From: Polaribacter marinaquae
GTDB taxonomy: Bacteria > Bacteroidota > Bacteroidia > Flavobacteriales > Flavobacteriaceae
Length of the DNA: 64,000 nucleotides
Direction of reading: 5' to 3'
Assembly (NCBI RefSeq): GCF_038019025.1
Contig: NZ_CP150496.1
Span: 2,124,001-2,188,000, forward strand
The translations under genes were made by a program, and so were the position numbers. The notes under the pieces are model-generated. The model did not search any database. It was given only the letters and a program-made list of their open reading frames with translations, and was not told where the DNA came from. Of the stretch, positions 1-64,000 are shown piece by piece; positions within the stretch are counted from its first letter, which is position 1; each line of letters opens with the position of its first letter.

Positions 1-1047
1 GACGGGAAAGCGAAATTTTTAAAACATATATGTGCACTTTCTAATTCGAATCCTTTTAATAATTCTTACATTGTTATTGGGGTAGAAGATGAAGAAAATA
101 AGATTTTAGGTGTAGATTTTTTTGATGACAGTAAAATACAAAATCTTGTAAATGCTTATGTAACAAATCCGCCAAAAATTGCATATGAAAATGTTCGTTT
201 TCCTAGTTTACCTCGACATAAAGTTATTGGTTTGGTTACAATTTATCCAAATAACTTAATAGCTTCTCTATCAAAAAAAACATGGAAATATAATAAAGGA
301 ACCATTTTTTATCGAAGTGGAAGTATTTCGATGCCTTTTCTTGGCGAAAATTTCGAATTAAGGGATAGAAACAAAGATGTTGTTGCAGCTATAGAAAAAA
401 ATGCAAGTAATAATATTGAGTTAACTTTAAATGGAGTTTTCGATTTTATAAACAATCACAAATCTAAATACAATCCTCAATACAAAGTTTTTAATGAACA
501 ATTTGTGCTTTGTTGGGCAGGAGAAAAAAAAGTAATTAATAACGAAATTTACTATTCTAGAGTAGATATAGAATTAATTAACGAGCAAGTTCAGTTGTTT
601 TTCTCTGCTTTAGATGATGTTAAAATTACGTATAATAATAATTCATTTATTATAACAGAATTTATTTTTCTAGGATTAGAAAAGCAAGAAAAATATTATC
701 CGTTAGAAAAAACAATAATTCATTTTAAAGAAAATGGCAGACACGATATTGTAAATGACTTTTTGTTTGAACCACCTGTTTTTAATAATAAAGTTATGAT
801 ACATATTTATAATAATTGCAATTTAATTGTTAGAAAATTATCAGAAAATAGACGGTTATCTGTTACAGAACACGAAGATGTTTTAAGATTGCCAACTAAT
901 TATTTAATTTGTTATTTACATGGTTTTCTAGATGCTGAAGAAAATTTAAAAAAAGCTAAAAGCTATATTAAAAGTTTAGAAAATAAATCTACTTATATAA
1001 AATATAAAGAAACTTTGCGTGTTATTAGAAAATTAAAATACGCATAG
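1..1047 (+). CDS. AlbA_2-domain protein, 5' truncated by window edge
   Basis: The reading frame is open from base 1 to a TAG at 1045-1047, giving 348 visible residues; the true start is upstream. The in-frame TTG at 232 lies inside the domain and is not a start. The first ~85 residues (DGKAKFLKHICALSNSN, then YIVIGVEDEENKILGVD) match the AlbA_2 (Schlafen AlbA_2) fold found at the N terminus of many putative DNA-binding regulators and helper ATPases. The remaining ~260 residues are rich in Asn, Lys and Ile and contain no motif I recognise. It ends about 200 bp before nirB and shares no evident regulation with it. Family assignment is by pattern only; the role is unknown. Confidence 0.6.
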   Translation, partial: DGKAKFLKHICALSNSNPFNNSYIVIGVEDEENKILGVDFFDDSKIQNLVNAYVTNPPKIAYENVRFPSLPRHKVIGLVTIYPNNLIASLSKKTWKYNKGTIFYRSGSISMPFLGENFELRDRNKDVVAAIEKNASNNIELTLNGVFDFINNHKSKYNPQYKVFNEQFVLCWAGEKKVINNEIYYSRVDIELINEQVQLFFSALDDVKITYNNNSFIITEFIFLGLEKQEKYYPLEKTIIHFKENGRHDIVNDFLFEPPVFNNKVMIHIYNNCNLIVRKLSENRRLSVTEHEDVLRLPTNYLICYLHGFLDAEENLKKAKSYIKSLENKSTYIKYKETLRVIRKLKYA

Positions 1048-1204
1048 TAACTTGTATAAAACTATCAATTACCGTTATGGTAATATGGCTTTCATATTTA
1101 TTGTAATGCAATTTTGTTAAATATTCATTTATACTTCTTTTTTTCTCTATAATCATAAAAATTAATCACTTATGTGAAATAATTAATATTCTACATTTAT
1201 AAAT

Positions 1205-1226
1205 TAAGTATAAATACTTAGTTTTG
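1205..1226 (+). promoter_or_regulatory. nirB promoter: 16-bp palindrome abutting a TAnnTTTG -7 element
   Basis: The perfect palindrome TAAGTAT-AA-ATACTTA spans 1205-1220. Its last two bases are the first two of a Bacteroidetes -7 element, TAGTTTTG (1219-1226). No -33 TTG is found at the usual distance. The same palindrome recurs before narK and nrtA. The distance to the nirB ATG is 24 bp. A TACGTA lies at 1236-1241 between the -7 element and the ATG. Position suggests an operator overlapping the core promoter. Confidence 0.75.
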
Positions 1227-1244
1227 TTTTTAAAATACGTAATT

Positions 1245-3758
1245 ATGAAAACAATAATTGTTGTAGGAAATGGTATGGTTGGTTATAAGTTTTGTGAAAA
1301 ATTTGTAAACCAATCTCAAAACAAAGAATTTAAAATTATTGTTTTTGGTGAAGAACCAAGACCTGCATACGACAGGGTTCATTTAAGCGAATATTTTGAA
1401 AACAAAGATGCTAAAGCCTTAGAAATGGCTCCACTTGCTTGGTATGAACAAAATAATATCGATTTAATTACAAATACTAGAGTTACAGATATCAGCAGGA
1501 ATTCTAAAACAATAACTACTACTGATGATACTAAATATACTTACGATTATTTAGTATTGGCAACAGGATCTTCTGCATTTGTGCCACCCATAAAAGGCAT
1601 AGAAAAAGAGGGTGTTTTTGTGTATAGAACAATCGAAGATTTAGAGGCCACTATGAATTATGTAGCCAAATTAAAATCTACAGGAACACAGAAAAAAGCA
1701 GCTATTTTAGGAGGTGGTTTATTGGGTTTAGAAGCTGCAAAGGCCTTAGTAGATATGGGTTTGGAAACTGCTGTTGTAGAATTTGCGCCTAGATTAATGC
1801 CAAGACAATTAAATAATGATGCCAGTAAATCACTTCAAAAAAAACTAGAAGCATTAGGTATTGAAATTTTACTTAGTAAAGCTACACAACAATTAATAGG
1901 AGAGAAATTTATAACAGGAATGCAATTTTCTGAAGAGGAAACTGTTCCTTTTGATATGTTATTGGTTTCAGCAGGAATTAGACCAAGAGATGAATTGGCT
2001 AAAACCTGCAATTTAGAAGTAGGTAAAAGAGGAGGTATTCTAGTATCTAATGATATGAGAACCTCAGATGAAGCCATTTTTGCAATTGGAGAATGTGCCT
2101 TATTAAATAGCATGATTTATGGTTTGGTGGCTCCTGGTTACGATATGGCAGAAATTGCTGTAGTTCAAATTTTAGGAGATAAAGAAGCAACAATGCCAAC
2201 TGCAATAGACATGTCTACAAAATTAAAATTAAGTGGTATAGATGTAGCTAGTTTTGGAGACGCTTTAAATGAAAATGATGGATTGGAAATTGTGTACGAA
2301 AACGCATTTGAAGGTGTTTATAAAAGTATTATTGTAAATAAAGAAGGTACTTCTTTGTTAGGAGGAATAATGGTTGGAGATGCTTCAGATTATAGCATGT
2401 TGCATCAAATTTTCTTAAACGGAATGAAAATTCCAGAAAACCCAGCACAATTAATTTTACCAGCTACAGATGGTGCTGCAACTTTAGGAGATGTCATGGA
2501 TTTACCAGACGATGCTCAAGTTTGTTCTTGCGAAAGTGTAACTAAAGGTCAAATTTGTGGAGTTATAGAAAATGGAGAAGCTAAAGATTTAGCAGACGTA
2601 GTTTCTTGTACAAAAGCAGGTACAGGTTGTGGAGGTTGTAAACCTATGGTAGCAGATTTAACCACAGCAACTCTTAAATCTTTAGGAATCACCGTAAAAG
2701 ATACAGTTTGCGAACATTTTGATTTTAACAGACAAGATTTATATAAAATTATAGAAGTAAAAGGCTATACTACTTTTAATGAAGTTTTAGATAATCATGG
2801 TAATGGAGGTCATGGTTGTGAATTGTGTAAACCTTTAATAGCTTCTTTAATGGCAACAATTCATGCAGATACTGCCAATAAAGAATATGCCATACAAGAT
2901 TCTAACGATCGTTTTTTGGCAAACATTCAAAGAAATGGAACCTATTCTGTAGTACCTAGAGTTCCTGGAGGAGAAATTACACCAGATAAATTAATTGCTT
3001 TAGGGCAAATTGCCAAAAAGTACGATTTATATACCAAAGTAACTGGTGGTGTAAGAATAGATTTATTTGGGGCAACCTTAAATCAGTTGCCATTAATTTG
3101 GAAAGAATTAATAGCACATGGATTTGAAAGTGGGCATGCCTATGGTAAATCTTTAAGAACTGTAAAAACCTGTGTAGGTTCTACTTGGTGTAGATATGGT
3201 ATGGCAGAAAGTGTAAGTTTTGGTATAGAATTAGAAAACAGATATAGAGGAATTAGAGCGCCTCATAAAATTAAAGGTGGTGTTTCTGGTTGTATTAGAG
3301 AGTGTGCAGAGGCAAGAGGTAAAGATTTTGGGTTAATTGCTGTAGAAGGTGGTTGGAATTTGTATTTAGGAGGAAATGGTGGTGCAAACCCACGTCATGC
3401 AGAATTATTTGCAGAACAAATAGATAATGAAACTGTTGTAAAATATTTAGATAGATATTTAATGTTTTACATGCGTACTGCAAAACCTTTGCAAAGAACT
3501 GCTGCGTGGCAAGAACGTTTAGAAGGCGGTTTAGACTATTTAAAAGAAGTAATTATAGACGATAAATTGGGTATTGCACAAGATTTAGAAACAGAAATGC
3601 AAACCTTAGTAAATAAGTTTGAATGTGAGTGGACACAAGCTGTAAACGACCCAGAAGTAATGAAACGTTTTAACCACTTTGTAAATAGCGATGAAGAGGA
3701 TGATAACATAGCATTTGTATCTTTAAGAGATCAAAAAATGCCACAGCCTTGGGTTTAA
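1245..3758 (+). CDS. nirB: Assimilatory NAD(P)H nitrite reductase, large subunit NirB
   Basis: Cytoplasmic enzyme reducing nitrite to ammonium with NAD(P)H. I chose the ATG at 1245 (837 aa, starting MKTIIVVGNGMVGYKFCE, the usual NirB N terminus) over an upstream TTG at 1224, which overlaps the -7 element. Domains in order: FAD/NAD(P)-binding reductase (1-~400, GxGxxG at the N terminus and GGGLLGLEAA), two BFD-like [2Fe-2S] segments (first with C427-S-C429 and CGGC; second with CELC), then the ferredoxin-like and siroheme/[4Fe-4S] nitrite reductase domains with C643-X5-C649 and C683-X3-C687. Length is normal for NirB. NirD follows after a 221-bp gap holding a structured repeat. Regulation is probably through the promoter palindrome. 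Confidence 0.97.
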   Translation: MKTIIVVGNGMVGYKFCEKFVNQSQNKEFKIIVFGEEPRPAYDRVHLSEYFENKDAKALEMAPLAWYEQNNIDLITNTRVTDISRNSKTITTTDDTKYTYDYLVLATGSSAFVPPIKGIEKEGVFVYRTIEDLEATMNYVAKLKSTGTQKKAAILGGGLLGLEAAKALVDMGLETAVVEFAPRLMPRQLNNDASKSLQKKLEALGIEILLSKATQQLIGEKFITGMQFSEEETVPFDMLLVSAGIRPRDELAKTCNLEVGKRGGILVSNDMRTSDEAIFAIGECALLNSMIYGLVAPGYDMAEIAVVQILGDKEATMPTAIDMSTKLKLSGIDVASFGDALNENDGLEIVYENAFEGVYKSIIVNKEGTSLLGGIMVGDASDYSMLHQIFLNGMKIPENPAQLILPATDGAATLGDVMDLPDDAQVCSCESVTKGQICGVIENGEAKDLADVVSCTKAGTGCGGCKPMVADLTTATLKSLGITVKDTVCEHFDFNRQDLYKIIEVKGYTTFNEVLDNHGNGGHGCELCKPLIASLMATIHADTANKEYAIQDSNDRFLANIQRNGTYSVVPRVPGGEITPDKLIALGQIAKKYDLYTKVTGGVRIDLFGATLNQLPLIWKELIAHGFESGHAYGKSLRTVKTCVGSTWCRYGMAESVSFGIELENRYRGIRAPHKIKGGVSGCIRECAEARGKDFGLIAVEGGWNLYLGGNGGANPRHAELFAEQIDNETVVKYLDRYLMFYMRTAKPLQRTAAWQERLEGGLDYLKEVIIDDKLGIAQDLETEMQTLVNKFECEWTQAVNDPEVMKRFNHFVNSDEEDDNIAFVSLRDQKMPQPWV

Positions 3759-3840
3759 AAATTTGCAAAATGTTACAAAAACATTGTAAGTGTATTAAAA
3801 GAAACAAAGCATCAGTTTAGCTAAAGGTTGGTAAATAGTT

Positions 3841-3963
3841 GCGTTAGGGATTGAAACGACATCCTTTTTTGTGTCAGTTCGAGTTTTTTGTGAAGAAATG
3901 AACAAAAAGTATCTAGAACAAACATAAAAGATATAGTGTAAAGCCCGACCTTTAGGTAACGCC
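3841..3963. repeat. 123-bp structured repeat, copy 1 (between nirB and nirD)
   Basis: Begins GCGTTAGGGATTG and ends GGTAACGCC, so the ends pair (GCGTTA with TAACGC). Internally there are nested complementary segments (GGG with CCC; GTTC with GAAC; TTTTTGT with ACAAAAA), giving one long imperfect hairpin. A copy of identical length and roughly 90% identity is at 17721-17843. Sequences of this type (GATTGAA..GCATCC.. paired with GATATAGCG..AAAGCCCG) are dispersed in flavobacterial intergenic regions; the name is not known to me. No target-site duplication is visible. Confidence 0.8.
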
Positions 3964-3979
3964 AAAATAAATAACAATT

Positions 3980-4357
3980 ATGCAAGAAATAGTAGACAAT
4001 TATAAATCAGTATTAGATAAAGATGTTAAAATTTGGTTTAAAGCAGCCTCTGTAAAAGATTTTCCAACAGATGGTGGGGCTTGCGTTAAGTATAAAGATA
4101 AACAAATTGCAGTTTTTAATTTTGCTAGAATAAACAAATGGTATGCTTGCCAAAATGTTTGTCCGCATAAAATGGAAATGGTATTAAGTAGAGGTATGAT
4201 TGGTGATGATAAAGGCTTGCCAAAAGTAGCTTGCCCACTGCATAAAAAAACATTTTCTTTAGAAAATGGAGAAAATTTAAACGGAGACTTAGAGGCTATT
4301 GCCACGTATCCTGTAAAAATTGAGGCAGAAAATGTGTATATTGGCTTTCAAGAATAA
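3980..4357 (+). CDS. nirD: Nitrite reductase small subunit NirD (Rieske-type)
   Basis: 125-aa partner of NirB with a Rieske fold. The potential [2Fe-2S] ligands are all present: C61-P-H63 and C85-P-L-H88. This is notable because the enterobacterial NirD has lost them, so this one may really carry a cluster. The start ATG lies 17 bp after the end of the 123-bp repeat; there is no clear ribosome binding site. It is co-directional with nirB and is followed after 9 bp by the DUF4202 gene, so nirB, nirD and DUF4202 probably form one transcription unit, perhaps with partial readthrough of the structured repeat. The family call is firm; whether a cluster is bound is inference. Confidence 0.93.
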   Translation: MQEIVDNYKSVLDKDVKIWFKAASVKDFPTDGGACVKYKDKQIAVFNFARINKWYACQNVCPHKMEMVLSRGMIGDDKGLPKVACPLHKKTFSLENGENLNGDLEAIATYPVKIEAENVYIGFQE

Positions 4358-4366
4358 AAGAAAAAA

Positions 4367-4951
4367 ATGAAGCCAACAAAATTTGAGACTGCGATCGCCT
4401 TAATAGATAAAAAAAATGCAGAAGATCCTAATATTTATACTGTTTCTGGTTTAGATTACCCAAAAGAATTATTGTATTCTCAAAGAATGTCTAGAAAGCT
4501 TCTTCAATTCGACTCTAATGCATCAAAAGCATTGCAAATAGCAGCTAGAGCACAACATATATGTAGATGGATAATTCCACGAAATGAATTTCCAATGGAT
4601 AGGATTGGTTATTTAAAATGGCGAGAAACATTAAAAAAAATGCATGCAAAAACTACAGTAGATATTTTACAAAAAGTAGGTTTTGATGAGCAGTTTATAA
4701 ATCGTGTAGAAAAGATTATTCTTAAAAAAATGATTAAAAAGAATGATGAATCTCAAACTATTGAAGACGTGATATGTTTGGTTTTTTTAGATTATTATTT
4801 TGATGAATTTGCCGTAAAACATTCCGATGAAAAAGTAATTGACATTTTACAAAAAACTTGGGTAAAAATGTCTGATAAAGGTAGAGAAGCTGCGTTGCAA
4901 TTATCTTTTTCTGATAAAGGTCTTAATTTGGTTAAAAAAGCTATTTCATAG
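4367..4951 (+). CDS. DUF4202 family protein
   Basis: 194-aa cytosolic, mostly helical protein. The segment AARAQHICRWIIPRNEFPMD is the hallmark of DUF4202, a family that commonly sits beside nitrite reductase and nitrate assimilation genes. The pattern of conserved His/Arg/Asp residues (H in AQHICRW, later ED and LDYYFDEF) resembles HD-like hydrolases, but I cannot confirm metal ligands by eye. It starts 9 bp after nirD and ends 11 bp before the sensor kinase, which points to co-transcription. Biochemical function is unknown. Confidence 0.85.
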   Translation: MKPTKFETAIALIDKKNAEDPNIYTVSGLDYPKELLYSQRMSRKLLQFDSNASKALQIAARAQHICRWIIPRNEFPMDRIGYLKWRETLKKMHAKTTVDILQKVGFDEQFINRVEKIILKKMIKKNDESQTIEDVICLVFLDYYFDEFAVKHSDEKVIDILQKTWVKMSDKGREAALQLSFSDKGLNLVKKAIS

Positions 4952-4962
4952 ATATTTTTGCA

Positions 4963-6774
4963 ATGAAAAATAGCGGAAACTCTTTAGATCAGCGTACGTT
5001 TTCTAAACTAAGCCGTTTATATATTATTGCTTTAAGTACTATTGCTCTTTCTGTAATTATAAGTCAGTTTTTTGTAAGAGATCATTTAAATAATCAAGAA
5101 AGTGATTCTACAGTTATAAACGTTGCTGGTAGGCAAAGAATGTTAAGTCAAAAGCTAACAAAAGAAATTGTTTCTTTGTCTGTTTCTTTAGAAGAAAAAA
5201 AACGAAAAGAACTTAAGAGCAAAATAAAAAAAACACTCGCTTTATGGAGTTTATCGCATAATGCTTTACAGAAAGGAAGTGATTCTTTAGGACTTCCTGC
5301 CAAAAATAGCACCGTCATAAAAGAAAAGTTTTTAGTGCTTAACCCTATTTTTGATACTATTCAAAAAGTAGCTAAATCGATTATAACCAAATTAGAAAAA
5401 TCACCAATAATTTCTATTGAAGAATTAACTGTAGATATAAGTAAAGTTACAAAGAAAGAAAGTGATTTTTTATTGATTATGGATGATATTGTAAATCAAT
5501 ATGATAAAGAAGCAGATATAAAAGTTACTTGGTTAAGAAAGTTCGAGTTTTTTTTAATGATATTAACTTTGTTAATTCTTTTAGCCGAGTTTTTATTCAT
5601 TTTTTGGCCGACTGCAAAATCTGTTAAATCTATTTTATCAGAACTTTTATCAGCAGAAAAAAAAGCGAAAAGAATGGCTTTTGAAGCAGATCAATTAAGT
5701 ATTGCTAAAGAAAAGTCAATAAAAGAATTAAGAGCTTTAAGTCATGCGATGGATGAGACTCTTTTGTTTGCTCGAATATCTCAATTTGGCAATATTATTC
5801 ATGTTGGAAATAAGTTTTCTAGATTGTTTAAACTATCAAGATTTAAGAAAGATATCTTGTTTTGGAAATTTTTAAGTACCAATGAAAATGAACAACAAAA
5901 TATAGAAGATTTAATTAATAAGCATAATAAAACGGGTTGGCAAGGAGAGGTCAAAGCAACAACAAAAGACAATCAAGATGTTTGGTTAGAAATGTCGATA
6001 ATACCTTATAGAGTTAGTGATGATAAATCAGAATTATTGATAATAGGTTCAGAAATTACAAAACGAAAAGCAGCACAATTAGAAATTGATAGACTTTGGC
6101 AAGATAGTTTTGATGAGAAAATGAATCAACAAAAAATAATTTCAAGTAAAATTATAGAGAACCAAGAAAAAGAACAAAATAGAATTGCGAAAGATGTGCA
6201 TGATGGCATTGGGCAAATGCTAACTGGTCTTAAATATAATTTAGAAAGTATCAATTTAGATAATATTGAAAAGTCTAGAGAGAAAATTGAAAACCTTAAG
6301 TTGTTAACTACAAGTATTATAAAAGGAGTAAGAACAGCCACTTTTAATTTAACACCTCCAGAACTTTCAGACCACGGTATTGTGCCAGCAATAACCAAGC
6401 TAACAAGAGAATTAAGTAAGTTAACCGGTAAAGAAATTTTATTTCTTAATAAGACAGATTTTAATTTAAGGTTAGATTCTTTAACAGAAATAAATCTTTA
6501 TAGAATTGTACAAGAAGCTGTAAATAATGCGATAAAATATGCAGCATCATCTTATATTTTAGTAACAATGTCGCATAGCAATAAAATACTTAGTATTGTT
6601 ATTGATGATGATGGTAAAGGTTTTGAGCCTAATAAGATTAAGAAAGTTAAAGATGGAGATGGCGGAATGGGAATGACCTTTATGAAAGAGCGTATAAAGT
6701 ATATAGATGGTAGACTTTTTATTTCTTCTCAGCCAAATGAAGGTACAAGAATTACGTTAAATATACCTATTTAG
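4963..6774 (+). CDS. NarX/NarQ-like nitrate/nitrite sensor histidine kinase (PilJ-PAS-HisKA_3)
   Basis: 603 aa. A first membrane helix (~19-38) is followed by a periplasmic helical domain of the PilJ/NarX N-terminal type, whose first helix contains INVAGRQRMLSQKL (52-65). This corresponds to the P-box of NarX/NarQ, where a conserved Arg binds nitrate or nitrite. A second membrane helix lies at ~193-215, then a PAS domain (~265-370), a HisKA_3 dimerisation helix with DVHDGIGQML (phospho-acceptor H413) and a HATPase with EAVNNAIKYA and GGMGMTFMKERI. No HAMP is obvious. It is followed after 53 bp by its cognate NarL-type regulator. The expected role is sensing external nitrate to control the surrounding assimilation genes; ligand identity is inference from the P-box and context. 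Confidence 0.88.
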   Translation: MKNSGNSLDQRTFSKLSRLYIIALSTIALSVIISQFFVRDHLNNQESDSTVINVAGRQRMLSQKLTKEIVSLSVSLEEKKRKELKSKIKKTLALWSLSHNALQKGSDSLGLPAKNSTVIKEKFLVLNPIFDTIQKVAKSIITKLEKSPIISIEELTVDISKVTKKESDFLLIMDDIVNQYDKEADIKVTWLRKFEFFLMILTLLILLAEFLFIFWPTAKSVKSILSELLSAEKKAKRMAFEADQLSIAKEKSIKELRALSHAMDETLLFARISQFGNIIHVGNKFSRLFKLSRFKKDILFWKFLSTNENEQQNIEDLINKHNKTGWQGEVKATTKDNQDVWLEMSIIPYRVSDDKSELLIIGSEITKRKAAQLEIDRLWQDSFDEKMNQQKIISSKIIENQEKEQNRIAKDVHDGIGQMLTGLKYNLESINLDNIEKSREKIENLKLLTTSIIKGVRTATFNLTPPELSDHGIVPAITKLTRELSKLTGKEILFLNKTDFNLRLDSLTEINLYRIVQEAVNNAIKYAASSYILVTMSHSNKILSIVIDDDGKGFEPNKIKKVKDGDGGMGMTFMKERIKYIDGRLFISSQPNEGTRITLNIPI

Positions 6775-6777
6775 ATG

Positions 6778-6808
6778 TACGTATTTTTACGTAAAAATAG
6801 TATTTTTG
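6778..6808 (+). promoter_or_regulatory. Putative promoter of the NarL-type regulator with paired TACGTA sites
   Basis: Two TACGTA hexamers (6778-6783 and 6788-6793) are separated by four T residues. They are followed by a -7 type element, TATTTTTG (6801-6808). The regulator ATG is at 6828. This suggests that the regulator has its own promoter and may be autoregulated. Single TACGTA hexamers also lie in the nirB (1236), narK (7590) and nrtA (14986) upstream regions. Confidence 0.45.
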
Positions 6809-6827
6809 TTGGTCTAAAAAGTTAGGT

Positions 6828-7484
6828 ATGATAAATGTAGTTTTGGCAGATGACCATGTTTTAGTAAGAAATGGTATTAAAGCATTATTAGAAGATGAAA
6901 CGGGTATTACTGTTATTGGCGAGGCTTCTGATGGTAAAGAAGCAATACGTATAATTTCTACTAATAAACCAGATATTTTAATCGTAGATATTCGAATGCC
7001 AGAAATGAATGGTATAGAGGTGGTTGCAGAAATAAGCAAAAACCATAAAGAAATTAAAACATTAGTTTTATCTATGCATGATTCTGAAGAGTATGTGGTA
7101 AAATCTATACAAGCTGGCGCCGATGGTTATTTGTTAAAAGGAGCAAGTAAAGAGGAGTTTTTAAAAGCGCTAACAAAAATTGCAGCTGGTGGTAAATATT
7201 TTACTGGTGATGTATCTTCTATTATTATGAATAATTTTGTTAATGGAAACGCGAGTGCTGCAGTAGAAACAAAAATGCAAAAAGAACTTCCTTTTAAGTT
7301 AACCAAAAGAGAAAAGCAAATACTTAGTTTGGTTTTAGAGTTAAAAAATAATAAAGATATTGCAGAAGAACTTAAAATTAGCAAAAGAACAGCAGAGGTG
7401 CATCGTTTTAATCTAATGAAAAAATTAGAGGTTAAAAATTTAATGGAGCTTACAGCTAAGGCTAAAGAATATCAATTAATATAA
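6828..7484 (+). CDS. NarL/FixJ-family response regulator
   Basis: 218 aa. The receiver domain carries the acidic pair D8-D9, phospho-acceptor D54 (IVDIRMPEMNG) and the usual Lys after the beta-5 strand. The C-terminal LuxR-type helix-turn-helix (~150-215) shows LTKREKQILSLV, KDIAEELKISKRTAEVHR and NLMKKLEVKN. It is the cognate partner of the NarX-like kinase immediately upstream. NarL-type regulators classically bind inverted heptamers spaced by 2 bp, the geometry of the palindrome found before nirB, narK and nrtA, so this protein is a prime candidate for that site. The target assignment is inference. Confidence 0.9.
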   Translation: MINVVLADDHVLVRNGIKALLEDETGITVIGEASDGKEAIRIISTNKPDILIVDIRMPEMNGIEVVAEISKNHKEIKTLVLSMHDSEEYVVKSIQAGADGYLLKGASKEEFLKALTKIAAGGKYFTGDVSSIIMNNFVNGNASAAVETKMQKELPFKLTKREKQILSLVLELKNNKDIAEELKISKRTAEVHRFNLMKKLEVKNLMELTAKAKEYQLI

Positions 7485-7611
7485 ATTCTTTAGACATCTT
7501 TTTATATTACAATCGTTTTTTTAATATAAATTTTACATTTTTCTTAAAATCATTCTTGTGTAATTATTAAATTACTAATAATTAAAATATACGTATAATT
7601 ATCATTAAAAT

Positions 7612-7633
7612 TAAGTATTTATACTTAGTTTTG
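7612..7633 (+). promoter_or_regulatory. narK promoter: second copy of the 16-bp palindrome plus -7 element
   Basis: TAAGTAT-TT-ATACTTA spans 7612-7627, and its last two bases begin the -7 element TAGTTTTG (7626-7633), the same arrangement as at nirB. The narK ATG is 25 bp after the palindrome. There is no -33 TTG at standard spacing. A TACGTA lies upstream at 7590-7595. Confidence 0.75.
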
Positions 7634-7652
7634 TGAGGTAAATATATGTATC

Positions 7653-9083
7653 ATGCCAATTTTAGCACAAGAAAAATCAACAAAATTAAGTTTATTAGAT
7701 TTTAAAAATGTTTCTACTAGAACATTTTGGATTACTTCCATATCATTTTTTATGTGCTTTTTTGCATGGTTTGGCATTGTGCCTTTTATGCCAGATGTTG
7801 TTAAAGACTTAGGCTTAACTCCAGATCAAAAATGGAATTCAATTATTTTGGCAGTTTCAGGAACTGTTTTTGCACGTTTACTAATTGGTAAGTTATGTGA
7901 TAAATACGGTCCTAGATATTGCTATACATACTTATTAATGTTGGGTGCTATTCCTGTAGTTCTTTGCGGATTAGTACAAACACCAACACAGTTTTTAATT
8001 TGTAGGTTATTTATAGGTTTTATTGGTGCATCTTTTGTAATTACACAAGTGCATACATCTTTAATGTTTGCGCCAAATATTGTTGGTACAGCAAATGCTA
8101 CTTCTGCAGGTTGGGGTAATTTAGGAGGAGGAGCAAACAGACTAGGAATGCCTTTAATAGCAGCAGCGGTTGTAAGCCTTGGTGTTGCAGAAGCAGAAGC
8201 TTGGAGGTATTCTATGATAATTGCTGGTGTTATTTGTTTTTGTATGGGTATTATTTATTTCTTTTTCACAAAAGATACTCCTAAAGGAAACTATAGCGAT
8301 TTAAAAGCTGCTGGAGAAATGGTGGTAACTAAAAAAGATCAAATAGGTTTTTTAGAAGTTTTAAAAGATTACAGAGTTTGGATTTTATTTATAGTTTATG
8401 CTGCTAGTTTTGGTATAGAATTAACGGTTTATGGTACTATGGATGATTATTTGCAAAATACTTTTCAATTAGAAAGAGTAACTGCTGGTAATTTAGTGCT
8501 TTCATTTGCTTTGATGAATATTTTTGCCAGAACATTAGGAGGTTTTTTTGGAGATAAATTCGGGAAACTAAGAGGTTTAAGAGGTCGTGTTTTGTTTTTG
8601 TCGTTTATTTTAACACTTCAAGGAATTGTGCTAATTTCTTTTTCTGGAGCAACAAGCTTAATAGTAGGTGTTGTTTTTTTAATAATGTTTAGTTTAAGTG
8701 TTCAAATGGCAGAAGGAGCAACCTTTTCTGTAGTGCCGTTTATAAACAAAAAAGCTATTGGTGCTGTGTCTGGTATTGTGGGTGCTGGTGGAAATGTAGG
8801 CGCATTTTTAGCTGCAATATTATTAAAAACCAAATCTTCATTTGCAGAAAAAGCTGCAATTACGGCTAACGAAGGTTTGGGTGCAGAGGTTATAAAGAAC
8901 GCGCAATCAATCGCTTCATCTAGTGCAGTTTCAAGTGGTTATTTAATAATTGGTGTTATTGTTGTTTTAACAGGTTTGGTTGCATTATCTATTAAATTTT
9001 CTAAAGAAGAAGAACAGCTAGAAAGTAAAAAATATACAGAAGAAATAATACCTCAGTTAATTCCTATAAATGTAAAAAGTTAA
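7653..9083 (+). CDS. narK: Nitrate/nitrite MFS transporter (NarK/NasA, NNP family)
   Basis: 476-aa inner-membrane protein with 12 predicted helices of the major facilitator fold. Both nitrate-porter glycine signatures are present: GWGNLGGGANRLGMPL in the first half and GIVGAGGNVGAFLAAIL in the second. The MFS loop motif appears as GKLCDKYGPRYCY. It imports nitrate, possibly exchanging or exporting nitrite. It is the first gene after the two-component system and probably leads a unit with the nitrate reductase, although a 126-bp gap separates them. The island also encodes an ABC nitrate importer, so two uptake systems coexist. Confidence 0.93.
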   Translation: MPILAQEKSTKLSLLDFKNVSTRTFWITSISFFMCFFAWFGIVPFMPDVVKDLGLTPDQKWNSIILAVSGTVFARLLIGKLCDKYGPRYCYTYLLMLGAIPVVLCGLVQTPTQFLICRLFIGFIGASFVITQVHTSLMFAPNIVGTANATSAGWGNLGGGANRLGMPLIAAAVVSLGVAEAEAWRYSMIIAGVICFCMGIIYFFFTKDTPKGNYSDLKAAGEMVVTKKDQIGFLEVLKDYRVWILFIVYAASFGIELTVYGTMDDYLQNTFQLERVTAGNLVLSFALMNIFARTLGGFFGDKFGKLRGLRGRVLFLSFILTLQGIVLISFSGATSLIVGVVFLIMFSLSVQMAEGATFSVVPFINKKAIGAVSGIVGAGGNVGAFLAAILLKTKSSFAEKAAITANEGLGAEVIKNAQSIASSSAVSSGYLIIGVIVVLTGLVALSIKFSKEEEQLESKKYTEEIIPQLIPINVKS

Positions 9084-9186
9084 AATTTATACTCTTTTTT
9101 ATTGATTTATAAATTCAAGATATTCTTTTTTAAGAAAATCAGAATAATAAAATCAATCTTAGGTTTCTAGAGTTTTAATGTCGTAT

Positions 9187-9202
9187 TTAGTATAAAATCT
9201 TG
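9187..9202 (+). promoter_or_regulatory. Degenerate palindrome half-site before the nitrate reductase gene
   Basis: TTAGTAT-AA-AATCTTG matches 6 of 7 bases in the left half and 4 of 7 in the right half of the TAAGTAT-NN-ATACTTA palindrome. It ends 7 bp before the ATG, and no TAnnTTTG element follows. It may be a weak or decayed site, or chance in AT-rich DNA. Confidence 0.2.
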
Positions 9203-9209
9203 GTCTAAA

Positions 9210-12200
9210 ATGATGAAAAAAGAAATAAAAACAACTTGTTCATACTGCGGAGTAGGATGTGGAATTGTTGTAAAAAAGGATATTAATAACAAGATTTTTG
9301 TTGAAGGAGATAAAGAACATCCGGTTAATAAAGGAATGTTATGTTCTAAAGGAATGAACTTGCATTATGTAGCCAATGATACTTCAGATAGAATTTTATA
9401 TCCAGAAATGCGTTGGTCTCGATCTCATCCAAAAGAACGTGTTTCATGGAATGATGCATTAGATAGGGCTGCAAGCGTTTTTAAATCTGTCATAAAAAAG
9501 CACGGTCCAGACTCTGTTGCATTCTATGTTTCTGGCCAGAGTTTAACAGAAGAATATTACATTGCAAATAAGCTTACAAAAGGATTTTTAGGTACAAATA
9601 ATATAGATACAAACTCACGTTTATGTATGAGTTCTGCTGTTGTTGGCTATAAGAAAACATTTGGCGAAGATAGTGTGCCTATTTCTTATGCAGATATCGA
9701 GTTGGCAGATTGTTTTTTAATTACAGGAGCAAATCCTGCTTGGTGTCACCCAATTTTATTTAGAAGGATAGAGCAGCATAAAGAGAAAAATCCGAATGTA
9801 AAAATTATTGTAATAGATCCAAGGAAAACAGATACAGCAAACTTTGCAGATTTACATTTACAATTAAAACCAGGAACCGATATCGTTTTATATAATGCCA
9901 TTGGAAGGCGTCTATATAAAAGGGGTTTAATTGATGAGGATTTTATTAAAAATTACACTCAAGGTTTTCAAGATTATAAGAAAGTTATTTTAGAAACGAG
10001 TCTTAAAAAAGCTTCTAAAATATGTGGGGTTCTAGAAGACGATATCGAAAAAGCAGCAGAAATTATAGGGCTTTCAAAGGGTTTTATAAGTATGTGGGCA
10101 ATGGGTTTAAATCAAAGTGTAATAGGTACAGATAAAAATACTTCTCTGCTAAATTTATCTTTAATTACAGGGCATGTTGGTAAACCAGGTTCAGGGCCTT
10201 TTTCATTAACAGGGCAACCTAACGCAATGGGTGGTCGTGAAGTTGGTGGAATGGCAAATTTATTGGCTGTTCACAAAGATTTAAATAATGAAGAACATAG
10301 AGCAGAAGTTGCTCAGTTTTGGGGTGTTGATAAAATATCTGCTAAACCAGGGCTAACAGCCACAGAAATGTTTGATGCTTTAGAAAGTGGTAAATTAAAA
10401 GCAATTTGGATAGCTTGTACAAATCCGTTAGTAAGTTTACCAAATTCTCATAGAATTGAGAAAGCGATGGCAAAATCTAAGTTTGTAGTCGTGCAAGAAA
10501 TATCAAATAAATCTGATACTGTAGCTTATGCAGATTTAGTTTTACCTGCAGCTGGTTGGTTAGAAAAAGAAGGAACTATGACCAATTCTGAACGTAGAAT
10601 ATCTTATTTGCCAAAAGAAATAGATGCGCCAGGAGAAGCAAGACCAGATGTAGAAATTTTTTGTGATTTTGCACAAAGAATGGGGTTTAGGGGTTTTAAT
10701 TATAATAGCACAGAAGAAATTTATGATGAATATACTGCTATGACTAAAGGCACTAAAATTGACGTTTCATTTTTAAATTACGAGAGATTAAAGTTAGAAG
10801 GAACTTTTCAATGGCCAGTAAATAAATACAGAAGTAAAGGAACTCCTCGCCTTTTTGAAGATAAGAAATTTTATACACCTTCTCAAAAAGCCATTTTTAA
10901 TGTGCCTTCATCAATACAAAATACAGCAATAGAAACTTCAGATGAATTTCCTTTAATCTTAACTACTGGTCGTATTAGAGATCAGTGGCATACCATGACA
11001 AAAACAGGAAAAGTATCTCGTTTAAAAACACATTATCCAAAACCAGTTTTAGAAATAAATCCTGTAGATGCTTATTTAAATAACATAAAAGATGGTGATA
11101 TTACTGAAATTAAAAGTGCAAACGGTGTTGTAAGGGTTCGTGCAAAAGTTACAGATGTAATTAAAGAAGGTGTTGTTTTTTTACCAATGCATTGGGGTAA
11201 AGTTTTGCAAAGTAATTTAAATAGAGCAAACAATTTAACCAACACGCATTTAGATCCAATATCTAAAGAGCCCGATTTTAAATTCACAACAGTTGCTGTA
11301 TCTAAATATAAAAAACCTAAAGAAAAAATTATAATTGCGGGTGCAGGTGCCGCTGCATTTCGCTTTTTACAAAATTATCGAGATTATAATGACGTAGACG
11401 AAATTCATGTTTTTTCTATGGAATCTAACTTGTTTTACAACCGTGTTTTATTGCCAGAATATGTAACAGAAGAATTATCTTGGGAACAATTATTAAAAAT
11501 AAAAAATGCAGAATTATCTGAGTTAAACGTTCATTTACATCCAAAAACACTAATAAATAATATCGATAAGAATAACAAAATTGTTACAGATTCTGAAGGT
11601 AAAAAACATACGTTCGATAAATTAATTTTAGCTACAGGAAGTAGAGCTTTTATACCAAAAGATGTTCAAATAGAATTACCCGGACGTTTTACAATGCGTA
11701 ACAAGATAGATGCAGATAATTTTAAGAAATACTTAGAAGACACAGGTCTACCGCCAGAAGAACAACATGTAGTTATTGTTGGTGGTGGTTTGTTAGGCTT
11801 AGAATTAGCAGCAGCTATGAAACACAAAAATGTAAAAATTACCATTGTTCAAAGAGCTTCTAGATTAATGGAGCGCCAATTAGATAAAATTTCTAGTAAA
11901 CTATTATCACTAGATGTGCAAGAAAGAGGAATCCAAATTTATTTTGATAACGAGGTAAGTACTGTTTTTGATGATGAAGAAACAGGTGAATTAAATATCA
12001 ACCTTAAAAGCGGAAAATACATTACAGCAAACGCAATTGTGTATGCTATTGGTACAAGACCAAATATAGAAATAGCAAAAAGCGGTGGCATTCTTTGTGG
12101 TAGAGGTGTTAAGGTAAATCAACATCTACAATCTTCTCATCCAGATATTTTTGCTATCGGAGAAATTGCAGAATTTAAAAACCAGTTATTTGGAATTACA

Positions 12201-12731
12201 TCGGCAGCTGAAGAACAAGCCGGAATTTTAGCAAATTTTATTGCTGGGGATATTAGCGAATCTTATAAAGGATCTGTGTTAATGAATATTTTAAAATTTA
12301 ACGACTTAAACCTATGTAGCATTGGTAATATTACCGTTCCAGAAAATGATAACAGTTACGAAGAAATTATTTTTACTGATATTTCTAAACGTTATTATAA
12401 AAAATGTATTGTAAAAGATGATTTGCTAATTGGTGCAGTTTTAATGGGTGATAAGAATGAGTTTGCAGAGTTTAAAACAATGATAGAAAGTAAAATCGAA
12501 CTGTCAGACAAACGAGATGTATTATTAAGAGGTTCTTCTAATGCAGAACCCGTTTTAGGTAAACTTGTATGTTCTTGTAGCCAAGTGGGTTCTGGAAACC
12601 TAGAAACTGCTATAACAAAAGGTTGTGTAAACTTTACAGAATTGTGTAATAAAACAGGTGCAGGCTTAGGTTGTGGAAGCTGTAAGACAGAAATAAGAGA
12701 AATCTTAAATAACTCAAAAGTAAGCATATGA
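9210..12731 (+). CDS. nasA: Assimilatory nitrate reductase fused to NAD(P)H-type flavoprotein and BFD domain
   Basis: 1173 aa. The N-terminal [4Fe-4S] motif C10-X2-C13-X3-C17-X27-C45 is followed by the molybdopterin oxidoreductase domains and the dinucleotide-binding domain (to ~690), as in NasA/NarB nitrate reductases. From ~706 a second enzyme begins: a FAD-binding segment (KIIIAGAGAAAFRF), a NAD(P)-binding segment near 853 (VVIVGGGLLGLELAAAM), then a C-terminal BFD-like [2Fe-2S] domain with C1121-S-C1123 and C1155-X2-C1158. This packs catalytic and electron-entry subunits, separate in Klebsiella and Bacillus, into one chain. MM at the N terminus leaves two possible starts. It overlaps the next gene by 4 bp (ATGA), so the two are translationally coupled. 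Cytoplasmic; it reduces nitrate to nitrite for NirBD. Confidence 0.93.
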   Translation: MMKKEIKTTCSYCGVGCGIVVKKDINNKIFVEGDKEHPVNKGMLCSKGMNLHYVANDTSDRILYPEMRWSRSHPKERVSWNDALDRAASVFKSVIKKHGPDSVAFYVSGQSLTEEYYIANKLTKGFLGTNNIDTNSRLCMSSAVVGYKKTFGEDSVPISYADIELADCFLITGANPAWCHPILFRRIEQHKEKNPNVKIIVIDPRKTDTANFADLHLQLKPGTDIVLYNAIGRRLYKRGLIDEDFIKNYTQGFQDYKKVILETSLKKASKICGVLEDDIEKAAEIIGLSKGFISMWAMGLNQSVIGTDKNTSLLNLSLITGHVGKPGSGPFSLTGQPNAMGGREVGGMANLLAVHKDLNNEEHRAEVAQFWGVDKISAKPGLTATEMFDALESGKLKAIWIACTNPLVSLPNSHRIEKAMAKSKFVVVQEISNKSDTVAYADLVLPAAGWLEKEGTMTNSERRISYLPKEIDAPGEARPDVEIFCDFAQRMGFRGFNYNSTEEIYDEYTAMTKGTKIDVSFLNYERLKLEGTFQWPVNKYRSKGTPRLFEDKKFYTPSQKAIFNVPSSIQNTAIETSDEFPLILTTGRIRDQWHTMTKTGKVSRLKTHYPKPVLEINPVDAYLNNIKDGDITEIKSANGVVRVRAKVTDVIKEGVVFLPMHWGKVLQSNLNRANNLTNTHLDPISKEPDFKFTTVAVSKYKKPKEKIIIAGAGAAAFRFLQNYRDYNDVDEIHVFSMESNLFYNRVLLPEYVTEELSWEQLLKIKNAELSELNVHLHPKTLINNIDKNNKIVTDSEGKKHTFDKLILATGSRAFIPKDVQIELPGRFTMRNKIDADNFKKYLEDTGLPPEEQHVVIVGGGLLGLELAAAMKHKNVKITIVQRASRLMERQLDKISSKLLSLDVQERGIQIYFDNEVSTVFDDEETGELNINLKSGKYITANAIVYAIGTRPNIEIAKSGGILCGRGVKVNQHLQSSHPDIFAIGEIAEFKNQLFGITSAAEEQAGILANFIAGDISESYKGSVLMNILKFNDLNLCSIGNITVPENDNSYEEIIFTDISKRYYKKCIVKDDLLIGAVLMGDKNEFAEFKTMIESKIELSDKRDVLLRGSSNAEPVLGKLVCSCSQVGSGNLETAITKGCVNFTELCNKTGAGLGCGSCKTEIREILNNSKVSI

Positions 12732-14161
12732 AACAATTAAACAGAGTTATTGTTAAAGGAGGAGTACTAACTCCTGGAGAACTAAAATATATATGTGAAT
12801 CTGTAGAAAGTTTAGGGTGTAAAACGATTTCATTTGGTTCTAGACAAGATATTTTATTGCCTAAAAAAGTACAACCAGAAGATTTACTTAAGTTTGATAA
12901 GTTACAAATTGTAGAGTTTGATGAGATAGGAGTCGAAAATATGGTCTCTTCTTACGTTTGTGCAGATATTTTTCCTTCTACATCTTGGTTAACAGGAGAT
13001 CGTTATCTTTATATATTAGAACAATTTAAAGAGAAATCAACATTAAAAATTAACATTACAGATCCAAAACAAAGACTGGTTCCGTTATTTACTGGTCATA
13101 TTAACTTTATAGCTTCAGATCATGAAGATTATTGGTATTTGTATATTAGATTGCCAGAATGGAGTGTTACAAAAATGTACCCTGCTTTAGTTTATAGTTG
13201 GGATTTGTTTAAGATTGAAGCTGCAATAGAAAGTTTGCTAAAAGAAGAACCAGAAGATATTGATACCATTTTTGAATTAGTTACAGATGCTGTAGATACT
13301 AATAATAGAACGGTAGATAAACCTTTAGATGTTCCATTTTATCCTTTTCCTTATTTCGAAGGAATGAATAAAATAGGATTGGATAAATATTGGTTGGGTT
13401 TATATTGGAGAAATAATAAATATGATGTTTCTTTTTTAAAGGAAATGTGCGAGTTGTGTCTTGATAATAAAATTGGTAAAATATCTATCACACCCTGGAA
13501 ATCTTTTATTGTTAAAGGCATACCAAGAGAATCTAAATTAGTTTGGGAAAAATTTCTTGGCAAAAGAGGTATTAATGTACGTCACTCTATGTTAGAGTTA
13601 AACTGGCATTTACCAGTAGCTAACAAAGAAGCATTAAACCTTAAAAAATACTTGGTTGCTAATTTTGATCAAAATGATATTAGTACCTACGGATTAACAT
13701 TTGGAATTACAGATTACAACAAATCATCTTACTATTTTACCTCTATCGTAATCGAAAAAAATAAACAACCAGAATTAATAGGTAATTTTCAAACAAGAGA
13801 TACTTATAATTTATTGTATGCAAAAAACTTCGACCCAAATACTAGAGCATATATTACCCATGTACAAGATGTAGATAAGGTAGAGTTACCGGGGTTATTG
13901 ATGGAGTTGAGTCAATTGTATTTTGATCAATTAGGATCAGAAAAAGAAGAAGAAAAAAGAGCTATTGTAAAAAAAGAAGTTTTAGTTGAAGAAGTACATC
14001 AATGCAAAGATTGTTTTACAGTTTATAATAAAGTTTATGGAGACGTTACTCAGAATATTCCTAAAAATACCCCATTTCAAAATTTACCAGAAAGTTACCT
14101 TTGTTCACTTTGTGAAGCTCCAAAAACTAGTTTTGAAAAAAGAGTATTAGAAAAAAACTAA
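12728..14161 (+). CDS. Nitrite/sulfite reductase-like protein with C-terminal rubredoxin
   Basis: 477 aa. The N-terminal part has ferredoxin-like half-domain features of siroheme nitrite/sulfite reductases (GGVLTPGELKYICESVESLG, GHINFIASDHEDYW, KIGKISITPWKSFIVKGI), but it lacks the C-X5-C plus C-X3-C motif that binds siroheme and [4Fe-4S]. The C-terminal ~55 residues are a rubredoxin: C426-X2-C429 and C459-X2-C462 with VYNKVYGD between. It probably passes electrons to the fused nitrate reductase it overlaps, or acts as a scaffold between nitrate and nitrite reductase; both are inference. The stop is directly followed by the FNR-like gene with no gap. Domain reading is firm for rubredoxin and moderate for the degenerate reductase. 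Confidence 0.8.
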   Translation: MKQLNRVIVKGGVLTPGELKYICESVESLGCKTISFGSRQDILLPKKVQPEDLLKFDKLQIVEFDEIGVENMVSSYVCADIFPSTSWLTGDRYLYILEQFKEKSTLKINITDPKQRLVPLFTGHINFIASDHEDYWYLYIRLPEWSVTKMYPALVYSWDLFKIEAAIESLLKEEPEDIDTIFELVTDAVDTNNRTVDKPLDVPFYPFPYFEGMNKIGLDKYWLGLYWRNNKYDVSFLKEMCELCLDNKIGKISITPWKSFIVKGIPRESKLVWEKFLGKRGINVRHSMLELNWHLPVANKEALNLKKYLVANFDQNDISTYGLTFGITDYNKSSYYFTSIVIEKNKQPELIGNFQTRDTYNLLYAKNFDPNTRAYITHVQDVDKVELPGLLMELSQLYFDQLGSEKEEEKRAIVKKEVLVEEVHQCKDCFTVYNKVYGDVTQNIPKNTPFQNLPESYLCSLCEAPKTSFEKRVLEKN

Positions 14162-14908
14162 ATGATTGCCTTTAATTCACATATCAATGCACCACAAAAT
14201 AATACAAATGCAAGGGTTTGCAATTTATGTAATAGTAAAAATTGCTTAATTCATAAAATAAACGAAACATTTTTAGACAATAATACTTCTCAAAGCACCA
14301 TTATAAAATGCAAAAGAAGTCAACAATTTATTATTGAAGGAGCACCTGTAAATGGCTTGTTTTTTATAAAAAAAGGTACTGTAAAAGTATTTAGAACAGG
14401 TATAAATGGCCGAGAACAAATAGTGCGATTTGCTAAATCTTGCGAAATTATTGGTCATCGTGGTTTTGGCACACAAGAATATTATTCTATTGGAGCTATT
14501 GCTATTCAAGACACAGAACTCTATTATTTTTCTAAAGAATATTTACAGAAAATTTTACTAGAAAACCCCAAGTTTTCTTACGAGATGATGTTGTTTTATG
14601 CCAATGAACTAAATAGAAGCGAAAACAAAGTTAAGTCGATATCACAAATGACAGTTAGAGAACGAGTTATAGATTCTCTTTTATACATATATAGAAAATT
14701 TGGTGATTTAAGAGGTTTTCTAAATCTACCTCTTAGTAGAAAAGAATATGCAGATTATGCTGGTACAACAGAAGAGCAAGTAATACGTGTATTTTCAGCT
14801 CTAAAAAAAGAGAGATTAATTATTACAAAAGGTAAAAAAATAGCCATAAATAACCTACAATCGCTTAAAAATGAAATTAGTGAACATAACTACTATTTAG
14901 ATTTGTAA
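14162..14908 (+). CDS. Crp/Fnr-family transcriptional regulator with N-terminal cysteine cluster
   Basis: 248 aa. The N terminus carries C20-X2-C23-X4-C28, almost the spacing of E. coli FNR (C20, C23, C29); other Cys are C50 and C94, and there is no clear counterpart of FNR C122. A cyclic nucleotide-binding-like beta-roll (GTVKVFRTGINGREQIVRF) and dimerisation helix follow. The C-terminal winged helix-turn-helix has LSRKEYADYAGTTEEQVIR, with Glu and Arg at the FNR-like recognition positions. It begins on the base after the rubredoxin gene's stop and is closed by a strong terminator. It may sense oxygen or NO through an iron-sulfur cluster, and is the second candidate for the palindrome-binding factor. 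Confidence 0.88.
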   Translation: MIAFNSHINAPQNNTNARVCNLCNSKNCLIHKINETFLDNNTSQSTIIKCKRSQQFIIEGAPVNGLFFIKKGTVKVFRTGINGREQIVRFAKSCEIIGHRGFGTQEYYSIGAIAIQDTELYYFSKEYLQKILLENPKFSYEMMLFYANELNRSENKVKSISQMTVRERVIDSLLYIYRKFGDLRGFLNLPLSRKEYADYAGTTEEQVIRVFSALKKERLIITKGKKIAINNLQSLKNEISEHNYYLDL

Positions 14909-14930
14909 ATAAGAATTAATTATTTTTAAT

Positions 14931-14967
14931 AAAAGCCTTTTAAGTTTAAAATCTTAAAAGGCTTTTT
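14931..14967 (+). terminator. Intrinsic terminator after the nitrate reductase operon
   Basis: Stem AAAAGCCTTTTAAG (14931-14944) pairs with CTTAAAAGGCTTTT (14953-14966) around an 8-base loop. A T run ends the stem at 14963-14967. Confidence 0.88.
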
Positions 14968-15149
14968 CTATTAAAAATCTAAAATTACGTATAGATAAGT
15001 ACTTGTGTTTTGTTTTTAAGTTATTGTTTATTAACTATTTGTGATTTTAAACTGCGAAATAACAGGATTAAATATGTGGTAAAAAAATGTTTTAACATGT
15101 TTTATTTCATAATTCTATAAGAATACTACTTATATATTTGTTAAAAAAA

Positions 15150-15171
15150 TAAGTATTAATACTTAATTTAT
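15150..15171 (+). promoter_or_regulatory. nrtA promoter: third copy of the 16-bp palindrome
   Basis: TAAGTAT-TA-ATACTTA (15150-15165) is perfectly palindromic including its centre. A weak -7-like element, TAATTTAT, overlaps its end (15164-15171). The nrtA ATG is 20 bp downstream of the palindrome. About 150 bp upstream there is a related sequence, TAAGTACTT (14996-15004), next to a TACGTA (14986-14991). Confidence 0.72.
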
Positions 15172-15185
15172 TAAAATCTAACAAA

Positions 15186-16568
15186 ATGAAATCGCTAATT
15201 AAAAAATCAACTTTAGTTTTATCTACAGCACTTTTATTAGTTGCTTGTGGTGGTAAAGAAACTAAAAAAGCAACAACAGCTGTTCAAACAACATCAAAAA
15301 CAAAACAATTAAATATTGAAAAACCACAATTAACATTTGGGTTTATCAAGTTAACAGATATGGCACCTCTGGCGATTGCAAAAGAAAAAGGGTTTTTTGA
15401 AGATGAAGGTTTGTTTGTTTCTGTAGAAGCACAATCTAACTGGAAAAACGTTTTAGATAGAGTTATTGATGGTCAATTAGATGGTTCTCATATGTTAGCA
15501 GGTCAACCAATTGCTGCAGGTGCAGGTTTTGGGCGTCAAGCAAAATTAGTAACTCCTTTTTCTATGGATTTAAACGGAAATGGAATTACAGTTTCTAATG
15601 ATGTTTGGTCTAAAATGAAACCAAATGTACCAAAAGATGGTGCTGGAAAACCAATTCATCCAATTAAAGCAGATGCTTTAAAACCAGTTATTACAGAATA
15701 CAAAAACTCTGGAAAAGCATTTAAAATGGGAATGGTATTTCCTGTATCTACACACAATTACGAAATTAGATATTGGTTAGCTGCAGCTGGAATTCACCCA
15801 GGAATGTACACCAAAGAAAATGTACAAGGACAAATTGATGCAGAGGTTTTACTATCTGTAACGCCACCACCACAAATGCCAGCAACATTAGAAGCAGGTA
15901 CAATTTATGGATATTGTGTAGGTGAACCATGGAATCAGCAAGCTGTATTTAAAGGAATTGGTGTTCCTGTGGTAACAAACTATGATATCTGGAAAAATAA
16001 CCCAGAGAAAGTATTTGTTATGACAGAGAAATTTGTAAAAGAAAATCCAAATACAGCTATTGCAGTAACTAAAGCATTAATTAGAGCAGGTAAATGGTTA
16101 GATAAACCAGAAAACAGAAAGGAAGCTGTAAAAATTTTATCAATGTCTCAATATGTTGGTGCACCAGAAGCTGTTTTAGCAAATTCTATGACAGGTACTT
16201 TCGAGTTTGAAAAAGGTGATAAAAGAGAAATGGAAGACTTTAATGTATTCTATAAATACAATGCAACCTATCCTTTTTATTCTGATGGAATTTGGTTTTT
16301 AACGCAAATGAGAAGATGGGGACAAATTCCTGATGCTAAATCTGCAGACTGGTACACATCAACTATAAAAGATATTTACAGACCAGATATCTGGAAAAAA
16401 GCAGCAACACTTTTAGTAGAAGAAGGTAATATTCCAGCAACAGATATTCCAGCAACAGATGGTTACAAGCCAGCAACAGCAGACTTTATAGATGGTACAA
16501 CATATGATGCTAAGGATCCTATTGGATACATCAACAGTTTTAAAATAGGAAATAAAGACAAAAAGTAA
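15186..16568 (+). CDS. nrtA: ABC nitrate transporter substrate-binding lipoprotein NrtA
   Basis: 460 aa with a lipoprotein signal (hydrophobic [16 protein letters not shown]; lipobox Cys at 21), so it is expected to be anchored in the cell envelope. The body matches the CmpA/NrtA periplasmic binding family: [50 protein letters not shown] and [12 protein letters not shown] are typical. It captures nitrate (or nitrite) for the permease encoded next. First gene of the nrtABCD-porin unit, expressed from the palindrome promoter. A short direct repeat (PATDIPATD) near residue 420 is a local duplication. Confidence 0.93.
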
Positions 16569-16595
16569 TTCTCATAAATTATTAAATAAGAAATT

Positions 16596-17705
16596 ATGAA
16601 AGCAAGTAGTTTAACATTAGGAAAAGTATCTCACTTTTTAGGTTTTGGTTTTTTTACGACTTTAAGAAATTTATTTACAGGAAATTTAGAAAAAGAAGAC
16701 CTAAAGAAGTTTCTGCGTAAAGTAATAGTGCCACTTGCTTCTATATTTTTATTTATTTTGATTTGGCATATTGGTGCCAAAACATTATTTAGTATCGAGG
16801 CCGAATTTAAAATCGAAAAAGCATTAGAAGATCAAGGTCAAGTAGCTGCAGACGCATTAACAGCTTGTATTGCTTCTGGTGAATCTAGTTGCCAACCCAA
16901 TACATTACCATCTCCTGCACAGGTTTGGGAATCTTTTCAATCTTTGTTAAGAGATCATAATATTATTAGTGCAGATAAAGCAGCCTTTATAGAAAAAACT
17001 GCAGCTCTAAATAAAACAAGAATTGCTGCGGGTAAAGATGCCATTGTGTATACGGGTAGACCTTCTTTTGTAGATCAAATATTTAGAAGTTTACAAACAG
17101 TTTTTGCAGGTTTCTTTTTAGCATTATTAATTGCTGTTCCTTTGGGTATTTTAATAGGTTTAAGTTCGACATTAAAAAGTGCATTTAATTGGTTTATTCA
17201 AATTTTTAAACCAGTATCTCCGGTAGTTTGGTATTTATTAGTTTTTATGATTGTAAAAACTGTATTAATAGGTTCTACAGAAGATAGTTCATTTACCATT
17301 TCATTTATTAGTGTTGGTTTGTGTTCTATGTGGGCAACTTTAGTAAATACGGCAATGGGTGTTTCTACAGTTGATAAAGATTATATAAATGTTGCAAAAG
17401 TTTTAAAATTAGGTACGTTTCAAAAAATATTTAAAGTGGTGTTACCCTCTTCTTTACCACTAATATTTACAGGTTTAAAGATAACATTATCAGTTGCTTG
17501 GATGGTTTTAATTGCGATTGAATTATTGGCTCAAAGTCCTGGTTTAGGTTTGTTTGTTTGGGAAGAATTTCAAAATGGAGCAAACGACTCTAATGCCAAA
17601 ATTATTGTTGCCATGTTTGCAATTGGTATTATTGGTTTTCTGTTAGATAGATTAATGTTAACCATACAAAATTGGGTGTCTTTTGATAAACAAGATGCCA
17701 TATAA
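16596..17705 (+). CDS. nrtB: ABC nitrate transporter permease NrtB
   Basis: 369 aa, longer than the ~270-280 aa usual for NrtB. The first membrane helix (~47-69) is followed by a ~90-residue soluble insertion containing a Cys pair (C-X6-C near 89) before the BPD permease domain begins (~157). The permease domain has the expected helices and the EAA-type loop INVAKVLKLGTFQKIFKVVLPSSLPLI. It forms the channel of the NrtABCD importer. It lies 27 bp after nrtA and is separated from nrtC by 156 bp that hold the second 123-bp repeat. Confidence 0.9.
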   Translation: MKASSLTLGKVSHFLGFGFFTTLRNLFTGNLEKEDLKKFLRKVIVPLASIFLFILIWHIGAKTLFSIEAEFKIEKALEDQGQVAADALTACIASGESSCQPNTLPSPAQVWESFQSLLRDHNIISADKAAFIEKTAALNKTRIAAGKDAIVYTGRPSFVDQIFRSLQTVFAGFFLALLIAVPLGILIGLSSTLKSAFNWFIQIFKPVSPVVWYLLVFMIVKTVLIGSTEDSSFTISFISVGLCSMWATLVNTAMGVSTVDKDYINVAKVLKLGTFQKIFKVVLPSSLPLIFTGLKITLSVAWMVLIAIELLAQSPGLGLFVWEEFQNGANDSNAKIIVAMFAIGIIGFLLDRLMLTIQNWVSFDKQDAI

Positions 17706-17720
17706 ATCGATTTAACTATT

Positions 17721-17843
17721 GCGTTAGGGATTGAAGCGGCATCCTTTTTTATGCTAGTTCGAGTTTTTTGTGAAGTATGAACAAAAAGTTTCGAGAACAA
17801 ATAAAAAAGATATAGCGTAAAGCCCGACCTTTTAGGTAACGCC
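17721..17843. repeat. 123-bp structured repeat, copy 2 (between nrtB and nrtC)
   Basis: Same element as 3841-3963: GCGTTAGGGATTG start, GGTAACGCC end, and the same 123-bp length despite one compensating indel pair. Internal pairing is better than in copy 1: CTTTTTTAT pairs perfectly with ATAAAAAAG, TTTTTGT with ACAAAAA, and the ends GCGTTA with TAACGC. It begins 15 bp after the nrtB stop and ends 18 bp before the nrtC ATG. Confidence 0.82.
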
Positions 17844-17861
17844 CAAATAAAATTTAAAGAA

Positions 17862-18707
17862 ATGGCATATTTAGAGCTTAAAAATATTTATAAATCTTAC
17901 GGTAAAGGAGACAATGAAACACAGGTATTGTCTAACATAAATCTAAAGATAGAAGAAGGAGAATTTGTTGCTATTGTTGGTTTTACCGGAAGCGGAAAAA
18001 CAACGTTGGTAAACTTAATAAATGGTTTGCTAGAACCAACAAGTGGATCTCTTTTATTTAAAGGAGAACCGGTAAAAGGTACAAGTCACGAAAGAGGTGT
18101 AATCTTTCAAAATTACTCGTTATTGCCTTGGTTAACAGTAGAGCAAAACGTAATAATGGCTGTAAAAGCGGCGTTCCCAAAACGAGATAAATCAGTCTGG
18201 AAACGTAAAGCTGCATATTATATAGAGATGGTAAGTTTAACGCCAGCTATTAACAAATTACCAAAAGAATTATCAGGCGGAATGCGTCAAAGAGTAGCAG
18301 TTGCTAGAGCTTTAGCTATGAAACCAGATATGATTATTATGGATGAACCTCTTGGGGCTTTAGATGCTTTAACTAGAGGTAATTTACAAGATCAAATCTT
18401 AAAAATTTGGGAAAAAGACAAACGTACAGCTTTACTAATTACCAATGATGTTGATGAGGGAATTTATATGGCAGATAGAATTATTCCCTTACATCCTGGA
18501 CCAAATGCAACTTTAGGACCAGAGTTTAAGATTGATTTAGAACGTCCGAGAGATAAAACTGCAATGAATGATAGTGAAAGTTTTAAAAAAACTAGAAATG
18601 CAATTATTGAATATCTAATGGATATTGGTGATGCTCGAAAAGCAGAAGCAAAGCAACAAATTATATTACCAGAATTAGAGCCAAAAAGTTTTGTTTCTTA
18701 TTCTTAA
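17862..18707 (+). CDS. nrtC: ABC nitrate transporter ATP-binding protein NrtC
   Basis: 281 aa. Walker A GFTGSGKTT (40-48), Q-loop in GVIFQNYSLLPWLTV, ABC signature LSGGMRQRVAVARAL and Walker B MIIMDEPLGALDALTR are intact. The switch region reads ITNDVDEGIYM, with Asn where most ABC ATPases have the catalytic His (usually THDVDEA). The companion NrtD keeps that His. It lacks the C-terminal NrtA-like regulatory domain of cyanobacterial NrtC. It energises nitrate import with NrtB and NrtD; the next gene starts 11 bp downstream. Confidence 0.9.
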   Translation: MAYLELKNIYKSYGKGDNETQVLSNINLKIEEGEFVAIVGFTGSGKTTLVNLINGLLEPTSGSLLFKGEPVKGTSHERGVIFQNYSLLPWLTVEQNVIMAVKAAFPKRDKSVWKRKAAYYIEMVSLTPAINKLPKELSGGMRQRVAVARALAMKPDMIIMDEPLGALDALTRGNLQDQILKIWEKDKRTALLITNDVDEGIYMADRIIPLHPGPNATLGPEFKIDLERPRDKTAMNDSESFKKTRNAIIEYLMDIGDARKAEAKQQIILPELEPKSFVSYS

Positions 18708-18718
18708 AATAACAAAAG

Positions 18719-19537
18719 ATGAGCGCACAAATAATTTTAAAAGAGGATAAAAAAAACATCACAAATACATCTAATGTAATGTTAGATTTAAAAGATTTAA
18801 AAAAAGTATATCCAACTCCAAAAGGAGATTATGTGGTTTTAGAACACCTAAATCTTCAAATAATGAAAGAAGAATTTGTTACTATTATTGGGCATTCTGG
18901 TTGTGGAAAAACAACAATGTTATCTATGATTGCTGGTTTAAACCCTATTTCTAGTGGAGATATAGCTGTTTTAGGAAAACCAATTAAAGGTCCTGGCCCA
19001 GATAGAGGTGTTATTTTTCAAGCGCCAAGTTTAATGCCTTGGATGACTTCTTTACAAAATGTATTATTAGGTGTAAAGCAGGTTTTTCCGCACGGAACCA
19101 AAGCACAAAGAACAGATATTGCCAAATATTATCTGCAAAAAGTAGGTTTAGAAGATGCGTTTCATAAAAAAGCATCAGAATTATCTCAAGGGATGCAACA
19201 ACGTGTGGGAATTGCAAGAGCTTTTGCCATAAAACCAAAAGTATTATTGCTAGATGAACCTTTTGGAATGTTAGACTCTTTAACAAGAGGAGAATTACAA
19301 GATATCTTGATTGAAATCTGGAACAAAGAAAAAATTACAGCGGTAATGATTACTCATGATGTTGATGAAGCAATATTTTTAGCCGATAGAGTAGTAATGA
19401 TGACTAGCGGGCCAAGAGCAAAGATTGGCGATGTTTTAGATATTGATTTTAAAAGACCAAGAACAAGAAAATCGGTACTAGAACATGATAATTACTATAC
19501 ATATCGAAAACATTTAATCGACTTTTTAGAACACTAA
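18719..19537 (+). CDS. nrtD: ABC nitrate transporter ATP-binding protein NrtD
   Basis: 272 aa. Walker A GHSGCGKTT (58-66), Q-loop VIFQAPSLMPWMTS, signature LSQGMQQRVGIARAF, Walker B VLLLDEPFGMLDSLTR and switch His in MITHDVDEAIFLADRV are all present. The signature has Gln in place of the usual second Ser/Gly, a tolerated variant. It is the catalytically complete partner of NrtC, in which the switch His is replaced by Asn, so the pair looks like an asymmetric heterodimer. It is followed by a hairpin and then the porin gene 135 bp downstream. Confidence 0.9.
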   Translation: MSAQIILKEDKKNITNTSNVMLDLKDLKKVYPTPKGDYVVLEHLNLQIMKEEFVTIIGHSGCGKTTMLSMIAGLNPISSGDIAVLGKPIKGPGPDRGVIFQAPSLMPWMTSLQNVLLGVKQVFPHGTKAQRTDIAKYYLQKVGLEDAFHKKASELSQGMQQRVGIARAFAIKPKVLLLDEPFGMLDSLTRGELQDILIEIWNKEKITAVMITHDVDEAIFLADRVVMMTSGPRAKIGDVLDIDFKRPRTRKSVLEHDNYYTYRKHLIDFLEH

Positions 19538-19570
19538 ATAAACAAAATAAAAAATCTTTAGAACTTAAAA

Positions 19571-19608
19571 CTTAGGATTATGAAACGTTGCAATTTCATA
19601 TTCCTTAG
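19571..19608 (+). other. Intergenic hairpin between nrtD and the porin gene
   Basis: Arms CTTAGGATTATGAAA (19571-19585) and TTTCATATTCCTTAG (19594-19608) pair at 13 of 15 positions around loop CGTTGCAA. There is no T tail, so it is unlikely to be a terminator. It could set mRNA processing or stability between transporter and porin messages. Confidence 0.55.
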
Positions 19609-19672
19609 ACGTAAACAGGTAAAAATTAAACATAATAATTCAACAAATCACAGAAAATAAAAACTAAACAAC

Positions 19673-20965
19673 ATGAAAAAACATTACTTAATTTTAGGAC
19701 TGATGTTAGCGTGTTTTCAATTCGCAACAGCACAATTTACTCTAGATGGGCAATTTAGACCAAGAACAGAATACAGAAACGGTTACCAGTCTTTAATACT
19801 AGATGCTGCAAATGCAGGTTTTGCAACCAATACAAGACTAAGGTTAAATGCTGGTTATCAAACAGAAGCTTTTAAAGTTTATTTGAGCATCCAAGATCTT
19901 TTAGTTTGGGGAGAGAATCCGCAAATAATACCTGTAGATTCTAACAATTCTTTTGCTGTTTTTGAAGCTTGGGCAAGTTTAAAACTTACAGATAATTCAG
20001 GCATTAAATTAGGACGACAGGTACTATCTTATGACGATCAGCGTTTTTTTGGTGGTCTAGATTGGGCACAACAAGGTAGAAATCACGATTTAGCGATGTT
20101 TCAATATAGAACAGAAAACTTTATGTTAGATTTAGGTTTGGCTTTCAATCAAGATTTAGATGGCGCCGGAGGGCCATTATTTGGTTTTCAAAACGTAGGT
20201 ACAGCATACCCTGCAAACAACCCATTTCAATACAAATCTATGCAACATTTGTATGCAAAGAAAACTTGGGAAGGATTTAATGCAAGTCTTTTACTAGTAA
20301 ATTATGGGCATCAAAATTATGATTTAAATGGAAATGCAGATGGTGTAAATAGCTTAATTACAGCGGGTACTCATTTAAATTATAAGAAAGGTAAATTTGG
20401 TTTAGCAGGTAATGCTTTTCTGCAAACGGGTACATTTTTTAATGGAAGTACAGATGTTGGAGGCGCTTATCTTTTAGGTTTAGATGCAAATTACAAGGCT
20501 ACAGATAAAGTTAGTTTTGGTGCAGGTATAGAATTAATTAGTGGTGATGATGCTACTACATCAGATAAAACGGAAGCCTTTTTACCAACTTTTGGTACAA
20601 ATCATAAGTTTAATGGTTTTATGGATTATTTTTATGTTGCCAATCATATAAATACTATTGGTTTAATAGACATTCATGCAAGTGCAAACATTAAATTGAA
20701 TAAATCTTCAAGTTTAATGGCGAAAGTTTTAAATTTTAGTGGAGAACAGGCTTTGGCAAGCGGAGAGAAATCTTTAGGAACTGAAATAGATTTAGTCTAC
20801 AAGAAAAAATTTAACGGGTTTTCATTAGTTGCAGGGTACTCTCAAATGTTTGCATCTGATGGTATGTATGAGTTAAAAGGTATTACAGAAAGTAATGCTT
20901 CAAACACTCAAAATTGGGCGTGGTTAATGTTAGTCATAAAACCAAAATTTATAACAGGTAAATAA
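19673..20965 (+). CDS. Outer-membrane porin, alginate-export-like family
   Basis: 430 aa with a clear signal peptide (MKKHYLILGLMLACFQFATA, cleavage before QF). The mature part is rich in alternating aromatic/polar beta-strands, with FRPRTEYRNGYQ, TNTRLRLNAGY and FEAWASLKL as in alginate_exp-type outer-membrane barrels. Its place as last gene of the nrtABCD unit, on the same strand and closed by a terminator, suggests that it lets nitrate or nitrite cross the outer membrane rather than exporting alginate. The barrel fold is well supported; the substrate is inference. Confidence 0.8.
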   Translation: MKKHYLILGLMLACFQFATAQFTLDGQFRPRTEYRNGYQSLILDAANAGFATNTRLRLNAGYQTEAFKVYLSIQDLLVWGENPQIIPVDSNNSFAVFEAWASLKLTDNSGIKLGRQVLSYDDQRFFGGLDWAQQGRNHDLAMFQYRTENFMLDLGLAFNQDLDGAGGPLFGFQNVGTAYPANNPFQYKSMQHLYAKKTWEGFNASLLLVNYGHQNYDLNGNADGVNSLITAGTHLNYKKGKFGLAGNAFLQTGTFFNGSTDVGGAYLLGLDANYKATDKVSFGAGIELISGDDATTSDKTEAFLPTFGTNHKFNGFMDYFYVANHINTIGLIDIHASANIKLNKSSSLMAKVLNFSGEQALASGEKSLGTEIDLVYKKKFNGFSLVAGYSQMFASDGMYELKGITESNASNTQNWAWLMLVIKPKFITGK

Positions 20966-20996
20966 TACTTAACTAGTAAATGTTATTTATAAACTT

Positions 20997-21027
20997 AAAA
21001 AATCCCTTTAAAAAGAGATTTTTTTTT
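20997..21027 (+). terminator. Intrinsic terminator after the nrt-porin unit
   Basis: AAAAAATCCCTTT pairs with AAGAGATTTTTT, allowing one mismatch, around a short A loop. It is followed by a run of eight to nine T residues. Confidence 0.65.
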
Positions 21028-21174
21028 GCGATATTAATTCTTTAGAGTATTCAAAAAAAATACGGTATAAATTTAGTTTGAAAAACGTAATTAGGATAAA
21101 ATACGCCTAAGAATAGAAAATTCTATATTCTCAATTTTTTGTAACTTCACTCCATAATTTTAAATCTACTTTCT

Positions 21175-21636
21175 ATGCCAAACTACAATTTAAATGTTAA
21201 CGGAAAAAATGTTACTGTTACTGCAGATGATGATACGCCTTTACTTTGGGTTTTACGAGATGAGTTAAATTTAGTAGGCACAAAATTTGGCTGTGGTATT
21301 GCACAATGTGGTGCTTGTACAGTTCACATAGATGGTGTTGCAACAAGAAGTTGCCAAATGCAAGTTTCTATTTTAGATGATACAAAAATTACTACAATAG
21401 AAGGTTTATCTAAAGACGGTAAACATCCTGTACAAGAGGCTTGGAAAGAGATTGATGTACCACAATGTGGTTACTGTCAAGCAGGACAAATAATGACAGC
21501 TTCTGCTTTTTTATCAGAAAATAAAAATCCATCAGAAAAAGAAATAAGAGAAGCGATGCATGGTAATATTTGTAGATGTGCTTCTTATAATAGAATAGAA
21601 AAAGCAGTAAAAGTTGCTTCAGAAAAAATGCAATAA
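21175..21636 (+). CDS. (2Fe-2S)-binding subunit of a molybdenum hydroxylase (IorA/CoxS type)
   Basis: 153 aa. The N-terminal plant-type ferredoxin has CGIAQCGACTVHIDG plus a fourth Cys in RSCQMQV. The C-terminal helical [2Fe-2S] domain has CGYCQAGQIMTASAFL and GNICRCASYNRI. This is the small electron-transfer subunit of xanthine dehydrogenase-family enzymes, paired with the catalytic subunit 18 bp downstream. There is no FAD subunit, as in isoquinoline oxidoreductase/periplasmic aldehyde oxidase types. The gene starts a new unit after the porin terminator; no palindrome precedes it. Confidence 0.92.
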   Translation: MPNYNLNVNGKNVTVTADDDTPLLWVLRDELNLVGTKFGCGIAQCGACTVHIDGVATRSCQMQVSILDDTKITTIEGLSKDGKHPVQEAWKEIDVPQCGYCQAGQIMTASAFLSENKNPSEKEIREAMHGNICRCASYNRIEKAVKVASEKMQ

Positions 21637-21654
21637 TCACTAAAATTTATAAAA

Positions 21655-23808
21655 ATGAAACTACACAAAAAAGATAATTTTAGTAGAAGAAACTTTCTAA
21701 AAACCTCTGCATTGGCAAGTGGCGGTATGTTAATTGGTTTTAATTTACTTACAGCATGTAAGCCAGAAGCTAAAATGCCAGTAGATATAGCAAGTTTAAA
21801 TTTTAACGATTTTAACGCATTTATAAAAATTTCTGATGAAGGTTATGTAACTATTTTTTCTCCGAATCCAGAAATCGGTCAAGGGGTAAAAACTTCTATG
21901 CCAATGATTATAGCAGAAGAGTTAGATGTTGATTGGGATAAAGTAAATGTTGCACAAGGTATTTTAGATACAAAAAATTATACAAGGCAAGTAGCCGGCG
22001 GAAGCCAATCTATTAGACAAGGTTGGGATGCGTTAAGACAAACTGGTGCAACAGCAAAACAAATGTTGGTAAATGCTGCTGCTGCAAAATGGCAAGTAGA
22101 TGCAAGTTCTTTAAAAGCATCTAAGGGAATTATTACAAATACTTCAGGGGAAAAACTAACTTATGGTGATGTTGTAAAAGAGGCAGCTCTATTAGAAGTG
22201 CCAGAAAATGTTGTGTTAAAAGACCCCAAAGATTTTACAATTATTGGGCAAGAAATTGTTAATGTAGATATTGATAAAATTATAACAGGTAAACCTTTAT
22301 TTGGATTGGATTACAAAGCAGAAAACATGATGATTGCTGCTGTTTTAAGACCACCAGCATTTGGGCAAAAATTAGTTTCTTTTGATGATTCTAAGGCTAA
22401 AAATGTTTCTGGTGTAAAAGAGATTATAAAATTCGAAGATAAAATTGCAGTTTTAGCAAGTTCTACTTGGGCTGCAATGAAAGGTAAAAAAGCAATAAAT
22501 GCTAATTGGAAAACAGATTCTAAAGCAGAATCTACAGAAGAACATGATAAATTATTAACCAAAATTTTAGATGGTAAAGGTTTAGATGTTAGAAGAGAAG
22601 ATGGCAATGTAAAAAAGGCTTTTAGTGCTGCAGATAAAGTTGTAGAGAAAACTTATCATTCACCTTTTTTACCACATAATTGTTTAGAACCGATGAATTT
22701 TTATGCAAATGTTACTCCAGAAAAAGTGCATTTGGTTGGTCCTATACAAACACCACAATGGACGGTTAATAGAGTTTCTAAACTTTTAAATAGAAAAGAA
22801 GAAGATATTTTATGCGAAATGACTCGTATGGGTGGTGGTTTTGGTAGACGTTTATACGGAGATTTTGCTTTAGAAGCAGCAGAAATTTCTAGTTTAGCTA
22901 AAAAACCTGTAAAAGTTGTTTTTTCTAGAGAAGATGATATGACTGCGGGTACTTATAGGCCAGCAATTAAATATAGAATTAAAGCAGCTTTAAAAGACGG
23001 TAAAGTAACTGGTTATCATTTAAAAGAAGCGGCAGTAAATGGAAATATGTATGGTTTAATTCCTAACTTTTTTCCTGCAGGTTGCATTCCAAATTATAAA
23101 GTAGAAAGTGGTAATTATAAAAGTAATATCACAACCGGTGCTTGGAGAGCGCCTTATACAAATTTCTTAGCTTTTGCAGAGCAAAGTTTTTTTGATGAAT
23201 TGGCATCAGAATTAAATATAGATCCAATTCAGTTGCGTTTAGATTTATTACAAAATGTAAAAAATACTACGGATAAACGTATCGAATATTCTGGTGAAAG
23301 AATGGAAGAAACCATTAAACTTGTAAGAACAAAATCGAATTGGGGAAATGCTAAAAATGGTGTTTACCAAGGTTTTTCTGCGTATTATAGTCATAATACA
23401 CATGTTGCAGAGGTGGCAGATATAGAATTAGTTGAGGGTTATCCGGTAGTAAAAAAGGTTACGGTTGCTGTAGATTGCGGTATAGTTGTAAACCCTACTG
23501 GTGCTAGAAACCAGGTTGAAGGTGGTGTTTTAGATGGAATTGGACATGCAATGTATGCTGGTTTTTCATTTAAAGAAGGAGTTCCTCAATCTAAAAACTT
23601 CGATTCTTACAGATTGATAAGAATGAATGAAACCCCAAAGGTAGATGTCTTTTTTGTTGATAGTAATAAATCTCCTACAGGTTTAGGAGAACCCGGTTTA
23701 CCGCCAGCAGGTGGTGCTGTTGCAAATGCAATTAATACTGCTTTAAGTAAAAGATTATATTCACAACCATTTATTAATGAATTTGAAAAGAGTAAAATTC
23801 TTAGTTAA
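21655..23808 (+). CDS. Molybdopterin-binding catalytic subunit of a xanthine dehydrogenase-family enzyme (IorB type)
   Basis: 717 aa. The N terminus carries a Tat signal (SRRNFLKTSALASGGMLIGF) ending in a possible lipobox (NLLTAC), so the enzyme is probably exported folded with its cofactor and perhaps membrane-anchored. Aldehyde oxidase/xanthine dehydrogenase motifs follow: PEIGQGVKTSMPMIIAEELD, GGGFGRRLYGDFALEAA, and GLGEPGLPPAGGAVANA, in which the Glu is the conserved catalytic base. Substrate cannot be told from sequence (an N-heterocycle or aldehyde are the family options). It shares a need for molybdopterin with the nearby nitrate reductase, although the cofactor type differs within the Mo enzymes. 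It converges on the AraC gene across a bidirectional terminator. Confidence 0.9.
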   Translation: MKLHKKDNFSRRNFLKTSALASGGMLIGFNLLTACKPEAKMPVDIASLNFNDFNAFIKISDEGYVTIFSPNPEIGQGVKTSMPMIIAEELDVDWDKVNVAQGILDTKNYTRQVAGGSQSIRQGWDALRQTGATAKQMLVNAAAAKWQVDASSLKASKGIITNTSGEKLTYGDVVKEAALLEVPENVVLKDPKDFTIIGQEIVNVDIDKIITGKPLFGLDYKAENMMIAAVLRPPAFGQKLVSFDDSKAKNVSGVKEIIKFEDKIAVLASSTWAAMKGKKAINANWKTDSKAESTEEHDKLLTKILDGKGLDVRREDGNVKKAFSAADKVVEKTYHSPFLPHNCLEPMNFYANVTPEKVHLVGPIQTPQWTVNRVSKLLNRKEEDILCEMTRMGGGFGRRLYGDFALEAAEISSLAKKPVKVVFSREDDMTAGTYRPAIKYRIKAALKDGKVTGYHLKEAAVNGNMYGLIPNFFPAGCIPNYKVESGNYKSNITTGAWRAPYTNFLAFAEQSFFDELASELNIDPIQLRLDLLQNVKNTTDKRIEYSGERMEETIKLVRTKSNWGNAKNGVYQGFSAYYSHNTHVAEVADIELVEGYPVVKKVTVAVDCGIVVNPTGARNQVEGGVLDGIGHAMYAGFSFKEGVPQSKNFDSYRLIRMNETPKVDVFFVDSNKSPTGLGEPGLPPAGGAVANAINTALSKRLYSQPFINEFEKSKILS

Positions 23809-23818
23809 TTAAAATAAA

Positions 23819-23850
23819 AAAAACCTCAAGATTTTATTCTTGAGGTTTTT
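23819..23850. terminator. Bidirectional terminator between convergent genes
   Basis: AAAAACCTCAAGA (23819-23831) pairs with TCTTGAGGTTTTT (23838-23850) around TTTTAT, with A and T runs on both sides. It can serve the + strand hydroxylase and the - strand AraC gene. Confidence 0.9.
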
Positions 23851-23874
23851 ATCATTAATTCAAATTCAAATATA

Positions 23875-24891
23875 TTATGCTGTCATAGCTAACTTGTTTT
23901 TCTTTTTATAATCTCTAGGAGAACAGTTATATTTTTCTCTGAATCTTTTAGAGAAATAACTTCTACTAGAAAAACCTAAACTGTATACAATTTCAGAAAT
24001 ACTTAAATCAGTATTTATAATTAATTCTTCAGATTTTTTTAAACGTACAGATCTAATGTATTCACATACAGTTAAACCGTGCATTAACTTAAATCCTTCT
24101 TGAATTTTAGCTGCAGTTAAACCAATTTTTCTTGTTAAAACATTTATTTTATGATCTAAATCTGGATAGTTGTTTACATAATCTGTTAATTCCTTAATCA
24201 GCTCCATTTCGTTCTGAGTTAAAGAACCGTTAGAATTAGCATTACTATTTATGTCTTTTTTGTGTTGTTCGATTTCTAAACCTAAAATTAAGTTTACAAT
24301 ACCTTTAGTTAATAAAGCTCTAACAACTCCTTTGTTTTCAATAGATTTTAATTGCTTAATATGTTCTGCAATTTTAAGATTATAAGAACCTAAGTATATA
24401 TAATCTTTCGTTTTACCTGCAATAAAAGCGTCTTTTAAAAGATTATTAATGTCTGTTTGTTGGCTATTATCATCCGCAGTATTTACAGATATAATGGTAG
24501 AACTAGTTTCTATACCTTTATAAAGTGTAATTGTGTTTTCTTCTGATACAATATTAGAAACTATACTTGTTTGAAAAGTTTCTACGGTGTTTTTAGTTGC
24601 GTTATTTTCGAAAGAATGAGAAATCTTACCTTTAGAACAGTATACAAAGTTAATATGTGTACCTGCTTTAGCATCTACAGCTATTTTAAGGTCTTCTTTA
24701 GGTGTAATATTAAATTCTAATAAACTAATACCACCGTCTAAATTAATAGATCTAATAGTACCTTTACCTATGTTGTTATTAATTTTAAGAAATTGCTCAT
24801 TAGAAGTCACTTTTAACGTTCCCCCAATCTTCTTTTGTAATTTGTTAAAGAATAAATTTAAGCCTCTTAATTTTGAATTTACAGTAATCAT
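23875..24891 (-). CDS. AraC-family transcriptional regulator
   Basis: 338 aa. The C-terminal ~100 residues are a double helix-turn-helix of the AraC/XylS type: KIQEGFKLMHGLTVCEYIRS, SEELIINTDLSISEIVYSLG and FSSRSYFSKRFREKYNCSP. The N-terminal ~220 residues contain a beta-rich segment (LLEFNITPKEDLKIAVDAK, HINFVYCSKGKISHSFE), consistent with a cupin-like sensor, but no ligand motif is recognised. It is monocistronic with ~500 bp of empty upstream DNA. The target could be the convergent Mo hydroxylase genes, but nothing in the sequence shows it. Confidence 0.88.
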   Translation of the reverse strand: MITVNSKLRGLNLFFNKLQKKIGGTLKVTSNEQFLKINNNIGKGTIRSINLDGGISLLEFNITPKEDLKIAVDAKAGTHINFVYCSKGKISHSFENNATKNTVETFQTSIVSNIVSEENTITLYKGIETSSTIISVNTADDNSQQTDINNLLKDAFIAGKTKDYIYLGSYNLKIAEHIKQLKSIENKGVVRALLTKGIVNLILGLEIEQHKKDINSNANSNGSLTQNEMELIKELTDYVNNYPDLDHKINVLTRKIGLTAAKIQEGFKLMHGLTVCEYIRSVRLKKSEELIINTDLSISEIVYSLGFSSRSYFSKRFREKYNCSPRDYKKKNKLAMTA

Positions 24892-25341
24892 AATTGGTTG
24901 AGTTTTTTTGATTGTTACTAATTTTATTTGATCTTAAAATTAAATAAGGAAGTATAAATTCTTTATTTAAAATTATACTGCAAAGTAACAACCGAACTCA
25001 AGTTTTTTCGTTACACGATTTTTTTTTTTTGTTATATGATTTCTATTTTTTGGTATTAATAAGTTGATTTTCAAGTAATTAAATAATTTTTTACTGAAAT
25101 TATGTAACAACAAACTGTAATTATATAATTATTTCTGATAATTTTTTACAAGAAGAAATTTGTAGTATAATTTACTATTTAAGAGTTTATATCAATTCAA
25201 AATTATAAACTAAAATCTGTAATGATAATTTAATTTTTATTAAAAATAGTGAAGTAGAAGAAGTGAATAAATTATTGAGATGAAATTTTTTTCTAAATAA
25301 ATTAGGTTAAGTTTTGAAGATGAAATTTTTAGATTAAAAAC
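24892..25341. other. Intergenic DNA with no recognised gene
   Basis: AT-rich leader and promoter space upstream of the AraC gene (- strand) and downstream of the small membrane protein gene. I see poly-T tracts (25018-25031) and short imperfect inverted repeats but no open frame of note, no clear RNA gene and no copy of the nitrate palindrome. Confidence 0.6.
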
Positions 25342-25379
25342 AAAAAAAAGCTTTAAAGTAATTTTACTTTAAAGCTTTT
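25342..25379 (-). terminator. Terminator after the small membrane protein gene
   Basis: AAGCTTTAAAGTAA (25348-25361) and TTACTTTAAAGCTT (25364-25377) form a perfect 14-bp stem with a very short loop. On the minus strand it is followed by a run of T residues (A run on the + strand from 25342). Confidence 0.85.
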
Positions 25380-25389
25380 AATATAAGTT

Positions 25390-25542
25390 TTATGAGTCTT
25401 TAATTTTGTACCAAATTATACCTAGAATAAAAGATGCTAAGAGTAATAAATGAATTAACGGACTTTCTATTGCAAGTACAAAATAACTTACAGCCCATGC
25501 TATAATTATTAAAATAAATGTGATGTATAGAAAGTTTTTCAT
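25390..25542 (-). CDS. Small membrane protein (DUF5670/lmo0937-like)
   Basis: 50-aa protein starting MKNFLYITFILIIIAWAVSY and ending WYKIKDS. It has two hydrophobic helices (~4-24 and ~29-45) separated by a short polar turn. The pattern resembles the lmo0937/DUF5670 family of tiny two-helix membrane proteins, often stress-linked. Its ATG directly abuts the stop of the lipoprotein gene upstream (25543), and a strong terminator follows its stop, which supports a real gene in a two-gene operon. Function unknown. Confidence 0.75.
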   Translation of the reverse strand: MKNFLYITFILIIIAWAVSYFVLAIESPLIHLLLLASFILGIIWYKIKDS

Positions 25543-26085
25543 TTACTCTTCATTTAAAAGATTCTCTATATTTTCTTTTTTCTCTTCTAAGAAATACTCA
25601 GATTCATTTGCGAGTACATTCATAGATTCGTTGTTAGTTATTTTTGCAAAATCACTCATTACCGCAACTTGCTTATCTATAATTTTATTTAAGGTTAACA
25701 AATAAGCTTTCTCGTTAGATTCTTTTTTATTTACAACAAATGGTTTTTTTTCTAAAAACAATACATCATTTACATTAGGTATTAAAATCATTTCTTTTCT
25801 AGAAATGTCTTTAATAGAGCCTAAACGTTCTTTAACTCCTTTATTTATAGAGTTTAAAATCTGTTTTGTTTTTGGGGTAACTGAGTCTTTTTCTTTTATG
25901 TAATTGTTATAATTAATTATATAAATGTAGTTTTTTGTAGCTTCTACTAATAATTTAGCGTCTGTTTGACTGCTTAATATTTTGTCTTCTTTTTCTTTTG
26001 TAGTGGTTTTTTTATCACAAGAAAACATCAAAAATAGAAATGCAGTAAAAAGAAGACTAGCTAGTATTTTTTTAGTACGTTTCAT
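25543..26085 (-). CDS. Lipoprotein of unknown function
   Basis: 180 aa with a lipoprotein signal peptide (MKRTKKILASLLFTAFLFLMFSC, lipobox Cys at 23) followed by a Lys/Asp/Thr linker. The rest is predicted helical and charged, with a C-terminal amphipathic stretch (MNVLANESEYFLEEKKEN) that could form a helical bundle. No family motif is recognised. It is the first gene of a pair with the small membrane protein, whose start codon directly follows its stop. Confidence 0.8.
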   Translation of the reverse strand: MKRTKKILASLLFTAFLFLMFSCDKKTTTKEKEDKILSSQTDAKLLVEATKNYIYIINYNNYIKEKDSVTPKTKQILNSINKGVKERLGSIKDISRKEMILIPNVNDVLFLEKKPFVVNKKESNEKAYLLTLNKIIDKQVAVMSDFAKITNNESMNVLANESEYFLEEKKENIENLLNEE

Positions 26086-26214
26086 TTATTCTCACTTTTG
26101 TTATTGGAATACAAAGGTCGAAAAAATGATAGGATTTTTTGTTACAGAATTAATAAGAGAATTTATACAATTTCCATAAATTGTAGGTATAGCTAGAGAA
26201 AACGAGGGTGTTTT

Positions 26215-28002
26215 TTAGTTAAAAGGAAGATAAACTTCGAAAATTGAACCAATATTTGGCTTACCAGTAGCAAAAATATATCCTTGATGATTTTCTACAA
26301 TTTTTTTACAAATAGATAAACCAATTCCTGTACCAGAATATTCGTTTTTATTATGAAGCCTACTAAAAAGCACAAATATTTTTTCTGCGTATTCTTCATC
26401 AAAACCTATACCATTGTCTTCAAAAGTAATTTTATGATAAAAATTAAACTTGGTGTTCTTTATTTTTTTTACATCGCTAGCATCAACTTTATTATAGGAA
26501 ATTTTAATATTTGGTGAAACTTCCTTTTTGCTGTATTTTAATGAGTTACCAATTAAATTGATGAATAATTGTTGTAATTGAAAAGGTATAACTGTTAATG
26601 TAGGTATTGTTTCTGATGTAATAATGGCATCTTTTTCTAAAATAGTTTCTGCCAATTCTTGTTTTGCATTCTCAAGAATGATATTCATGTTAGTTTCTTC
26701 AAAAACTTCTTCAGATTTATTAGTTCTAGAAAATTGTAATAAATCGTCTATTAATAAACGCATTCTTGTAGAAGAGGTTTTTATTCTTTCTAAATATAAA
26801 TTTCCTCTTTCAGATAAATTAGAAGCTTCTTTTTCTTCTAATCTAGAAATAAAAGTCTGTATTTTTCGAAGAGGTTCTTGTAAATCATGACTTGCAACAT
26901 GATTAAAAGAAGATAATTCTTTATTGTTTCTTTCTAACTCGAAATTTCTTTCTTCTAGTAATCTATAATTTTCTATCTCATCGGTAATATCTGCAGTTGT
27001 ACCAATAAGTCTTCTATTCTCTTCGTTATCTGTAAGCACTTTACCATAAGCTTTAAAGTGTCTTATGCTGCCATTTTTTTGAACAATTCTATAGTAAATG
27101 AATGGCAAATCTTCTGTTTGTATCATTTTTTCGACTTGTTTTTTCAATTTATCTACATCCTCTGGATGTACAAATTGCATAAAATTTTCTAAGGTAGGTT
27201 CAAAAGACTGAGGTTGCTCACCTAATAATCTGTATAAATTATCAGAATAACTAAATTTATTTTCTTCTATAAACCAGTTCCAAGTACCATGTTTACTAAC
27301 AATTTCTGATTGATTTGTAGATTCTTTAAAAATTTCTAACTGAAGGTTTTTGGTTTGTAAATTTTTAATATCATTATTAATTTTCGAATACGTAAAAAGT
27401 AGTAAAAGAAGGGCAATTATTAAAACCGAATAAATAATAATCGGTGTATTTGTTATACTTCTTTCGTTATCTAATTTTCTAATTCTTAAAAGATTGTTGT
27501 TATGGGTAATCATTTGATTAATTTCTAATCGAATGTTGTCCATGGTTTTTTTACCTGCAAGAAGTAGTGCATCAAACTCTTTAGAATCTAAATTATCGTT
27601 TTTAGAAAACTTAAAAGTCTCATCAAAATAATTTAAGTTTTTATCAATTAATATTGTTAAATCTCTAAGTTTTTGTTGTTGTCTTTCATCTTTTTTTGTT
27701 AATTCTTTTAAACGCGCAAAACTGTTATTTGTTTTTTCTCTACCAGAAAAAAATGATTCTAAAAACCGAGTATCTTCAGAAATTAAATAACCTCTTTGGC
27801 CAGTTTCGCTATCTTTTAGGTAAGAAAGTATTTGTTCTAATTCGATATTTACTTCATACGTATGCTCTACTAAATCAAAAGATTTAATTAATGTTTGCAG
27901 GTGTTTGTATGCCAAACCACCCATGCATAGTATTACAAAAAGACTTATACCAAAGGTAATCTTTAAGAAACGTGTAGATTTAAATATCGATTTTATATTC
28001 AC
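26215..28002 (-). CDS. CHASE3-PAS hybrid-free sensor histidine kinase
   Basis: 595 aa; GTG start at 28002, two bases after the regulator's stop, which is the best frame-consistent start. Membrane helix ~13-32, CHASE3 sensory domain (LEQILSYLKDSETGQRGYL), second membrane helix ~187-206, PAS fold (~235-345, with HGTWNWFIEENKFSYSDN), HisKA with phospho-acceptor His in NHVASHDLQEPLRK, and HATPase with N box NLIGNSLKYSKK, DNGIGFDEEYAEKIF and GTGIGLSICKKIVENHQG. This phytochrome-like kinase type usually pairs with a stand-alone receiver, which is encoded directly upstream. The signal sensed is unknown. Confidence 0.9.
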   Translation of the reverse strand: MNIKSIFKSTRFLKITFGISLFVILCMGGLAYKHLQTLIKSFDLVEHTYEVNIELEQILSYLKDSETGQRGYLISEDTRFLESFFSGREKTNNSFARLKELTKKDERQQQKLRDLTILIDKNLNYFDETFKFSKNDNLDSKEFDALLLAGKKTMDNIRLEINQMITHNNNLLRIRKLDNERSITNTPIIIYSVLIIALLLLLFTYSKINNDIKNLQTKNLQLEIFKESTNQSEIVSKHGTWNWFIEENKFSYSDNLYRLLGEQPQSFEPTLENFMQFVHPEDVDKLKKQVEKMIQTEDLPFIYYRIVQKNGSIRHFKAYGKVLTDNEENRRLIGTTADITDEIENYRLLEERNFELERNNKELSSFNHVASHDLQEPLRKIQTFISRLEEKEASNLSERGNLYLERIKTSSTRMRLLIDDLLQFSRTNKSEEVFEETNMNIILENAKQELAETILEKDAIITSETIPTLTVIPFQLQQLFINLIGNSLKYSKKEVSPNIKISYNKVDASDVKKIKNTKFNFYHKITFEDNGIGFDEEYAEKIFVLFSRLHNKNEYSGTGIGLSICKKIVENHQGYIFATGKPNIGSIFEVYLPFN

Positions 28003-28003
28003 T

Positions 28004-28450
28004 TTATAATCTTAATAAAAAGTTGTCTTTGTTAAGGCCACTTGTTTGATATTGCCAATTCATAGTGACTACATTAGAAAGCACTTTCTTTAATTTTTTA
28101 AAGTCGTTTGGTTTTTTAATGTAAACGTTAGCACCTAAAACAAAGGTGTTTTCTATGTCTTCTTCTGATGCAGAAGTAGAATAAATTACAATAGCAATAT
28201 CTTTAAGTCTATCTACTTTTTTAATTTCTGTTAAACACTCTATACCCGATTTTTTTGGCATGTTTAAATCTAAAAAAAGTATTTTTGGCAGAATACTATC
28301 TTCTTGGTTCAAGTAGTTCATTAACTCTAAACCGTCTTTAAAAGTGCTTACTTTTGTGTTAATTTTTAACTCGTCAAAAGCATCTTCAAAGAAAAGTCTG
28401 TCGTCTTCATCATCATCTGCTAAAATTATAAAAACATCTTTATGTTGCAT
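28004..28450 (-). CDS. Single-domain response regulator (Rcp1/CheY-like)
   Basis: 148 aa, a lone receiver with no output domain. It has the acidic cluster ADDDEDD, phospho-acceptor Asp in LFLDLNMPKKSGIE, the conserved Thr/Ser in VIYSTSASEED and Lys in YIKKPNDFKKL. It lies between an AraC-type gene (adjacent stop and start) and the CHASE3 kinase gene (1-bp gap), so all three are one operon. It probably relays phosphate from the kinase or acts by protein contact. Confidence 0.92.
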   Translation of the reverse strand: MQHKDVFIILADDDEDDRLFFEDAFDELKINTKVSTFKDGLELMNYLNQEDSILPKILFLDLNMPKKSGIECLTEIKKVDRLKDIAIVIYSTSASEEDIENTFVLGANVYIKKPNDFKKLKKVLSNVVTMNWQYQTSGLNKDNFLLRL

Positions 28451-29020
28451 TTATTCTTGTTTTTTAGGGTTATTTAGCTCTCTTCTCTTTGTTATTATTC
28501 TTTGAAAAGCAGAAGGTGTTATACCTGTTGTATTTTTAAATTGCGTACTTAAATGTGCTACACTAGAGTAATTTAATTTATACGCAATATCGGTAATTTT
28601 TAAATCTGTATTGATAATTAATTGCTTTGTGTATTCAATTTTTTGTAGTATGATAAAGTTTTCTATGGATGTGTAGGTAACTTCAGAAAATAAATTAGAC
28701 AAATACCCGTAACTATGATCTAGTTTTTCTGATAAATACACAGAACTTTTAACATTTATATTTTCATCATCATTAAAAACCATATCTGTAATAGTATCTT
28801 TTATTTTTTGAACTAAAATACTTTTTTGGTTTTCAATAACTTCACTACCATATTCTTGTAAACTATCGTTTAATTGCGATAGTTGGTCTTCTGTAATTTT
28901 TTCTAAAAACTCTATTTCACCAAAACCTAGAACTTTATGTTTAACATCTAATTCATTTAACTTTTCTTCAATAAGTTTATTACAAACTGCAGTAAAATCA
29001 AATTTTATAAATATTTTCAT
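28451..29020 (-). CDS. AraC-type helix-turn-helix protein
   Basis: 189 aa. The C-terminal half is an AraC/XylS DNA-binding domain (KLDHSYGYLSNLFSEVTYTS, TDIAYKLNYSSVAHLSTQF, TGITPSAFQ). The N-terminal ~75 residues (MKIFIKFDFTAVCNKLIEEK, VLGFGEIEFLE) form a small alpha/beta domain typical of a flavobacterial subfamily found beside Rcp1-type receivers. First gene of the AraC-receiver-kinase operon and divergent from the DUF3095 gene, with only 94 bp between the two start codons, so the two promoters probably overlap. Confidence 0.85.
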   Translation of the reverse strand: MKIFIKFDFTAVCNKLIEEKLNELDVKHKVLGFGEIEFLEKITEDQLSQLNDSLQEYGSEVIENQKSILVQKIKDTITDMVFNDDENINVKSSVYLSEKLDHSYGYLSNLFSEVTYTSIENFIILQKIEYTKQLIINTDLKITDIAYKLNYSSVAHLSTQFKNTTGITPSAFQRIITKRRELNNPKKQE

Positions 29021-29114
29021 GTGTAGCGTGTTATTTTGCTAATATAATAGATATATTACAATTATTTTATTTAGACATTTAAAAAAGAAATTGTATTGAT
29101 ATAATTTATAGATA

Positions 29115-30287
29115 ATGATTAACAACACAGGGTTTTACAAAAAATTAAGTTACAATAATATTCCTATTAGAGAACTTCTTAAAAATGAAAATTTATTTAA
29201 TGCTGTACCAAGCAATTGGGTAGTTATAGTAACAGATATTGTAAATTCTACAAAAGCGATAAAAAACGGAGGTCATAACGATGTTAATTTAGTTGCTACA
29301 GGTAGTATAATTACTGTTTTAAATAAAATTAAGAAGATCAATAAAAAAATTACGATTCCATATTTTTTTGGAGGTGACGGCGCAACTTTTATTGTTGCAA
29401 AAGAAATTCTAGAACCTGTTTATACAGCTTTAGAAAATTATAGTGATCACGTAGAAAAAAACTTTAATTTAAAACTAAGAGTAGGGCAAATGCGTGTAGA
29501 AGACATTTATGCAACTGGCGCTACTTTAAGAATCGCTAAATTAAAATTAAACTCTTTTTTAGTAACTCCGGTAATTATTGGTAACGGTTTAAAACTTGCA
29601 GAAAACCTAATTAAAGAGCAGTTTATAGAAAATATTGATGATAAAATTGATGATATTTCTATTGATTTAGAAGGTATGGAGTGTCGTTGGAATGAAATTA
29701 AGCCCAATAGCGAAGAAAAAAAGGTAATCTGCTTACTTGTTATGTGTAATAACGAAGAAAAACAAGCAGAAGTTTACACAACGATTATGGATGAGATAGA
29801 TTATATTTTTGGAAGTCTATCTGAAAGAACACCAATAACAACTTTAAAACTAGCTTTAAATACATCTTTTGATAAAATTAAAACGGAAATGTATGCTCGT
29901 TTGGGTAAGTTTGATTTAAGTTATCTTATAAAAAACTGGTTAATTACAAACTTTGGTAAATATTATTTTAGGTTTTTTAAGGATGGCAAAGCGTATTTAT
30001 ATAAGGTTTCTCAATTATCTGATACGATTATGTTAGATGGTTCTATAAACACTGTTTTTTCTGGTACAGAAAAACAAATTAGTAAGTTGAGGCTTTTGTT
30101 GGATTCATTAGAATCTCAGCAAAAAATAATTTACGGAATTCATGCTACATACGCCTCTATAATGTCTTGTTATATAGAAGATAGAGATGAAAAACATATT
30201 CACTTTGTAGATGGTACAGAAGGCGGTTATACAACCGCGTCTAAAGAGTTAAAGAAAAAAATAAATAGTTATAAAGTTTATTCATAA
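29115..30287 (+). CDS. DUF3095 family, nucleotide cyclase-like protein
   Basis: 390 aa. The N-terminal ~200 residues resemble a class III nucleotidyl cyclase catalytic fold: VVIVTDIVNSTKAIKNGGHN supplies the first metal-binding Asp, and PYFFGGDGATFIVA a GGDG turn. The C-terminal half (YLIKNWLITNFGKYYFRFF and onward) is the DUF3095-specific part. No membrane segment. It is divergent from the AraC/receiver/kinase operon and ends in a strong terminator. Whether it makes a cyclic nucleotide is unknown. Confidence 0.85.
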   Translation: MINNTGFYKKLSYNNIPIRELLKNENLFNAVPSNWVVIVTDIVNSTKAIKNGGHNDVNLVATGSIITVLNKIKKINKKITIPYFFGGDGATFIVAKEILEPVYTALENYSDHVEKNFNLKLRVGQMRVEDIYATGATLRIAKLKLNSFLVTPVIIGNGLKLAENLIKEQFIENIDDKIDDISIDLEGMECRWNEIKPNSEEKKVICLLVMCNNEEKQAEVYTTIMDEIDYIFGSLSERTPITTLKLALNTSFDKIKTEMYARLGKFDLSYLIKNWLITNFGKYYFRFFKDGKAYLYKVSQLSDTIMLDGSINTVFSGTEKQISKLRLLLDSLESQQKIIYGIHATYASIMSCYIEDRDEKHIHFVDGTEGGYTTASKELKKKINSYKVYS

Positions 30288-30315
30288 AAAAAGCCGCTTT
30301 TTAGCGGCTTTTTTT
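30286..30315. terminator. Terminator after the DUF3095 gene, shared with the OmpA gene
   Basis: AAAAAAAGCCGCT pairs with AGCGGCTTTTTTT around a TTTT loop. A and T runs flank both sides, so it can act for both convergent genes. Confidence 0.9.
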
Positions 30316-30338
30316 AATTATATATAAAATATCAGAGG

Positions 30339-31043
30339 TTATTGTCCTACTTCTTCTTTAGCTTCTTCTACCATCTTTTCGTTAGGTAAAATAGCAACAT
30401 TTACTCTTCTGTTTTTGGCTCTACCTTCTGCAGTTGTGTTATCATACTTTGGTTGCGTTTCACCGAACCATTGTGTTGTAAATCTACCTCTTTGTAATCC
30501 TTTTGCTATTAAATAATTAGTTACAGATTTTGCTCTTTTTTCAGATAAAGTCATATTGTAGCTGTCTCTACCAGAGCTATCTGTGTGCCCAACAACTAAG
30601 ATGTTTGTATCTGGAAACTCTGCAAAAACACTAGATAGTTTGTTTAAAGTTTCTTGTGATTTTGCATTGATATCATCTTTGTTAGTATCAAAATAAACAC
30701 CACTGTTTTCATCAAAAGTAACAACAATACCATTATCTACTCTTTCTACTTCCGCTCCAGGAATCTCTGTTTCAATTTGTTTTGCTTGATTATCCATTTT
30801 TTTACCAATTAGTATTCCGGCACCACCACCAACAACTCCACCAATTACAGCTCCTAGTTTACTATTTTTTCCGCTACCAACGTTATTACCAATAATGGCA
30901 CCAATTAAAGCACCTGTTGTGGTTCCTATTACAGCACCTTTTTGTTTGTTGTTTGTATTTTTAGTTGCTTCGCAACTTGTTAAACTTGCTGTTAATGCTA
31001 TTGCTACTGCAAATGCAGAAATTTTGTTCAATATATTTTTCAT
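30339..31043 (-). CDS. OmpA-like lipoprotein with glycine zipper
   Basis: 234 aa. Lipoprotein signal (LTASLTSCEATKN), then a glycine-zipper segment (~38-85, GAVIGTTTGALIGAIIGNNVG and GAVIGGVVGGGAGILIG), then an OmpA C-terminal peptidoglycan-binding domain (GVYFDTNKDDINAKSQETL, VVGHTDSSGRDSYN, LSEKRAKSVTNYL, GRAKNRRVNVAI). It resembles the YiaD/Pal-like family that links the outer membrane to the cell wall. The lipocalin-like gene ends 5 bp upstream, so they are co-transcribed. Confidence 0.92.
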   Translation of the reverse strand: MKNILNKISAFAVAIALTASLTSCEATKNTNNKQKGAVIGTTTGALIGAIIGNNVGSGKNSKLGAVIGGVVGGGAGILIGKKMDNQAKQIETEIPGAEVERVDNGIVVTFDENSGVYFDTNKDDINAKSQETLNKLSSVFAEFPDTNILVVGHTDSSGRDSYNMTLSEKRAKSVTNYLIAKGLQRGRFTTQWFGETQPKYDNTTAEGRAKNRRVNVAILPNEKMVEEAKEEVGQ

Positions 31044-31048
31044 AATTG

Positions 31049-31507
31049 TTATTGTTTTGTAAAGTTCATGTTTATAATAAACGGAGTTCCGTTTACCATT
31101 AAGTTTTGTTTCCAGGTCATTTTTGTTTCAGAAAGATTAGATAATTCTAACCTAAAACCAATATTGTTTTCGTTATTTTTTGGTTTTAATAAAAAGTCAT
31201 AATAACCTGATGTTTCATCAATTTCTTGAATTATAAAAATGAATTCTCTATCACCTGATTCACAACTCGAATTGTTTATTGTATAAATACCAGAATTGTT
31301 ATTTGGTACAAATTTCCAAGAACTTCCTTCTAAACATTCTTTTGTAGCATCGTTAAAAAGAGTAACATTATAATCGCCTGTTTTGCTGTATGTAATATTA
31401 TTTAAAGTCCAGTTTCCTTTTATGGTTTTTTCTTTACTTCTAACAGTTTTAGATGCTCCGCAAGAAACCAAAGAGGTTATAAATAATAGTATTAATAATT
31501 TTTTCAT
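31049..31507 (-). CDS. Lipocalin-like lipoprotein
   Basis: 152 aa. A short lipoprotein signal (MKKLLILLFITSLVSCGASK) is followed by a small beta-rich domain beginning IKGNWTLNNITYSKTG, the GxW start of bacterial lipocalin-like domains, and ending TKMTWKQNLMVNGTPFIIN. It lies 5 bp upstream of the OmpA-like gene. Its start codon is about 90 bp from the terminator of the last small-RNA-like unit, so readthrough from that array could enter this operon. Ligand unknown. Confidence 0.8.
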   Translation of the reverse strand: MKKLLILLFITSLVSCGASKTVRSKEKTIKGNWTLNNITYSKTGDYNVTLFNDATKECLEGSSWKFVPNNNSGIYTINNSSCESGDREFIFIIQEIDETSGYYDFLLKPKNNENNIGFRLELSNLSETKMTWKQNLMVNGTPFIINMNFTKQ

Positions 31508-31596
31508 GAGATATTTTATTTATTCTGATACAAATTAACAAACATGATGGTTGATGGCTTAACTCAAAAGAAAATAATATGAATTCATTTAAAAGC

Positions 31597-31713
31597 AAAA
31601 AGTCGTTAAAATCAAGAAAGTATGATTTTAACGACTATTAAATTAATCATATACATGATTAAATTAGATTGGGGGATTTTTCTTTGATTAGCAATTTTAG
31701 GGGGCGCTAACTG
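31597..31713 (-). ncRNA. Putative small RNA, unit 4 of a tandem array
   Basis: On the minus strand: -7 element TAAATTTG (31725-31718), then a hairpin with arms GTTAGC and GCTAAT and a loop containing CCCCC. A second C-rich stretch (TCCCCC) and a middle hairpin (TTAATCAT/ATGATTAA) follow. The terminator is a perfect 14-bp stem, AGTCGTTAAAATCA paired with TGATTTTAACGACT (31636-31601), followed by T5. Predicted length is ~115 nt. There is no open frame. Unit 4 differs from units 2 and 3 after the 5' hairpin. Confidence 0.6.
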
Positions 31714-31835
31714 ATTGCAAATTTACAACCTCAATACACATTTTTATGTACTTATTCTACTAATTGAAGATTGTGTATAGATAAAAAGTAAATTACTGTA
31801 GATTAGATGATAATTAGGGTTTTAATGTTTCTAGC

Positions 31836-31946
31836 AAAAAAAAATCGCTAAAACCAGTCAAGGTATTAGCGATTAATTTTGATTGTTAATTTTAGGGATT
31901 TTAACAACTAGTTTTTCTAGTTAGCAATTTTAGGGGGCGCTAACTG
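31836..31946 (-). ncRNA. Putative small RNA, unit 3 of a tandem array
   Basis: Minus strand: -7 element TAATTTTG (31958-31951). A 5' hairpin follows with perfect arms GTTAGC (31944-31939) and GCTAAC (31925-31920) and a loop holding CCCCC. The terminator stem is AATCGCTAA/TTAGCGATT (31874-31843), followed by at least seven T residues. Predicted length is ~110 nt. ATTGAG sits four bases upstream of the -7 element, as in units 1 and 4. Confidence 0.62.
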
Positions 31947-32068
31947 ATTGCAAAATTACAACCTCAATACACATTTTTATGTACTTATTCTATTAATTGA
32001 AGATTGTGTATAGATAAAAGGTAAATTACTGTAGATTAGATGATAATTTGGGTTTTAATTTTTTCAGC

Positions 32069-32187
32069 AAAAAAAAATCGTTAAAACCAGTCAAGGTATT
32101 AACGATTAATTTTCATTGTTAATTTATAGGGATATTAACAAAGTGATTTTTTTCACAGCGTTTGCATAATTAGGGGGATGCTAACGC
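32069..32187 (-). ncRNA. Putative small RNA, unit 2 of a tandem array
   Basis: Minus strand: -7 element TAAATTTG (32199-32192). The 5' hairpin is longer than in unit 3: GCGTTAGCAT (32187-32178) pairs with ATGCAAACGC (32167-32158) at 9 of 10 positions, with loop CCCCCTAATT. The terminator stem AATCGTTAA/TTAACGATT (32107-32076) has a U-A pair where unit 3 has C-G, a compensatory change, followed by a run of T. Predicted length is ~118 nt. Confidence 0.62.
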
Positions 32188-32306
32188 ATTACAAATTTAC
32201 AACTGTTTTAAATTTGAGTTTTTATATTTTCTATTAATTAATTGTAAAGGTTAGATGAATAACCATTTATTATAGATTAACTTTAAAAACTAAAAATTAA
32301 TTGTGT

Positions 32307-32394
32307 AAAAAAAATCGCTAAAACCAATAAAGGAATTAACGATTCGAAGTGATTATAATTTAAATTAGCTATAAGGCTAGGGAATCTTCTAACG
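32307..32394 (-). ncRNA. Putative small RNA, unit 1 of a tandem array (diverged)
   Basis: Minus strand: weak -7 element TACATTTT (32406-32399). The terminator 5' arm AATCGTTAA pairs with TTAGCGATT (32344-32313) using one U-G wobble, followed by T8. On the plus strand the same position would be an A-C mismatch, so the structure favours minus-strand transcription. The 5' part lacks the C5 loop (only TTCCCTAG), so this may be a decayed or distinct member. Confidence 0.4.
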
Positions 32395-32548
32395 GTTTAA
32401 AATGTATAATCTCAATGTTATATTGAGGGGTAAACAAAAATACATAGTTGTTTGTTTCTTTTTAAATTAAATCTATTATTCGATATAAAGGTATGCTAGA
32501 ATACGCTTAAGTGTCGATGAACTGAATTTACAAGCTAATCTATTAAAT

Positions 32549-32576
32549 AAAAAAAACCACTTCTAAGAGTGGTTTT
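32549..32576 (-). terminator. Terminator after the plug-domain protein gene
   Basis: AAAACCACT and AGTGGTTTT form a 9-bp stem around TCTAAG. On the minus strand a run of T residues follows. It separates the 798-aa gene from the small-RNA array. Confidence 0.85.
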
Positions 32577-32621
32577 AAATTATACTTATAATTTACCTTT
32601 TGTCGAGTTTTTAAATTTATT

Positions 32622-35018
32622 TTAATAGAATTTATAGTCCTTAAGACTAATTGTCTTTTTATCAAAAATAAACTCACCATCAGCAGATACACCTTCAAAG
32701 AACAAGGTGATTTTATCAGTTTTAATATTTTTAACATCTAAATTTAAGTTTCCATTTTCATCAATTTTATTCATAGGAAGCCAATCTACTACTCCGTATT
32801 TTTTATAAAAATTGTCTGTATATGAATTGTATTTAGGTATATAGAATTTTTTTGCTTTAGAAAATGTAATAGGAAATTTTATTTCTGTGGTTGTTTGTCT
32901 TTTTATTGGTTGGTAAAATTTCATAGGGTTGGTTACAATACGTATTACCCCATCATTATTTGTAAAACCTTCTCCAAATGAACTTCGATTAAATTCAACA
33001 TAATCCACTATACTCATTGACAAATTAAACAATATACTGTTGTCTAACAGCCTTTGCCCGTCTAAATAGATAATAGTACCTCCTAGGTTACCCTCACTAT
33101 ATGGACTTTGATAGCGAATACTACTACTTAAGCCTATGTCTAAAGTTCCAGTTATATAGTTTTTACGAGCATTAAAACTTAGACCGTAAATGTTTATAAA
33201 TTCTTCTAAGGTTAGGTAACTATCTTGTAATGTTGTAAATTTTACTTTTGCAAAACTTTCTTTTTTAATTTCTAAAATACGCTTTTCTTCTAAGTTTGTT
33301 TTAATTATAACTTCATCTAAAAAATCACCTGTATTTAAACTATTAAAAGTGGTTAGCTCAAAAGTGTTTTCTACTGCATAAAAATTATTGTTTGTCGTTA
33401 AATGCATTGCGCTTTTGTTTGTCTGAGGTATACTATTTGGAGAAAATTGTGGATACATTGGTGTTTTAAATAACTTTCCGTCTTTTTTTCTAATTGAAGA
33501 AATATATGCTTTCTCGTTATTAGTTGGGTAATAATTATTCAACACAAAAGCACTCTTAGAATCATCATTTAAAGAGATAAATTGTGGTGGGTTATTAGAC
33601 AAGGCATGAATTAAAAATTGTTTTTGACTATTTTTATCATCTTGAATATTAAACCTTACTGTAATTCCTTTCTCAAAAGAATGTGCAAAGTTGTTTTTTT
33701 GAGAGAATAATTTTCTCCAATTAAAGCTACTCCAGCCTTGGGTGATAAGCAAATTGTCTAAATCATATTTTTTTTGATTGTTGATATCTGTAAAATAATA
33801 TCCACCGTTTTGTAGGTATCCTTTTATGTAAGGTTTAATTAAAATATTAGAGATAATATTAGAATTTTTATTGTACGATTTTGTGTTTTCTGGCAATATC
33901 GAAATACTAACGTTGTTAAAATCTTTAAAGCCATTTTTAAAGTTGAAACTAAAGTTGTGTAGGGTGTCTTTAGAATTGTTTACAGAAGCATTTTCGATTG
34001 TATTAATATTAATATTTTTGTAATTAAAAAATAATCTTTCTGCAATGGGGTTGTTTTGCTCATCAAATAGTGTAAAAATAGTAACACCAGATTTTAAGTT
34101 TTTTAGCGCAATTTTTTTACTGATAACATTTTCTTTGTCAAACTGTATTTCAATTTTGGTTAATTTCGCTCTGTTTTGATAAGCAAGTATATAGGTTTTT
34201 CCTTTTAAGAATGGCAAAGTACCTTTGTTTGTAACACAAGAAATTATAACTTCGTTTTCATTGCTATTAAGCTGTATTATAATTCCGTTATTTTTTGAGT
34301 TAGTACCAAAATTGGTAATAAAATTTTTGGCATTTTCTAATTGAACTTTATACGTTTTATTTTTAATTGGTTTCATAGAAAAACGCCCAATGCCTAGTTC
34401 GTTTAATTTAAAAGAAGTGATAAAGTTGTTTTGTTGATCAAGCACACTCCCTTTTAAATTAGAAATACCGTAACCTAAACTATCTTTGGCAACAACGCCT
34501 AGCGTATTAATAACACCAGTAAGCAAGTGCCCGCTTTCTGGTAAAATTTGAAGATCTATTTTATCGCTTTTTTTAGTTTTAGCAACAACTTTTGTTTCTT
34601 GAGGATCAATAACGTCAAAGGAATCTGTAAAAAAGCTTTCCTTAGAGAAGTTAAGCATCCAATTTGTGTATGCCTTAAAAGTGTAGGTTCCAGTTTTAAA
34701 GTCTTTATCTACATCAAAGACACCGTTGGCAATACCATTTTCTACTTTTAGCAATTGTTTTTTAACAAGTTTTTTATTGCTATCATAAATTAGGCAGTAC
34801 AAATTAGAAGTACTTTCAGAGAGATTATTTTTGTATTTATCAAAACTATAAGCCGTAAAGCCAATATTTTCTCCTTTGATGTATATAGATTTGTTTAAGT
34901 GTGCATAGACTACTTCTTTAAAGTGTGAACTATTGTTTAAAAAAAGAGAGTCTATCGATTGTTTTTTTTGGGCTTGCAGGTTAAGGTTGATCTTGCTACT
35001 GTAAACAATAGGCAGCAA
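32622..35018 (-). CDS. MG2-like / TonB plug-like surface protein, probable frameshift at N terminus
   Basis: 798 aa in this frame from a TTG at 35018, but an in-frame TAA lies two codons upstream. A good signal peptide start (ATG at 35044, MKKHYLIKICCLLFTV) exists in another frame. The mature-looking segment NLNLQAQKKQSIDSLFLN, ending a signal in the flavobacterial way (AQ), is in the long frame, so a one-base indel between ~35044 and ~34990 is likely. Features: an alpha-2-macroglobulin-like MG2 start (VVYAHLNKSIYIKGENIGFTA), long beta-rich middle, and a TonB plug-like module near the end (GGTIIYLDGQRLLDNSILFN, VDYVEFNRSSFGEG). It lacks a barrel. Such proteins are common in Flavobacteriaceae and of unknown role. 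Confidence 0.7.
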   Translation of the reverse strand: MLPIVYSSKINLNLQAQKKQSIDSLFLNNSSHFKEVVYAHLNKSIYIKGENIGFTAYSFDKYKNNLSESTSNLYCLIYDSNKKLVKKQLLKVENGIANGVFDVDKDFKTGTYTFKAYTNWMLNFSKESFFTDSFDVIDPQETKVVAKTKKSDKIDLQILPESGHLLTGVINTLGVVAKDSLGYGISNLKGSVLDQQNNFITSFKLNELGIGRFSMKPIKNKTYKVQLENAKNFITNFGTNSKNNGIIIQLNSNENEVIISCVTNKGTLPFLKGKTYILAYQNRAKLTKIEIQFDKENVISKKIALKNLKSGVTIFTLFDEQNNPIAERLFFNYKNININTIENASVNNSKDTLHNFSFNFKNGFKDFNNVSISILPENTKSYNKNSNIISNILIKPYIKGYLQNGGYYFTDINNQKKYDLDNLLITQGWSSFNWRKLFSQKNNFAHSFEKGITVRFNIQDDKNSQKQFLIHALSNNPPQFISLNDDSKSAFVLNNYYPTNNEKAYISSIRKKDGKLFKTPMYPQFSPNSIPQTNKSAMHLTTNNNFYAVENTFELTTFNSLNTGDFLDEVIIKTNLEEKRILEIKKESFAKVKFTTLQDSYLTLEEFINIYGLSFNARKNYITGTLDIGLSSSIRYQSPYSEGNLGGTIIYLDGQRLLDNSILFNLSMSIVDYVEFNRSSFGEGFTNNDGVIRIVTNPMKFYQPIKRQTTTEIKFPITFSKAKKFYIPKYNSYTDNFYKKYGVVDWLPMNKIDENGNLNLDVKNIKTDKITLFFEGVSADGEFIFDKKTISLKDYKFY

Positions 35019-35105
35019 ATTTTAATAAGGTAGTGTTTTTTCATAGCATATTTTTTTTATAAATATATCAAAAATTATGCCGAATATTTAGAATGTTTCT
35101 AATGC

Positions 35106-35146
35106 TTTAAATAAAAAAAGCCGCTAAAAAGCGACTTTTTAGTTAA
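35106..35146 (-). terminator. Terminator after metG
   Basis: On the minus strand AAAAGTCGC pairs with GCGGCTTTT (one U-G pair) around a T-rich loop, ending in seven T residues. It lies just beyond the metG stop. Confidence 0.8.
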
Positions 35147-35160
35147 TTTATTGTATTTAT

Positions 35161-37215
35161 TTAACTCACTTGTTGTCCGTTTTTCACGTCCTTTTCAGGT
35201 TCAACAAAAGCTAGTTTTCCTTCTGGTGTGTCTGTCATTAAAATCATTCCTTGGCTTTCTACTCCTCTAATTTTTCTAGGAGTTAAGTTTACTAATACAG
35301 AAACTTGTTGACCAATAATATCTTCCGGAGAAAAACTTTCTGCAATACCAGAAACGATAGTTCTTGTGTCTATACCAACATCAACTTTAAGTTTTAAAAG
35401 TTTTTTAGTTTTTGCAACTTTTTCTGCTTCTAAAATGGTACCAATTCGAATATCTAATTTTGTAAAATCATCAAACTCTATGGTTTCCTTTTGCGGTTCT
35501 ACAACTTTATTTTCTTGTTCGTTGGCAATTTTTGTTGCTTCTAGCTTTGCTACTTGAGCTTCAATTGTTTTGTCTTCAATTTTAGAAAACAATAACTCTG
35601 CTTTGTTTATTTGATGTTCAGCAGGTAATAAAACATCTTTTGCTGTTATATCTTCCCAAGAAAGGTTTAAATCAAGATTTAAAATACCTTTTAATTTTGT
35701 TGATGTAAAAGGTAAAAATGGTTCTGAAACAACTGCTAAAGCTGCAGAAATTTGCAATGCCACATACATAATTGTTTGCACGCGTTCTGCATCAACCTTT
35801 ATAACTTTCCATGGCTCTTCATCGGCTAAATATTTGTTTCCAAGTCTTGCTAAGTTCATTAATTCTTGACTAGCTTCTCTAAACCTATATCTTTCTATAG
35901 ATTTACCAATAATATTAGGAAACTCTTTTACAGCAGCTAAAACATCTTCGTCAACTTCTGTATAATTCCCTGCAAGTGGCACTTGCCCTTGGTAGTATTT
36001 ATTTGTTAAAACAACAACTCTGTTTATAAAGTTACCAAAGATGGCAACTAATTCGCTATTATTTTTAGCCTGAAAATCTTTCCAAGTAAAATCATTGTCT
36101 TTACTTTCTGGCGCGTTTGCCGTTAATGTATAACGTAAAACATCTTGTTGATCTGGAAATTCTTCTAAATATTCGTGCAACCAAACTGCCCAATTTTTAG
36201 ACGTCGATAATTTATTTCCTTCTAAATTTAAAAATTCATTTGCTGGTACGTTGTCTGGTAAAATGTAATCTCCGTGTGCTTTTAACATACTCGGAAAAAT
36301 AATACAGTGAAAAACAATATTATCTTTACCAATAAAATGCACCAACTTGGTATCGTCTTTTTTCCAGTAATCTTCCCATTTTTTGCCTTCTCTTTCTGCC
36401 CATTCTTTGGTAGAAGAAATGTAACCAATGGGTGCGTCGAACCAAACGTATAAAACTTTACCATCTGCACCTTCTACAGGTACCGGAATTCCCCAATCTA
36501 AATCTCTAGTTACTGCTCTTGGTCTTAAACCATCATCTACCCAACTTTTTACTTGACCATAAACATTAGGTTTCCAATCTTTTTTATGTCCTTTTAAGAT
36601 CCATTCACGTAAAAATTCTTCGTGCTTATCTAAAGGTAAAAACCAGTGTTTTGTTTCTTTTAAAGAAGGCACATTACCAGTTATTGCAGATTTAGGATTG
36701 ATTAAATCTGTTGCGTTATGAGATGTACCACAATTTTCGCATTGATCACCATAACTTTCTTCGAAACCGCATTTTGGGCAAGTACCAATTACAAACCTAT
36801 CTGCTAAAAATTGGTTTGCTTCTGCGTCATATAATTGTTCAGAAACTTCTTCTACAAAATCTCCGTTTTCATACAATTTTGTAAAAAATTCTGATGCAGT
36901 TTTATGATGTATTTCTGATGAAGTTCTAGAATAATTATCAAAAGAAATACCAAAATCTGCAAAAGATTTTTTAATAATACCGTGGTATTTATCGATAATA
37001 TCTTGCGGAGAAACACCTTCTTTTTTTGCTCTCATTGGTATTGCAACACCATGTTCATCAGAACCACAGATGTATGCAACATCTTTACCTGTTAAACGTA
37101 AATAACGTGCGTAAATATCTGCTGGCACGTAAACACCTGCTAAATGCCCAATATGAATAGGACCATTAGTATAAGGTAAAGCTGCTGTAATTGTATATCT
37201 TTTTGGAGCACTCAT
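35161..37215 (-). CDS. metG: Methionyl-tRNA synthetase
   Basis: 684 aa, the size of the long bacterial MetRS with a C-terminal tRNA-binding domain. HIGH motif at 21-24 ([10 protein letters not shown]), zinc-binding cysteines in [17 protein letters not shown], and KMSKS motif replaced by KLSTS (~334-338). The C-terminal EMAP/Trbp111-like domain begins near 565 ([19 protein letters not shown]), after a charged linker. Charges tRNA(Met) in the cytoplasm. Monocistronic, with its own promoter and terminator. Divergent from the LD-carboxypeptidase gene across 104 bp. Confidence 0.98.
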
Positions 37216-37242
37216 GTGTTCTTTGTGTTAATTTTAGAAGTG

Positions 37243-37275
37243 CAAAAGTACAAAAAACACGGTTTTAAAAGTCAA
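37243..37275 (-). promoter_or_regulatory. metG promoter
   Basis: On the minus strand TTGAC (TTG at 37275-37273) is followed after 22 bases by TACTTTTG (37250-37243), matching the Bacteroidetes -33 TTG / -7 TAnnTTTG pattern. The ATG is 27 bp downstream. Spacing is at the long end of the usual range. Confidence 0.55.
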
Positions 37276-37319
37276 CGAAAATAGATACATTTACATTCGC
37301 TAGTTATTTAAGCTATTAA

Positions 37320-38348
37320 ATGCTAAAAAAAAGATTCATTTTGAAGAAAACACAAGTACTTATTACAATTTTATTAGTTGTTTTTTCAACTATAAACTCA
37401 CAAGAAAAAAGCAATAATTTAGTTACACCACCATATTTAAAACAAGGAGATACGGTTGCAATTGTTGCGCCTGCAGGAATTTTAAGAGGAAGAAAAGCAA
37501 CAGTAGATAAAGCTAAAAAATTAGCAGAAAGTTGGGGTTTAAAAGTGGTTTTGGGTAAAAATATGTTCAACCAAAATAACCATTTTGCAGGAACTGATAA
37601 TGAGCGTTGTCAAGATTTTCAAGATGCATTAGATAATCCAAATATTAAAGCAATTTGGGCTGCTAGAGGTGGTTATGGTTCTGTTAGAATTTTAGATAAA
37701 TTAGATTTTAATAAATTTAAAAAAAATCCGAAGTGGATAATTGGTTATTCTGATATTACTGCATTTCATAATCATATTCATAATTTAGGCGTAGAAACGA
37801 TTCACGGAATGATGGCAACAAGTCTAGAAGAAAAGCCAGAAGAAATTATAGAAACAATTGCTAGTTTTAAAAAAGCACTTTTTGGTGAAGATGTAAAGTA
37901 TGTGTTTGCTGATAATGAGTTGAATAGAAAAAATAGATTAAATATTTCTGAATTAAAAGGACAATTAATTGGCGGAAACTTAGCAATATTAACATCTATG
38001 TTAGGTTCTAAAAGTCAATTAAATACAGAAGGAAAAATACTTTTTATTGAAGAAATTGGCGAGTATAAATATTCTATTGATAGAATGTTGCAAAGCTTAA
38101 AAAGAGCAGGTTATTTTAGAAAAGTAAAAGCTGTAATAGTAGGAGATATGTCTTTAATAAAAAAGAATTCTACAAAATGGGGAAGTTCTATAGAACAGCT
38201 AATTTTAGATGTAATACCACAAGATATACCTGTTGTATTTGATTTTCCTGCGGGTCACGAAGCCGACAATCGAGCATTAATTTTTGGTAGAAATGTAACG
38301 TTAGAATTAGATATGGAGAATTGTTTGTTAGATTTTTCTAAAAATTAA
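37320..38348 (+). CDS. LD-carboxypeptidase (peptidase family S66)
   Basis: 342 aa. A signal peptide (KKTQVLITILLVVFSTINSQ) suggests periplasmic location. Family S66 features are GDTVAIVAPAG, WAARGGYGSVRIL, the nucleophile Ser144 in WIIGYSDITAF, Glu in LFIEEIGEYKYSIDRML and the C-terminal His in FPAGHEADN. It trims the terminal D-Ala from tetrapeptides in murein recycling. The YraN gene starts 2 bp after its stop, so the two are co-transcribed. Confidence 0.92.
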   Translation: MLKKRFILKKTQVLITILLVVFSTINSQEKSNNLVTPPYLKQGDTVAIVAPAGILRGRKATVDKAKKLAESWGLKVVLGKNMFNQNNHFAGTDNERCQDFQDALDNPNIKAIWAARGGYGSVRILDKLDFNKFKKNPKWIIGYSDITAFHNHIHNLGVETIHGMMATSLEEKPEEIIETIASFKKALFGEDVKYVFADNELNRKNRLNISELKGQLIGGNLAILTSMLGSKSQLNTEGKILFIEEIGEYKYSIDRMLQSLKRAGYFRKVKAVIVGDMSLIKKNSTKWGSSIEQLILDVIPQDIPVVFDFPAGHEADNRALIFGRNVTLELDMENCLLDFSKN

Positions 38349-38350
38349 AA

Positions 38351-38710
38351 ATGGCTGCACACAATGAACTTGGCGAAAAAGGAGAAAAACTAGCAATAGA
38401 GTTTTTATTAGAAAAAGGGTATACTATTTTAGAGAAAAATTACCGCTATTTAAAAGCAGAAGTAGACATCATAGCCAAAATAGAAAACACATTGGCTGTA
38501 ATAGAAGTTAAAACGCGCTCTACAGATTATTTTGGTAATCCAGAAGAGTTTGTAAACCCTAAAAAGATTAAATTACTTCTTTCTGCAATAGATTATTACG
38601 TTACAGAAAACGACTTAGAGGTAGATGTAAGATTTGATATTATTGCAATTATACAGCAACATAAATCAACAAAAATTAAGCACTTAGAAGATGCTTTTCT
38701 ACATTTCTAA
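38351..38710 (+). CDS. yraN: YraN/UPF0102 family putative endonuclease
   Basis: 119 aa. Matches the UPF0102 fold of restriction endonuclease-like proteins: GEKGEKLAIEFLLEKGYTIL, NYRYLKAEVDIIAKI, LAVIEVKTRSTDYFGNPEEF and the NPKKIKLL segment. Catalytic-like D-I-I and E-V-K residues are present. Cytoplasmic, role unclear (DNA processing has been suggested for the family). The 3' end overlaps the convergent TlpA-like gene by 12 bp. Confidence 0.93.
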   Translation: MAAHNELGEKGEKLAIEFLLEKGYTILEKNYRYLKAEVDIIAKIENTLAVIEVKTRSTDYFGNPEEFVNPKKIKLLLSAIDYYVTENDLEVDVRFDIIAIIQQHKSTKIKHLEDAFLHF

Positions 38711-40069
38711 ATTGTTTAAATAAGCTTTTAATTTTTCTAAATCTTGAGGTTTTGCTATAATTTTCTTATCACTATCTAACACAAAATAAGTTGGTGTAGA
38801 ATTAATGTTATATGTTCTAGCAATCTTGTTTTCCCATTTGTTTAGACCTAAAACATGATGCCAATTTGGTAGTGTGGTTTTCATGTTATTCCAACCAAAT
38901 TCATCATTTTCTAGAGAAAAAGCTACTGCTTTTAATTCGTTTTTATTTGCTAAAAACTTATGCAATTGTGGTATTTCTCTTAAACAATGAGAACAACTAG
39001 TACTCCAGAATATTAAAACATAATTTTTAGCATCATTTAAAGTAGATAATTTATAGTTTTTGCCGTTTTCTTTCCAAGAAAAATCGGGTGCAATTCTACC
39101 AACTTCAGACGCTAATAAAGATAGTTTTTCGTTTTTATATTTTTCATTTTGTAAAGATTTAGGCAATTTGTTGTAGTAATTGTCAAAAAGATAATCTACC
39201 ATTTCTAAATTTTTACTTTGCTCAAATTGATTGATCAAAAGCTCTATAACGTTTTTTCTAAACACCACTTCTTTAACCTTTGTAAAAACCTTATTTACAG
39301 CATTTTTGTAAAGTATTTGTTGTTGTTCTAAATCTTCTGAGTAATTAATGTAAAAGATGTAGTCGGATATTCTGTCAATTAAAAAAGAAGAATTTATTAA
39401 TGTTTTGCTAGAAAAATCCATATTATCAAAAAAAGTAGCATTTATATTTTGCATATACTCTTTTGCATTGGTTTTTATTTCTGATGGATTTGATCTAGAA
39501 GTTGCCTTAATAAAAGGCTGAACGTACATTCCGTTTGAACTCTCTAAATATTTTTGTTGTATCGCATTAATTGTTGCTAAAGTAGTTTTGTAATTCGTTT
39601 TTAAATCTACTTCTGGGTTTCTTAAAGCTGTAATTTGTAAAGAATCTAGTTTTTGTTGTGCAACAGAAACTTCGCTTAAGTAGTTTTTGTAAATAATATT
39701 TTCATCAGAATTAGAAAATAAAGTAGTTTGCTCAGGATAATCTGGGTGAAAAGTAAAGCTTACATTTTCTTTGTTGAAGATAAAATCTACAAAACCTGGT
39801 GCTTCTGTTCTGTAGGTAATTCTATAAGATCCAATTTTGGCATCTGCAGGTAAATCAAACTGAAAAGTACCGATAGTTTGCTTTTTACCTTCAATAGCAA
39901 TAGTGTCTTTTTTTATTGTTGTATTGGTAACAAATTTTTGTTTTGCGCCTTCTATTCTATATAAAATTGCCCAATCTGTTTTTATATCATTAGTTAAAGT
40001 ACCATTAATACTAAATTGTGCTTGTGCAAATGATGATATTAAAAATATTAAAACAAGTACTTTTTTCAT
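38699..40069 (-). CDS. TlpA-like thioredoxin-fold protein
   Basis: 456 aa with a signal peptide (MKKVLVLIFLISSFAQAQ). An N-terminal beta-rich domain (~20-130, DUF4369-like) and a long helical middle precede a C-terminal thioredoxin fold (~320-456) with the redox motif C359-S-H-C362 (FWSTSCSHCLREIPQLHKF) and the cis-Pro loop NINSTPTYFVLD. Located in the periplasm, perhaps a thiol-disulfide reductase for envelope proteins. It overlaps the end of yraN on the other strand. Confidence 0.88.
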   Translation of the reverse strand: MKKVLVLIFLISSFAQAQFSINGTLTNDIKTDWAILYRIEGAKQKFVTNTTIKKDTIAIEGKKQTIGTFQFDLPADAKIGSYRITYRTEAPGFVDFIFNKENVSFTFHPDYPEQTTLFSNSDENIIYKNYLSEVSVAQQKLDSLQITALRNPEVDLKTNYKTTLATINAIQQKYLESSNGMYVQPFIKATSRSNPSEIKTNAKEYMQNINATFFDNMDFSSKTLINSSFLIDRISDYIFYINYSEDLEQQQILYKNAVNKVFTKVKEVVFRKNVIELLINQFEQSKNLEMVDYLFDNYYNKLPKSLQNEKYKNEKLSLLASEVGRIAPDFSWKENGKNYKLSTLNDAKNYVLIFWSTSCSHCLREIPQLHKFLANKNELKAVAFSLENDEFGWNNMKTTLPNWHHVLGLNKWENKIARTYNINSTPTYFVLDSDKKIIAKPQDLEKLKAYLNNLEM

Positions 40070-40173
40070 TTTTTTCTTCGGATTTTATTTCTCGAAATAC
40101 TATTTTCAAGAAGTGTACCAAAAATACTATTTCTCTAACAAATTAGGTATATTGTAAACCAAAATTTAACAAT

Positions 40174-40968
40174 ATGTCTTTTTCTAATAAAGTAGTTTGG
40201 GTAACTGGTGCATCTTCTGGTATTGGTAAAGCTTTAGCAATAGAACTCTCTAAGCAAAATGCAAAACTTATTATATCTTCTAGAAATTTAGAGGCATTAA
40301 CTTTGGTAAAGCAAGTATGCGAAAATGCTAATAATATTAAAATCTTAGCATTAGATTTAGAAGATTATATAAGTTTAGAAGAAAAAGCTACTGAAGCTAT
40401 AGCTGCTTTTGGACGTGTAGATGTACTAATAAATAATGGCGGAATTAGTCAACGCTCTATAGTAGAAGAAACAGAAATTACTGTTGATAAAAGAATTATG
40501 GATATCAATTACTTGGGCACAGTTGCCTTAACAAAAGCTATTTTACCTCATTTTTTAGAAAATAAAAATGGTCATTTTGCGGTAACTACAAGTATTGTTG
40601 GTAAAATAGGAACACCATTAAGATCTAGTTACGCGGCAAGTAAACATGCTTTACATGGTTTTTTTGATAGTTTTCGAGCAGAAGTTCATCAGAAAAATAT
40701 AAAAGTAACTCTAATTTGTCCAGGATTTATAAATACAAATGTTTCTAAAAACGCTTTAACTGGTAGCGGTAAACCACAAGGAATTATGAATGCAGCTACT
40801 GGTAACGGCATGTCTGCAGAACTTTGTGCAAAACGAATGCTAAAGGCTATAAATAAAAATAAAGAAGAAGTTTATATTGCTGGTTTTAAAGAAAAATTAG
40901 GCGTTTATGTAAAAAGATTTATACCAAGATTATTTTCTGTTTTAGTTAGAAAAATGAGTGTAACTTAA
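40174..40968 (+). CDS. Short-chain dehydrogenase/reductase (DHRS7-like)
   Basis: 264 aa classical SDR. Cofactor motif TGASSGIG (11-18), NNGG near 90, catalytic Ser140 (VTTSIVGKIG), Y153-X3-K157 (SYAASKHALHGFF) and the following PGFINTNVS loop. The Asn-Gly-Gly-Ile (instead of NNAG) and the Arg at the end of beta 2 (ISSRNLEAL) point to NADP use by a DHRS7-type enzyme. The substrate is unknown. The last 4 bp overlap the convergent unknown gene. Confidence 0.92.
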   Translation: MSFSNKVVWVTGASSGIGKALAIELSKQNAKLIISSRNLEALTLVKQVCENANNIKILALDLEDYISLEEKATEAIAAFGRVDVLINNGGISQRSIVEETEITVDKRIMDINYLGTVALTKAILPHFLENKNGHFAVTTSIVGKIGTPLRSSYAASKHALHGFFDSFRAEVHQKNIKVTLICPGFINTNVSKNALTGSGKPQGIMNAATGNGMSAELCAKRMLKAINKNKEEVYIAGFKEKLGVYVKRFIPRLFSVLVRKMSVT

Positions 40969-41324
40969 TCTTCTAAATATTTTAAATTATCAAAATAATT
41001 TACAATTGCTTCTTTCATTAAAACTGTTTGTTCACCTGGTTTTAAGTTTGGTAATTCTGTAATTATTTTATAATGAGGCCAGCTATCATCATCAAAATAA
41101 TCAAATTCATAATAACCATAAGGTTCTAAAAGTTTACAAATAGCAATATGCATTAAGTTTACTTTTTCATCTTTTTTAAAGCTAGTTTGCCCAGTACCTA
41201 ATTCTTGTACGCCAATTAAGTAGATAATTCCATCCATATTTAACTCATCACCATCAGCAAATTGTTTAGTAAGTTTATCTACTAACAAATTCCATTTTTC
41301 TTTAAGATTTACTACTTTTTCCAT
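40965..41324 (-). CDS. Conserved unknown protein
   Basis: 119 aa, acidic, soluble, without signal or membrane segment. Distinctive stretches are DGIIYLIGVQELGTGQTSF and EPYGYYEFDYFDDDSWPHY; neither matches a family I know. Codon use and composition match the neighbours and the start is a clean ATG, so it looks real. Sits alone between a convergent SDR gene and the divergent cvpA. Confidence 0.7.
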   Translation of the reverse strand: MEKVVNLKEKWNLLVDKLTKQFADGDELNMDGIIYLIGVQELGTGQTSFKKDEKVNLMHIAICKLLEPYGYYEFDYFDDDSWPHYKIITELPNLKPGEQTVLMKEAIVNYFDNLKYLED

Positions 41325-41405
41325 GCTTAAAATTTAAGATTACAAAGATACAATGCCCATTTTTAATTTTTAAAAAAAAGGTGTAGGTTTGAAGAAATTA
41401 ATTTA

Positions 41406-41921
41406 ATGAATGTTTTTGATATAGTTATTGCAGCATTGCTACTGTTTGGTTTTGTAAGAGGTGTAATGAAAGGGCTTTTTGTAGAAATAGCGTCTTTAGT
41501 TGCTTTAATTGGTGGTGTTTATGGCGCAATACATTTTTCGTTTTTTGTAGGTGATTTCTTAAAAAAATCCGTATCTTGGAGCAAAGAATACATTTCTTTA
41601 GCAGCTTTTGCTGCAACTTTTATTATAATTATAGTAACTATAGCCTTAATTGGTAAATTGTTAACTAAATTGGCAGATTTTGCATCTTTAGGTATTATAA
41701 ATAAAATTTTAGGAGGCGTTTTTGGCGCATTAAAAATAGGTTTAATCTTAAGTGTAGTTTTTATTTTCTTCGGAAAAATGAACGATACTATTCCTTTTAT
41801 TGAAAAAGAAACTTTAGAAAACTCAATTTTATACACTCCTGTAAAGAAAATTGCCCCTACAATATTTCCTTCCATCATTAAAGATGAAAAAGAGGAAAAA
41901 ACCCCTGTTATAAACATTTAA
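41406..41921 (+). CDS. cvpA: CvpA family membrane protein
   Basis: 171 aa with four predicted membrane helices. The N terminus reads FDIVIAALLLFGFVRGVMKG, with GLFVEIASLVALIGGVYGA, which is the CvpA/colicin V production family pattern. The charged C-terminal tail (KDEKEEKTP) is cytosolic. The family is tied to envelope homeostasis in proteobacteria; the role here is unknown. A small signal-peptide protein gene follows after 43 bp. Confidence 0.88.
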   Translation: MNVFDIVIAALLLFGFVRGVMKGLFVEIASLVALIGGVYGAIHFSFFVGDFLKKSVSWSKEYISLAAFAATFIIIIVTIALIGKLLTKLADFASLGIINKILGGVFGALKIGLILSVVFIFFGKMNDTIPFIEKETLENSILYTPVKKIAPTIFPSIIKDEKEEKTPVINI

Positions 41922-41964
41922 TTAAACTATTTTTTTTGTAGTTTTATATTTATATTAATTAGCC

Positions 41965-42342
41965 ATGAAAAAATTATACTTTTTAATCGCGTTTGCAGGA
42001 GCTGTAGTTTTAAGTTCTTCAAAATTAGCTGATTGCAATATTTTAAAAAATAACGCATTCAAGTATAAAGTTGGTAGTAAAGATGTTTTAGTTCAGTTTG
42101 GTGAAGATGAATATATCGAATATCACGAAAACAAAAAATATTTTATAAAATCTGATATCGAATGGTTAACAGAATGTGAATATAAATTAATTATTCAAGA
42201 ATCTACTTTACCTAATTTCCCTTTTAAAACAGGTACCACGATGCGTATTAAAATAGATAGAGTAAAAGGAAAGAAAGTATATTATACGGCAAAACTAGGT
42301 GGTAGAAGTTGGGAGTGGCGAATGACTAAAGTAAATAAATAA
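41965..42342 (+). CDS. Small exported protein of unknown function
   Basis: 125 aa. A signal peptide (MKKLYFLIAFAGAVVLSSS) precedes a compact basic domain starting LADCNILKNNAFKYKVGSKD and ending GGRSWEWRMTKVNK. There are three Cys in the mature part. No family recognised, though similar short DNA-damage-unrelated exported proteins occur beside cvpA in flavobacteria. It is followed directly by a strong terminator, supporting it as the last gene of a cvpA unit. Confidence 0.72.
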   Translation: MKKLYFLIAFAGAVVLSSSKLADCNILKNNAFKYKVGSKDVLVQFGEDEYIEYHENKKYFIKSDIEWLTECEYKLIIQESTLPNFPFKTGTTMRIKIDRVKGKKVYYTAKLGGRSWEWRMTKVNK

Positions 42343-42346
42343 TAAA

Positions 42347-42382
42347 AAAAAATCCAGCTTTTTTAAAAGCTGGATTTTTTTT
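42347..42382. terminator. Bidirectional terminator between convergent genes
   Basis: AAAAATCCAGCTTTT pairs with AAAAGCTGGATTTTT around a short TT loop, with A and T runs outside. It serves the cvpA unit and the carbonic anhydrase operon. Confidence 0.9.
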
Positions 42383-42397
42383 GAAATCTAATGTAAT

Positions 42398-43027
42398 TTA
42401 TAACATAGTAACTTTACCTGTTTCTAAAGAGTAAATACCTCCTAATATTTTAATTTCACCATTTTCTTCCATATCTTTTAAAATAGGACTTTTTTCTCTA
42501 ATTCTTTCTACCGTTAAAAGTACATTGTTCTCTACCGTTTTAGCTACAAACTCTGGGTTGCTTGAGTTTGCTTCACCTTCAACTTCTTCTGATGATTTTT
42601 TTACAGCTGGCATAATATTGTTTAACATAGCAGTTATGTTACCAAGCTCTACACCATCACAAGCTGCTTTTACAGCACCACAACTTTGGTGTCCTAAAAC
42701 TAATACAACTTTACTTCCAGCAACTGCACAAGAATATTCTAAACTTCCTAATATGTCTGTATTTTCGAAGTTTCCTGCCACTCTAGAAACAAAAATGTCT
42801 CCAATTGTTTGATCAAAAACTTGTTCTACGGGTACTCTAGAATCTATACAAGATAATACAACAGCTTTTGGGTATTGACCACCCACAGTTTCTTTTACCA
42901 AAGATTTGTAATCTACAGCTTCTAAAGAGTTGTTCATAAACCTTTTGTTTCCGTCTAAAAGATTGTTTAAAACATCATCTGGTGTTAATGCATCTTGTGC
43001 TACTTTATTTATTGCTAATTTTCTCAT
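42398..43027 (-). CDS. Beta-carbonic anhydrase
   Basis: 209 aa. Zinc ligands of the beta class: C60-I-D62-S-R64 (VLSCIDSRVPVEQVF) and H113-X2-C116 (VLGHQSCGAVKAAC), with the Asp-Arg dyad. No signal peptide, so it is cytoplasmic and interconverts CO2 and bicarbonate. It is the last gene of an operon with two SulP transporters (12-bp gap to the nearest), so it probably handles imported bicarbonate for carboxylases. Confidence 0.95.
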   Translation of the reverse strand: MRKLAINKVAQDALTPDDVLNNLLDGNKRFMNNSLEAVDYKSLVKETVGGQYPKAVVLSCIDSRVPVEQVFDQTIGDIFVSRVAGNFENTDILGSLEYSCAVAGSKVVLVLGHQSCGAVKAACDGVELGNITAMLNNIMPAVKKSSEEVEGEANSSNPEFVAKTVENNVLLTVERIREKSPILKDMEENGEIKILGGIYSLETGKVTML

Positions 43028-43039
43028 TTTTTTAATTTT

Positions 43040-44902
43040 TTAAAATTCGTCTTTAATATTTTCTTTAACCCATAAAACACAAGTATCAAAGTTTTTAAAA
43101 ATGTGTTTTAAAGGGATAAAATCGGGTATGATGTCTATTCTTTCCATCATATATCTTGGTTGCTCTAATAAATCTACAAACAAGACTTCTATATTTCTTT
43201 TCTTTAAATCTAACAGCATATCTTCCATCGCATATAAACCAGATTGGTCTAAATATTGCATTTTGCCTAAACGCATAATAACGGTTTTGGCAGTTTCTGG
43301 TATTTGTTGCGACAATGCTTGAAACTCGCTAGTAGAACCAAAAAACAAAGGTCCTTTTAGGTGTTTGATAAATACTTCTTCTTTTAAATTTTCTGGAAAA
43401 TTAATCTCATCAGACCAAACTTCTTCTTTTAAAGATTTTACGTCGGATCTTTTCGCAGTTAAATCTCCAATTTTTTTCATGAACATTAAAGAGGCGATTA
43501 CCAAACCAATCCCTACGGCATAAACCAAGTTCCAGAAAGTAGATAGTAGTAAAACCACCATCATAATTAATACTTCAGAACTCAATTTTATCGGACCTAT
43601 TTTTATGTCCTTTGGTAAGTGTGGTATTGCTTTTAAACCTTTATAATCCATCACACCAATTCCTACAGTAATTAAAATTCCGGCTAATACTCCTGCAGGT
43701 ATTTTAGAAGCTATAGGTCCTAAACCTAACATAATTACAAGTAACATAATACCTGCAATCATACCAGAAATTTTAGTTTTTCCACCGGCATTAATATTTA
43801 CTACAGTTCTAATTGTTGCACCAGCACCCGGAATTCCACCAAAAATAGCAGCAATTGTATTACCAATACCTTGCCCAACAAGTTCTTTATTGGGTTTGTG
43901 TTTGGTTTTTGTCATGTTATCTGCTACAACACTGGTTAACAAAGAATCTATAGCACCTAATAATGATAAGGTAAGCGCTGTAAATATGTAAGGTGTTACG
44001 TTGGTTAAACTAAAATCTGTAAAGATTTCCCATTTCGGAATTGGAATTCCGCTTGGTATTTCTTGAATAGTTCTATAATCTAAATTAAAACCAACCGCTA
44101 TACCAGACATTACAATTAAAGCAACAAGTGTACTTGGTATTTTTAATGTAATTCTCTTAAAACCATATATAATTACAATGGTTCCTAAAGCCAACAACAA
44201 CTCTAACAAATTGATGTTTTTTAGTGCTCTTGGTAAAACTTTTAAAGCACCTAATGCACCAGAAGCTTCTTTTGCTGCCAATGTTTTAGACTCTCTAGTA
44301 ACATCTTCTAAACTGATGTTTTGCGCATTATTAATAGTTTCTTTAAAATTATCTAAAACTAATGTGCCTTCACCAACTTGTTCTTTTAAAATGTTTTCTA
44401 AAATTATTTCTTGAGCTTCGGGTTTAAATGTATTTACAAACTCTACATCTTCCTTTGGATAATAACCAACAGAAGGAAGTATTTGAGTAAGTAAAATAAT
44501 AACCCCAATTGCTGTCATAAAACCAGATACAACAGGATAGGGTATGTACCTAATGTATTTACCCAAACCTACAACACCTAAAATAATTTGAAACAAACCA
44601 GCTAAAATAAACACCGTTAAAATAGCGGGCATTGCCTTTGTAATATCACCATCGTTTGCCGCAATAATACCAGCAATAACTACCATACTTACGGCTGTCA
44701 TTGGAGCTGTTGGGCCAGATATTTGTGTATTTGTACCACCAAATAAAGCAGCAAAAAAACTAATAAAAATTGCACCATACAATCCTGCACTTGGTCCTAA
44801 ACCAGATGAAACTCCAAAAGCTAAAGCTAAAGGTAGTGCAACAATACCAGCTGTAATTCCGCCAAAAAGATCTCCTTTTATGTTAGAAAATATGTTTTTC
44901 AT
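43040..44902 (-). CDS. SulP-family anion transporter with STAS domain (putative bicarbonate transporter)
   Basis: 620 aa. SulP/SLC26 membrane core (~1-490) starting DLFGGITAGIVALPLALAFG, with GLYGAIFISFFAALFGGTNT and GQGIGNTIAAIFGGIPGAGA. A ~65-residue soluble insertion lies near 150-215 between helices. The cytoplasmic C-terminal STAS domain (~510-615) has VIMRLGKMQYLDQSGLYAME. The substrate could be sulfate or bicarbonate; the adjacent carbonic anhydrase favours bicarbonate. Second SulP of the operon. Confidence 0.88.
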   Translation of the reverse strand: MKNIFSNIKGDLFGGITAGIVALPLALAFGVSSGLGPSAGLYGAIFISFFAALFGGTNTQISGPTAPMTAVSMVVIAGIIAANDGDITKAMPAILTVFILAGLFQIILGVVGLGKYIRYIPYPVVSGFMTAIGVIILLTQILPSVGYYPKEDVEFVNTFKPEAQEIILENILKEQVGEGTLVLDNFKETINNAQNISLEDVTRESKTLAAKEASGALGALKVLPRALKNINLLELLLALGTIVIIYGFKRITLKIPSTLVALIVMSGIAVGFNLDYRTIQEIPSGIPIPKWEIFTDFSLTNVTPYIFTALTLSLLGAIDSLLTSVVADNMTKTKHKPNKELVGQGIGNTIAAIFGGIPGAGATIRTVVNINAGGKTKISGMIAGIMLLVIMLGLGPIASKIPAGVLAGILITVGIGVMDYKGLKAIPHLPKDIKIGPIKLSSEVLIMMVVLLLSTFWNLVYAVGIGLVIASLMFMKKIGDLTAKRSDVKSLKEEVWSDEINFPENLKEEVFIKHLKGPLFFGSTSEFQALSQQIPETAKTVIMRLGKMQYLDQSGLYAMEDMLLDLKKRNIEVLFVDLLEQPRYMMERIDIIPDFIPLKHIFKNFDTCVLWVKENIKDEF

Positions 44903-44960
44903 TGGTTTATTCTTTTAAATTCTATATTTATCAATTCGTTTAAACTTTACTTTCTCGCGG

Positions 44961-45746
44961 TTATATTTTATTAGTAATTAGCAGAGAACAGTTTAAGTTT
45001 TTAGCAATTGAACTTACTTTAGAATTAATTTCTAGCGTTTTATTTTTGTTTCTATTTAAAAACAACAATTGCAAAGATGAATTACTTACGTAGTTATTTA
45101 CACTTGCAATTATATTTGATTTTTGGGTTAACACAACTTTTTCGATGTTGCTAATTTTACTGTTTAAAGAATCTGAAGTAGCGCTTGTTTGCAAAAGTTT
45201 TATCGGTTTTTTAGAAAATGCAACCAATTGTTCTTTAATACGATTGTTTTCTAAATCAATAGTATCAATAAAACCAATATCTAGTTTGTCATTTGCTGCT
45301 AGGATTTTGTCTTCCGAAGAAATCATAATAGCGCCATCAAATTCTTTTAAGATAAACGCTGTTAATTTATCTCCAAGAAAAGACATTGTTTTAGATTTAC
45401 TTTTACCAAGTACAATTACACTTGGCTTAACTGCAGCTATTTGTTTGCTAACATTTTCTTTTAAATTACCAAATGCAACGTTATGTTTAATATGAACATC
45501 ATCATCATCTATAGCTACTTTATTAATAATAGTTTTTAGGCTATTGTCTGTAGCTATAAATGTTTGATTTATAGATCGCATTGCAGATAACTGACTCTCT
45601 TTTGAAACAACTTCTGTTGCTTTTTTTACACAAAAAAGAGATACATCAGCATTTATAATTCTTGCTAAATTAGTTGCATTGGTAACAATAGCTTCTGTAG
45701 CAGAATTTAAATCTGATAGTACAAGAATTTTATGTTTTTCTGACAT
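44961..45746 (-). CDS. UspA-like protein linked to SulP transporters
   Basis: 261 aa, soluble. The first ~140 residues follow the universal stress protein fold (KILVLSDLNSATEAIVTNAT, INADVSLFCVKKATE, VKPSVIVLGKSKSKTMSFLG); the second half is a diverged repeat of it (LDIGFIDTIDLENNRIKEQL, LQLLFLNRNKNKTLEINS). It is encoded between two SulP genes (12 and 58 bp gaps), implying a regulatory or cytosolic-partner role in anion uptake. A canonical UspA ATP-binding glycine motif is not clear. Confidence 0.75.
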   Translation of the reverse strand: MSEKHKILVLSDLNSATEAIVTNATNLARIINADVSLFCVKKATEVVSKESQLSAMRSINQTFIATDNSLKTIINKVAIDDDDVHIKHNVAFGNLKENVSKQIAAVKPSVIVLGKSKSKTMSFLGDKLTAFILKEFDGAIMISSEDKILAANDKLDIGFIDTIDLENNRIKEQLVAFSKKPIKLLQTSATSDSLNSKISNIEKVVLTQKSNIIASVNNYVSNSSLQLLFLNRNKNKTLEINSKVSSIAKNLNCSLLITNKI

Positions 45747-45758
45747 GGATCTAATGTT

Positions 45759-47342
45759 TTAGGCTGTTTTTTTAGGTCTTAAATTAAAAAACTCAATATA
45801 ACTTGGTGGGTTTTCTACAATTCCTCTTTCAGAAATTAATTGTATATCGATATTTCTTTCTTTAGCTTTAAAAGCAAAATCTTCTAAAATTTCGATAATA
45901 TCATTATCTAAATACCTTGTTTTACGAACATCAATTTCTAAGTACGTATTTTCTGGTAAGCTATCTAACTCTTTTAAAATTGCTCCTTTGTTAAAAAACG
46001 TAACTTCTTCTGCTAGTGTCATTTTAATTCTGTTTTTACCATTGCTTTTATCTTCAATGTGTAAAAAGTGAGAATTTTGAAAACTTTTGATTAAAATTAC
46101 TACAATACCTACAGCTAAACCTAAAGCAATACCTACAAGTAAATCTGTAAATACAATACCTACTACAGTTACTGTAAATGGCAACCATTGTTTCCATCCT
46201 AACTTAACCATTTCTTTAAAAACCGATGGTTTTGCTAGCTTGTAACCAACAATTAATAATACAGCAGCTAATACAGATAACGGAATTTTATTTAATAAAG
46301 TAGGAATTAAAAGTACCGAGATTAATAATAAAAAACCATGAATAATTGCAGATAACTTTGTTCTACCACCAGATTGTATGTTTGCAGAACTTCTAACAAT
46401 TACTTGTGTAATTGGTAAACCACCAATTAGACCAGATACAATATTACCAGTACCTTGCGCTAATAACTCTCTGTTTGTTGGTGTTACATTTTTATGAGGA
46501 TCTAATTTATCTGTAGCTTCTACACATAATAAGGTTTCTAAACTTGCCACTAAAGCAATAGTAAAACCTGTAACCCAAACCTGCGGATTAGAAAGTGCAC
46601 TAAAATTAGGAAAACTAAACTGTCCTAAGAAAGAATCGATACTATCTGGTACAGGTACACTTACTAAATGTTCTGAATTGATTCCGTATTTAGAGTTTTC
46701 ACTAGTTACAAAATAATAAACAATACCAGCAACTACTGCTACTAATGGGCCTTGAATAATTTGAAAAAACTTACCTTTTTTAGATAAAACATTGCTCCAA
46801 AGTATTAAAATAGCCAATCCAATAATACCAATAATTGTAGAACCTAAACTAATGTTATTTATAGAATTTATAATTTCTGAAAATGTATTTTGACCATCTA
46901 CTTGAAAGAATGCAAAGTCACCTTCTGGATCTGCATCATAGCCAAAAAAGTGTGGTATTTGTTTTAGTATAATGATAATACCAATACCAGTTAACATACC
47001 TTTAATTACTGATGAAGGAAAATAATAACCAATAATTCCTGCCTTTAAAAAACCAAAAATTAACTGAATTACACCACCTAAAACTACAGCAACTAAAAAG
47101 TTTTCATAACCTCCTAAAGTTCCTATGGCAGTTAAAACAATTGCAGCTAAACCTGCAGCCGGACCACTTACCCCGATTTTAGAACCACTTAAACCACCTA
47201 CAATAATACCACCAATAATACCAGCAATTAAACCAGAAAATAAAGGAGCACCACTTGCCAATGCAATACCTAAACATAATGGTAATGCTACGAAAAACAC
47301 AACTATACTAGCAGGAATATCGTTTTTAATATATTTAAACAT
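45759..47342 (-). CDS. SulP-family anion transporter with STAS domain (putative bicarbonate transporter)
   Basis: 527 aa. SulP core starting FKYIKNDIPASIVVFFVALP and LCLGIALASGAPLFSGLIAG, with AQGTGNIVSGLIGGLPITQV. A shorter C-terminal region (~430-520) has the STAS-like stretch LEIDVRKTRYLDNDIIEILE. It differs strongly from the 620-aa SulP of the same operon, lacking its long insertion, so the two are not recent duplicates. First gene of the operon (SulP, Usp-like, SulP, carbonic anhydrase). Confidence 0.88.
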   Translation of the reverse strand: MFKYIKNDIPASIVVFFVALPLCLGIALASGAPLFSGLIAGIIGGIIVGGLSGSKIGVSGPAAGLAAIVLTAIGTLGGYENFLVAVVLGGVIQLIFGFLKAGIIGYYFPSSVIKGMLTGIGIIIILKQIPHFFGYDADPEGDFAFFQVDGQNTFSEIINSINNISLGSTIIGIIGLAILILWSNVLSKKGKFFQIIQGPLVAVVAGIVYYFVTSENSKYGINSEHLVSVPVPDSIDSFLGQFSFPNFSALSNPQVWVTGFTIALVASLETLLCVEATDKLDPHKNVTPTNRELLAQGTGNIVSGLIGGLPITQVIVRSSANIQSGGRTKLSAIIHGFLLLISVLLIPTLLNKIPLSVLAAVLLIVGYKLAKPSVFKEMVKLGWKQWLPFTVTVVGIVFTDLLVGIALGLAVGIVVILIKSFQNSHFLHIEDKSNGKNRIKMTLAEEVTFFNKGAILKELDSLPENTYLEIDVRKTRYLDNDIIEILEDFAFKAKERNIDIQLISERGIVENPPSYIEFFNLRPKKTA

Positions 47343-47356
47343 ATATAAATATTTTA

Positions 47357-47378
47357 TTCTTTACTCTTTTTAGAATAA
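47357..47378. promoter_or_regulatory. Palindrome upstream of the SulP operon
   Basis: CTTTACTCT (47357-47365) and AGAATAAAG (47370-47378) are inverted with a TTTT spacer; one position gives a U-G pair in minus-strand RNA. It lies 15-36 bp upstream of the first SulP start codon, so it could be an operator or a 5' leader hairpin. On the + strand T residues follow, but no + strand gene precedes it. Confidence 0.35.
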
Positions 47379-47426
47379 AGTTTTTAATTAAATTTAATAA
47401 TAGATTTTTACTTGTACTTCGAGAAA

Positions 47427-47723
47427 TTAAAGTACAAATTCTGGTGGTTGGGTAATAATTTTTGGATAAGGAGAAACGTAACTTTTAGAAGTAAATTGTA
47501 CGATTCTTTTTTTCTGAATTTTAGTAAAAGAAATACTTGAGTTTGAATTTACATTCACTTTTAATTCTTTTACCGGATTTTTCCAGCTATTTTCTTCCTC
47601 TTCTTCACTCAAGTTTAAGTAAATTGAAATATCTTGATTTTTGTCTACCAGTGTAATTATTGTTGGTGCAGATATTAGCCCCACAAATAGAAAGGTAAAA
47701 AAAATGGCAATCTTAATTTTCAA
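47427..47723 (-). CDS. Small exported or membrane protein of unknown function
   Basis: 98 aa. An N-terminal hydrophobic segment (IAIFFTFLFVGLISAPTIIT) acts as a signal or anchor, followed by an acidic patch (LSEEEEENSW) and a basic, Ser/Asn-rich tail ending SPYPKIITQPPEFVL. No family recognised. It lies downstream of the Bat operon (36 bp after batE) on the same strand and may be its last gene. Confidence 0.65.
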   Translation of the reverse strand: MKIKIAIFFTFLFVGLISAPTIITLVDKNQDISIYLNLSEEEEENSWKNPVKELKVNVNSNSSISFTKIQKKRIVQFTSKSYVSPYPKIITQPPEFVL

Positions 47724-47759
47724 ATTATCTTAAATTTTGTTGTAAAGGTGTAAGTTGGT

Positions 47760-48518
47760 TTAGTTATTATCTAACATTTTTATTTCATCAGAAATTATCC
47801 AACCTATCTTCCCGTCTGCTAATTTAATCTTTTTCCAATTATCTACCGCATCTAAAACAATTACTTTTGTACCCTCGTGTAAAGTAAAAACTTCTTCTGA
47901 GTTTAAAGTAGGTGCATTTCTAACTTCTGTTTTGGCTGCAAATACAATGGCTTTTTTTGTGTTTTTAGAAAAATTATATTGATTATAGGTAATGCTAATT
48001 GCTGCAACAAATAATATAAAACTAATAATAGCTAATGTAAAAAAGAATCTTTTTTTAGTTGGAGTATAAGCAAAATAGAACAATAAAAACAAGACTGCGC
48101 TTAACAACACAAATACAATTGTTACAACAGCCCATTCATTATAAGACAACTTTTGAAGGTAATTTGCATTAAATTTTTGTAAAAAAGTTTTTGGTACTTC
48201 TTCGATATTATCTAAAGCTAAACGTTTTGCAAAAACCAGATTGTTTTTTACATCTTGGTTTAAAGGGTTTAATTGTAAGGCCTTTTCATAGTAAAATATT
48301 GAAGGCCCAACTTTATTAAGTTTATAATAAGAATTTCCTAAATTATAAAATAACTCATCAGAAATAGCATCTTGTTCTAATATTTGTTTATAACTTTCTA
48401 TTGCTTTATCGTAGTTGCCGTTTCTATATAATTCGTTTGCAGAATTAAATAAGCTATCAATATTCTGTGCTGCTAAACTGTTTGCAATTAGCAACAATAA
48501 AAATAAAAATTTCTTCAT
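47760..48518 (-). CDS. batE: BatE: TPR and SH3-like domain protein
   Basis: 252 aa. Signal peptide (MKKFLFLLLLIANSLAAQN), two to three TPR repeats (~20-100; AIESYKQILEQDAISDELFY, LGNSYYKLNKVGPSIFYYEK), two membrane helices (~135-155 and ~163-180) and a C-terminal SH3b-like domain (TEVRNAPTLNSEEVFTLHEG, GKIGWIISDEIK). This arrangement is typical of BatE. Its start is one base after the batD stop. Envelope component of the Bat system, linked to stress tolerance in Bacteroides and Leptospira. Confidence 0.88.
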   Translation of the reverse strand: MKKFLFLLLLIANSLAAQNIDSLFNSANELYRNGNYDKAIESYKQILEQDAISDELFYNLGNSYYKLNKVGPSIFYYEKALQLNPLNQDVKNNLVFAKRLALDNIEEVPKTFLQKFNANYLQKLSYNEWAVVTIVFVLLSAVLFLLFYFAYTPTKKRFFFTLAIISFILFVAAISITYNQYNFSKNTKKAIVFAAKTEVRNAPTLNSEEVFTLHEGTKVIVLDAVDNWKKIKLADGKIGWIISDEIKMLDNN

Positions 48519-48519
48519 C

Positions 48520-50292
48520 TTATAACTGTTTATCTAATTGAACAATAACTTCTTTTGCTCTTTCAAACTCTTCTTTCATTTCAGTAGCTGTAAATGGAGT
48601 GTATCTAGCAAAATCAGAACTTTTTAAAACATCAATAAATTTTAAAATAGCATCTTTATCTACACCTTTGTTTTCTAATATTTCTGTTATCTTTTCTTTA
48701 CTAATATCAGAAGTTTCTATTCCTAATTTAGCTTTTAAGTAATTGTGCAAAGCCCTTTCTAAGGCTTCGTAAAAAGCTTCTTTTTTACCTAACTGTTTTT
48801 TAGCTTCAGATAAATATTTTTTAACTAGTTTGTTTGCTTTTCTAGTTTTATTACCAATAACGTCGTTATTTCTTTCTTCTGCTTTTCTAGCTAAAAATAA
48901 AATAATTGGTATTGCTATAAATGGTAAAATTAAAAGAATATAGAACAAGGTAGACTTAAAAAAGTCTTTTTGTAGAGTTGTAATAAAATCTGTTTTTATT
49001 GCAATGTATCTAAAATTATTACCTGTTGTAACAACATTTTGTTTTCTTACAAGAGTTGTGTCTACAGTTACCAATTCTTTGCCTTCTAAAACATCTACAA
49101 ATAAATCTTCTGTAGCAATAGTTTTGTATTTTTTCTCTTTCGGATTAAAGAAAGAAAACGAAATACTTGGTATTTTATATTTTCCTTTGTATTGAGGAAC
49201 TAAAGTGTAATTATCTGCAATGTAACCAGAAATTCCGTTAGCGCCAACACGTGTGCTTTCTTTGCGTTCTGGCTGATACATTTCTAATTCTGCCGGAGTT
49301 TCTACTTCGGGCAACTCAAATAAGTTTAAATTACCATTACCAGAAACTTTTACTTTTACTTGGCTACTTTCGTTTGCTTTTAATACCTCTTTACTAAGCG
49401 CAACATCAAATTTAAACTGACCAACGGCGCCGTTAAAGTTAGCAGGTTTTCCTTCTAAAGGTAATGCTCTTGGGTTGATGATTTTTTTAGCAGAAGCAAA
49501 TTCTCTTCTAACATTTTTTGTAATTGCGTTTCCAAAGAAATCTGTTCTGCCAGAAGGTACACCAATTACGATATCCATTTTCATGGGATCTATCGAAAGT
49601 TTACCTGTTTTTGTAGGAATTAATAAGGCTTTCTGAAGTACAATATATCTATAATTTTCACCATTGTATTTTCCCATTTTTACAGGAAAACCGTTAATTT
49701 TAATGTTCTGATTCCAGAAACCATTATATTTTGGTGCTTCGGTAACGTTTGTATCGTAAACGCTTACATTTTCACTTACATATAATCTGTATTCTACATA
49801 AACACCTTCGCCAACATAAGGTCTAGATTTAGAAATTTCTGCAACTAGGTGTATGTTTTGTTGTGCAATATAATTTGGGTCGTTAGGGTCTTTTGGAATT
49901 TCTACAGCATCTAAAACAATAATTTTTACAGGATCTGATTTTATTGTTTTTCCATTAAAAGTAACAGATGCGCTTCCTATAGAAAGTTCTCCTTTTCTTT
50001 TTGGCTGAATGATGTATGTATAAGATTGCGAAAATGTAACTTTTCTACCACTTGGTGTAGAACTGATACTTTGGCTAACAGATTGACTTGGCCCACCAAC
50101 AATTTTAAAATTAGTAAAATTAGGAGGAGTAAAATTATCTCCGCCTTGTTTGTCAATAGAAAAAACAACTCTTAAACGCTGATTAACACCTAGTTTGTTT
50201 TTGCTGACTTTCGTTTTTAATGTTGCTTCTTGTGCAACAAAAGAAAAACTTAATAAGCAAATAATTATGGATATGTAAACTTTCGACTTCAT
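48520..50292 (-). CDS. batD: BatD family protein
   Basis: 590 aa. Signal peptide (ISIIICLLSFSFVAQ), then BatD repeats of beta-sandwich type, with NQRLRVVFSIDKQGGDNFTP and KIVGGPSQSVSQSISSTPSG early and a membrane helix near 435-455 (LFYILLILPFIAIPIILFLA). The cytosolic C-terminal region is helical (KLVKKYLSEAKKQLGKKEAF). Size and order match BatD. It lies between batC (24-bp gap) and batE. Confidence 0.9.
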   Translation of the reverse strand: MKSKVYISIIICLLSFSFVAQEATLKTKVSKNKLGVNQRLRVVFSIDKQGGDNFTPPNFTNFKIVGGPSQSVSQSISSTPSGRKVTFSQSYTYIIQPKRKGELSIGSASVTFNGKTIKSDPVKIIVLDAVEIPKDPNDPNYIAQQNIHLVAEISKSRPYVGEGVYVEYRLYVSENVSVYDTNVTEAPKYNGFWNQNIKINGFPVKMGKYNGENYRYIVLQKALLIPTKTGKLSIDPMKMDIVIGVPSGRTDFFGNAITKNVRREFASAKKIINPRALPLEGKPANFNGAVGQFKFDVALSKEVLKANESSQVKVKVSGNGNLNLFELPEVETPAELEMYQPERKESTRVGANGISGYIADNYTLVPQYKGKYKIPSISFSFFNPKEKKYKTIATEDLFVDVLEGKELVTVDTTLVRKQNVVTTGNNFRYIAIKTDFITTLQKDFFKSTLFYILLILPFIAIPIILFLARKAEERNNDVIGNKTRKANKLVKKYLSEAKKQLGKKEAFYEALERALHNYLKAKLGIETSDISKEKITEILENKGVDKDAILKFIDVLKSSDFARYTPFTATEMKEEFERAKEVIVQLDKQL

Positions 50293-50316
50293 CTTCTTTT
50301 TCTGTAAACGGCTAAT

Positions 50317-51135
50317 TTACCAATCTTTTTCTTGTTTTACTTTTTTACCCTTTGCTTTTTTGGCATTCATTTTCTTTTGGGTTTTTTTCTCTTCGTTATT
50401 TAAACTTTCTAGCAATTGTTTAACTTGCTGCGGAGTCATTTTACCCTGTTGTGGTTTTGGTTTTTGCTGATCTTTTTTATTGTCTTTTTTAGGATCTTGC
50501 TTTTTGTCTTTATCCTTGTCACCATCGCCGTCTTTATTCTCGTCTTTTTTATCTTTGTCTTTTTGGTCTTTATTGTCCTCGTTCTTATCTTTATTCTTGT
50601 CGTCTTTATCTTTGTCCTTTTGGTCTTTTTTATCTTTATCCTTGTCTTTGTTTTTGTCGTCTTTATTGTCTTGCTTTTCTTTTTCTAAAAGCTTTTGAGC
50701 AACGGCTAAATTGTAACGAGTTTCATCATCTTTTGGATTATTTCTTAAAGAATTTTTAAAAGCATCTACAGCACCTTGGTAGTTTTTAGACTCCATCATG
50801 GCATTACCAATATTATGGTAAGCTTCTGCTCTTGTAAACTTGTTTGTTGCAGTTTTTGCTGTTAATTCGTATTGAGGAATTGCTTCTTTAAAATTTTTAT
50901 TCTGATAAAAAGCATTGCCTAAATTATAAGTAGCTTTATCGTAATTAGAATTGTTGCCTAATGCTTTTTGATAAGCCACAGAAGCATCTGTAAATTGTTG
51001 TTTGTTATAAAGCTCGTTACCTTGACGTAACATTTTACGTGCAACTCTTTGTTGTGCTACAGTATCTTTTTGCGCTACTATTTCTTTTGTTGAAAATAGC
51101 ATTAAAAAGACAACTACTATGTATGTAAATTTCAT
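50317..51135 (-). CDS. batC: BatC: TPR protein with extreme Lys/Asp-rich tail
   Basis: 272 aa. Signal peptide (FTYIVVVFLMLFSTKEIVAQ), TPR repeats (~30-150; ELYNKQQFTDASVAYQKALG, AYHNIGNAMMESKNYQGAVD), then a low-complexity tail (~155-215) of repeated Lys-Asp blocks and a Lys/Gln-rich C terminus with an MTPQQVKQLLESLNNEEKK helix. Tails like this are common in flavobacterial BatC. The tail is highly charged and probably disordered. Position between batB and batD fits the name. Confidence 0.88.
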   Translation of the reverse strand: MKFTYIVVVFLMLFSTKEIVAQKDTVAQQRVARKMLRQGNELYNKQQFTDASVAYQKALGNNSNYDKATYNLGNAFYQNKNFKEAIPQYELTAKTATNKFTRAEAYHNIGNAMMESKNYQGAVDAFKNSLRNNPKDDETRYNLAVAQKLLEKEKQDNKDDKNKDKDKDKKDQKDKDKDDKNKDKNEDNKDQKDKDKKDENKDGDGDKDKDKKQDPKKDNKKDQQKPKPQQGKMTPQQVKQLLESLNNEEKKTQKKMNAKKAKGKKVKQEKDW

Positions 51136-51200
51136 TATCTGTTTTGTTTTTTACTTCAAAATACTTGGTTATAATAAGTATTAATAGAAGCTGTGTTCTA

Positions 51201-52250
51201 CTATTTTTTTAGATTCTTTTCTTCATTAAATAAATCTACTTTTCTTAGCCATTTTGTTTTCTTATCAAATAAGAATACATCTATCACTAGAAATAGCAAA
51301 CCTAATGCCAAAAACCATTGAAACTGATCTTTATAATCAGAAAATTGCTTGGTTTCGAATTCGTTTTTTTCTGCATTGGCAATTATCTCTGCCATAGCAT
51401 TTACAGGCTTCTCTGTGATATTACCATCAATATAAGCGCCATCAGCTACATTTGCAATTCCTTTTAAAACTTCTGGTTTACGTTTTGTAATTACAGTTTC
51501 GCCTTTATTGTCTTTTTTATAACCAATCATAGAGCCATTTAAACGCATTGGTATTGGTCCTCCTTTTTCTGTTCCAACACCAACAGTATAAATTTTTACA
51601 CCTTCGTTGGCTAAGTTTTGTGCAACTTGTTTTGTTTCTTCTTGATGATCTTCACCATCAGAAAGAATAATTAAAAAACGATTTGTTTGATCGTCGTTAT
51701 TATAATACGTTTTTGCTAGTTCTAAAGCGCCATTAATATCGGTACCTTGGCTAGAAACCATATCTGGATTGGCGTTTTGTAAAAACATATTTGCGGCACC
51801 ATGATCTGTAGTTATGGGTAATAACGGATAAGAATTACCTGCATAAACAATAATACCAACTCTATCAGAACCTAATTTATCTATTGTTTTAGAGATAATT
51901 TGTTTTGCTTTTTCTAGTCTATTTGGTGCAATGTCTTCTGCAAGCATACTTTTAGAAACATCTAAAGCAAAAACAATATCTACACCTTCTCTTTTTACAG
52001 TTTTTAGTTTTGTACCCATTTTAGGGTTTGTTAGAGAAATAATTAAAAAGCTAATTCCTAACAGTAGAAAAACTAATTTTAAAGTAGTTTTAAAAGCTGA
52101 TGAATTTGGTGCTAATTTTTTTAATAAAAGAGCATTAGAAAACTTGCGTTGTGTTCTTTTTTTCCACCAAAAAACCAACAAGAAAATAACAACCATTACC
52201 GGAATGATTGTAAGTAAATAAAAATAAATTGGTTCTTCTATTCTGTACAT
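51201..52250 (-). CDS. batB: BatB: von Willebrand factor A membrane protein
   Basis: 349 aa. Two N-terminal membrane helices (~10-30 and ~57-74), a VWA domain with intact MIDAS residues D97-V-S99-K-S101 (FALDVSKSML) and the later Thr/Asp positions (SQGTDINGALELA, LIILSDGEDHQEE), and a C-terminal helix (~315-335). Metal-dependent adhesion site intact, so ligand binding is likely. Its start abuts the batA stop (52251). Part of the Bat envelope complex. Confidence 0.92.
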   Translation of the reverse strand: MYRIEEPIYFYLLTIIPVMVVIFLLVFWWKKRTQRKFSNALLLKKLAPNSSAFKTTLKLVFLLLGISFLIISLTNPKMGTKLKTVKREGVDIVFALDVSKSMLAEDIAPNRLEKAKQIISKTIDKLGSDRVGIIVYAGNSYPLLPITTDHGAANMFLQNANPDMVSSQGTDINGALELAKTYYNNDDQTNRFLIILSDGEDHQEETKQVAQNLANEGVKIYTVGVGTEKGGPIPMRLNGSMIGYKKDNKGETVITKRKPEVLKGIANVADGAYIDGNITEKPVNAMAEIIANAEKNEFETKQFSDYKDQFQWFLALGLLFLVIDVFLFDKKTKWLRKVDLFNEEKNLKK

Positions 52251-53258
52251 TTATATAAAACTCTTAAATAATGTGTTTCTTAAAATAAATTCTAAAACTA
52301 ATAGGCCTAAACCTAAAAAGACAAAAATTCTAAATTTTTCTTGATAATTGTAATACTTAAACTCTTCTATTTTAGTTTTTTCTAGCTTGTCAATTTCATC
52401 ATAAATCTCTTTTAAAGATTCATTATCTGTAGCTCTAAAATATTTTCCTTCTGTTTCTGCAGCAATTTCTTCTAAAAGTTTTTCGTCTATTGTTACTTGT
52501 TGTTTTCTAAAGTTTAATTTACCTGTTCTTGGGTCTCTACTCCAAGGAAAATCTGCCATACCATTTGTACCTATACCAATAGTATACACTTTAATCTTTA
52601 ATTCTTTTGCTAACTCTGTTGCTGTTCTCGGGTCGATATTACCAGAGTTATTTACACCATCTGTTAGTAAAATAATTACTTTACTTTTAGCTTTACTTTC
52701 TTTAAGCCTGTTAACTCCAGAACCTAAACCCATTCCTATAGCAGTTCCGTTTTCTAATTGCCCCCATTTTAATTCAGAAATGGACCTTTTTACAATGCCT
52801 TTATCACTAGTTATAGGTGTTTTCGTAAAACTTTCACCTGCGTAAACAACAATACCAATTCTATCGTTTGGCCTTCTATCTATAAAATTTACAGCAACTT
52901 TTTTAAGTGCTTCTAGTCTGTTTGGTTTTAAATCTCTTGCAAGCATACTGGCAGAAATATCGATTGCCATTACAATATCGATTCCTTTATTTGTTTTTGT
53001 TTTTTTGCTAACAGAAACATTTCTTGGTCTTGCCAATGCTACAATAATTGCGGCTAAAGCTAGTAATCTTAAAACGTAAAGTATAGGTTTTAACTTTGCT
53101 AGAATAGATGTTTCTGCTTTAAAACCTTTTATACTTGGCATTGTTAAAACTGCTGTATCTTTTTTTCGCATAAAAAAATGCCAAACAGCTAATAACGGAA
53201 TTAATATTAATAGCCAGAGAAACTCAATATTTAAAAATTCGAAATTACTCCAGTTCAT
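52251..53258 (-). CDS. batA: BatA: von Willebrand factor A membrane protein
   Basis: 335 aa. Membrane helices at ~12-30 and ~59-76, VWA domain with MIDAS D100-I-S102-A-S104 (MAIDISASMLARDLKPNRLE), ENGTAIGMGLGSGVNRLK and KVIILLTDGVNNSGN, and a C-terminal helix (~308-328). It overlaps the upstream unknown gene by 14 bp and is followed at once by batB, so the three are translationally coupled. Confidence 0.93.
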   Translation of the reverse strand: MNWSNFEFLNIEFLWLLILIPLLAVWHFFMRKKDTAVLTMPSIKGFKAETSILAKLKPILYVLRLLALAAIIVALARPRNVSVSKKTKTNKGIDIVMAIDISASMLARDLKPNRLEALKKVAVNFIDRRPNDRIGIVVYAGESFTKTPITSDKGIVKRSISELKWGQLENGTAIGMGLGSGVNRLKESKAKSKVIILLTDGVNNSGNIDPRTATELAKELKIKVYTIGIGTNGMADFPWSRDPRTGKLNFRKQQVTIDEKLLEEIAAETEGKYFRATDNESLKEIYDEIDKLEKTKIEEFKYYNYQEKFRIFVFLGLGLLVLEFILRNTLFKSFI

Positions 53259-54165
53259 CTTCTTGTGCTGTTATTTGTTTAGGTTTTAAATTTCCTATAA
53301 TAAATTCTGCGTCTTTTCTATCGTCTTCTATCTCTATTGCTAATGGTTTCGATTTCGCAAATTTTACTAAATCTGCTTCACGTAGTAAATCTTTTAACTT
53401 GGCAATTGTTTCTTTAGAAGTTTCTATTGTATCAGACTTTTTAAAATCGTTAATCATTTCTAAAACTTCATCTGTGGTGTTTTCTAAAGCAGGTACATTT
53501 AATTCTCTTTCGATGTAACCTCTAACAATTTCTGTTAGTTCAGAATAATATTCTTTTACTTTATTGTTTTGCCACAATAGTTTTTCGTCTAATTCATTTA
53601 ATTTAAAAATAGCTTCTTCGTAAGGAGGCAAAGTTCTGTAAGTTGGCACTTCTTCTTCCTCTTTTCTTTTTCTGATTACGAACCAATAAATCCAAAAACC
53701 AATAATTGCCAAAATAGCCAAAGCAATATAAATGTATATTTTAAAATCGTCGAAAGTATATGGTTCTGCTTTTATAGCTTTAATTGGAAATTTCTTGACT
53801 TTTGTAGTATCTACAGCAATTGTAGCAACATTTACCAATAAAGAATCTGTTAAATAAGCTTGGTTTTTAACAAAGATTTGTTGTTGCGGAATGTAAAATG
53901 CACCGCTATCAAAACCTGTTAAAATGTATTTTCTAATTAAGCTATTTTTAAGAGTATCTACTTTTGTAGAATCTACAATTTCTAAACCTTTTAATTTTAT
54001 CTTCGGAATAATTACATTCTTTGTTTCATCTACAGAAATTTTTAATTGAAACTGTTCTCCAATTCTAATATTGGTTGTATCAATTTCTGCTTTTACCATT
54101 GGGTTTTGTGCAAAACTTATGGTCGAAATAAGAAATAATATATAGAATATCTGTTTTTTCATCAT
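53245..54165 (-). CDS. Bat operon membrane protein of unknown function (BatD/DUF4381-like)
   Basis: I chose the ATG at 54165 (306 aa, MMKKQIFYILFLISTISFAQ), because it gives a clean signal peptide; a longer frame starts at 54201. An N-terminal beta domain (~20-140; KAEIDTTNIRIGEQFQLKIS) resembles one BatD repeat, then a membrane helix (~143-162) and a helical cytosolic region (PPYEEAIFKLNELDEKLLWQ, YYSELTEIVRGYIERELNVP) like DUF4381. It may be a short BatD-like partner for BatA. It lies between the DUF58 gene and batA. Confidence 0.75.
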   Translation of the reverse strand: MMKKQIFYILFLISTISFAQNPMVKAEIDTTNIRIGEQFQLKISVDETKNVIIPKIKLKGLEIVDSTKVDTLKNSLIRKYILTGFDSGAFYIPQQQIFVKNQAYLTDSLLVNVATIAVDTTKVKKFPIKAIKAEPYTFDDFKIYIYIALAILAIIGFWIYWFVIRKRKEEEEVPTYRTLPPYEEAIFKLNELDEKLLWQNNKVKEYYSELTEIVRGYIERELNVPALENTTDEVLEMINDFKKSDTIETSKETIAKLKDLLREADLVKFAKSKPLAIEIEDDRKDAEFIIGNLKPKQITAQEDELE

Positions 54166-54229
54166 TTTAGCTCTCGATACTAATTTGTTCATTCTTCTCA
54201 AAATTCACCCGAACTGATATTTTGTTAAT

Positions 54230-55099
54230 TTACTTTCCTTTATGCTTAAAATATCCTAATAATTTTTTTACATAATTTTCGTCTACTCTAGTATTTACAG
54301 CGCCTGCACCACTTCTTTTAAACATGTTTAAGTAATAATCTGTTAGTCTTAAAGCATTTGCTTTATAATTGGTTCTTACAGATTTTGATGCGGTATTTAT
54401 AGTTAAAACGTTACCTGTTTCTGCATCTAACATTGGCACCATTCCTAGATTAGGAATTTCTTCATCATGTTTATCAAAAACTCGAATACCAGTTAAATCG
54501 TGCTTTTTCGCAGCTATTTTTAGTGTTTTTTCATAATCATCATCCATAAAATCTGATAACATAAAAACAATAGCTCTTTTTTTAAGCACACTAGATAAAA
54601 ACTTTAATGCCGCTGCAATATTAGTTTTTTTACTTTTAGGTTGAAACTCGATTAATTCTCTAATAATTCGTAAAACATGACTTTTTCCTTTTTTAGGTGG
54701 AATGAAGAGTTCTATATCATCAGAAAATAAAATTAAACCAACTTTATCGTTGTTTTGAGTTGCAGAAAATGCAAGTGTTGCTGCAATTTCTGTAACTGTG
54801 TCTTTTTTAAATTGTGTTGAAGTACCAAAAAGTTCTGACCCAGATACGTCTACTAAAAGCATCATGGTTAGTTCTCTTTCTTCTTCAAAAACTTTAATAT
54901 ACGGTTCGTTGTATCTTGCAGTTACATTCCAATCAATTGCTCTAACATCATCACCAAATTGATATTGGCGAACTTCAGAAAAAGTCATACCACGCCCTTT
55001 GAAAGAAGAATGGTATTCTCCGCCAAAAATATCATTAGACAAACGCTTTGTCTTAATTTCTATTTTACGAACTTTTTTAAGTATTTCTTTTGTATCCAT
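54230..55099 (-). CDS. DUF58 domain protein of the Bat operon
   Basis: 289 aa, no signal peptide. Central DUF58 hallmark: VRQYQFGDDVRAIDWNVTAR followed by the VWA-like LLVDVSGSELFG, which keeps D-X-S-X-S. Later segments (GLILFSDDIELFIPPKKGKS, IVFMLSDFMDDDYEK) complete a VWA-like fold. It probably couples the MoxR ATPase (67 bp upstream) to the membrane VWA proteins BatA and BatB. Confidence 0.93.
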   Translation of the reverse strand: MDTKEILKKVRKIEIKTKRLSNDIFGGEYHSSFKGRGMTFSEVRQYQFGDDVRAIDWNVTARYNEPYIKVFEEERELTMMLLVDVSGSELFGTSTQFKKDTVTEIAATLAFSATQNNDKVGLILFSDDIELFIPPKKGKSHVLRIIRELIEFQPKSKKTNIAAALKFLSSVLKKRAIVFMLSDFMDDDYEKTLKIAAKKHDLTGIRVFDKHDEEIPNLGMVPMLDAETGNVLTINTASKSVRTNYKANALRLTDYYLNMFKRSGAGAVNTRVDENYVKKLLGYFKHKGK

Positions 55100-55165
55100 T
55101 TTTTGCTTTTGGCTTTTAGTGAGTTAGCTTTTAGCGAAAGGCTAAAGGCAAATTGCTAATAGCTT

Positions 55166-56155
55166 CTATGGCACTTCTACTTCGTTAATAATAGAATTGA
55201 TAATGTTTACAGATGTTACATTTTCTGCTTCTGCTTCATAAGTAATACCAATTCTGTGACGTAAAACATCTTTTACAACAGCTCTAACGTCTTCTGGTAT
55301 TACATAACCTCTTCGTTTTATAAAAGCATAACATTTAGCTGCTTTGGCTAAATTGATGCTTCCACGAGGTGATGCACCAAAATTTATTAAATCTTTTAAT
55401 TGTGGTAAGTTGTATTTTTCTGGATAACGTGTCGCAAAAATGATGTCTAGAATGTATTTTTCTATTTTTTCATCCATATAAACTTCATTAGCAACTTCTC
55501 TTGCTTTAATAATTTGGTCTACAGAAATTACCGGATTTACTTTTGCGAATCCGCCAGTTAAATTTTGACGCATAATTACTTGCTCGTCTTGTAACTTAGG
55601 ATAATCTATTACAACTTTTAGCATAAATCTATCTACCTGTGCTTCTGGTAATGGGTAAGTACCTTCTTGTTCTACAGGGTTTTGAGTTGCCATTACTAAG
55701 AAAGGTTCGTCTAATTTAAAAGTTGTGTCGCCAATGGTGATTTGACGTTCTTGCATTGCTTCTAGTAGCGCAGATTGTACTTTTGCTGGTGCTCTGTTAA
55801 TCTCATCTGCTAAAACAAAGTTTGCAAAAATTGGTCCTTTTTTAATTGCAAAGTCGTTTTCTTTCATGTTGTAAATCATGGTTCCAACAACATCTGCAGG
55901 TAGTAAATCTGGTGTAAATTGTACTCTACTAAAACTACCTTGTACCGCTTTAGATAGCGTGTTAATTGCTAGGGTTTTTGCCAAACCAGGCACACCTTCT
56001 AGTAAAATATGACCATTACCAAGTAAACCAATTAGCAAACTTTCTATCATTTGCTTTTGACCTACAATAACTTTGTTCATCTCTAAAGTAAGAATGTCTA
56101 TAAAAGCACTTTCTCTCTCAATTTTTTCATTAATAGCTCTTACATCTATATCCAT
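55166..56155 (-). CDS. moxR: MoxR-family AAA+ ATPase
   Basis: 329 aa. Walker A G54-V-P-G-L-A-K-T61, Walker B in VLADEINRAPAKVQSALLEA, sensor 1 in FLVMATQNPVEQEGTYPLPE and sensor 2 region in FGASPRGSINLAKAAKCYA. Cytoplasmic chaperone-like ATPase that in this family acts with VWA-domain partners. First gene of the Bat operon. Divergent from the ECF sigma factor gene across ~150 bp. Confidence 0.95.
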   Translation of the reverse strand: MDIDVRAINEKIERESAFIDILTLEMNKVIVGQKQMIESLLIGLLGNGHILLEGVPGLAKTLAINTLSKAVQGSFSRVQFTPDLLPADVVGTMIYNMKENDFAIKKGPIFANFVLADEINRAPAKVQSALLEAMQERQITIGDTTFKLDEPFLVMATQNPVEQEGTYPLPEAQVDRFMLKVVIDYPKLQDEQVIMRQNLTGGFAKVNPVISVDQIIKAREVANEVYMDEKIEKYILDIIFATRYPEKYNLPQLKDLINFGASPRGSINLAKAAKCYAFIKRRGYVIPEDVRAVVKDVLRHRIGITYEAEAENVTSVNIINSIINEVEVP

Positions 56156-56260
56156 TGTATTTTATATTAGGCGTTATATATCTCGTAATAATCTTATAGT
56201 AACAAAACTACAATTTTAACATATTTGTTTTTGTTAAAAGTAGGTTAAAGATGATTGATA

Positions 56261-56268
56261 TATTTTTG
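56261..56268 (+). promoter_or_regulatory. Putative -7 element of the ECF sigma gene
   Basis: TATTTTTG matches the TAnnTTTG consensus, 35 bp before the ATG at 56304. A TTG lies upstream (56231-56233) but is farther than usual, so the promoter is tentative. Confidence 0.35.
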
Positions 56269-56303
56269 TTATTTTTAAAAATTATTAGCCCTTAAAAATA
56301 TAA

Positions 56304-56870
56304 ATGGAAAAATTAACAGACAAATATTTATGGAAATCTTTAAAAGAAGGTGATTTAAAAGCGTTTTCTGTTCTTTTTGAAACTTATTATTCTAATTTAC
56401 ATAGTTACGGTTTAAAAATATGTAAAGATGAAGCGCTAACAGAAGATACTTTGCAAGACTTTTTTATGTACGTTTATGAACATAGAGAAAATTTAAGCGA
56501 TTTAGATACAATTGCACCTTACCTTTTTACATCTTACAAACGATTTTTATTAAAAGTAATTAAGAAAAATGAAAAAGTAAAACCAACAGATTTTTCAAAT
56601 GAAAATTTTGTAGACATTCAATTTACGGCAGAGGAGTTGATAACAAACCAAGAAGTTGAAAGCTTTAAAAATAAAAACTTAACACAGCTTTTAAATAAAT
56701 TACCAAAAAGACAAAAAGAGGCAGTTTACTTAAAATATTACAGCGGTTTAAAAGCGAAAGAAATTTCTGAAATAATGGGTATTAACTACCAAAGTGTCGT
56801 AAATACTTTACATAAAGCAATTAAAAACTTAAAGGAAGAAATTTCGATTATTAAATTATTTAAGTTTTAG
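56304..56870 (+). CDS. ECF sigma-70 factor (Bacteroidetes FecI-like)
   Basis: 188 aa. Region 2 (FSVLFETYYSNLHSYGLKIC, TEDTLQDFFMYVYEHRENL) and region 4 (LNKLPKRQKEAVYLKYYSGL, AKEISEIMGINYQSVVNTLH) are intact. The size and the FecR gene 67 bp downstream mark it as the sigma of a cell-surface signalling system, controlled by the FecR anti-sigma and the STN-type receptor that follow. It likely activates the receptor operon. Confidence 0.93.
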   Translation: MEKLTDKYLWKSLKEGDLKAFSVLFETYYSNLHSYGLKICKDEALTEDTLQDFFMYVYEHRENLSDLDTIAPYLFTSYKRFLLKVIKKNEKVKPTDFSNENFVDIQFTAEELITNQEVESFKNKNLTQLLNKLPKRQKEAVYLKYYSGLKAKEISEIMGINYQSVVNTLHKAIKNLKEEISIIKLFKF

Positions 56871-56937
56871 TAAAAAATAAGGGTATAAAAAAGCAATAAA
56901 TACCTTATACAAATAGATTCTATACATTTAATAGATA

Positions 56938-57927
56938 ATGAGTAAGAAAAATTACGATAGCATAAACGATTTTTTAGATGATAATTCATTTAAAAATTGG
57001 GTTTTTCAAAACAACGGAACCGATGTGGGTTTTTGGGATTTTTGGATAGCTAATAATCCTGATAAACAAGATTTAGTTAATGAAGCTAAAGATCTTGTTA
57101 TTGGTGTTTCTTTTAATAAAAAACAAGTTGGTAAAGAAAAAGTTGCTTTCGAATGGCAAAAATTAGAAGCTAAAATTAAAGCAAAACAAAAACAACCAAA
57201 AAGAAAATTAAGACATTTACATAAATATGGTGCAGTTGCATCAATTCTTCTATTGGTGGTTTTAAGTGTGTATTTTATCAATAGAAATACTAGAATTACG
57301 CACAAAACAAATTACGGAGAAATTTTAACGATTAAACTTAAAGATGGTAGTGATGTTACACTAAACTCTAATTCTAGTTTATCGTATTATAAAAATGAAA
57401 GTAGAAAAGTTTGGTTAAAAGGTGAAGCCTTTTTTCAGGTTGATAAAAAAATAGCAACCAATGCTAAGTTTTGGGTGTTAACAGATGATTTGTCTGTAGA
57501 AGTCTACGGAACATCTTTTAATGTAAGTACAAAAAGAAAGAAAACAGATGTGTTTTTAGAAGAAGGAAATATTTGGCTAAAACTTAAAAACGGTCAAGAT
57601 AAAAAGATGATTCCGGGGAACTATATTTCGTATTCATCAGAAAAAAATAAAGTATTAGAAGATAAAAACATTTTTAATGCTAGAATAAAAACTTCATGGA
57701 AAAACGGTTCTTTATTGTTCGATAACTTATCTTTAGAAGATGCAATGGAAAAAATAAAAGAATCTTACGGGTTTTCTATAATTTTTAAAGATGAAGAGAG
57801 CAAAAAATTATCAATTACAGGTGCTGTACCAATTACCAACATAGATATTTGTTTACAAGCTATAGAAAAATCTGTAAATGTAGCAATTGTTAAAGAAGAC
57901 AACTCTTTAGTAATTAGCAAAAAATAA
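56938..57927 (+). CDS. FecR-family anti-sigma regulator
   Basis: 329 aa. The N-terminal cytosolic region (~1-95) contains the sigma-binding WxxxxFNP-like helices (FKNWVFQNNGTDVGFWDFWI), one membrane helix (~101-117, AVASILLLVVLSVYFI), then the periplasmic FecR domain (LTIKLKDGSDVTLNSNSSL, GEAFFQVDKK, FWVLTDDLSVEVYGTSFNV) and a C-terminal DUF4974-like domain (SLEDAMEKIKESYGFSIIF). It relays the receptor's state across the membrane to the sigma factor. The receptor gene starts 20 bp downstream. Confidence 0.93.
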   Translation: MSKKNYDSINDFLDDNSFKNWVFQNNGTDVGFWDFWIANNPDKQDLVNEAKDLVIGVSFNKKQVGKEKVAFEWQKLEAKIKAKQKQPKRKLRHLHKYGAVASILLLVVLSVYFINRNTRITHKTNYGEILTIKLKDGSDVTLNSNSSLSYYKNESRKVWLKGEAFFQVDKKIATNAKFWVLTDDLSVEVYGTSFNVSTKRKKTDVFLEEGNIWLKLKNGQDKKMIPGNYISYSSEKNKVLEDKNIFNARIKTSWKNGSLLFDNLSLEDAMEKIKESYGFSIIFKDEESKKLSITGAVPITNIDICLQAIEKSVNVAIVKEDNSLVISKK

Positions 57928-57947
57928 GTGTAATTTTAAATTTATAG

Positions 57948-60884
57948 ATGTTTTCGAAAATAGTATTTTTAAAATTTTTATTACTTGTTTTTGTTGCATT
58001 TATCACCTTACCTACACTTTCTCAAAATTATAAAAAAGAAAAAGTTCCTTTAGCTGTTTTACTAGATAAAATTAGTAACGAACACAAGATTTTCTTTACA
58101 TATAACGCTAATTTACTAGCGAATAAGTTTGTGCAAGAAGAAAGTTTTGTAAACTTATCTTTAAAAGAATCTATTTCTTTATTAGAAAAAATTACACCCT
58201 TTTTATTTGACGATTTAGGAAATAGTTATTACGTTATTTACAAAAAGAAAGAGTCTAATAAACGAAAAATTCACGCTAGAGGAAATACCGTTTTTAAAAA
58301 AGATATTGTTGTTGATAGTGCATTTTTGAATAAAAAAATTACAGTTAAAGGTATTGTTTTAAGTTCAGAAAATATTCCTTTAAGCGGTGCAACATTGCAA
58401 GAAGAAAAAACTTTAGTAGGCACAACCACAAATGCAGATGGTACATTTGAATTCGAGGTTTTATCTAACAACAGTATTATTGTTAGTTTTATTGGTCATA
58501 ATTCTAGAATATTACAATTGTATCCAAATAAATTTCATACCATAATATTAGCATCAGGACAAGATTTAGATGAAGTACAAGTGGTTGGTTCTAGAAATAA
58601 AAACAGAGTTGCAAGCGATACGCCTGTTGCAATAGATTTTATAGATATCGAAAAAACAGCTACAAAAAGTAGTCAAGTAGAAGTAAATCAGTTTTTGCAA
58701 TATGCAATTCCTTCATTTAATGCTACCAAACAATCTGGTGCAGATGGCGCAGATCATATAGATCCCGCAACTATTAGAGGATTAGGACCAGATCAAACTC
58801 TAGTTTTAATTAACGGTAAAAGAAGGCATCAAGCTTCTTTAATTAACCTTTATGGTACACGCGGTAGAGGTAATTCTGGTACAGATTTAAATGCAATTCC
58901 TATTTCAGCCATTAAAAGAATAGAACTTTTAAGAGATGGCGCTTCTGCTCAATATGGTTCAGATGCAATTGCGGGTGTTTTAAACATTGTTCTAAAAGAC
59001 AATGATAATTCACTAGATGTTAAGTCTACTTTTGGTTTTTACAATGCAGACCCTAATCGTTTTTTTCCGAAAAGAACAGATGGTTTTACAACTAAATTGG
59101 GTTTAAACTACGGAACAAAAATAAGTAAAAATGGATTTTTTAATTTTTCTGCAGAAGCAATTTCTTTAGAAAACACCACAAGACCAGCAACAGAAGCGAG
59201 AGAAAAATACGGGCAAGCAGAGGTAAAAGGAGTAAGTTTTTTTTTAAACTCAGAAATTCCTATTTATAAATCGACAAAACTTTACTTTAACGGAGGCGTA
59301 AATTATAAAAATACAGAAGCTTTTGCGTTTACAAGAAAACCGCAAAGCGAACGAAATGTTCTAGAAATTTATCCAACAGGATTTAATCCTTTAATCACTT
59401 CCAAAATAATTGACAATTCTTTTTCGGTTGGTTTGCTAACAACTTATAAAGATTGGAGTGTTGATTTAAATAATACCTTCGGAAGAAATAACTTTCATTA
59501 CTTTATTAAAAACACCTTAAATGCAACTTTGGTAGAAAACTCGCCAACAGAGTTTGATGCTGGCGGGCATCAATTAATTCAGAATACAACAAGTGTCGAT
59601 TTTTCAAAATATTTTAATGAAAAAACTTACGGATTTAATGTGGCACTTGGTTTAGAGCATCGTTTAGATAAATATAAAATTTTTTCTGGTGAAGAAGCCT
59701 CTTATGCTGCTTACGATGTAAATGATAATTTAGTAAATTCGGATACTTCTTTAGAAGATTATAAAACGTTTAATGGCAAAATAAGACCTGGCGGTTCACA
59801 AGGTTTTCCTGGGTATTCTCCAGAAAATGAGTTAGATAAAAGTCGCTCTAATTTTAGTTTTTATTTAGATACAGAAGTAGATTTTTCTAAAAAATTTATG
59901 ATTGGTTCTGCTGTTAGATACGAGTATTACAGTGATTTTGGTAGCACATTAAATTTTAAGTTTGCTTCTCGATACAAAATTTCAGATAAATTTAATTTAA
60001 GAGGTTCTTATAGCACCGGTTTTAGAGCGCCTTCTTTAGCACAAATATATTACAACTTAACGTTTACTAATTTTATTGGCAGCAAGCCGTCGGAGTCTTT
60101 TTTAGTGCCCAATAATAGTCCTATAGCTAGAAGGTTTAATATCGAAAAATTAAAAGAAGAAAAAGCCAAAAACTTTAGTTTAGGTTTTGCTACAAAATTT
60201 AATAAGTCTTTTAATGCAACCTTTGATGCTTATTACGTTGCAGTTAAAGACAGAATAATTTTAAGCGGTAATTTTGATGCGTCAGATTTGGGTTTAGGCA
60301 TCGAAAATGTACAGTTTTTTGCAAACGGAGTTAGTACAAAAACAACTGGTATTGATGTTGTTTTAAATTGGTATAAGAATTTTGAAAACAGCAAGCTTTC
60401 ATTAGACTTTTCTGGAAATATCAATCACATGATAATTACAGATATTAATAATAAAGAGTTAGATGAAGAAACTTTTTTTGGCAAAAGAGAACAACAATAT
60501 TTACTAGCTTCTGCACCAAATAATAAATTTAGTTTGGGTGTAAATTATCAGTATAAAAAACTTAAAACGGCTTTAAATTTTACAAGATTTAGTAGCGTTA
60601 TACTAATCGATTGGCAAATTAGTCAAGATTTAGCTAATTTTAATAATTCAGAAGCAGAAAGGTTAGATGCTTCTATAGATATTTATCAGCCAAAATTAAC
60701 AACAGACTTACATTTTAGTTATCAATTTAATAAACTAATAAATTTGCAAATTGGTGCAAATAATCTTTTTAATATTTACCCTACAAAACAAGAAAGCTTT
60801 ACTGATAGCGGAGGTTTGTGGGATGCTACGCAAATGGGAACAAATGGTTCTTTTTACTACACAAAATTGAATATAAAATTATAA
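57948..60884 (+). CDS. TonB-dependent receptor with STN signalling domain
   Basis: 978 aa. Signal peptide (LKFLLLVFVAFITLPTLSQ), an STN/secretin-like N-terminal domain (~30-110; VPLAVLLDKISNEHKIFFTY), a carboxypeptidase-regulatory-like domain (~135-215; VKGIVLSSENIPLSGATLQE), the plug (~220-340; DTPVAIDFIDIEKTATKSSQ, IKRIELLRDGASAQYGSDAI) and the barrel to a terminal KL pair. The STN domain signals to FecR. The substrate is unknown; there is no SusD partner, so it is not a classic polysaccharide SusCD system. A siderophore, vitamin or other ligand is possible. Confidence 0.93.
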   Translation: MFSKIVFLKFLLLVFVAFITLPTLSQNYKKEKVPLAVLLDKISNEHKIFFTYNANLLANKFVQEESFVNLSLKESISLLEKITPFLFDDLGNSYYVIYKKKESNKRKIHARGNTVFKKDIVVDSAFLNKKITVKGIVLSSENIPLSGATLQEEKTLVGTTTNADGTFEFEVLSNNSIIVSFIGHNSRILQLYPNKFHTIILASGQDLDEVQVVGSRNKNRVASDTPVAIDFIDIEKTATKSSQVEVNQFLQYAIPSFNATKQSGADGADHIDPATIRGLGPDQTLVLINGKRRHQASLINLYGTRGRGNSGTDLNAIPISAIKRIELLRDGASAQYGSDAIAGVLNIVLKDNDNSLDVKSTFGFYNADPNRFFPKRTDGFTTKLGLNYGTKISKNGFFNFSAEAISLENTTRPATEAREKYGQAEVKGVSFFLNSEIPIYKSTKLYFNGGVNYKNTEAFAFTRKPQSERNVLEIYPTGFNPLITSKIIDNSFSVGLLTTYKDWSVDLNNTFGRNNFHYFIKNTLNATLVENSPTEFDAGGHQLIQNTTSVDFSKYFNEKTYGFNVALGLEHRLDKYKIFSGEEASYAAYDVNDNLVNSDTSLEDYKTFNGKIRPGGSQGFPGYSPENELDKSRSNFSFYLDTEVDFSKKFMIGSAVRYEYYSDFGSTLNFKFASRYKISDKFNLRGSYSTGFRAPSLAQIYYNLTFTNFIGSKPSESFLVPNNSPIARRFNIEKLKEEKAKNFSLGFATKFNKSFNATFDAYYVAVKDRIILSGNFDASDLGLGIENVQFFANGVSTKTTGIDVVLNWYKNFENSKLSLDFSGNINHMIITDINNKELDEETFFGKREQQYLLASAPNNKFSLGVNYQYKKLKTALNFTRFSSVILIDWQISQDLANFNNSEAERLDASIDIYQPKLTTDLHFSYQFNKLINLQIGANNLFNIYPTKQESFTDSGGLWDATQMGTNGSFYYTKLNIKL

Positions 60885-61044
60885 ATACTGACGATTCATT
60901 TAAGTTTTTTGATTTTTATTGAAAAAAAGTCAATTTAAAAAGAGTATACTTTTATTTTTTTTGTCTTATGTAATAAATCGAGCATTTCATTTTGTTAAAA
61001 TGGATAGTTCAATTTAAACACATTTACTAACTAATAATTTATTT

Positions 61045-63822
61045 ATGAGACAAAAGTATTTATTAAAACTATTTACAGTTGCTTTTATGTTTATGCTACC
61101 ACTTGGGTTTATGGCACAAACTATAAAAGGGAAGATTACAGACAAATCTGGTAGTGCATTACCTTTTATGAATGTTTTGGTTAAAGGAACTTCTATAGGA
61201 ACAACTACAAGTGATTCTGGAGAGTTTAGCCTTAACGTTAAAAGTTTACCAGCTACATTGGTAGTATCTTCTATAGGCTACAAAACAAAACAAATTAATG
61301 TTACAGATACTTCTTTTCTAAACATTACAATAGAAGAAGGAGATGAGTCTTTAAATGAAATTGTAATTACGGGTTCTAGAGCACCAGCTCGTAGTAATAC
61401 AAAAAGTCCGTTACCAATAGATATCGTTTCATCTAAAGATTTAGTTTCTACAGGACAAACAACTTTTGATAAAGCATTACAGTACAAAATACCTTCTTTT
61501 AATACGGTACAAACTCCTGTTAACGATGCAACATCTTTACTAGATCCTTATGAAATTAGAAATATGGGACCAAGTAGAACGTTAATTCTTATAAACGGTA
61601 AACGTAAAAATTTAAGTGCATTATTGTATACACAAACTTCTCCTGGTAGAGGAGAAACAGGTTCAGATATTTCTGGTATACCAACAGATGCAATTAAATC
61701 TGTAGAGGTTTTAAGAGATGGTGCTTCTGCGCAATATGGTTCTGATGCAATTGCAGGTGTAATAAATATTATATTAAAAGATAGTCCAAATGCAGGTTCT
61801 GCAACTTTAAGAACAGGAATTACTTCTGAAGGTGACGGAGAAATGTTTGGTGTAAGTGTAAATAATGGATCTACAATTGGTGATGACAAAGGTTTTATTA
61901 ATTATACAGTAGATTTTTCTAAAACAAGTTTATCAAATAGACCCGGAACAGTAGATGCTGCTGGAGAAGCTGCAGATTTTGGAGCAAATATTGCAGATGT
62001 TCAAGAGTTTTTATCTAGAAGACCAGATGCAGGAAACATTAACGGAGCGCCAGAAACTGCTGCTGCTAAATTTTTAATTAATGGTTCTTATAAATTAAGT
62101 GAGCAGTCTAACTTATATTTTAATGCTGCATTTGTAAATAAGAAAGTAAATTCTTTTGCAAACTATAGAACTCCGTATTGGAGAACCGTTACAGATTTTC
62201 CTTATTTAGCAGATTTCTTTCCAGGAGACAACCCTAATACAGCAGGAGGTTATGATGGTTATGTACCAACTTTTGAAGGAGATTTAAATGATTACAATGC
62301 TACAGTTGGTTTTAAATCTGTAATTAACGATTGGAATGTTGATGCAAGTTTTACAACCGGTGGAAACTCGCAAACTTATAAAGTAAACAACTCTCATAAT
62401 AGAAACTTTGTGTATTCTCCTTCTACTTGGGTAGATGCTAATAACAACGGAACAATTGATGATGGTGAAGTTACAGAAGGTTCTCAATTATATAGAGAAA
62501 ACAGTAAAAAATCTTTTGATCCAGGAGGAACTTCTTTTTCTCATAATGTAGGTAATATTGATGTTTCTAAGATTCTTTCTGATAATTTAAGTGTTGCTTT
62601 TGGTACAGAATTTAGATATGAAACTTTTGAAATTATAGAAGGTGAATTAGGTTCTTATGATGGTGGAGGAGCAGATTCTTTCGCAGGAAATAGCCCAGAA
62701 AATTCAGGTCAATTTACACGTTATAACTTTGGTGGTTATGCTTCTTTAAACTGGAATCCTACAGAGAATTTAACTTTAGATGGTACAATTAGAAGTGAAA
62801 ATTATTCAGATTTTGGAAATGCTTTTGTTTGGAAAGCAAGTGGTGCTTACACAATAAATGATAAGTATACATTAAGAGGTTCTTTATCTACAGGATTTAG
62901 AGCGCCAACATTACATCAAATTTATACACAAAAAGCTCAATATAGTTTTGTGCCAGGTCAAGGTATTCAAGTAGGTGGTTTGGTTAACAATGTATCTTCT
63001 CAGGCAGGATTGTTAGGAATACCTAAATTAAAAGAAGAAACTTCTACAAACTTTACTTTAGGTTTAGGAGGAAAAGTAAACAGAAACCTAAGTTTTACAG
63101 TAGATTATTATAGTATTAATGTAGAAGATAGAATTGTTCTAAGTACAGAGATTACACCACCAGCTTTACCAGCATTTGATGGTTTATCAGATTTAAGCTT
63201 TTTCGTAAATGCTTTAGACACTAAAACTTCTGGTTTAGATGTTGTAATTGGTTATAATAAAATAGAATTAGGAGATGGTAAATTAGGATTTAATTTATCG
63301 GGTAACTATACGATCAAAAATGAGAGAGATGGCGAAGTTAAAAACCCTGCTTCTGTAGCTGCTACAGGTCAGTCTGTTGTTAATGCAACTCAAGAAGCAT
63401 TGTTTTTTACTTCAAGGCCACAAACAAAATGGATTTTAGGTTCTACTTATGATATTAATAAGTGGGGATTCTCTTTAAACAACACGTATTTTGGTAAAAC
63501 AACATTTAAACAACAAGGTTTAGATGCTAATTTAAGAACAGAGTTTACACCAAAAGTTGTTACAGATTTAGGAATCAACTTTAACGCTACAGAAAAGTTA
63601 ACTTTAGCTTTAAACGTTAATAATTTATTTAATGTTTTACCAGAATGGAGCTTTAAAGCAGAAAACGCAGCAGGAACAGCAATTATTAATGATCCGGCAG
63701 CAATTAAAAATCAATCTAACTTGATAACTTTTAACCAACGTTATTCTCAAATGACGTATGATGGTTACCACTTTAGCCAGTTAGGTACAATGTTTAATTT
63801 ATCTTTAAACTACCAGTTCTAA
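61045..63822 (+). CDS. TonB-dependent receptor without STN domain
   Basis: 925 aa. Signal peptide (LFTVAFMFMLPLGFMAQ), carboxypeptidase-regulatory-like domain (~25-105; IKGKITDKSGSALPFMNVLV), plug (~110-235; KSPLPIDIVSSKDLVSTGQT, IKSVEVLRDGASAQYGSDAI) and barrel ending NLSLNYQF with terminal Phe. The plug and several barrel stretches (RGSLSTGFRAPTLHQIYTQ; the neighbour has RGSYSTGFRAPSLAQIYYN) match the upstream receptor, so the two are paralogues. It lacks STN and may be the transport-only partner regulated by the sigma system. It is followed by a terminator. Confidence 0.92.
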   Translation: MRQKYLLKLFTVAFMFMLPLGFMAQTIKGKITDKSGSALPFMNVLVKGTSIGTTTSDSGEFSLNVKSLPATLVVSSIGYKTKQINVTDTSFLNITIEEGDESLNEIVITGSRAPARSNTKSPLPIDIVSSKDLVSTGQTTFDKALQYKIPSFNTVQTPVNDATSLLDPYEIRNMGPSRTLILINGKRKNLSALLYTQTSPGRGETGSDISGIPTDAIKSVEVLRDGASAQYGSDAIAGVINIILKDSPNAGSATLRTGITSEGDGEMFGVSVNNGSTIGDDKGFINYTVDFSKTSLSNRPGTVDAAGEAADFGANIADVQEFLSRRPDAGNINGAPETAAAKFLINGSYKLSEQSNLYFNAAFVNKKVNSFANYRTPYWRTVTDFPYLADFFPGDNPNTAGGYDGYVPTFEGDLNDYNATVGFKSVINDWNVDASFTTGGNSQTYKVNNSHNRNFVYSPSTWVDANNNGTIDDGEVTEGSQLYRENSKKSFDPGGTSFSHNVGNIDVSKILSDNLSVAFGTEFRYETFEIIEGELGSYDGGGADSFAGNSPENSGQFTRYNFGGYASLNWNPTENLTLDGTIRSENYSDFGNAFVWKASGAYTINDKYTLRGSLSTGFRAPTLHQIYTQKAQYSFVPGQGIQVGGLVNNVSSQAGLLGIPKLKEETSTNFTLGLGGKVNRNLSFTVDYYSINVEDRIVLSTEITPPALPAFDGLSDLSFFVNALDTKTSGLDVVIGYNKIELGDGKLGFNLSGNYTIKNERDGEVKNPASVAATGQSVVNATQEALFFTSRPQTKWILGSTYDINKWGFSLNNTYFGKTTFKQQGLDANLRTEFTPKVVTDLGINFNATEKLTLALNVNNLFNVLPEWSFKAENAAGTAIINDPAAIKNQSNLITFNQRYSQMTYDGYHFSQLGTMFNLSLNYQF

Positions 63823-63846
63823 AGAATAATTATATTTGATTAATTG

Positions 63847-63877
63847 AAAAACGCTACTTGAAAAAGTAGCGTTTTTT
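63847..63877 (+). terminator. Terminator after the second TonB receptor
   Basis: AAAACGCTACTT pairs with AAGTAGCGTTTT around GAAA, followed by T residues. The A run before it makes it usable in both directions, towards the convergent LpxH-like gene as well. Confidence 0.9.
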
Positions 63878-63898
63878 TATATTTATATTGAAGAAATA

Positions 63899-64000
63899 TT
63901 AGTCCTTTTTAAGAGAAAGTGTTTCGTTTTCGAATTCACCAAATGTAAAATACTGAATCCAATCTCCTAAGTTTATGTAAGTAGAATTTTCTTTTAGTTT
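63899..64000 (-). CDS. LpxH-like UDP-2,3-diacylglucosamine diphosphatase, C-terminal fragment
   Basis: Only the last 33 residues and the stop are inside the window; the gene continues past base 64000. The fragment (STYINLGDWIQYFTFGEFEN) matches the C terminus of the calcineurin-like phosphoesterases annotated as UDP-2,3-diacylglucosamine diphosphatase in flavobacteria (lipid A synthesis). The catalytic residues lie outside the window, so the call rests on this short tail. Confidence 0.6.
   Translation of the reverse strand, partial: KLKENSTYINLGDWIQYFTFGEFENETLSLKKD

Follow-up and report, generated by a model that had tools for sequence, protein, structure and literature searches.

The sRNA LhrC of Listeria is encoded in five copies, and its UCCC sites, which are located in two loops and a linker, are described as binding to G-rich sequence ahead of the start codon (PMC4132741). 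The four-unit array of Polaribacter marinaquae reported here resembles LhrC1-5 of Listeria monocytogenes in being multicopy and in carrying redundant C-rich sites in loops or single-stranded parts (predicted structures in our case), and the two stem-loops described for LhrC1-5, including the terminator, were counted as a further likeness (PMC4132741). However, LhrC is described as blocking the Shine-Dalgarno region; flavobacterial mRNAs as a rule lack Shine-Dalgarno sites (PMC9723704), and hence, the usual target of LhrC is missing. No sequence relation between the array and LhrC was found, and the array differs in its longer C-runs (CCCC/CCCCC) and in a terminator loop without a C-run. Four sRNAs in a row are also described in Rhodobacter sphaeroides, namely the cuckoo RNAs CcsR1-4, which, unlike the array, are cut by RNase E from the ccaF1 co-transcript, with a 3' terminator (PMC10253847, PMC7866481). 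Each array unit, in contrast, has its own promoter box and terminator. The loops of CcsR1-4 are C-rich.

Within the same phylum, the RbpB-associated FopS family of Bacteroides thetaiotaomicron is likewise described as paralogous, multicopy and terminator-ended; its loci number 14, however, its 5' seed lacks structure and its partner is an RRM protein, RbpB, which carries an RRM_1 RNA-binding domain (PMC11697453). The array, by comparison, is tandem and has C-loop hairpins, and no RRM_1 protein was found in the genome (PF00076, no hits at E≤0.001, by a search that was positive in two of 14 control genomes, including a Bacteroides). Rfp18 of Flavobacterium psychrophilum, compared by description only, is a structured independent sRNA kept beyond the species and is predicted to act via one stem-loop on several mRNAs (PMC9723704). 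Flavo-1 RNA (RF01705) is another flavobacterial small RNA; unlike the array, to which it has no match, it is a single long hairpin with interruptions, and its alignment shows no loop with a C-run. Two Flavo-1 RNAs occur elsewhere in the window on the plus strand, at 3833-3954 and 17710-17833 (48.7 and 54.4 bits; cut-off, 42).

The window, that is, the whole stretch of DNA analyzed, comprises 64,000 nucleotides of the 3.17-Mb, single-contig P. marinaquae genome (G000). On its minus strand, four tandem units (u1-u4, 31597-32442) lie within the 1.1 kb that separate an MG2-like gene (32622-35018) from a lipoprotein-ompA gene pair (31507-30339). Each unit has a box matching the flavobacterial sigma-A consensus -7 element, TAnnTTTG (PMC9723704), two C-runs and an intrinsic terminator. 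The features are as follows.

31718..31725, minus strand: -7 box of u1, TAAATTTG, read directly from the sequence
31597..31713, minus strand: unit u1, predicted sRNA of ~115 nt (fold, terminator scan, orthologues in BM10 and MAG-71); hairpin 1 with CCCCC loop (31704-31700), unpaired AUCCCCCAAU with C-run (31674-31670), middle hairpin, then terminator stem (31636-31601)
31951..31958, minus strand: -7 box of u2, TAATTTTG, read directly from the sequence
31836..31946, minus strand: unit u2, predicted sRNA of ~110 nt (fold, match to relatives-only model R2); hairpin 1 (31945-31919) with loop CCCCCUAAAAU, hairpin 2 (31908-31882) with UCCCUA in its loop, terminator stem (31870-31845)
32192..32199, minus strand: -7 box of u3, TAAATTTG, read directly from the sequence
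32069..32187, minus strand: unit u3, predicted sRNA of ~118 nt (fold, R2 match); hairpin 1 (32187-32158) with loop CCCCCUAAUU, hairpin 2 (32141-32116) with loop AUCCCUAUAA, terminator stem (32104-32079)
32435..32442, minus strand: -7 box of u4, TATTTTTG, perfect, replacing an earlier reading at 32406-32399
32306..32433, minus strand: unit u4, predicted sRNA of ~128 nt (fold, identity to MAG-71); CCCC (32430-32427), UCCCUA, terminator stem (32344-32313)
32576-32553, minus strand: the MG2-like gene's own terminator
32622..35018, minus strand: MG2-like protein, 798 aa (MG2, 22.5 bits, below the Pfam cut-off of 32.8)
35161..37215, minus strand: metG, presumably encoding methionyl-tRNA synthetase (named from the sequence); landmark of the locus in the genus
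31049..31507, minus strand: lipoprotein, 152 aa, downstream neighbour, in relatives sometimes absent from the locus
30339..31043, minus strand: OmpA-family protein after the lipoprotein (PF00691, 91.5 bits)

A preliminary description of this DNA had proposed a tandem array of small-RNA-like genes here, and its observation was confirmed and strengthened, with one promoter corrected. Direct reading found the boxes of u1, u2 and u3 where they had been placed. The weak u4 box proposed at 32406-32399 was replaced by the perfect TATTTTTG 4 nt ahead of CCCC, and u4 is a full unit; MAG-71, the nearest relative, has TAATTTTG...CCCCCC at this promoter position. In u1-u3, the box is followed by a 5' hairpin with a CCCCC loop and, ~110-120 nt on, by a terminator with a T-run; the arms of this hairpin differ between units yet still pair, as first described, except for one A.A mismatch in u3. 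UCCCUA is located in the second-hairpin loop of u2 and u3 and is present in u4, with the unpaired AUCCCCCAAU taking its place in u1. Also as first described, one terminator pair is C-G in u2, U-A in u3 and U-G in u4. No ORF of at least 60 aa was found inside the array, shorter frames having been checked by eye, and the earlier statement that the array has no open frame holds at that length.

Minimum-energy folds were compared with those of 200 dinucleotide shuffles. The z-scores were -7.53 for u1, -6.05 for u2 and -8.59 for u3, with none of the 200 shuffles as good in each case; u4 reached -4.32 from the start based on TATTTTTG and -3.11 from the start used previously. A strict terminator scan detected two sites in 31300-32700, versus 0.4 in shuffles, and within the array it recognized u1 only; a looser finder picked up u1-u3. 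The u4 terminator, which has internal mismatches, was read from its fold and resembles those of u2 and u3. Unit spacing is 233-241 nt, varying with the segment compared. The closest pair, u1 and u2, forms a direct repeat of 214 nt with 93% identity at a spacing of 233, and u2, u3 and u4 share direct repeats of 55 nt at 95% and 78%.

Comparison with close relatives showed that copy number differs within the species. A same-species genome (G134, whose locus is as in Polaribacter sp. BM10) has three units: u4, a hybrid with the first hairpin of u3 and the second hairpin and terminator of u2, and u1. The hybrid is what unequal recombination between u3 and u2, in either direction, would leave. Polaribacter MAG-71 (G067) has four units, and one alignment of the two arrays gave identities of 80-92% for the units, 69-78% for the spacers and 84% for the lipoprotein leader. 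Flanks kept around stems that are not, the pattern named beforehand as speaking against an RNA family, was thus looked for and the opposite was seen. Aligned singly, u1, u4 and u3 were 78%, 85% and 81% identical to MAG-71, versus 71%, 69% and 67% for the 100 nt upstream of each (u4 reaches 92% in the array alignment and 85% alone). Among five full-length units, 94.7% of helix cells pair, versus 25-42% with the partners slid, and double changes occur at three pairs, of which hairpin 1 has two and the terminator one.

Units were also found at the same spot in other species. In other Polaribacter, gaps upstream of lipoprotein orthologues contain short terminator-ended units with CCCC(C). Units lie downstream of metG, and often also of a gene that we take to be deacetylase-like (named from its sequence) and of the MG2-like gene, in 22 of 69 Polaribacter genomes, a fraction that gives no prevalence, as the 69 are non-random and were partly picked for having hits. 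The 69 comprise nine genomes seen earlier and 60 others, of which 59 came from the top of a metG list, skipping genomes already seen and G111, G031 and G130, and one (G013) was chosen by lipoprotein position. The 22 consist of 12 genomes identified by a C-motif (defined below), seven more (G164, G015, G032, G059, G074, G083 and G179) and the array genomes G000, G134 and G067. The G164 unit was missed by the terminator finder and added by hand, and the units of G137 and G107 were admitted because of where they lie and because each has a C-run, a -7 box and a terminator, with the hairpins judged by eye. Two doubtful cases were kept outside both these 22 genomes and the 21 units used for promoter counts: G004, which has CCTC only, and G127, whose fold is no better than shuffles (z -0.15). 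In the relative G186 (L052), the terminator is present and the C-run absent. Most of the 60 fetched metG regions had no detectable unit. G009 (L215) has two separate C-run terminator units, 1830 and 3032 nt after metG, one on either side of the deacetylase-like gene.

Structural detail is shared over some of these distances. G063 and G100 have the two-hairpin plan of u2, namely TATTAGCA[ATGCCCCCATAAATG]TGCTAAATA, GTTAAAA[GGTTCCCTAAGAA]TTTTAAC and the terminator, the second hairpin in G063 being our own reading since RNAfold on that isolated stretch favours another pairing. The second-hairpin loop of u3, AUCCCUAUAA, recurs letter-perfect in G061 and G034. C-runs vary in length, and lie outside a loop in the second run of u1 and in u4, G074b and G066.

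The association of C-runs and terminators was counted with a C-motif defined as CCCC or CCCTA within 110 nt of noncoding DNA upstream of a terminator. In the 60 regions fetched around and behind metG, 14 of 88 intergenic sense terminators had this motif. The control, 464 kb of the own genome without the array, gave 4 of 183 terminators with both strands counted (Fisher p = 6e-5; ORF masks differed slightly, at 90 aa for the metG regions and 100 aa for the control). Thirteen of the 14 were at the locus, in 12 genomes; the other, an off-locus terminator of G117 lying 5563 nt from metG, was excluded from the locus units. Of 21 units in relatives, 17 have a single TAnnTTTG in the 200 nt preceding the terminator, at a distance of 60-109 nt; among own-genome terminators, the box precedes 39 of 196 overall and 19 of the 81 whose upstream DNA is mostly noncoding. 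The 21 exclude units of the array genomes, and a box here is a consensus match rather than a mapped start. The exact box is missing in G015, G032, G083 and G164.

Copy number that shifts within a species, together with many genomes that have no units, would also be expected of a terminator-bearing intergenic segment duplicated in tandem with no function. We assign this explanation a very small probability, given the covariation, the conservation of units above spacers, and the C-run and -7 box kept at the locus in relatives. The proposal that the array is a multicopy small-RNA family arising by duplication is instead supported by covarying stems, by units better conserved than spacers, by relatives at the same locus and by the change in copy number within the species. 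The sequence shows the architecture of the units, their covariation, their conserved position and a tandem duplication in which copies were lost or gained, and it is very likely that these units represent a real RNA family, of which several relatives keep versions at one chromosomal spot.

Covariance models, which had been suggested previously, were built from the array only (R1), from the units of four relatives with no window sequence (R2) and from the 16 units matched by R2 (R3). With strict filters, R1 matched three of 166 genus genomes at E≤0.01, its own included; with filters off, it detected the units of G063, G100, G061, G034 and G074 at E 1.1e-4 to 9.7e-4 in 79 kb, where its best match off any unit was at E 0.0031. 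Conversely, R2 found only u2 at E≤0.05 in the own genome (E 0.0055), and over 203 kb of fetched loci it detected u2 (E 3.5e-4) and u3 (E 0.018). The array model thus detects distant Polaribacter units, and the relatives-only model detects two of the array. By R2, u1 (E 0.12) and u4 (E 0.23) do not stand out from a match at 54714-54802 in the window that is unrelated to them (E 0.1). Own-genome R1 matches scoring below the array, at 852177, 1977165 and 2248137, are not units. A weak R1 match (E 0.108) at G000:C1:170259-170377 on the minus strand (L087) has a UCCCUC stretch between two terminators.

Across the genus, R2 matched 18 of 166 genomes at E≤0.05 under strict filters. In 13 of the 18, the match was 0.1-5.5 kb downstream of metG on the strand of metG, adjoining metG, the deacetylase-like gene, the MG2-like gene or the lipoprotein; the five off-locus matches (G118, G158, G077, G006 and G082) resemble ordinary gene terminators lacking C-runs. 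In the 16 R2 units (E≤0.007, 15 of them distinct), the terminator helix was 97% paired, and six of 14 pairs were double-changed, giving 18 such cells; shuffles gave 3.9 (0 of 500) and slid partners 3 at most. These counts support rather than prove the structure, because the alignment was fitted to it and related sequences inflate them. Antisense model matches, which are probably terminator palindromes, were left uncounted. R3, run with strict filters on 397 Flavobacteriaceae genomes of 237 genera, returned the own genome only and nothing convincing outside Polaribacter, its matches in other genera (L251 and L252) being plain gene terminators. Strict filters lose weak matches, as R2 omitted units of G063, G100 and G009 that were found in fetched loci, and hence, confinement to Polaribacter is the present result, with absence elsewhere weakly tested.

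Sequence searches were less sensitive. BLASTN with one whole unit against 59 genomes, the own genome included, gave short matches in eight of the 58 others, six in the genus but away from the metG locus and two outside the genus, and missed G009, G015, G032 and G034, although each carries a unit; the family came to light through synteny. The suggested Rfam search gave the array no credible match: in Rfam 15, no family reached its gathering score there (LhrC and FopS/GibS included, if deposited in that release), and at E≤5, the only minus-strand match in the array was snoR104 (21 bits; cut-off, 40). The best sub-threshold match in the vicinity, STnc430 (E 0.0086, 32 bits versus 47), lies outside the array, at 32472-32586 on the plus strand.

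The array was originally linked to the envelope lipoprotein operon upstream of which it sits. As the units are on the same strand as the lipoprotein and directly upstream of it, they might be attenuators or leader structures acting in cis on the lipoprotein-ompA operon. However, each unit ends in its own terminator, that of u1 being ~90 nt ahead of the start codon; eight relatives (G066, G102, G061, G034, G131, G063, G100 and G120) have a unit with no lipoprotein beside it, and several have the lipoprotein without a unit. A cis role is very improbable on these grounds, and the operon is not a constant partner of the units. Likewise, metG serves as a landmark, and a functional link to it is not claimed. 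In the lipoprotein leader itself (window 31507-31560; L018-L033), a GTTNNTTTG-like element seems, by eye, to be kept in relatives ~20-40 nt before the ATG, probably as part of the lipoprotein's promoter region.

With high confidence, we regard the units as sRNA genes that would be expressed. Each RNA would be a sigma-A transcript of ~80-130 nt, closed by an intrinsic terminator, with one or two units at the metG locus in several species and amplification to three or four tandem copies in this species group. The conserved working part appears to be one or two C-rich stretches (CCCC[C]U/A, UCCCUA), often in hairpin loops of 5-15 nt, around which stems and terminators would drift by compensatory change. 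LhrC is the best-documented parallel that we checked, and trans-acting base pairing is therefore favoured: we see about an even chance that the units form a Polaribacter family of independently transcribed, trans-acting sRNAs with LhrC-like C-rich pairing and dosage by copy number. In such a family, redundant C-rich stretches would pair in trans, loop first, with G-rich stretches in a few mRNAs, and gene dosage would be set by the number of units.

The C-rich loops themselves stand as first described; the further idea that they bind G-rich mRNA sites generally received slightly negative evidence. In 244 sampled gene-start windows (~15% of the genome), three C-segments (u2 loop 1, u3 loop 1 and the single-stranded run of u1) were outperformed in mean pairing by 27, 30 and 30 of 30 shuffles, and the loop 2 segment by 21 of 30 letter-shuffled versions, which is no clear difference. 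The tenth-best duplexes were slightly stronger than those of shuffles (u2 loop 1, -10.9 versus -10.2; loop 2, -8.2 versus -7.5). The full complement TTAGGGGG occurs at eight genome sites, three of which are the array itself; of the remaining five, one is at 2264290 and four match positions that lie beneath long ORFs. Six nearby gene starts gave ordinary duplex energies with the four segments (-1.1 to -6.3 kcal/mol), and no targets common to several species were identified.

This lack of preference for gene starts and the rarity of the full complement are consistent with the main rival to trans-acting pairing, in which some RNA-binding protein, or Rho, would bind the C-loops and be titrated by the tandem copies, as CsrA is by CsrB/RsmY, though here with a C-rich motif. 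Such a decoy would fit a motif that occurs twice per RNA, often in loops, and is multiplied by tandem copies while the stems drift; C-loop hairpins near the starts of a few genes (G000:3101840 and 1583502) and leaders holding CCC more often than GGG (57 versus 36 occurrences in the 464-kb sample) point the same way. Nevertheless, the leaders, a sample that a small regulon would escape, showed no clear excess of CCCC (5 of 246, with GGGG in 3 of 246). C-loop hairpins outside the array were at shuffle level, with 7 versus 10.8 at a minimum stem length of 6, 4 versus 4.8 at 7 and 3 versus 2.3 at 8. With no RRM_1 protein found in the genome and no candidate protein, we consider a protein decoy unlikely.

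The loops may alternatively mimic the anti-Shine-Dalgarno sequence, with CCCC[C]U imitating the 3' tail of 16S rRNA and acting on the few Shine-Dalgarno-bearing mRNAs, rpsU among them, or on the pocket of the 30S subunit in which that tail is hidden. The anti-Shine-Dalgarno sequence of Bacteroidia is described as sequestered, and many Flavobacteriales rpsU genes as keeping an extended Shine-Dalgarno sequence (PMC9976891). The loops, however, read CCCCC and not CCUCC, and rpsU was not found in the DNA searched with a protein motif; we judge this mimicry very unlikely. A broader proposal, distinctly doubtful in our estimation, is that the genus-wide RNA would be selected almost only for C-loop display, as a dosage-tunable decoy rather than an mRNA-pairing sRNA, titrating a C-binding protein or the hidden anti-Shine-Dalgarno machinery of the ribosome in a phylum that rarely uses Shine-Dalgarno pairing. 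No decoy RNA of this kind in Bacteroidota appeared by title among the literature matches listed.

A generic genome-wide class of C-loop hairpins looked promising initially, with 25 sites of TTTG..CCCCTAA versus 7 in a backward control and 17 of CCCCWA..CCCYWA versus 8. This class was rejected because many sites lie under long ORFs and counts outside the array are at shuffle level; the C-motif was not seen as a general mRNA leader element in the leader sample either. Individual C-rich structures were noted elsewhere in the genome. At G000:C1:1915904-1915970 (L152, L160), two adjacent hairpins with CCCCUACA and CCCCUAA loops lie upstream of a response-regulator-like gene, with no terminator after them. 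Two duplicated secreted-protein-like genes, one read as 143 aa, are each directly followed by three C4 stretches and a terminator-like hairpin (G000:C1:36602-36643 and 37297-37337; L143, L144). A long near-perfect hairpin with an ACCCCUA loop precedes a gene for a large secreted-type protein (G000:C1:3101840-3101874; L158).

Small-RNA regulation in marine Flavobacteriia has been little described, and no title among the papers listed for Polaribacter concerned it. The units raise the question of what the partner of a C-loop is where mRNAs have no Shine-Dalgarno sites and no RRM protein was found. They also indicate that synteny can track an sRNA gene with drifting stems where sequence search fails. 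For marine Flavobacteriia, this yields a delimited family that has coordinates and covariance models and that varies naturally in copy number, with one or two units in several species, BM10 having three and P. marinaquae four.
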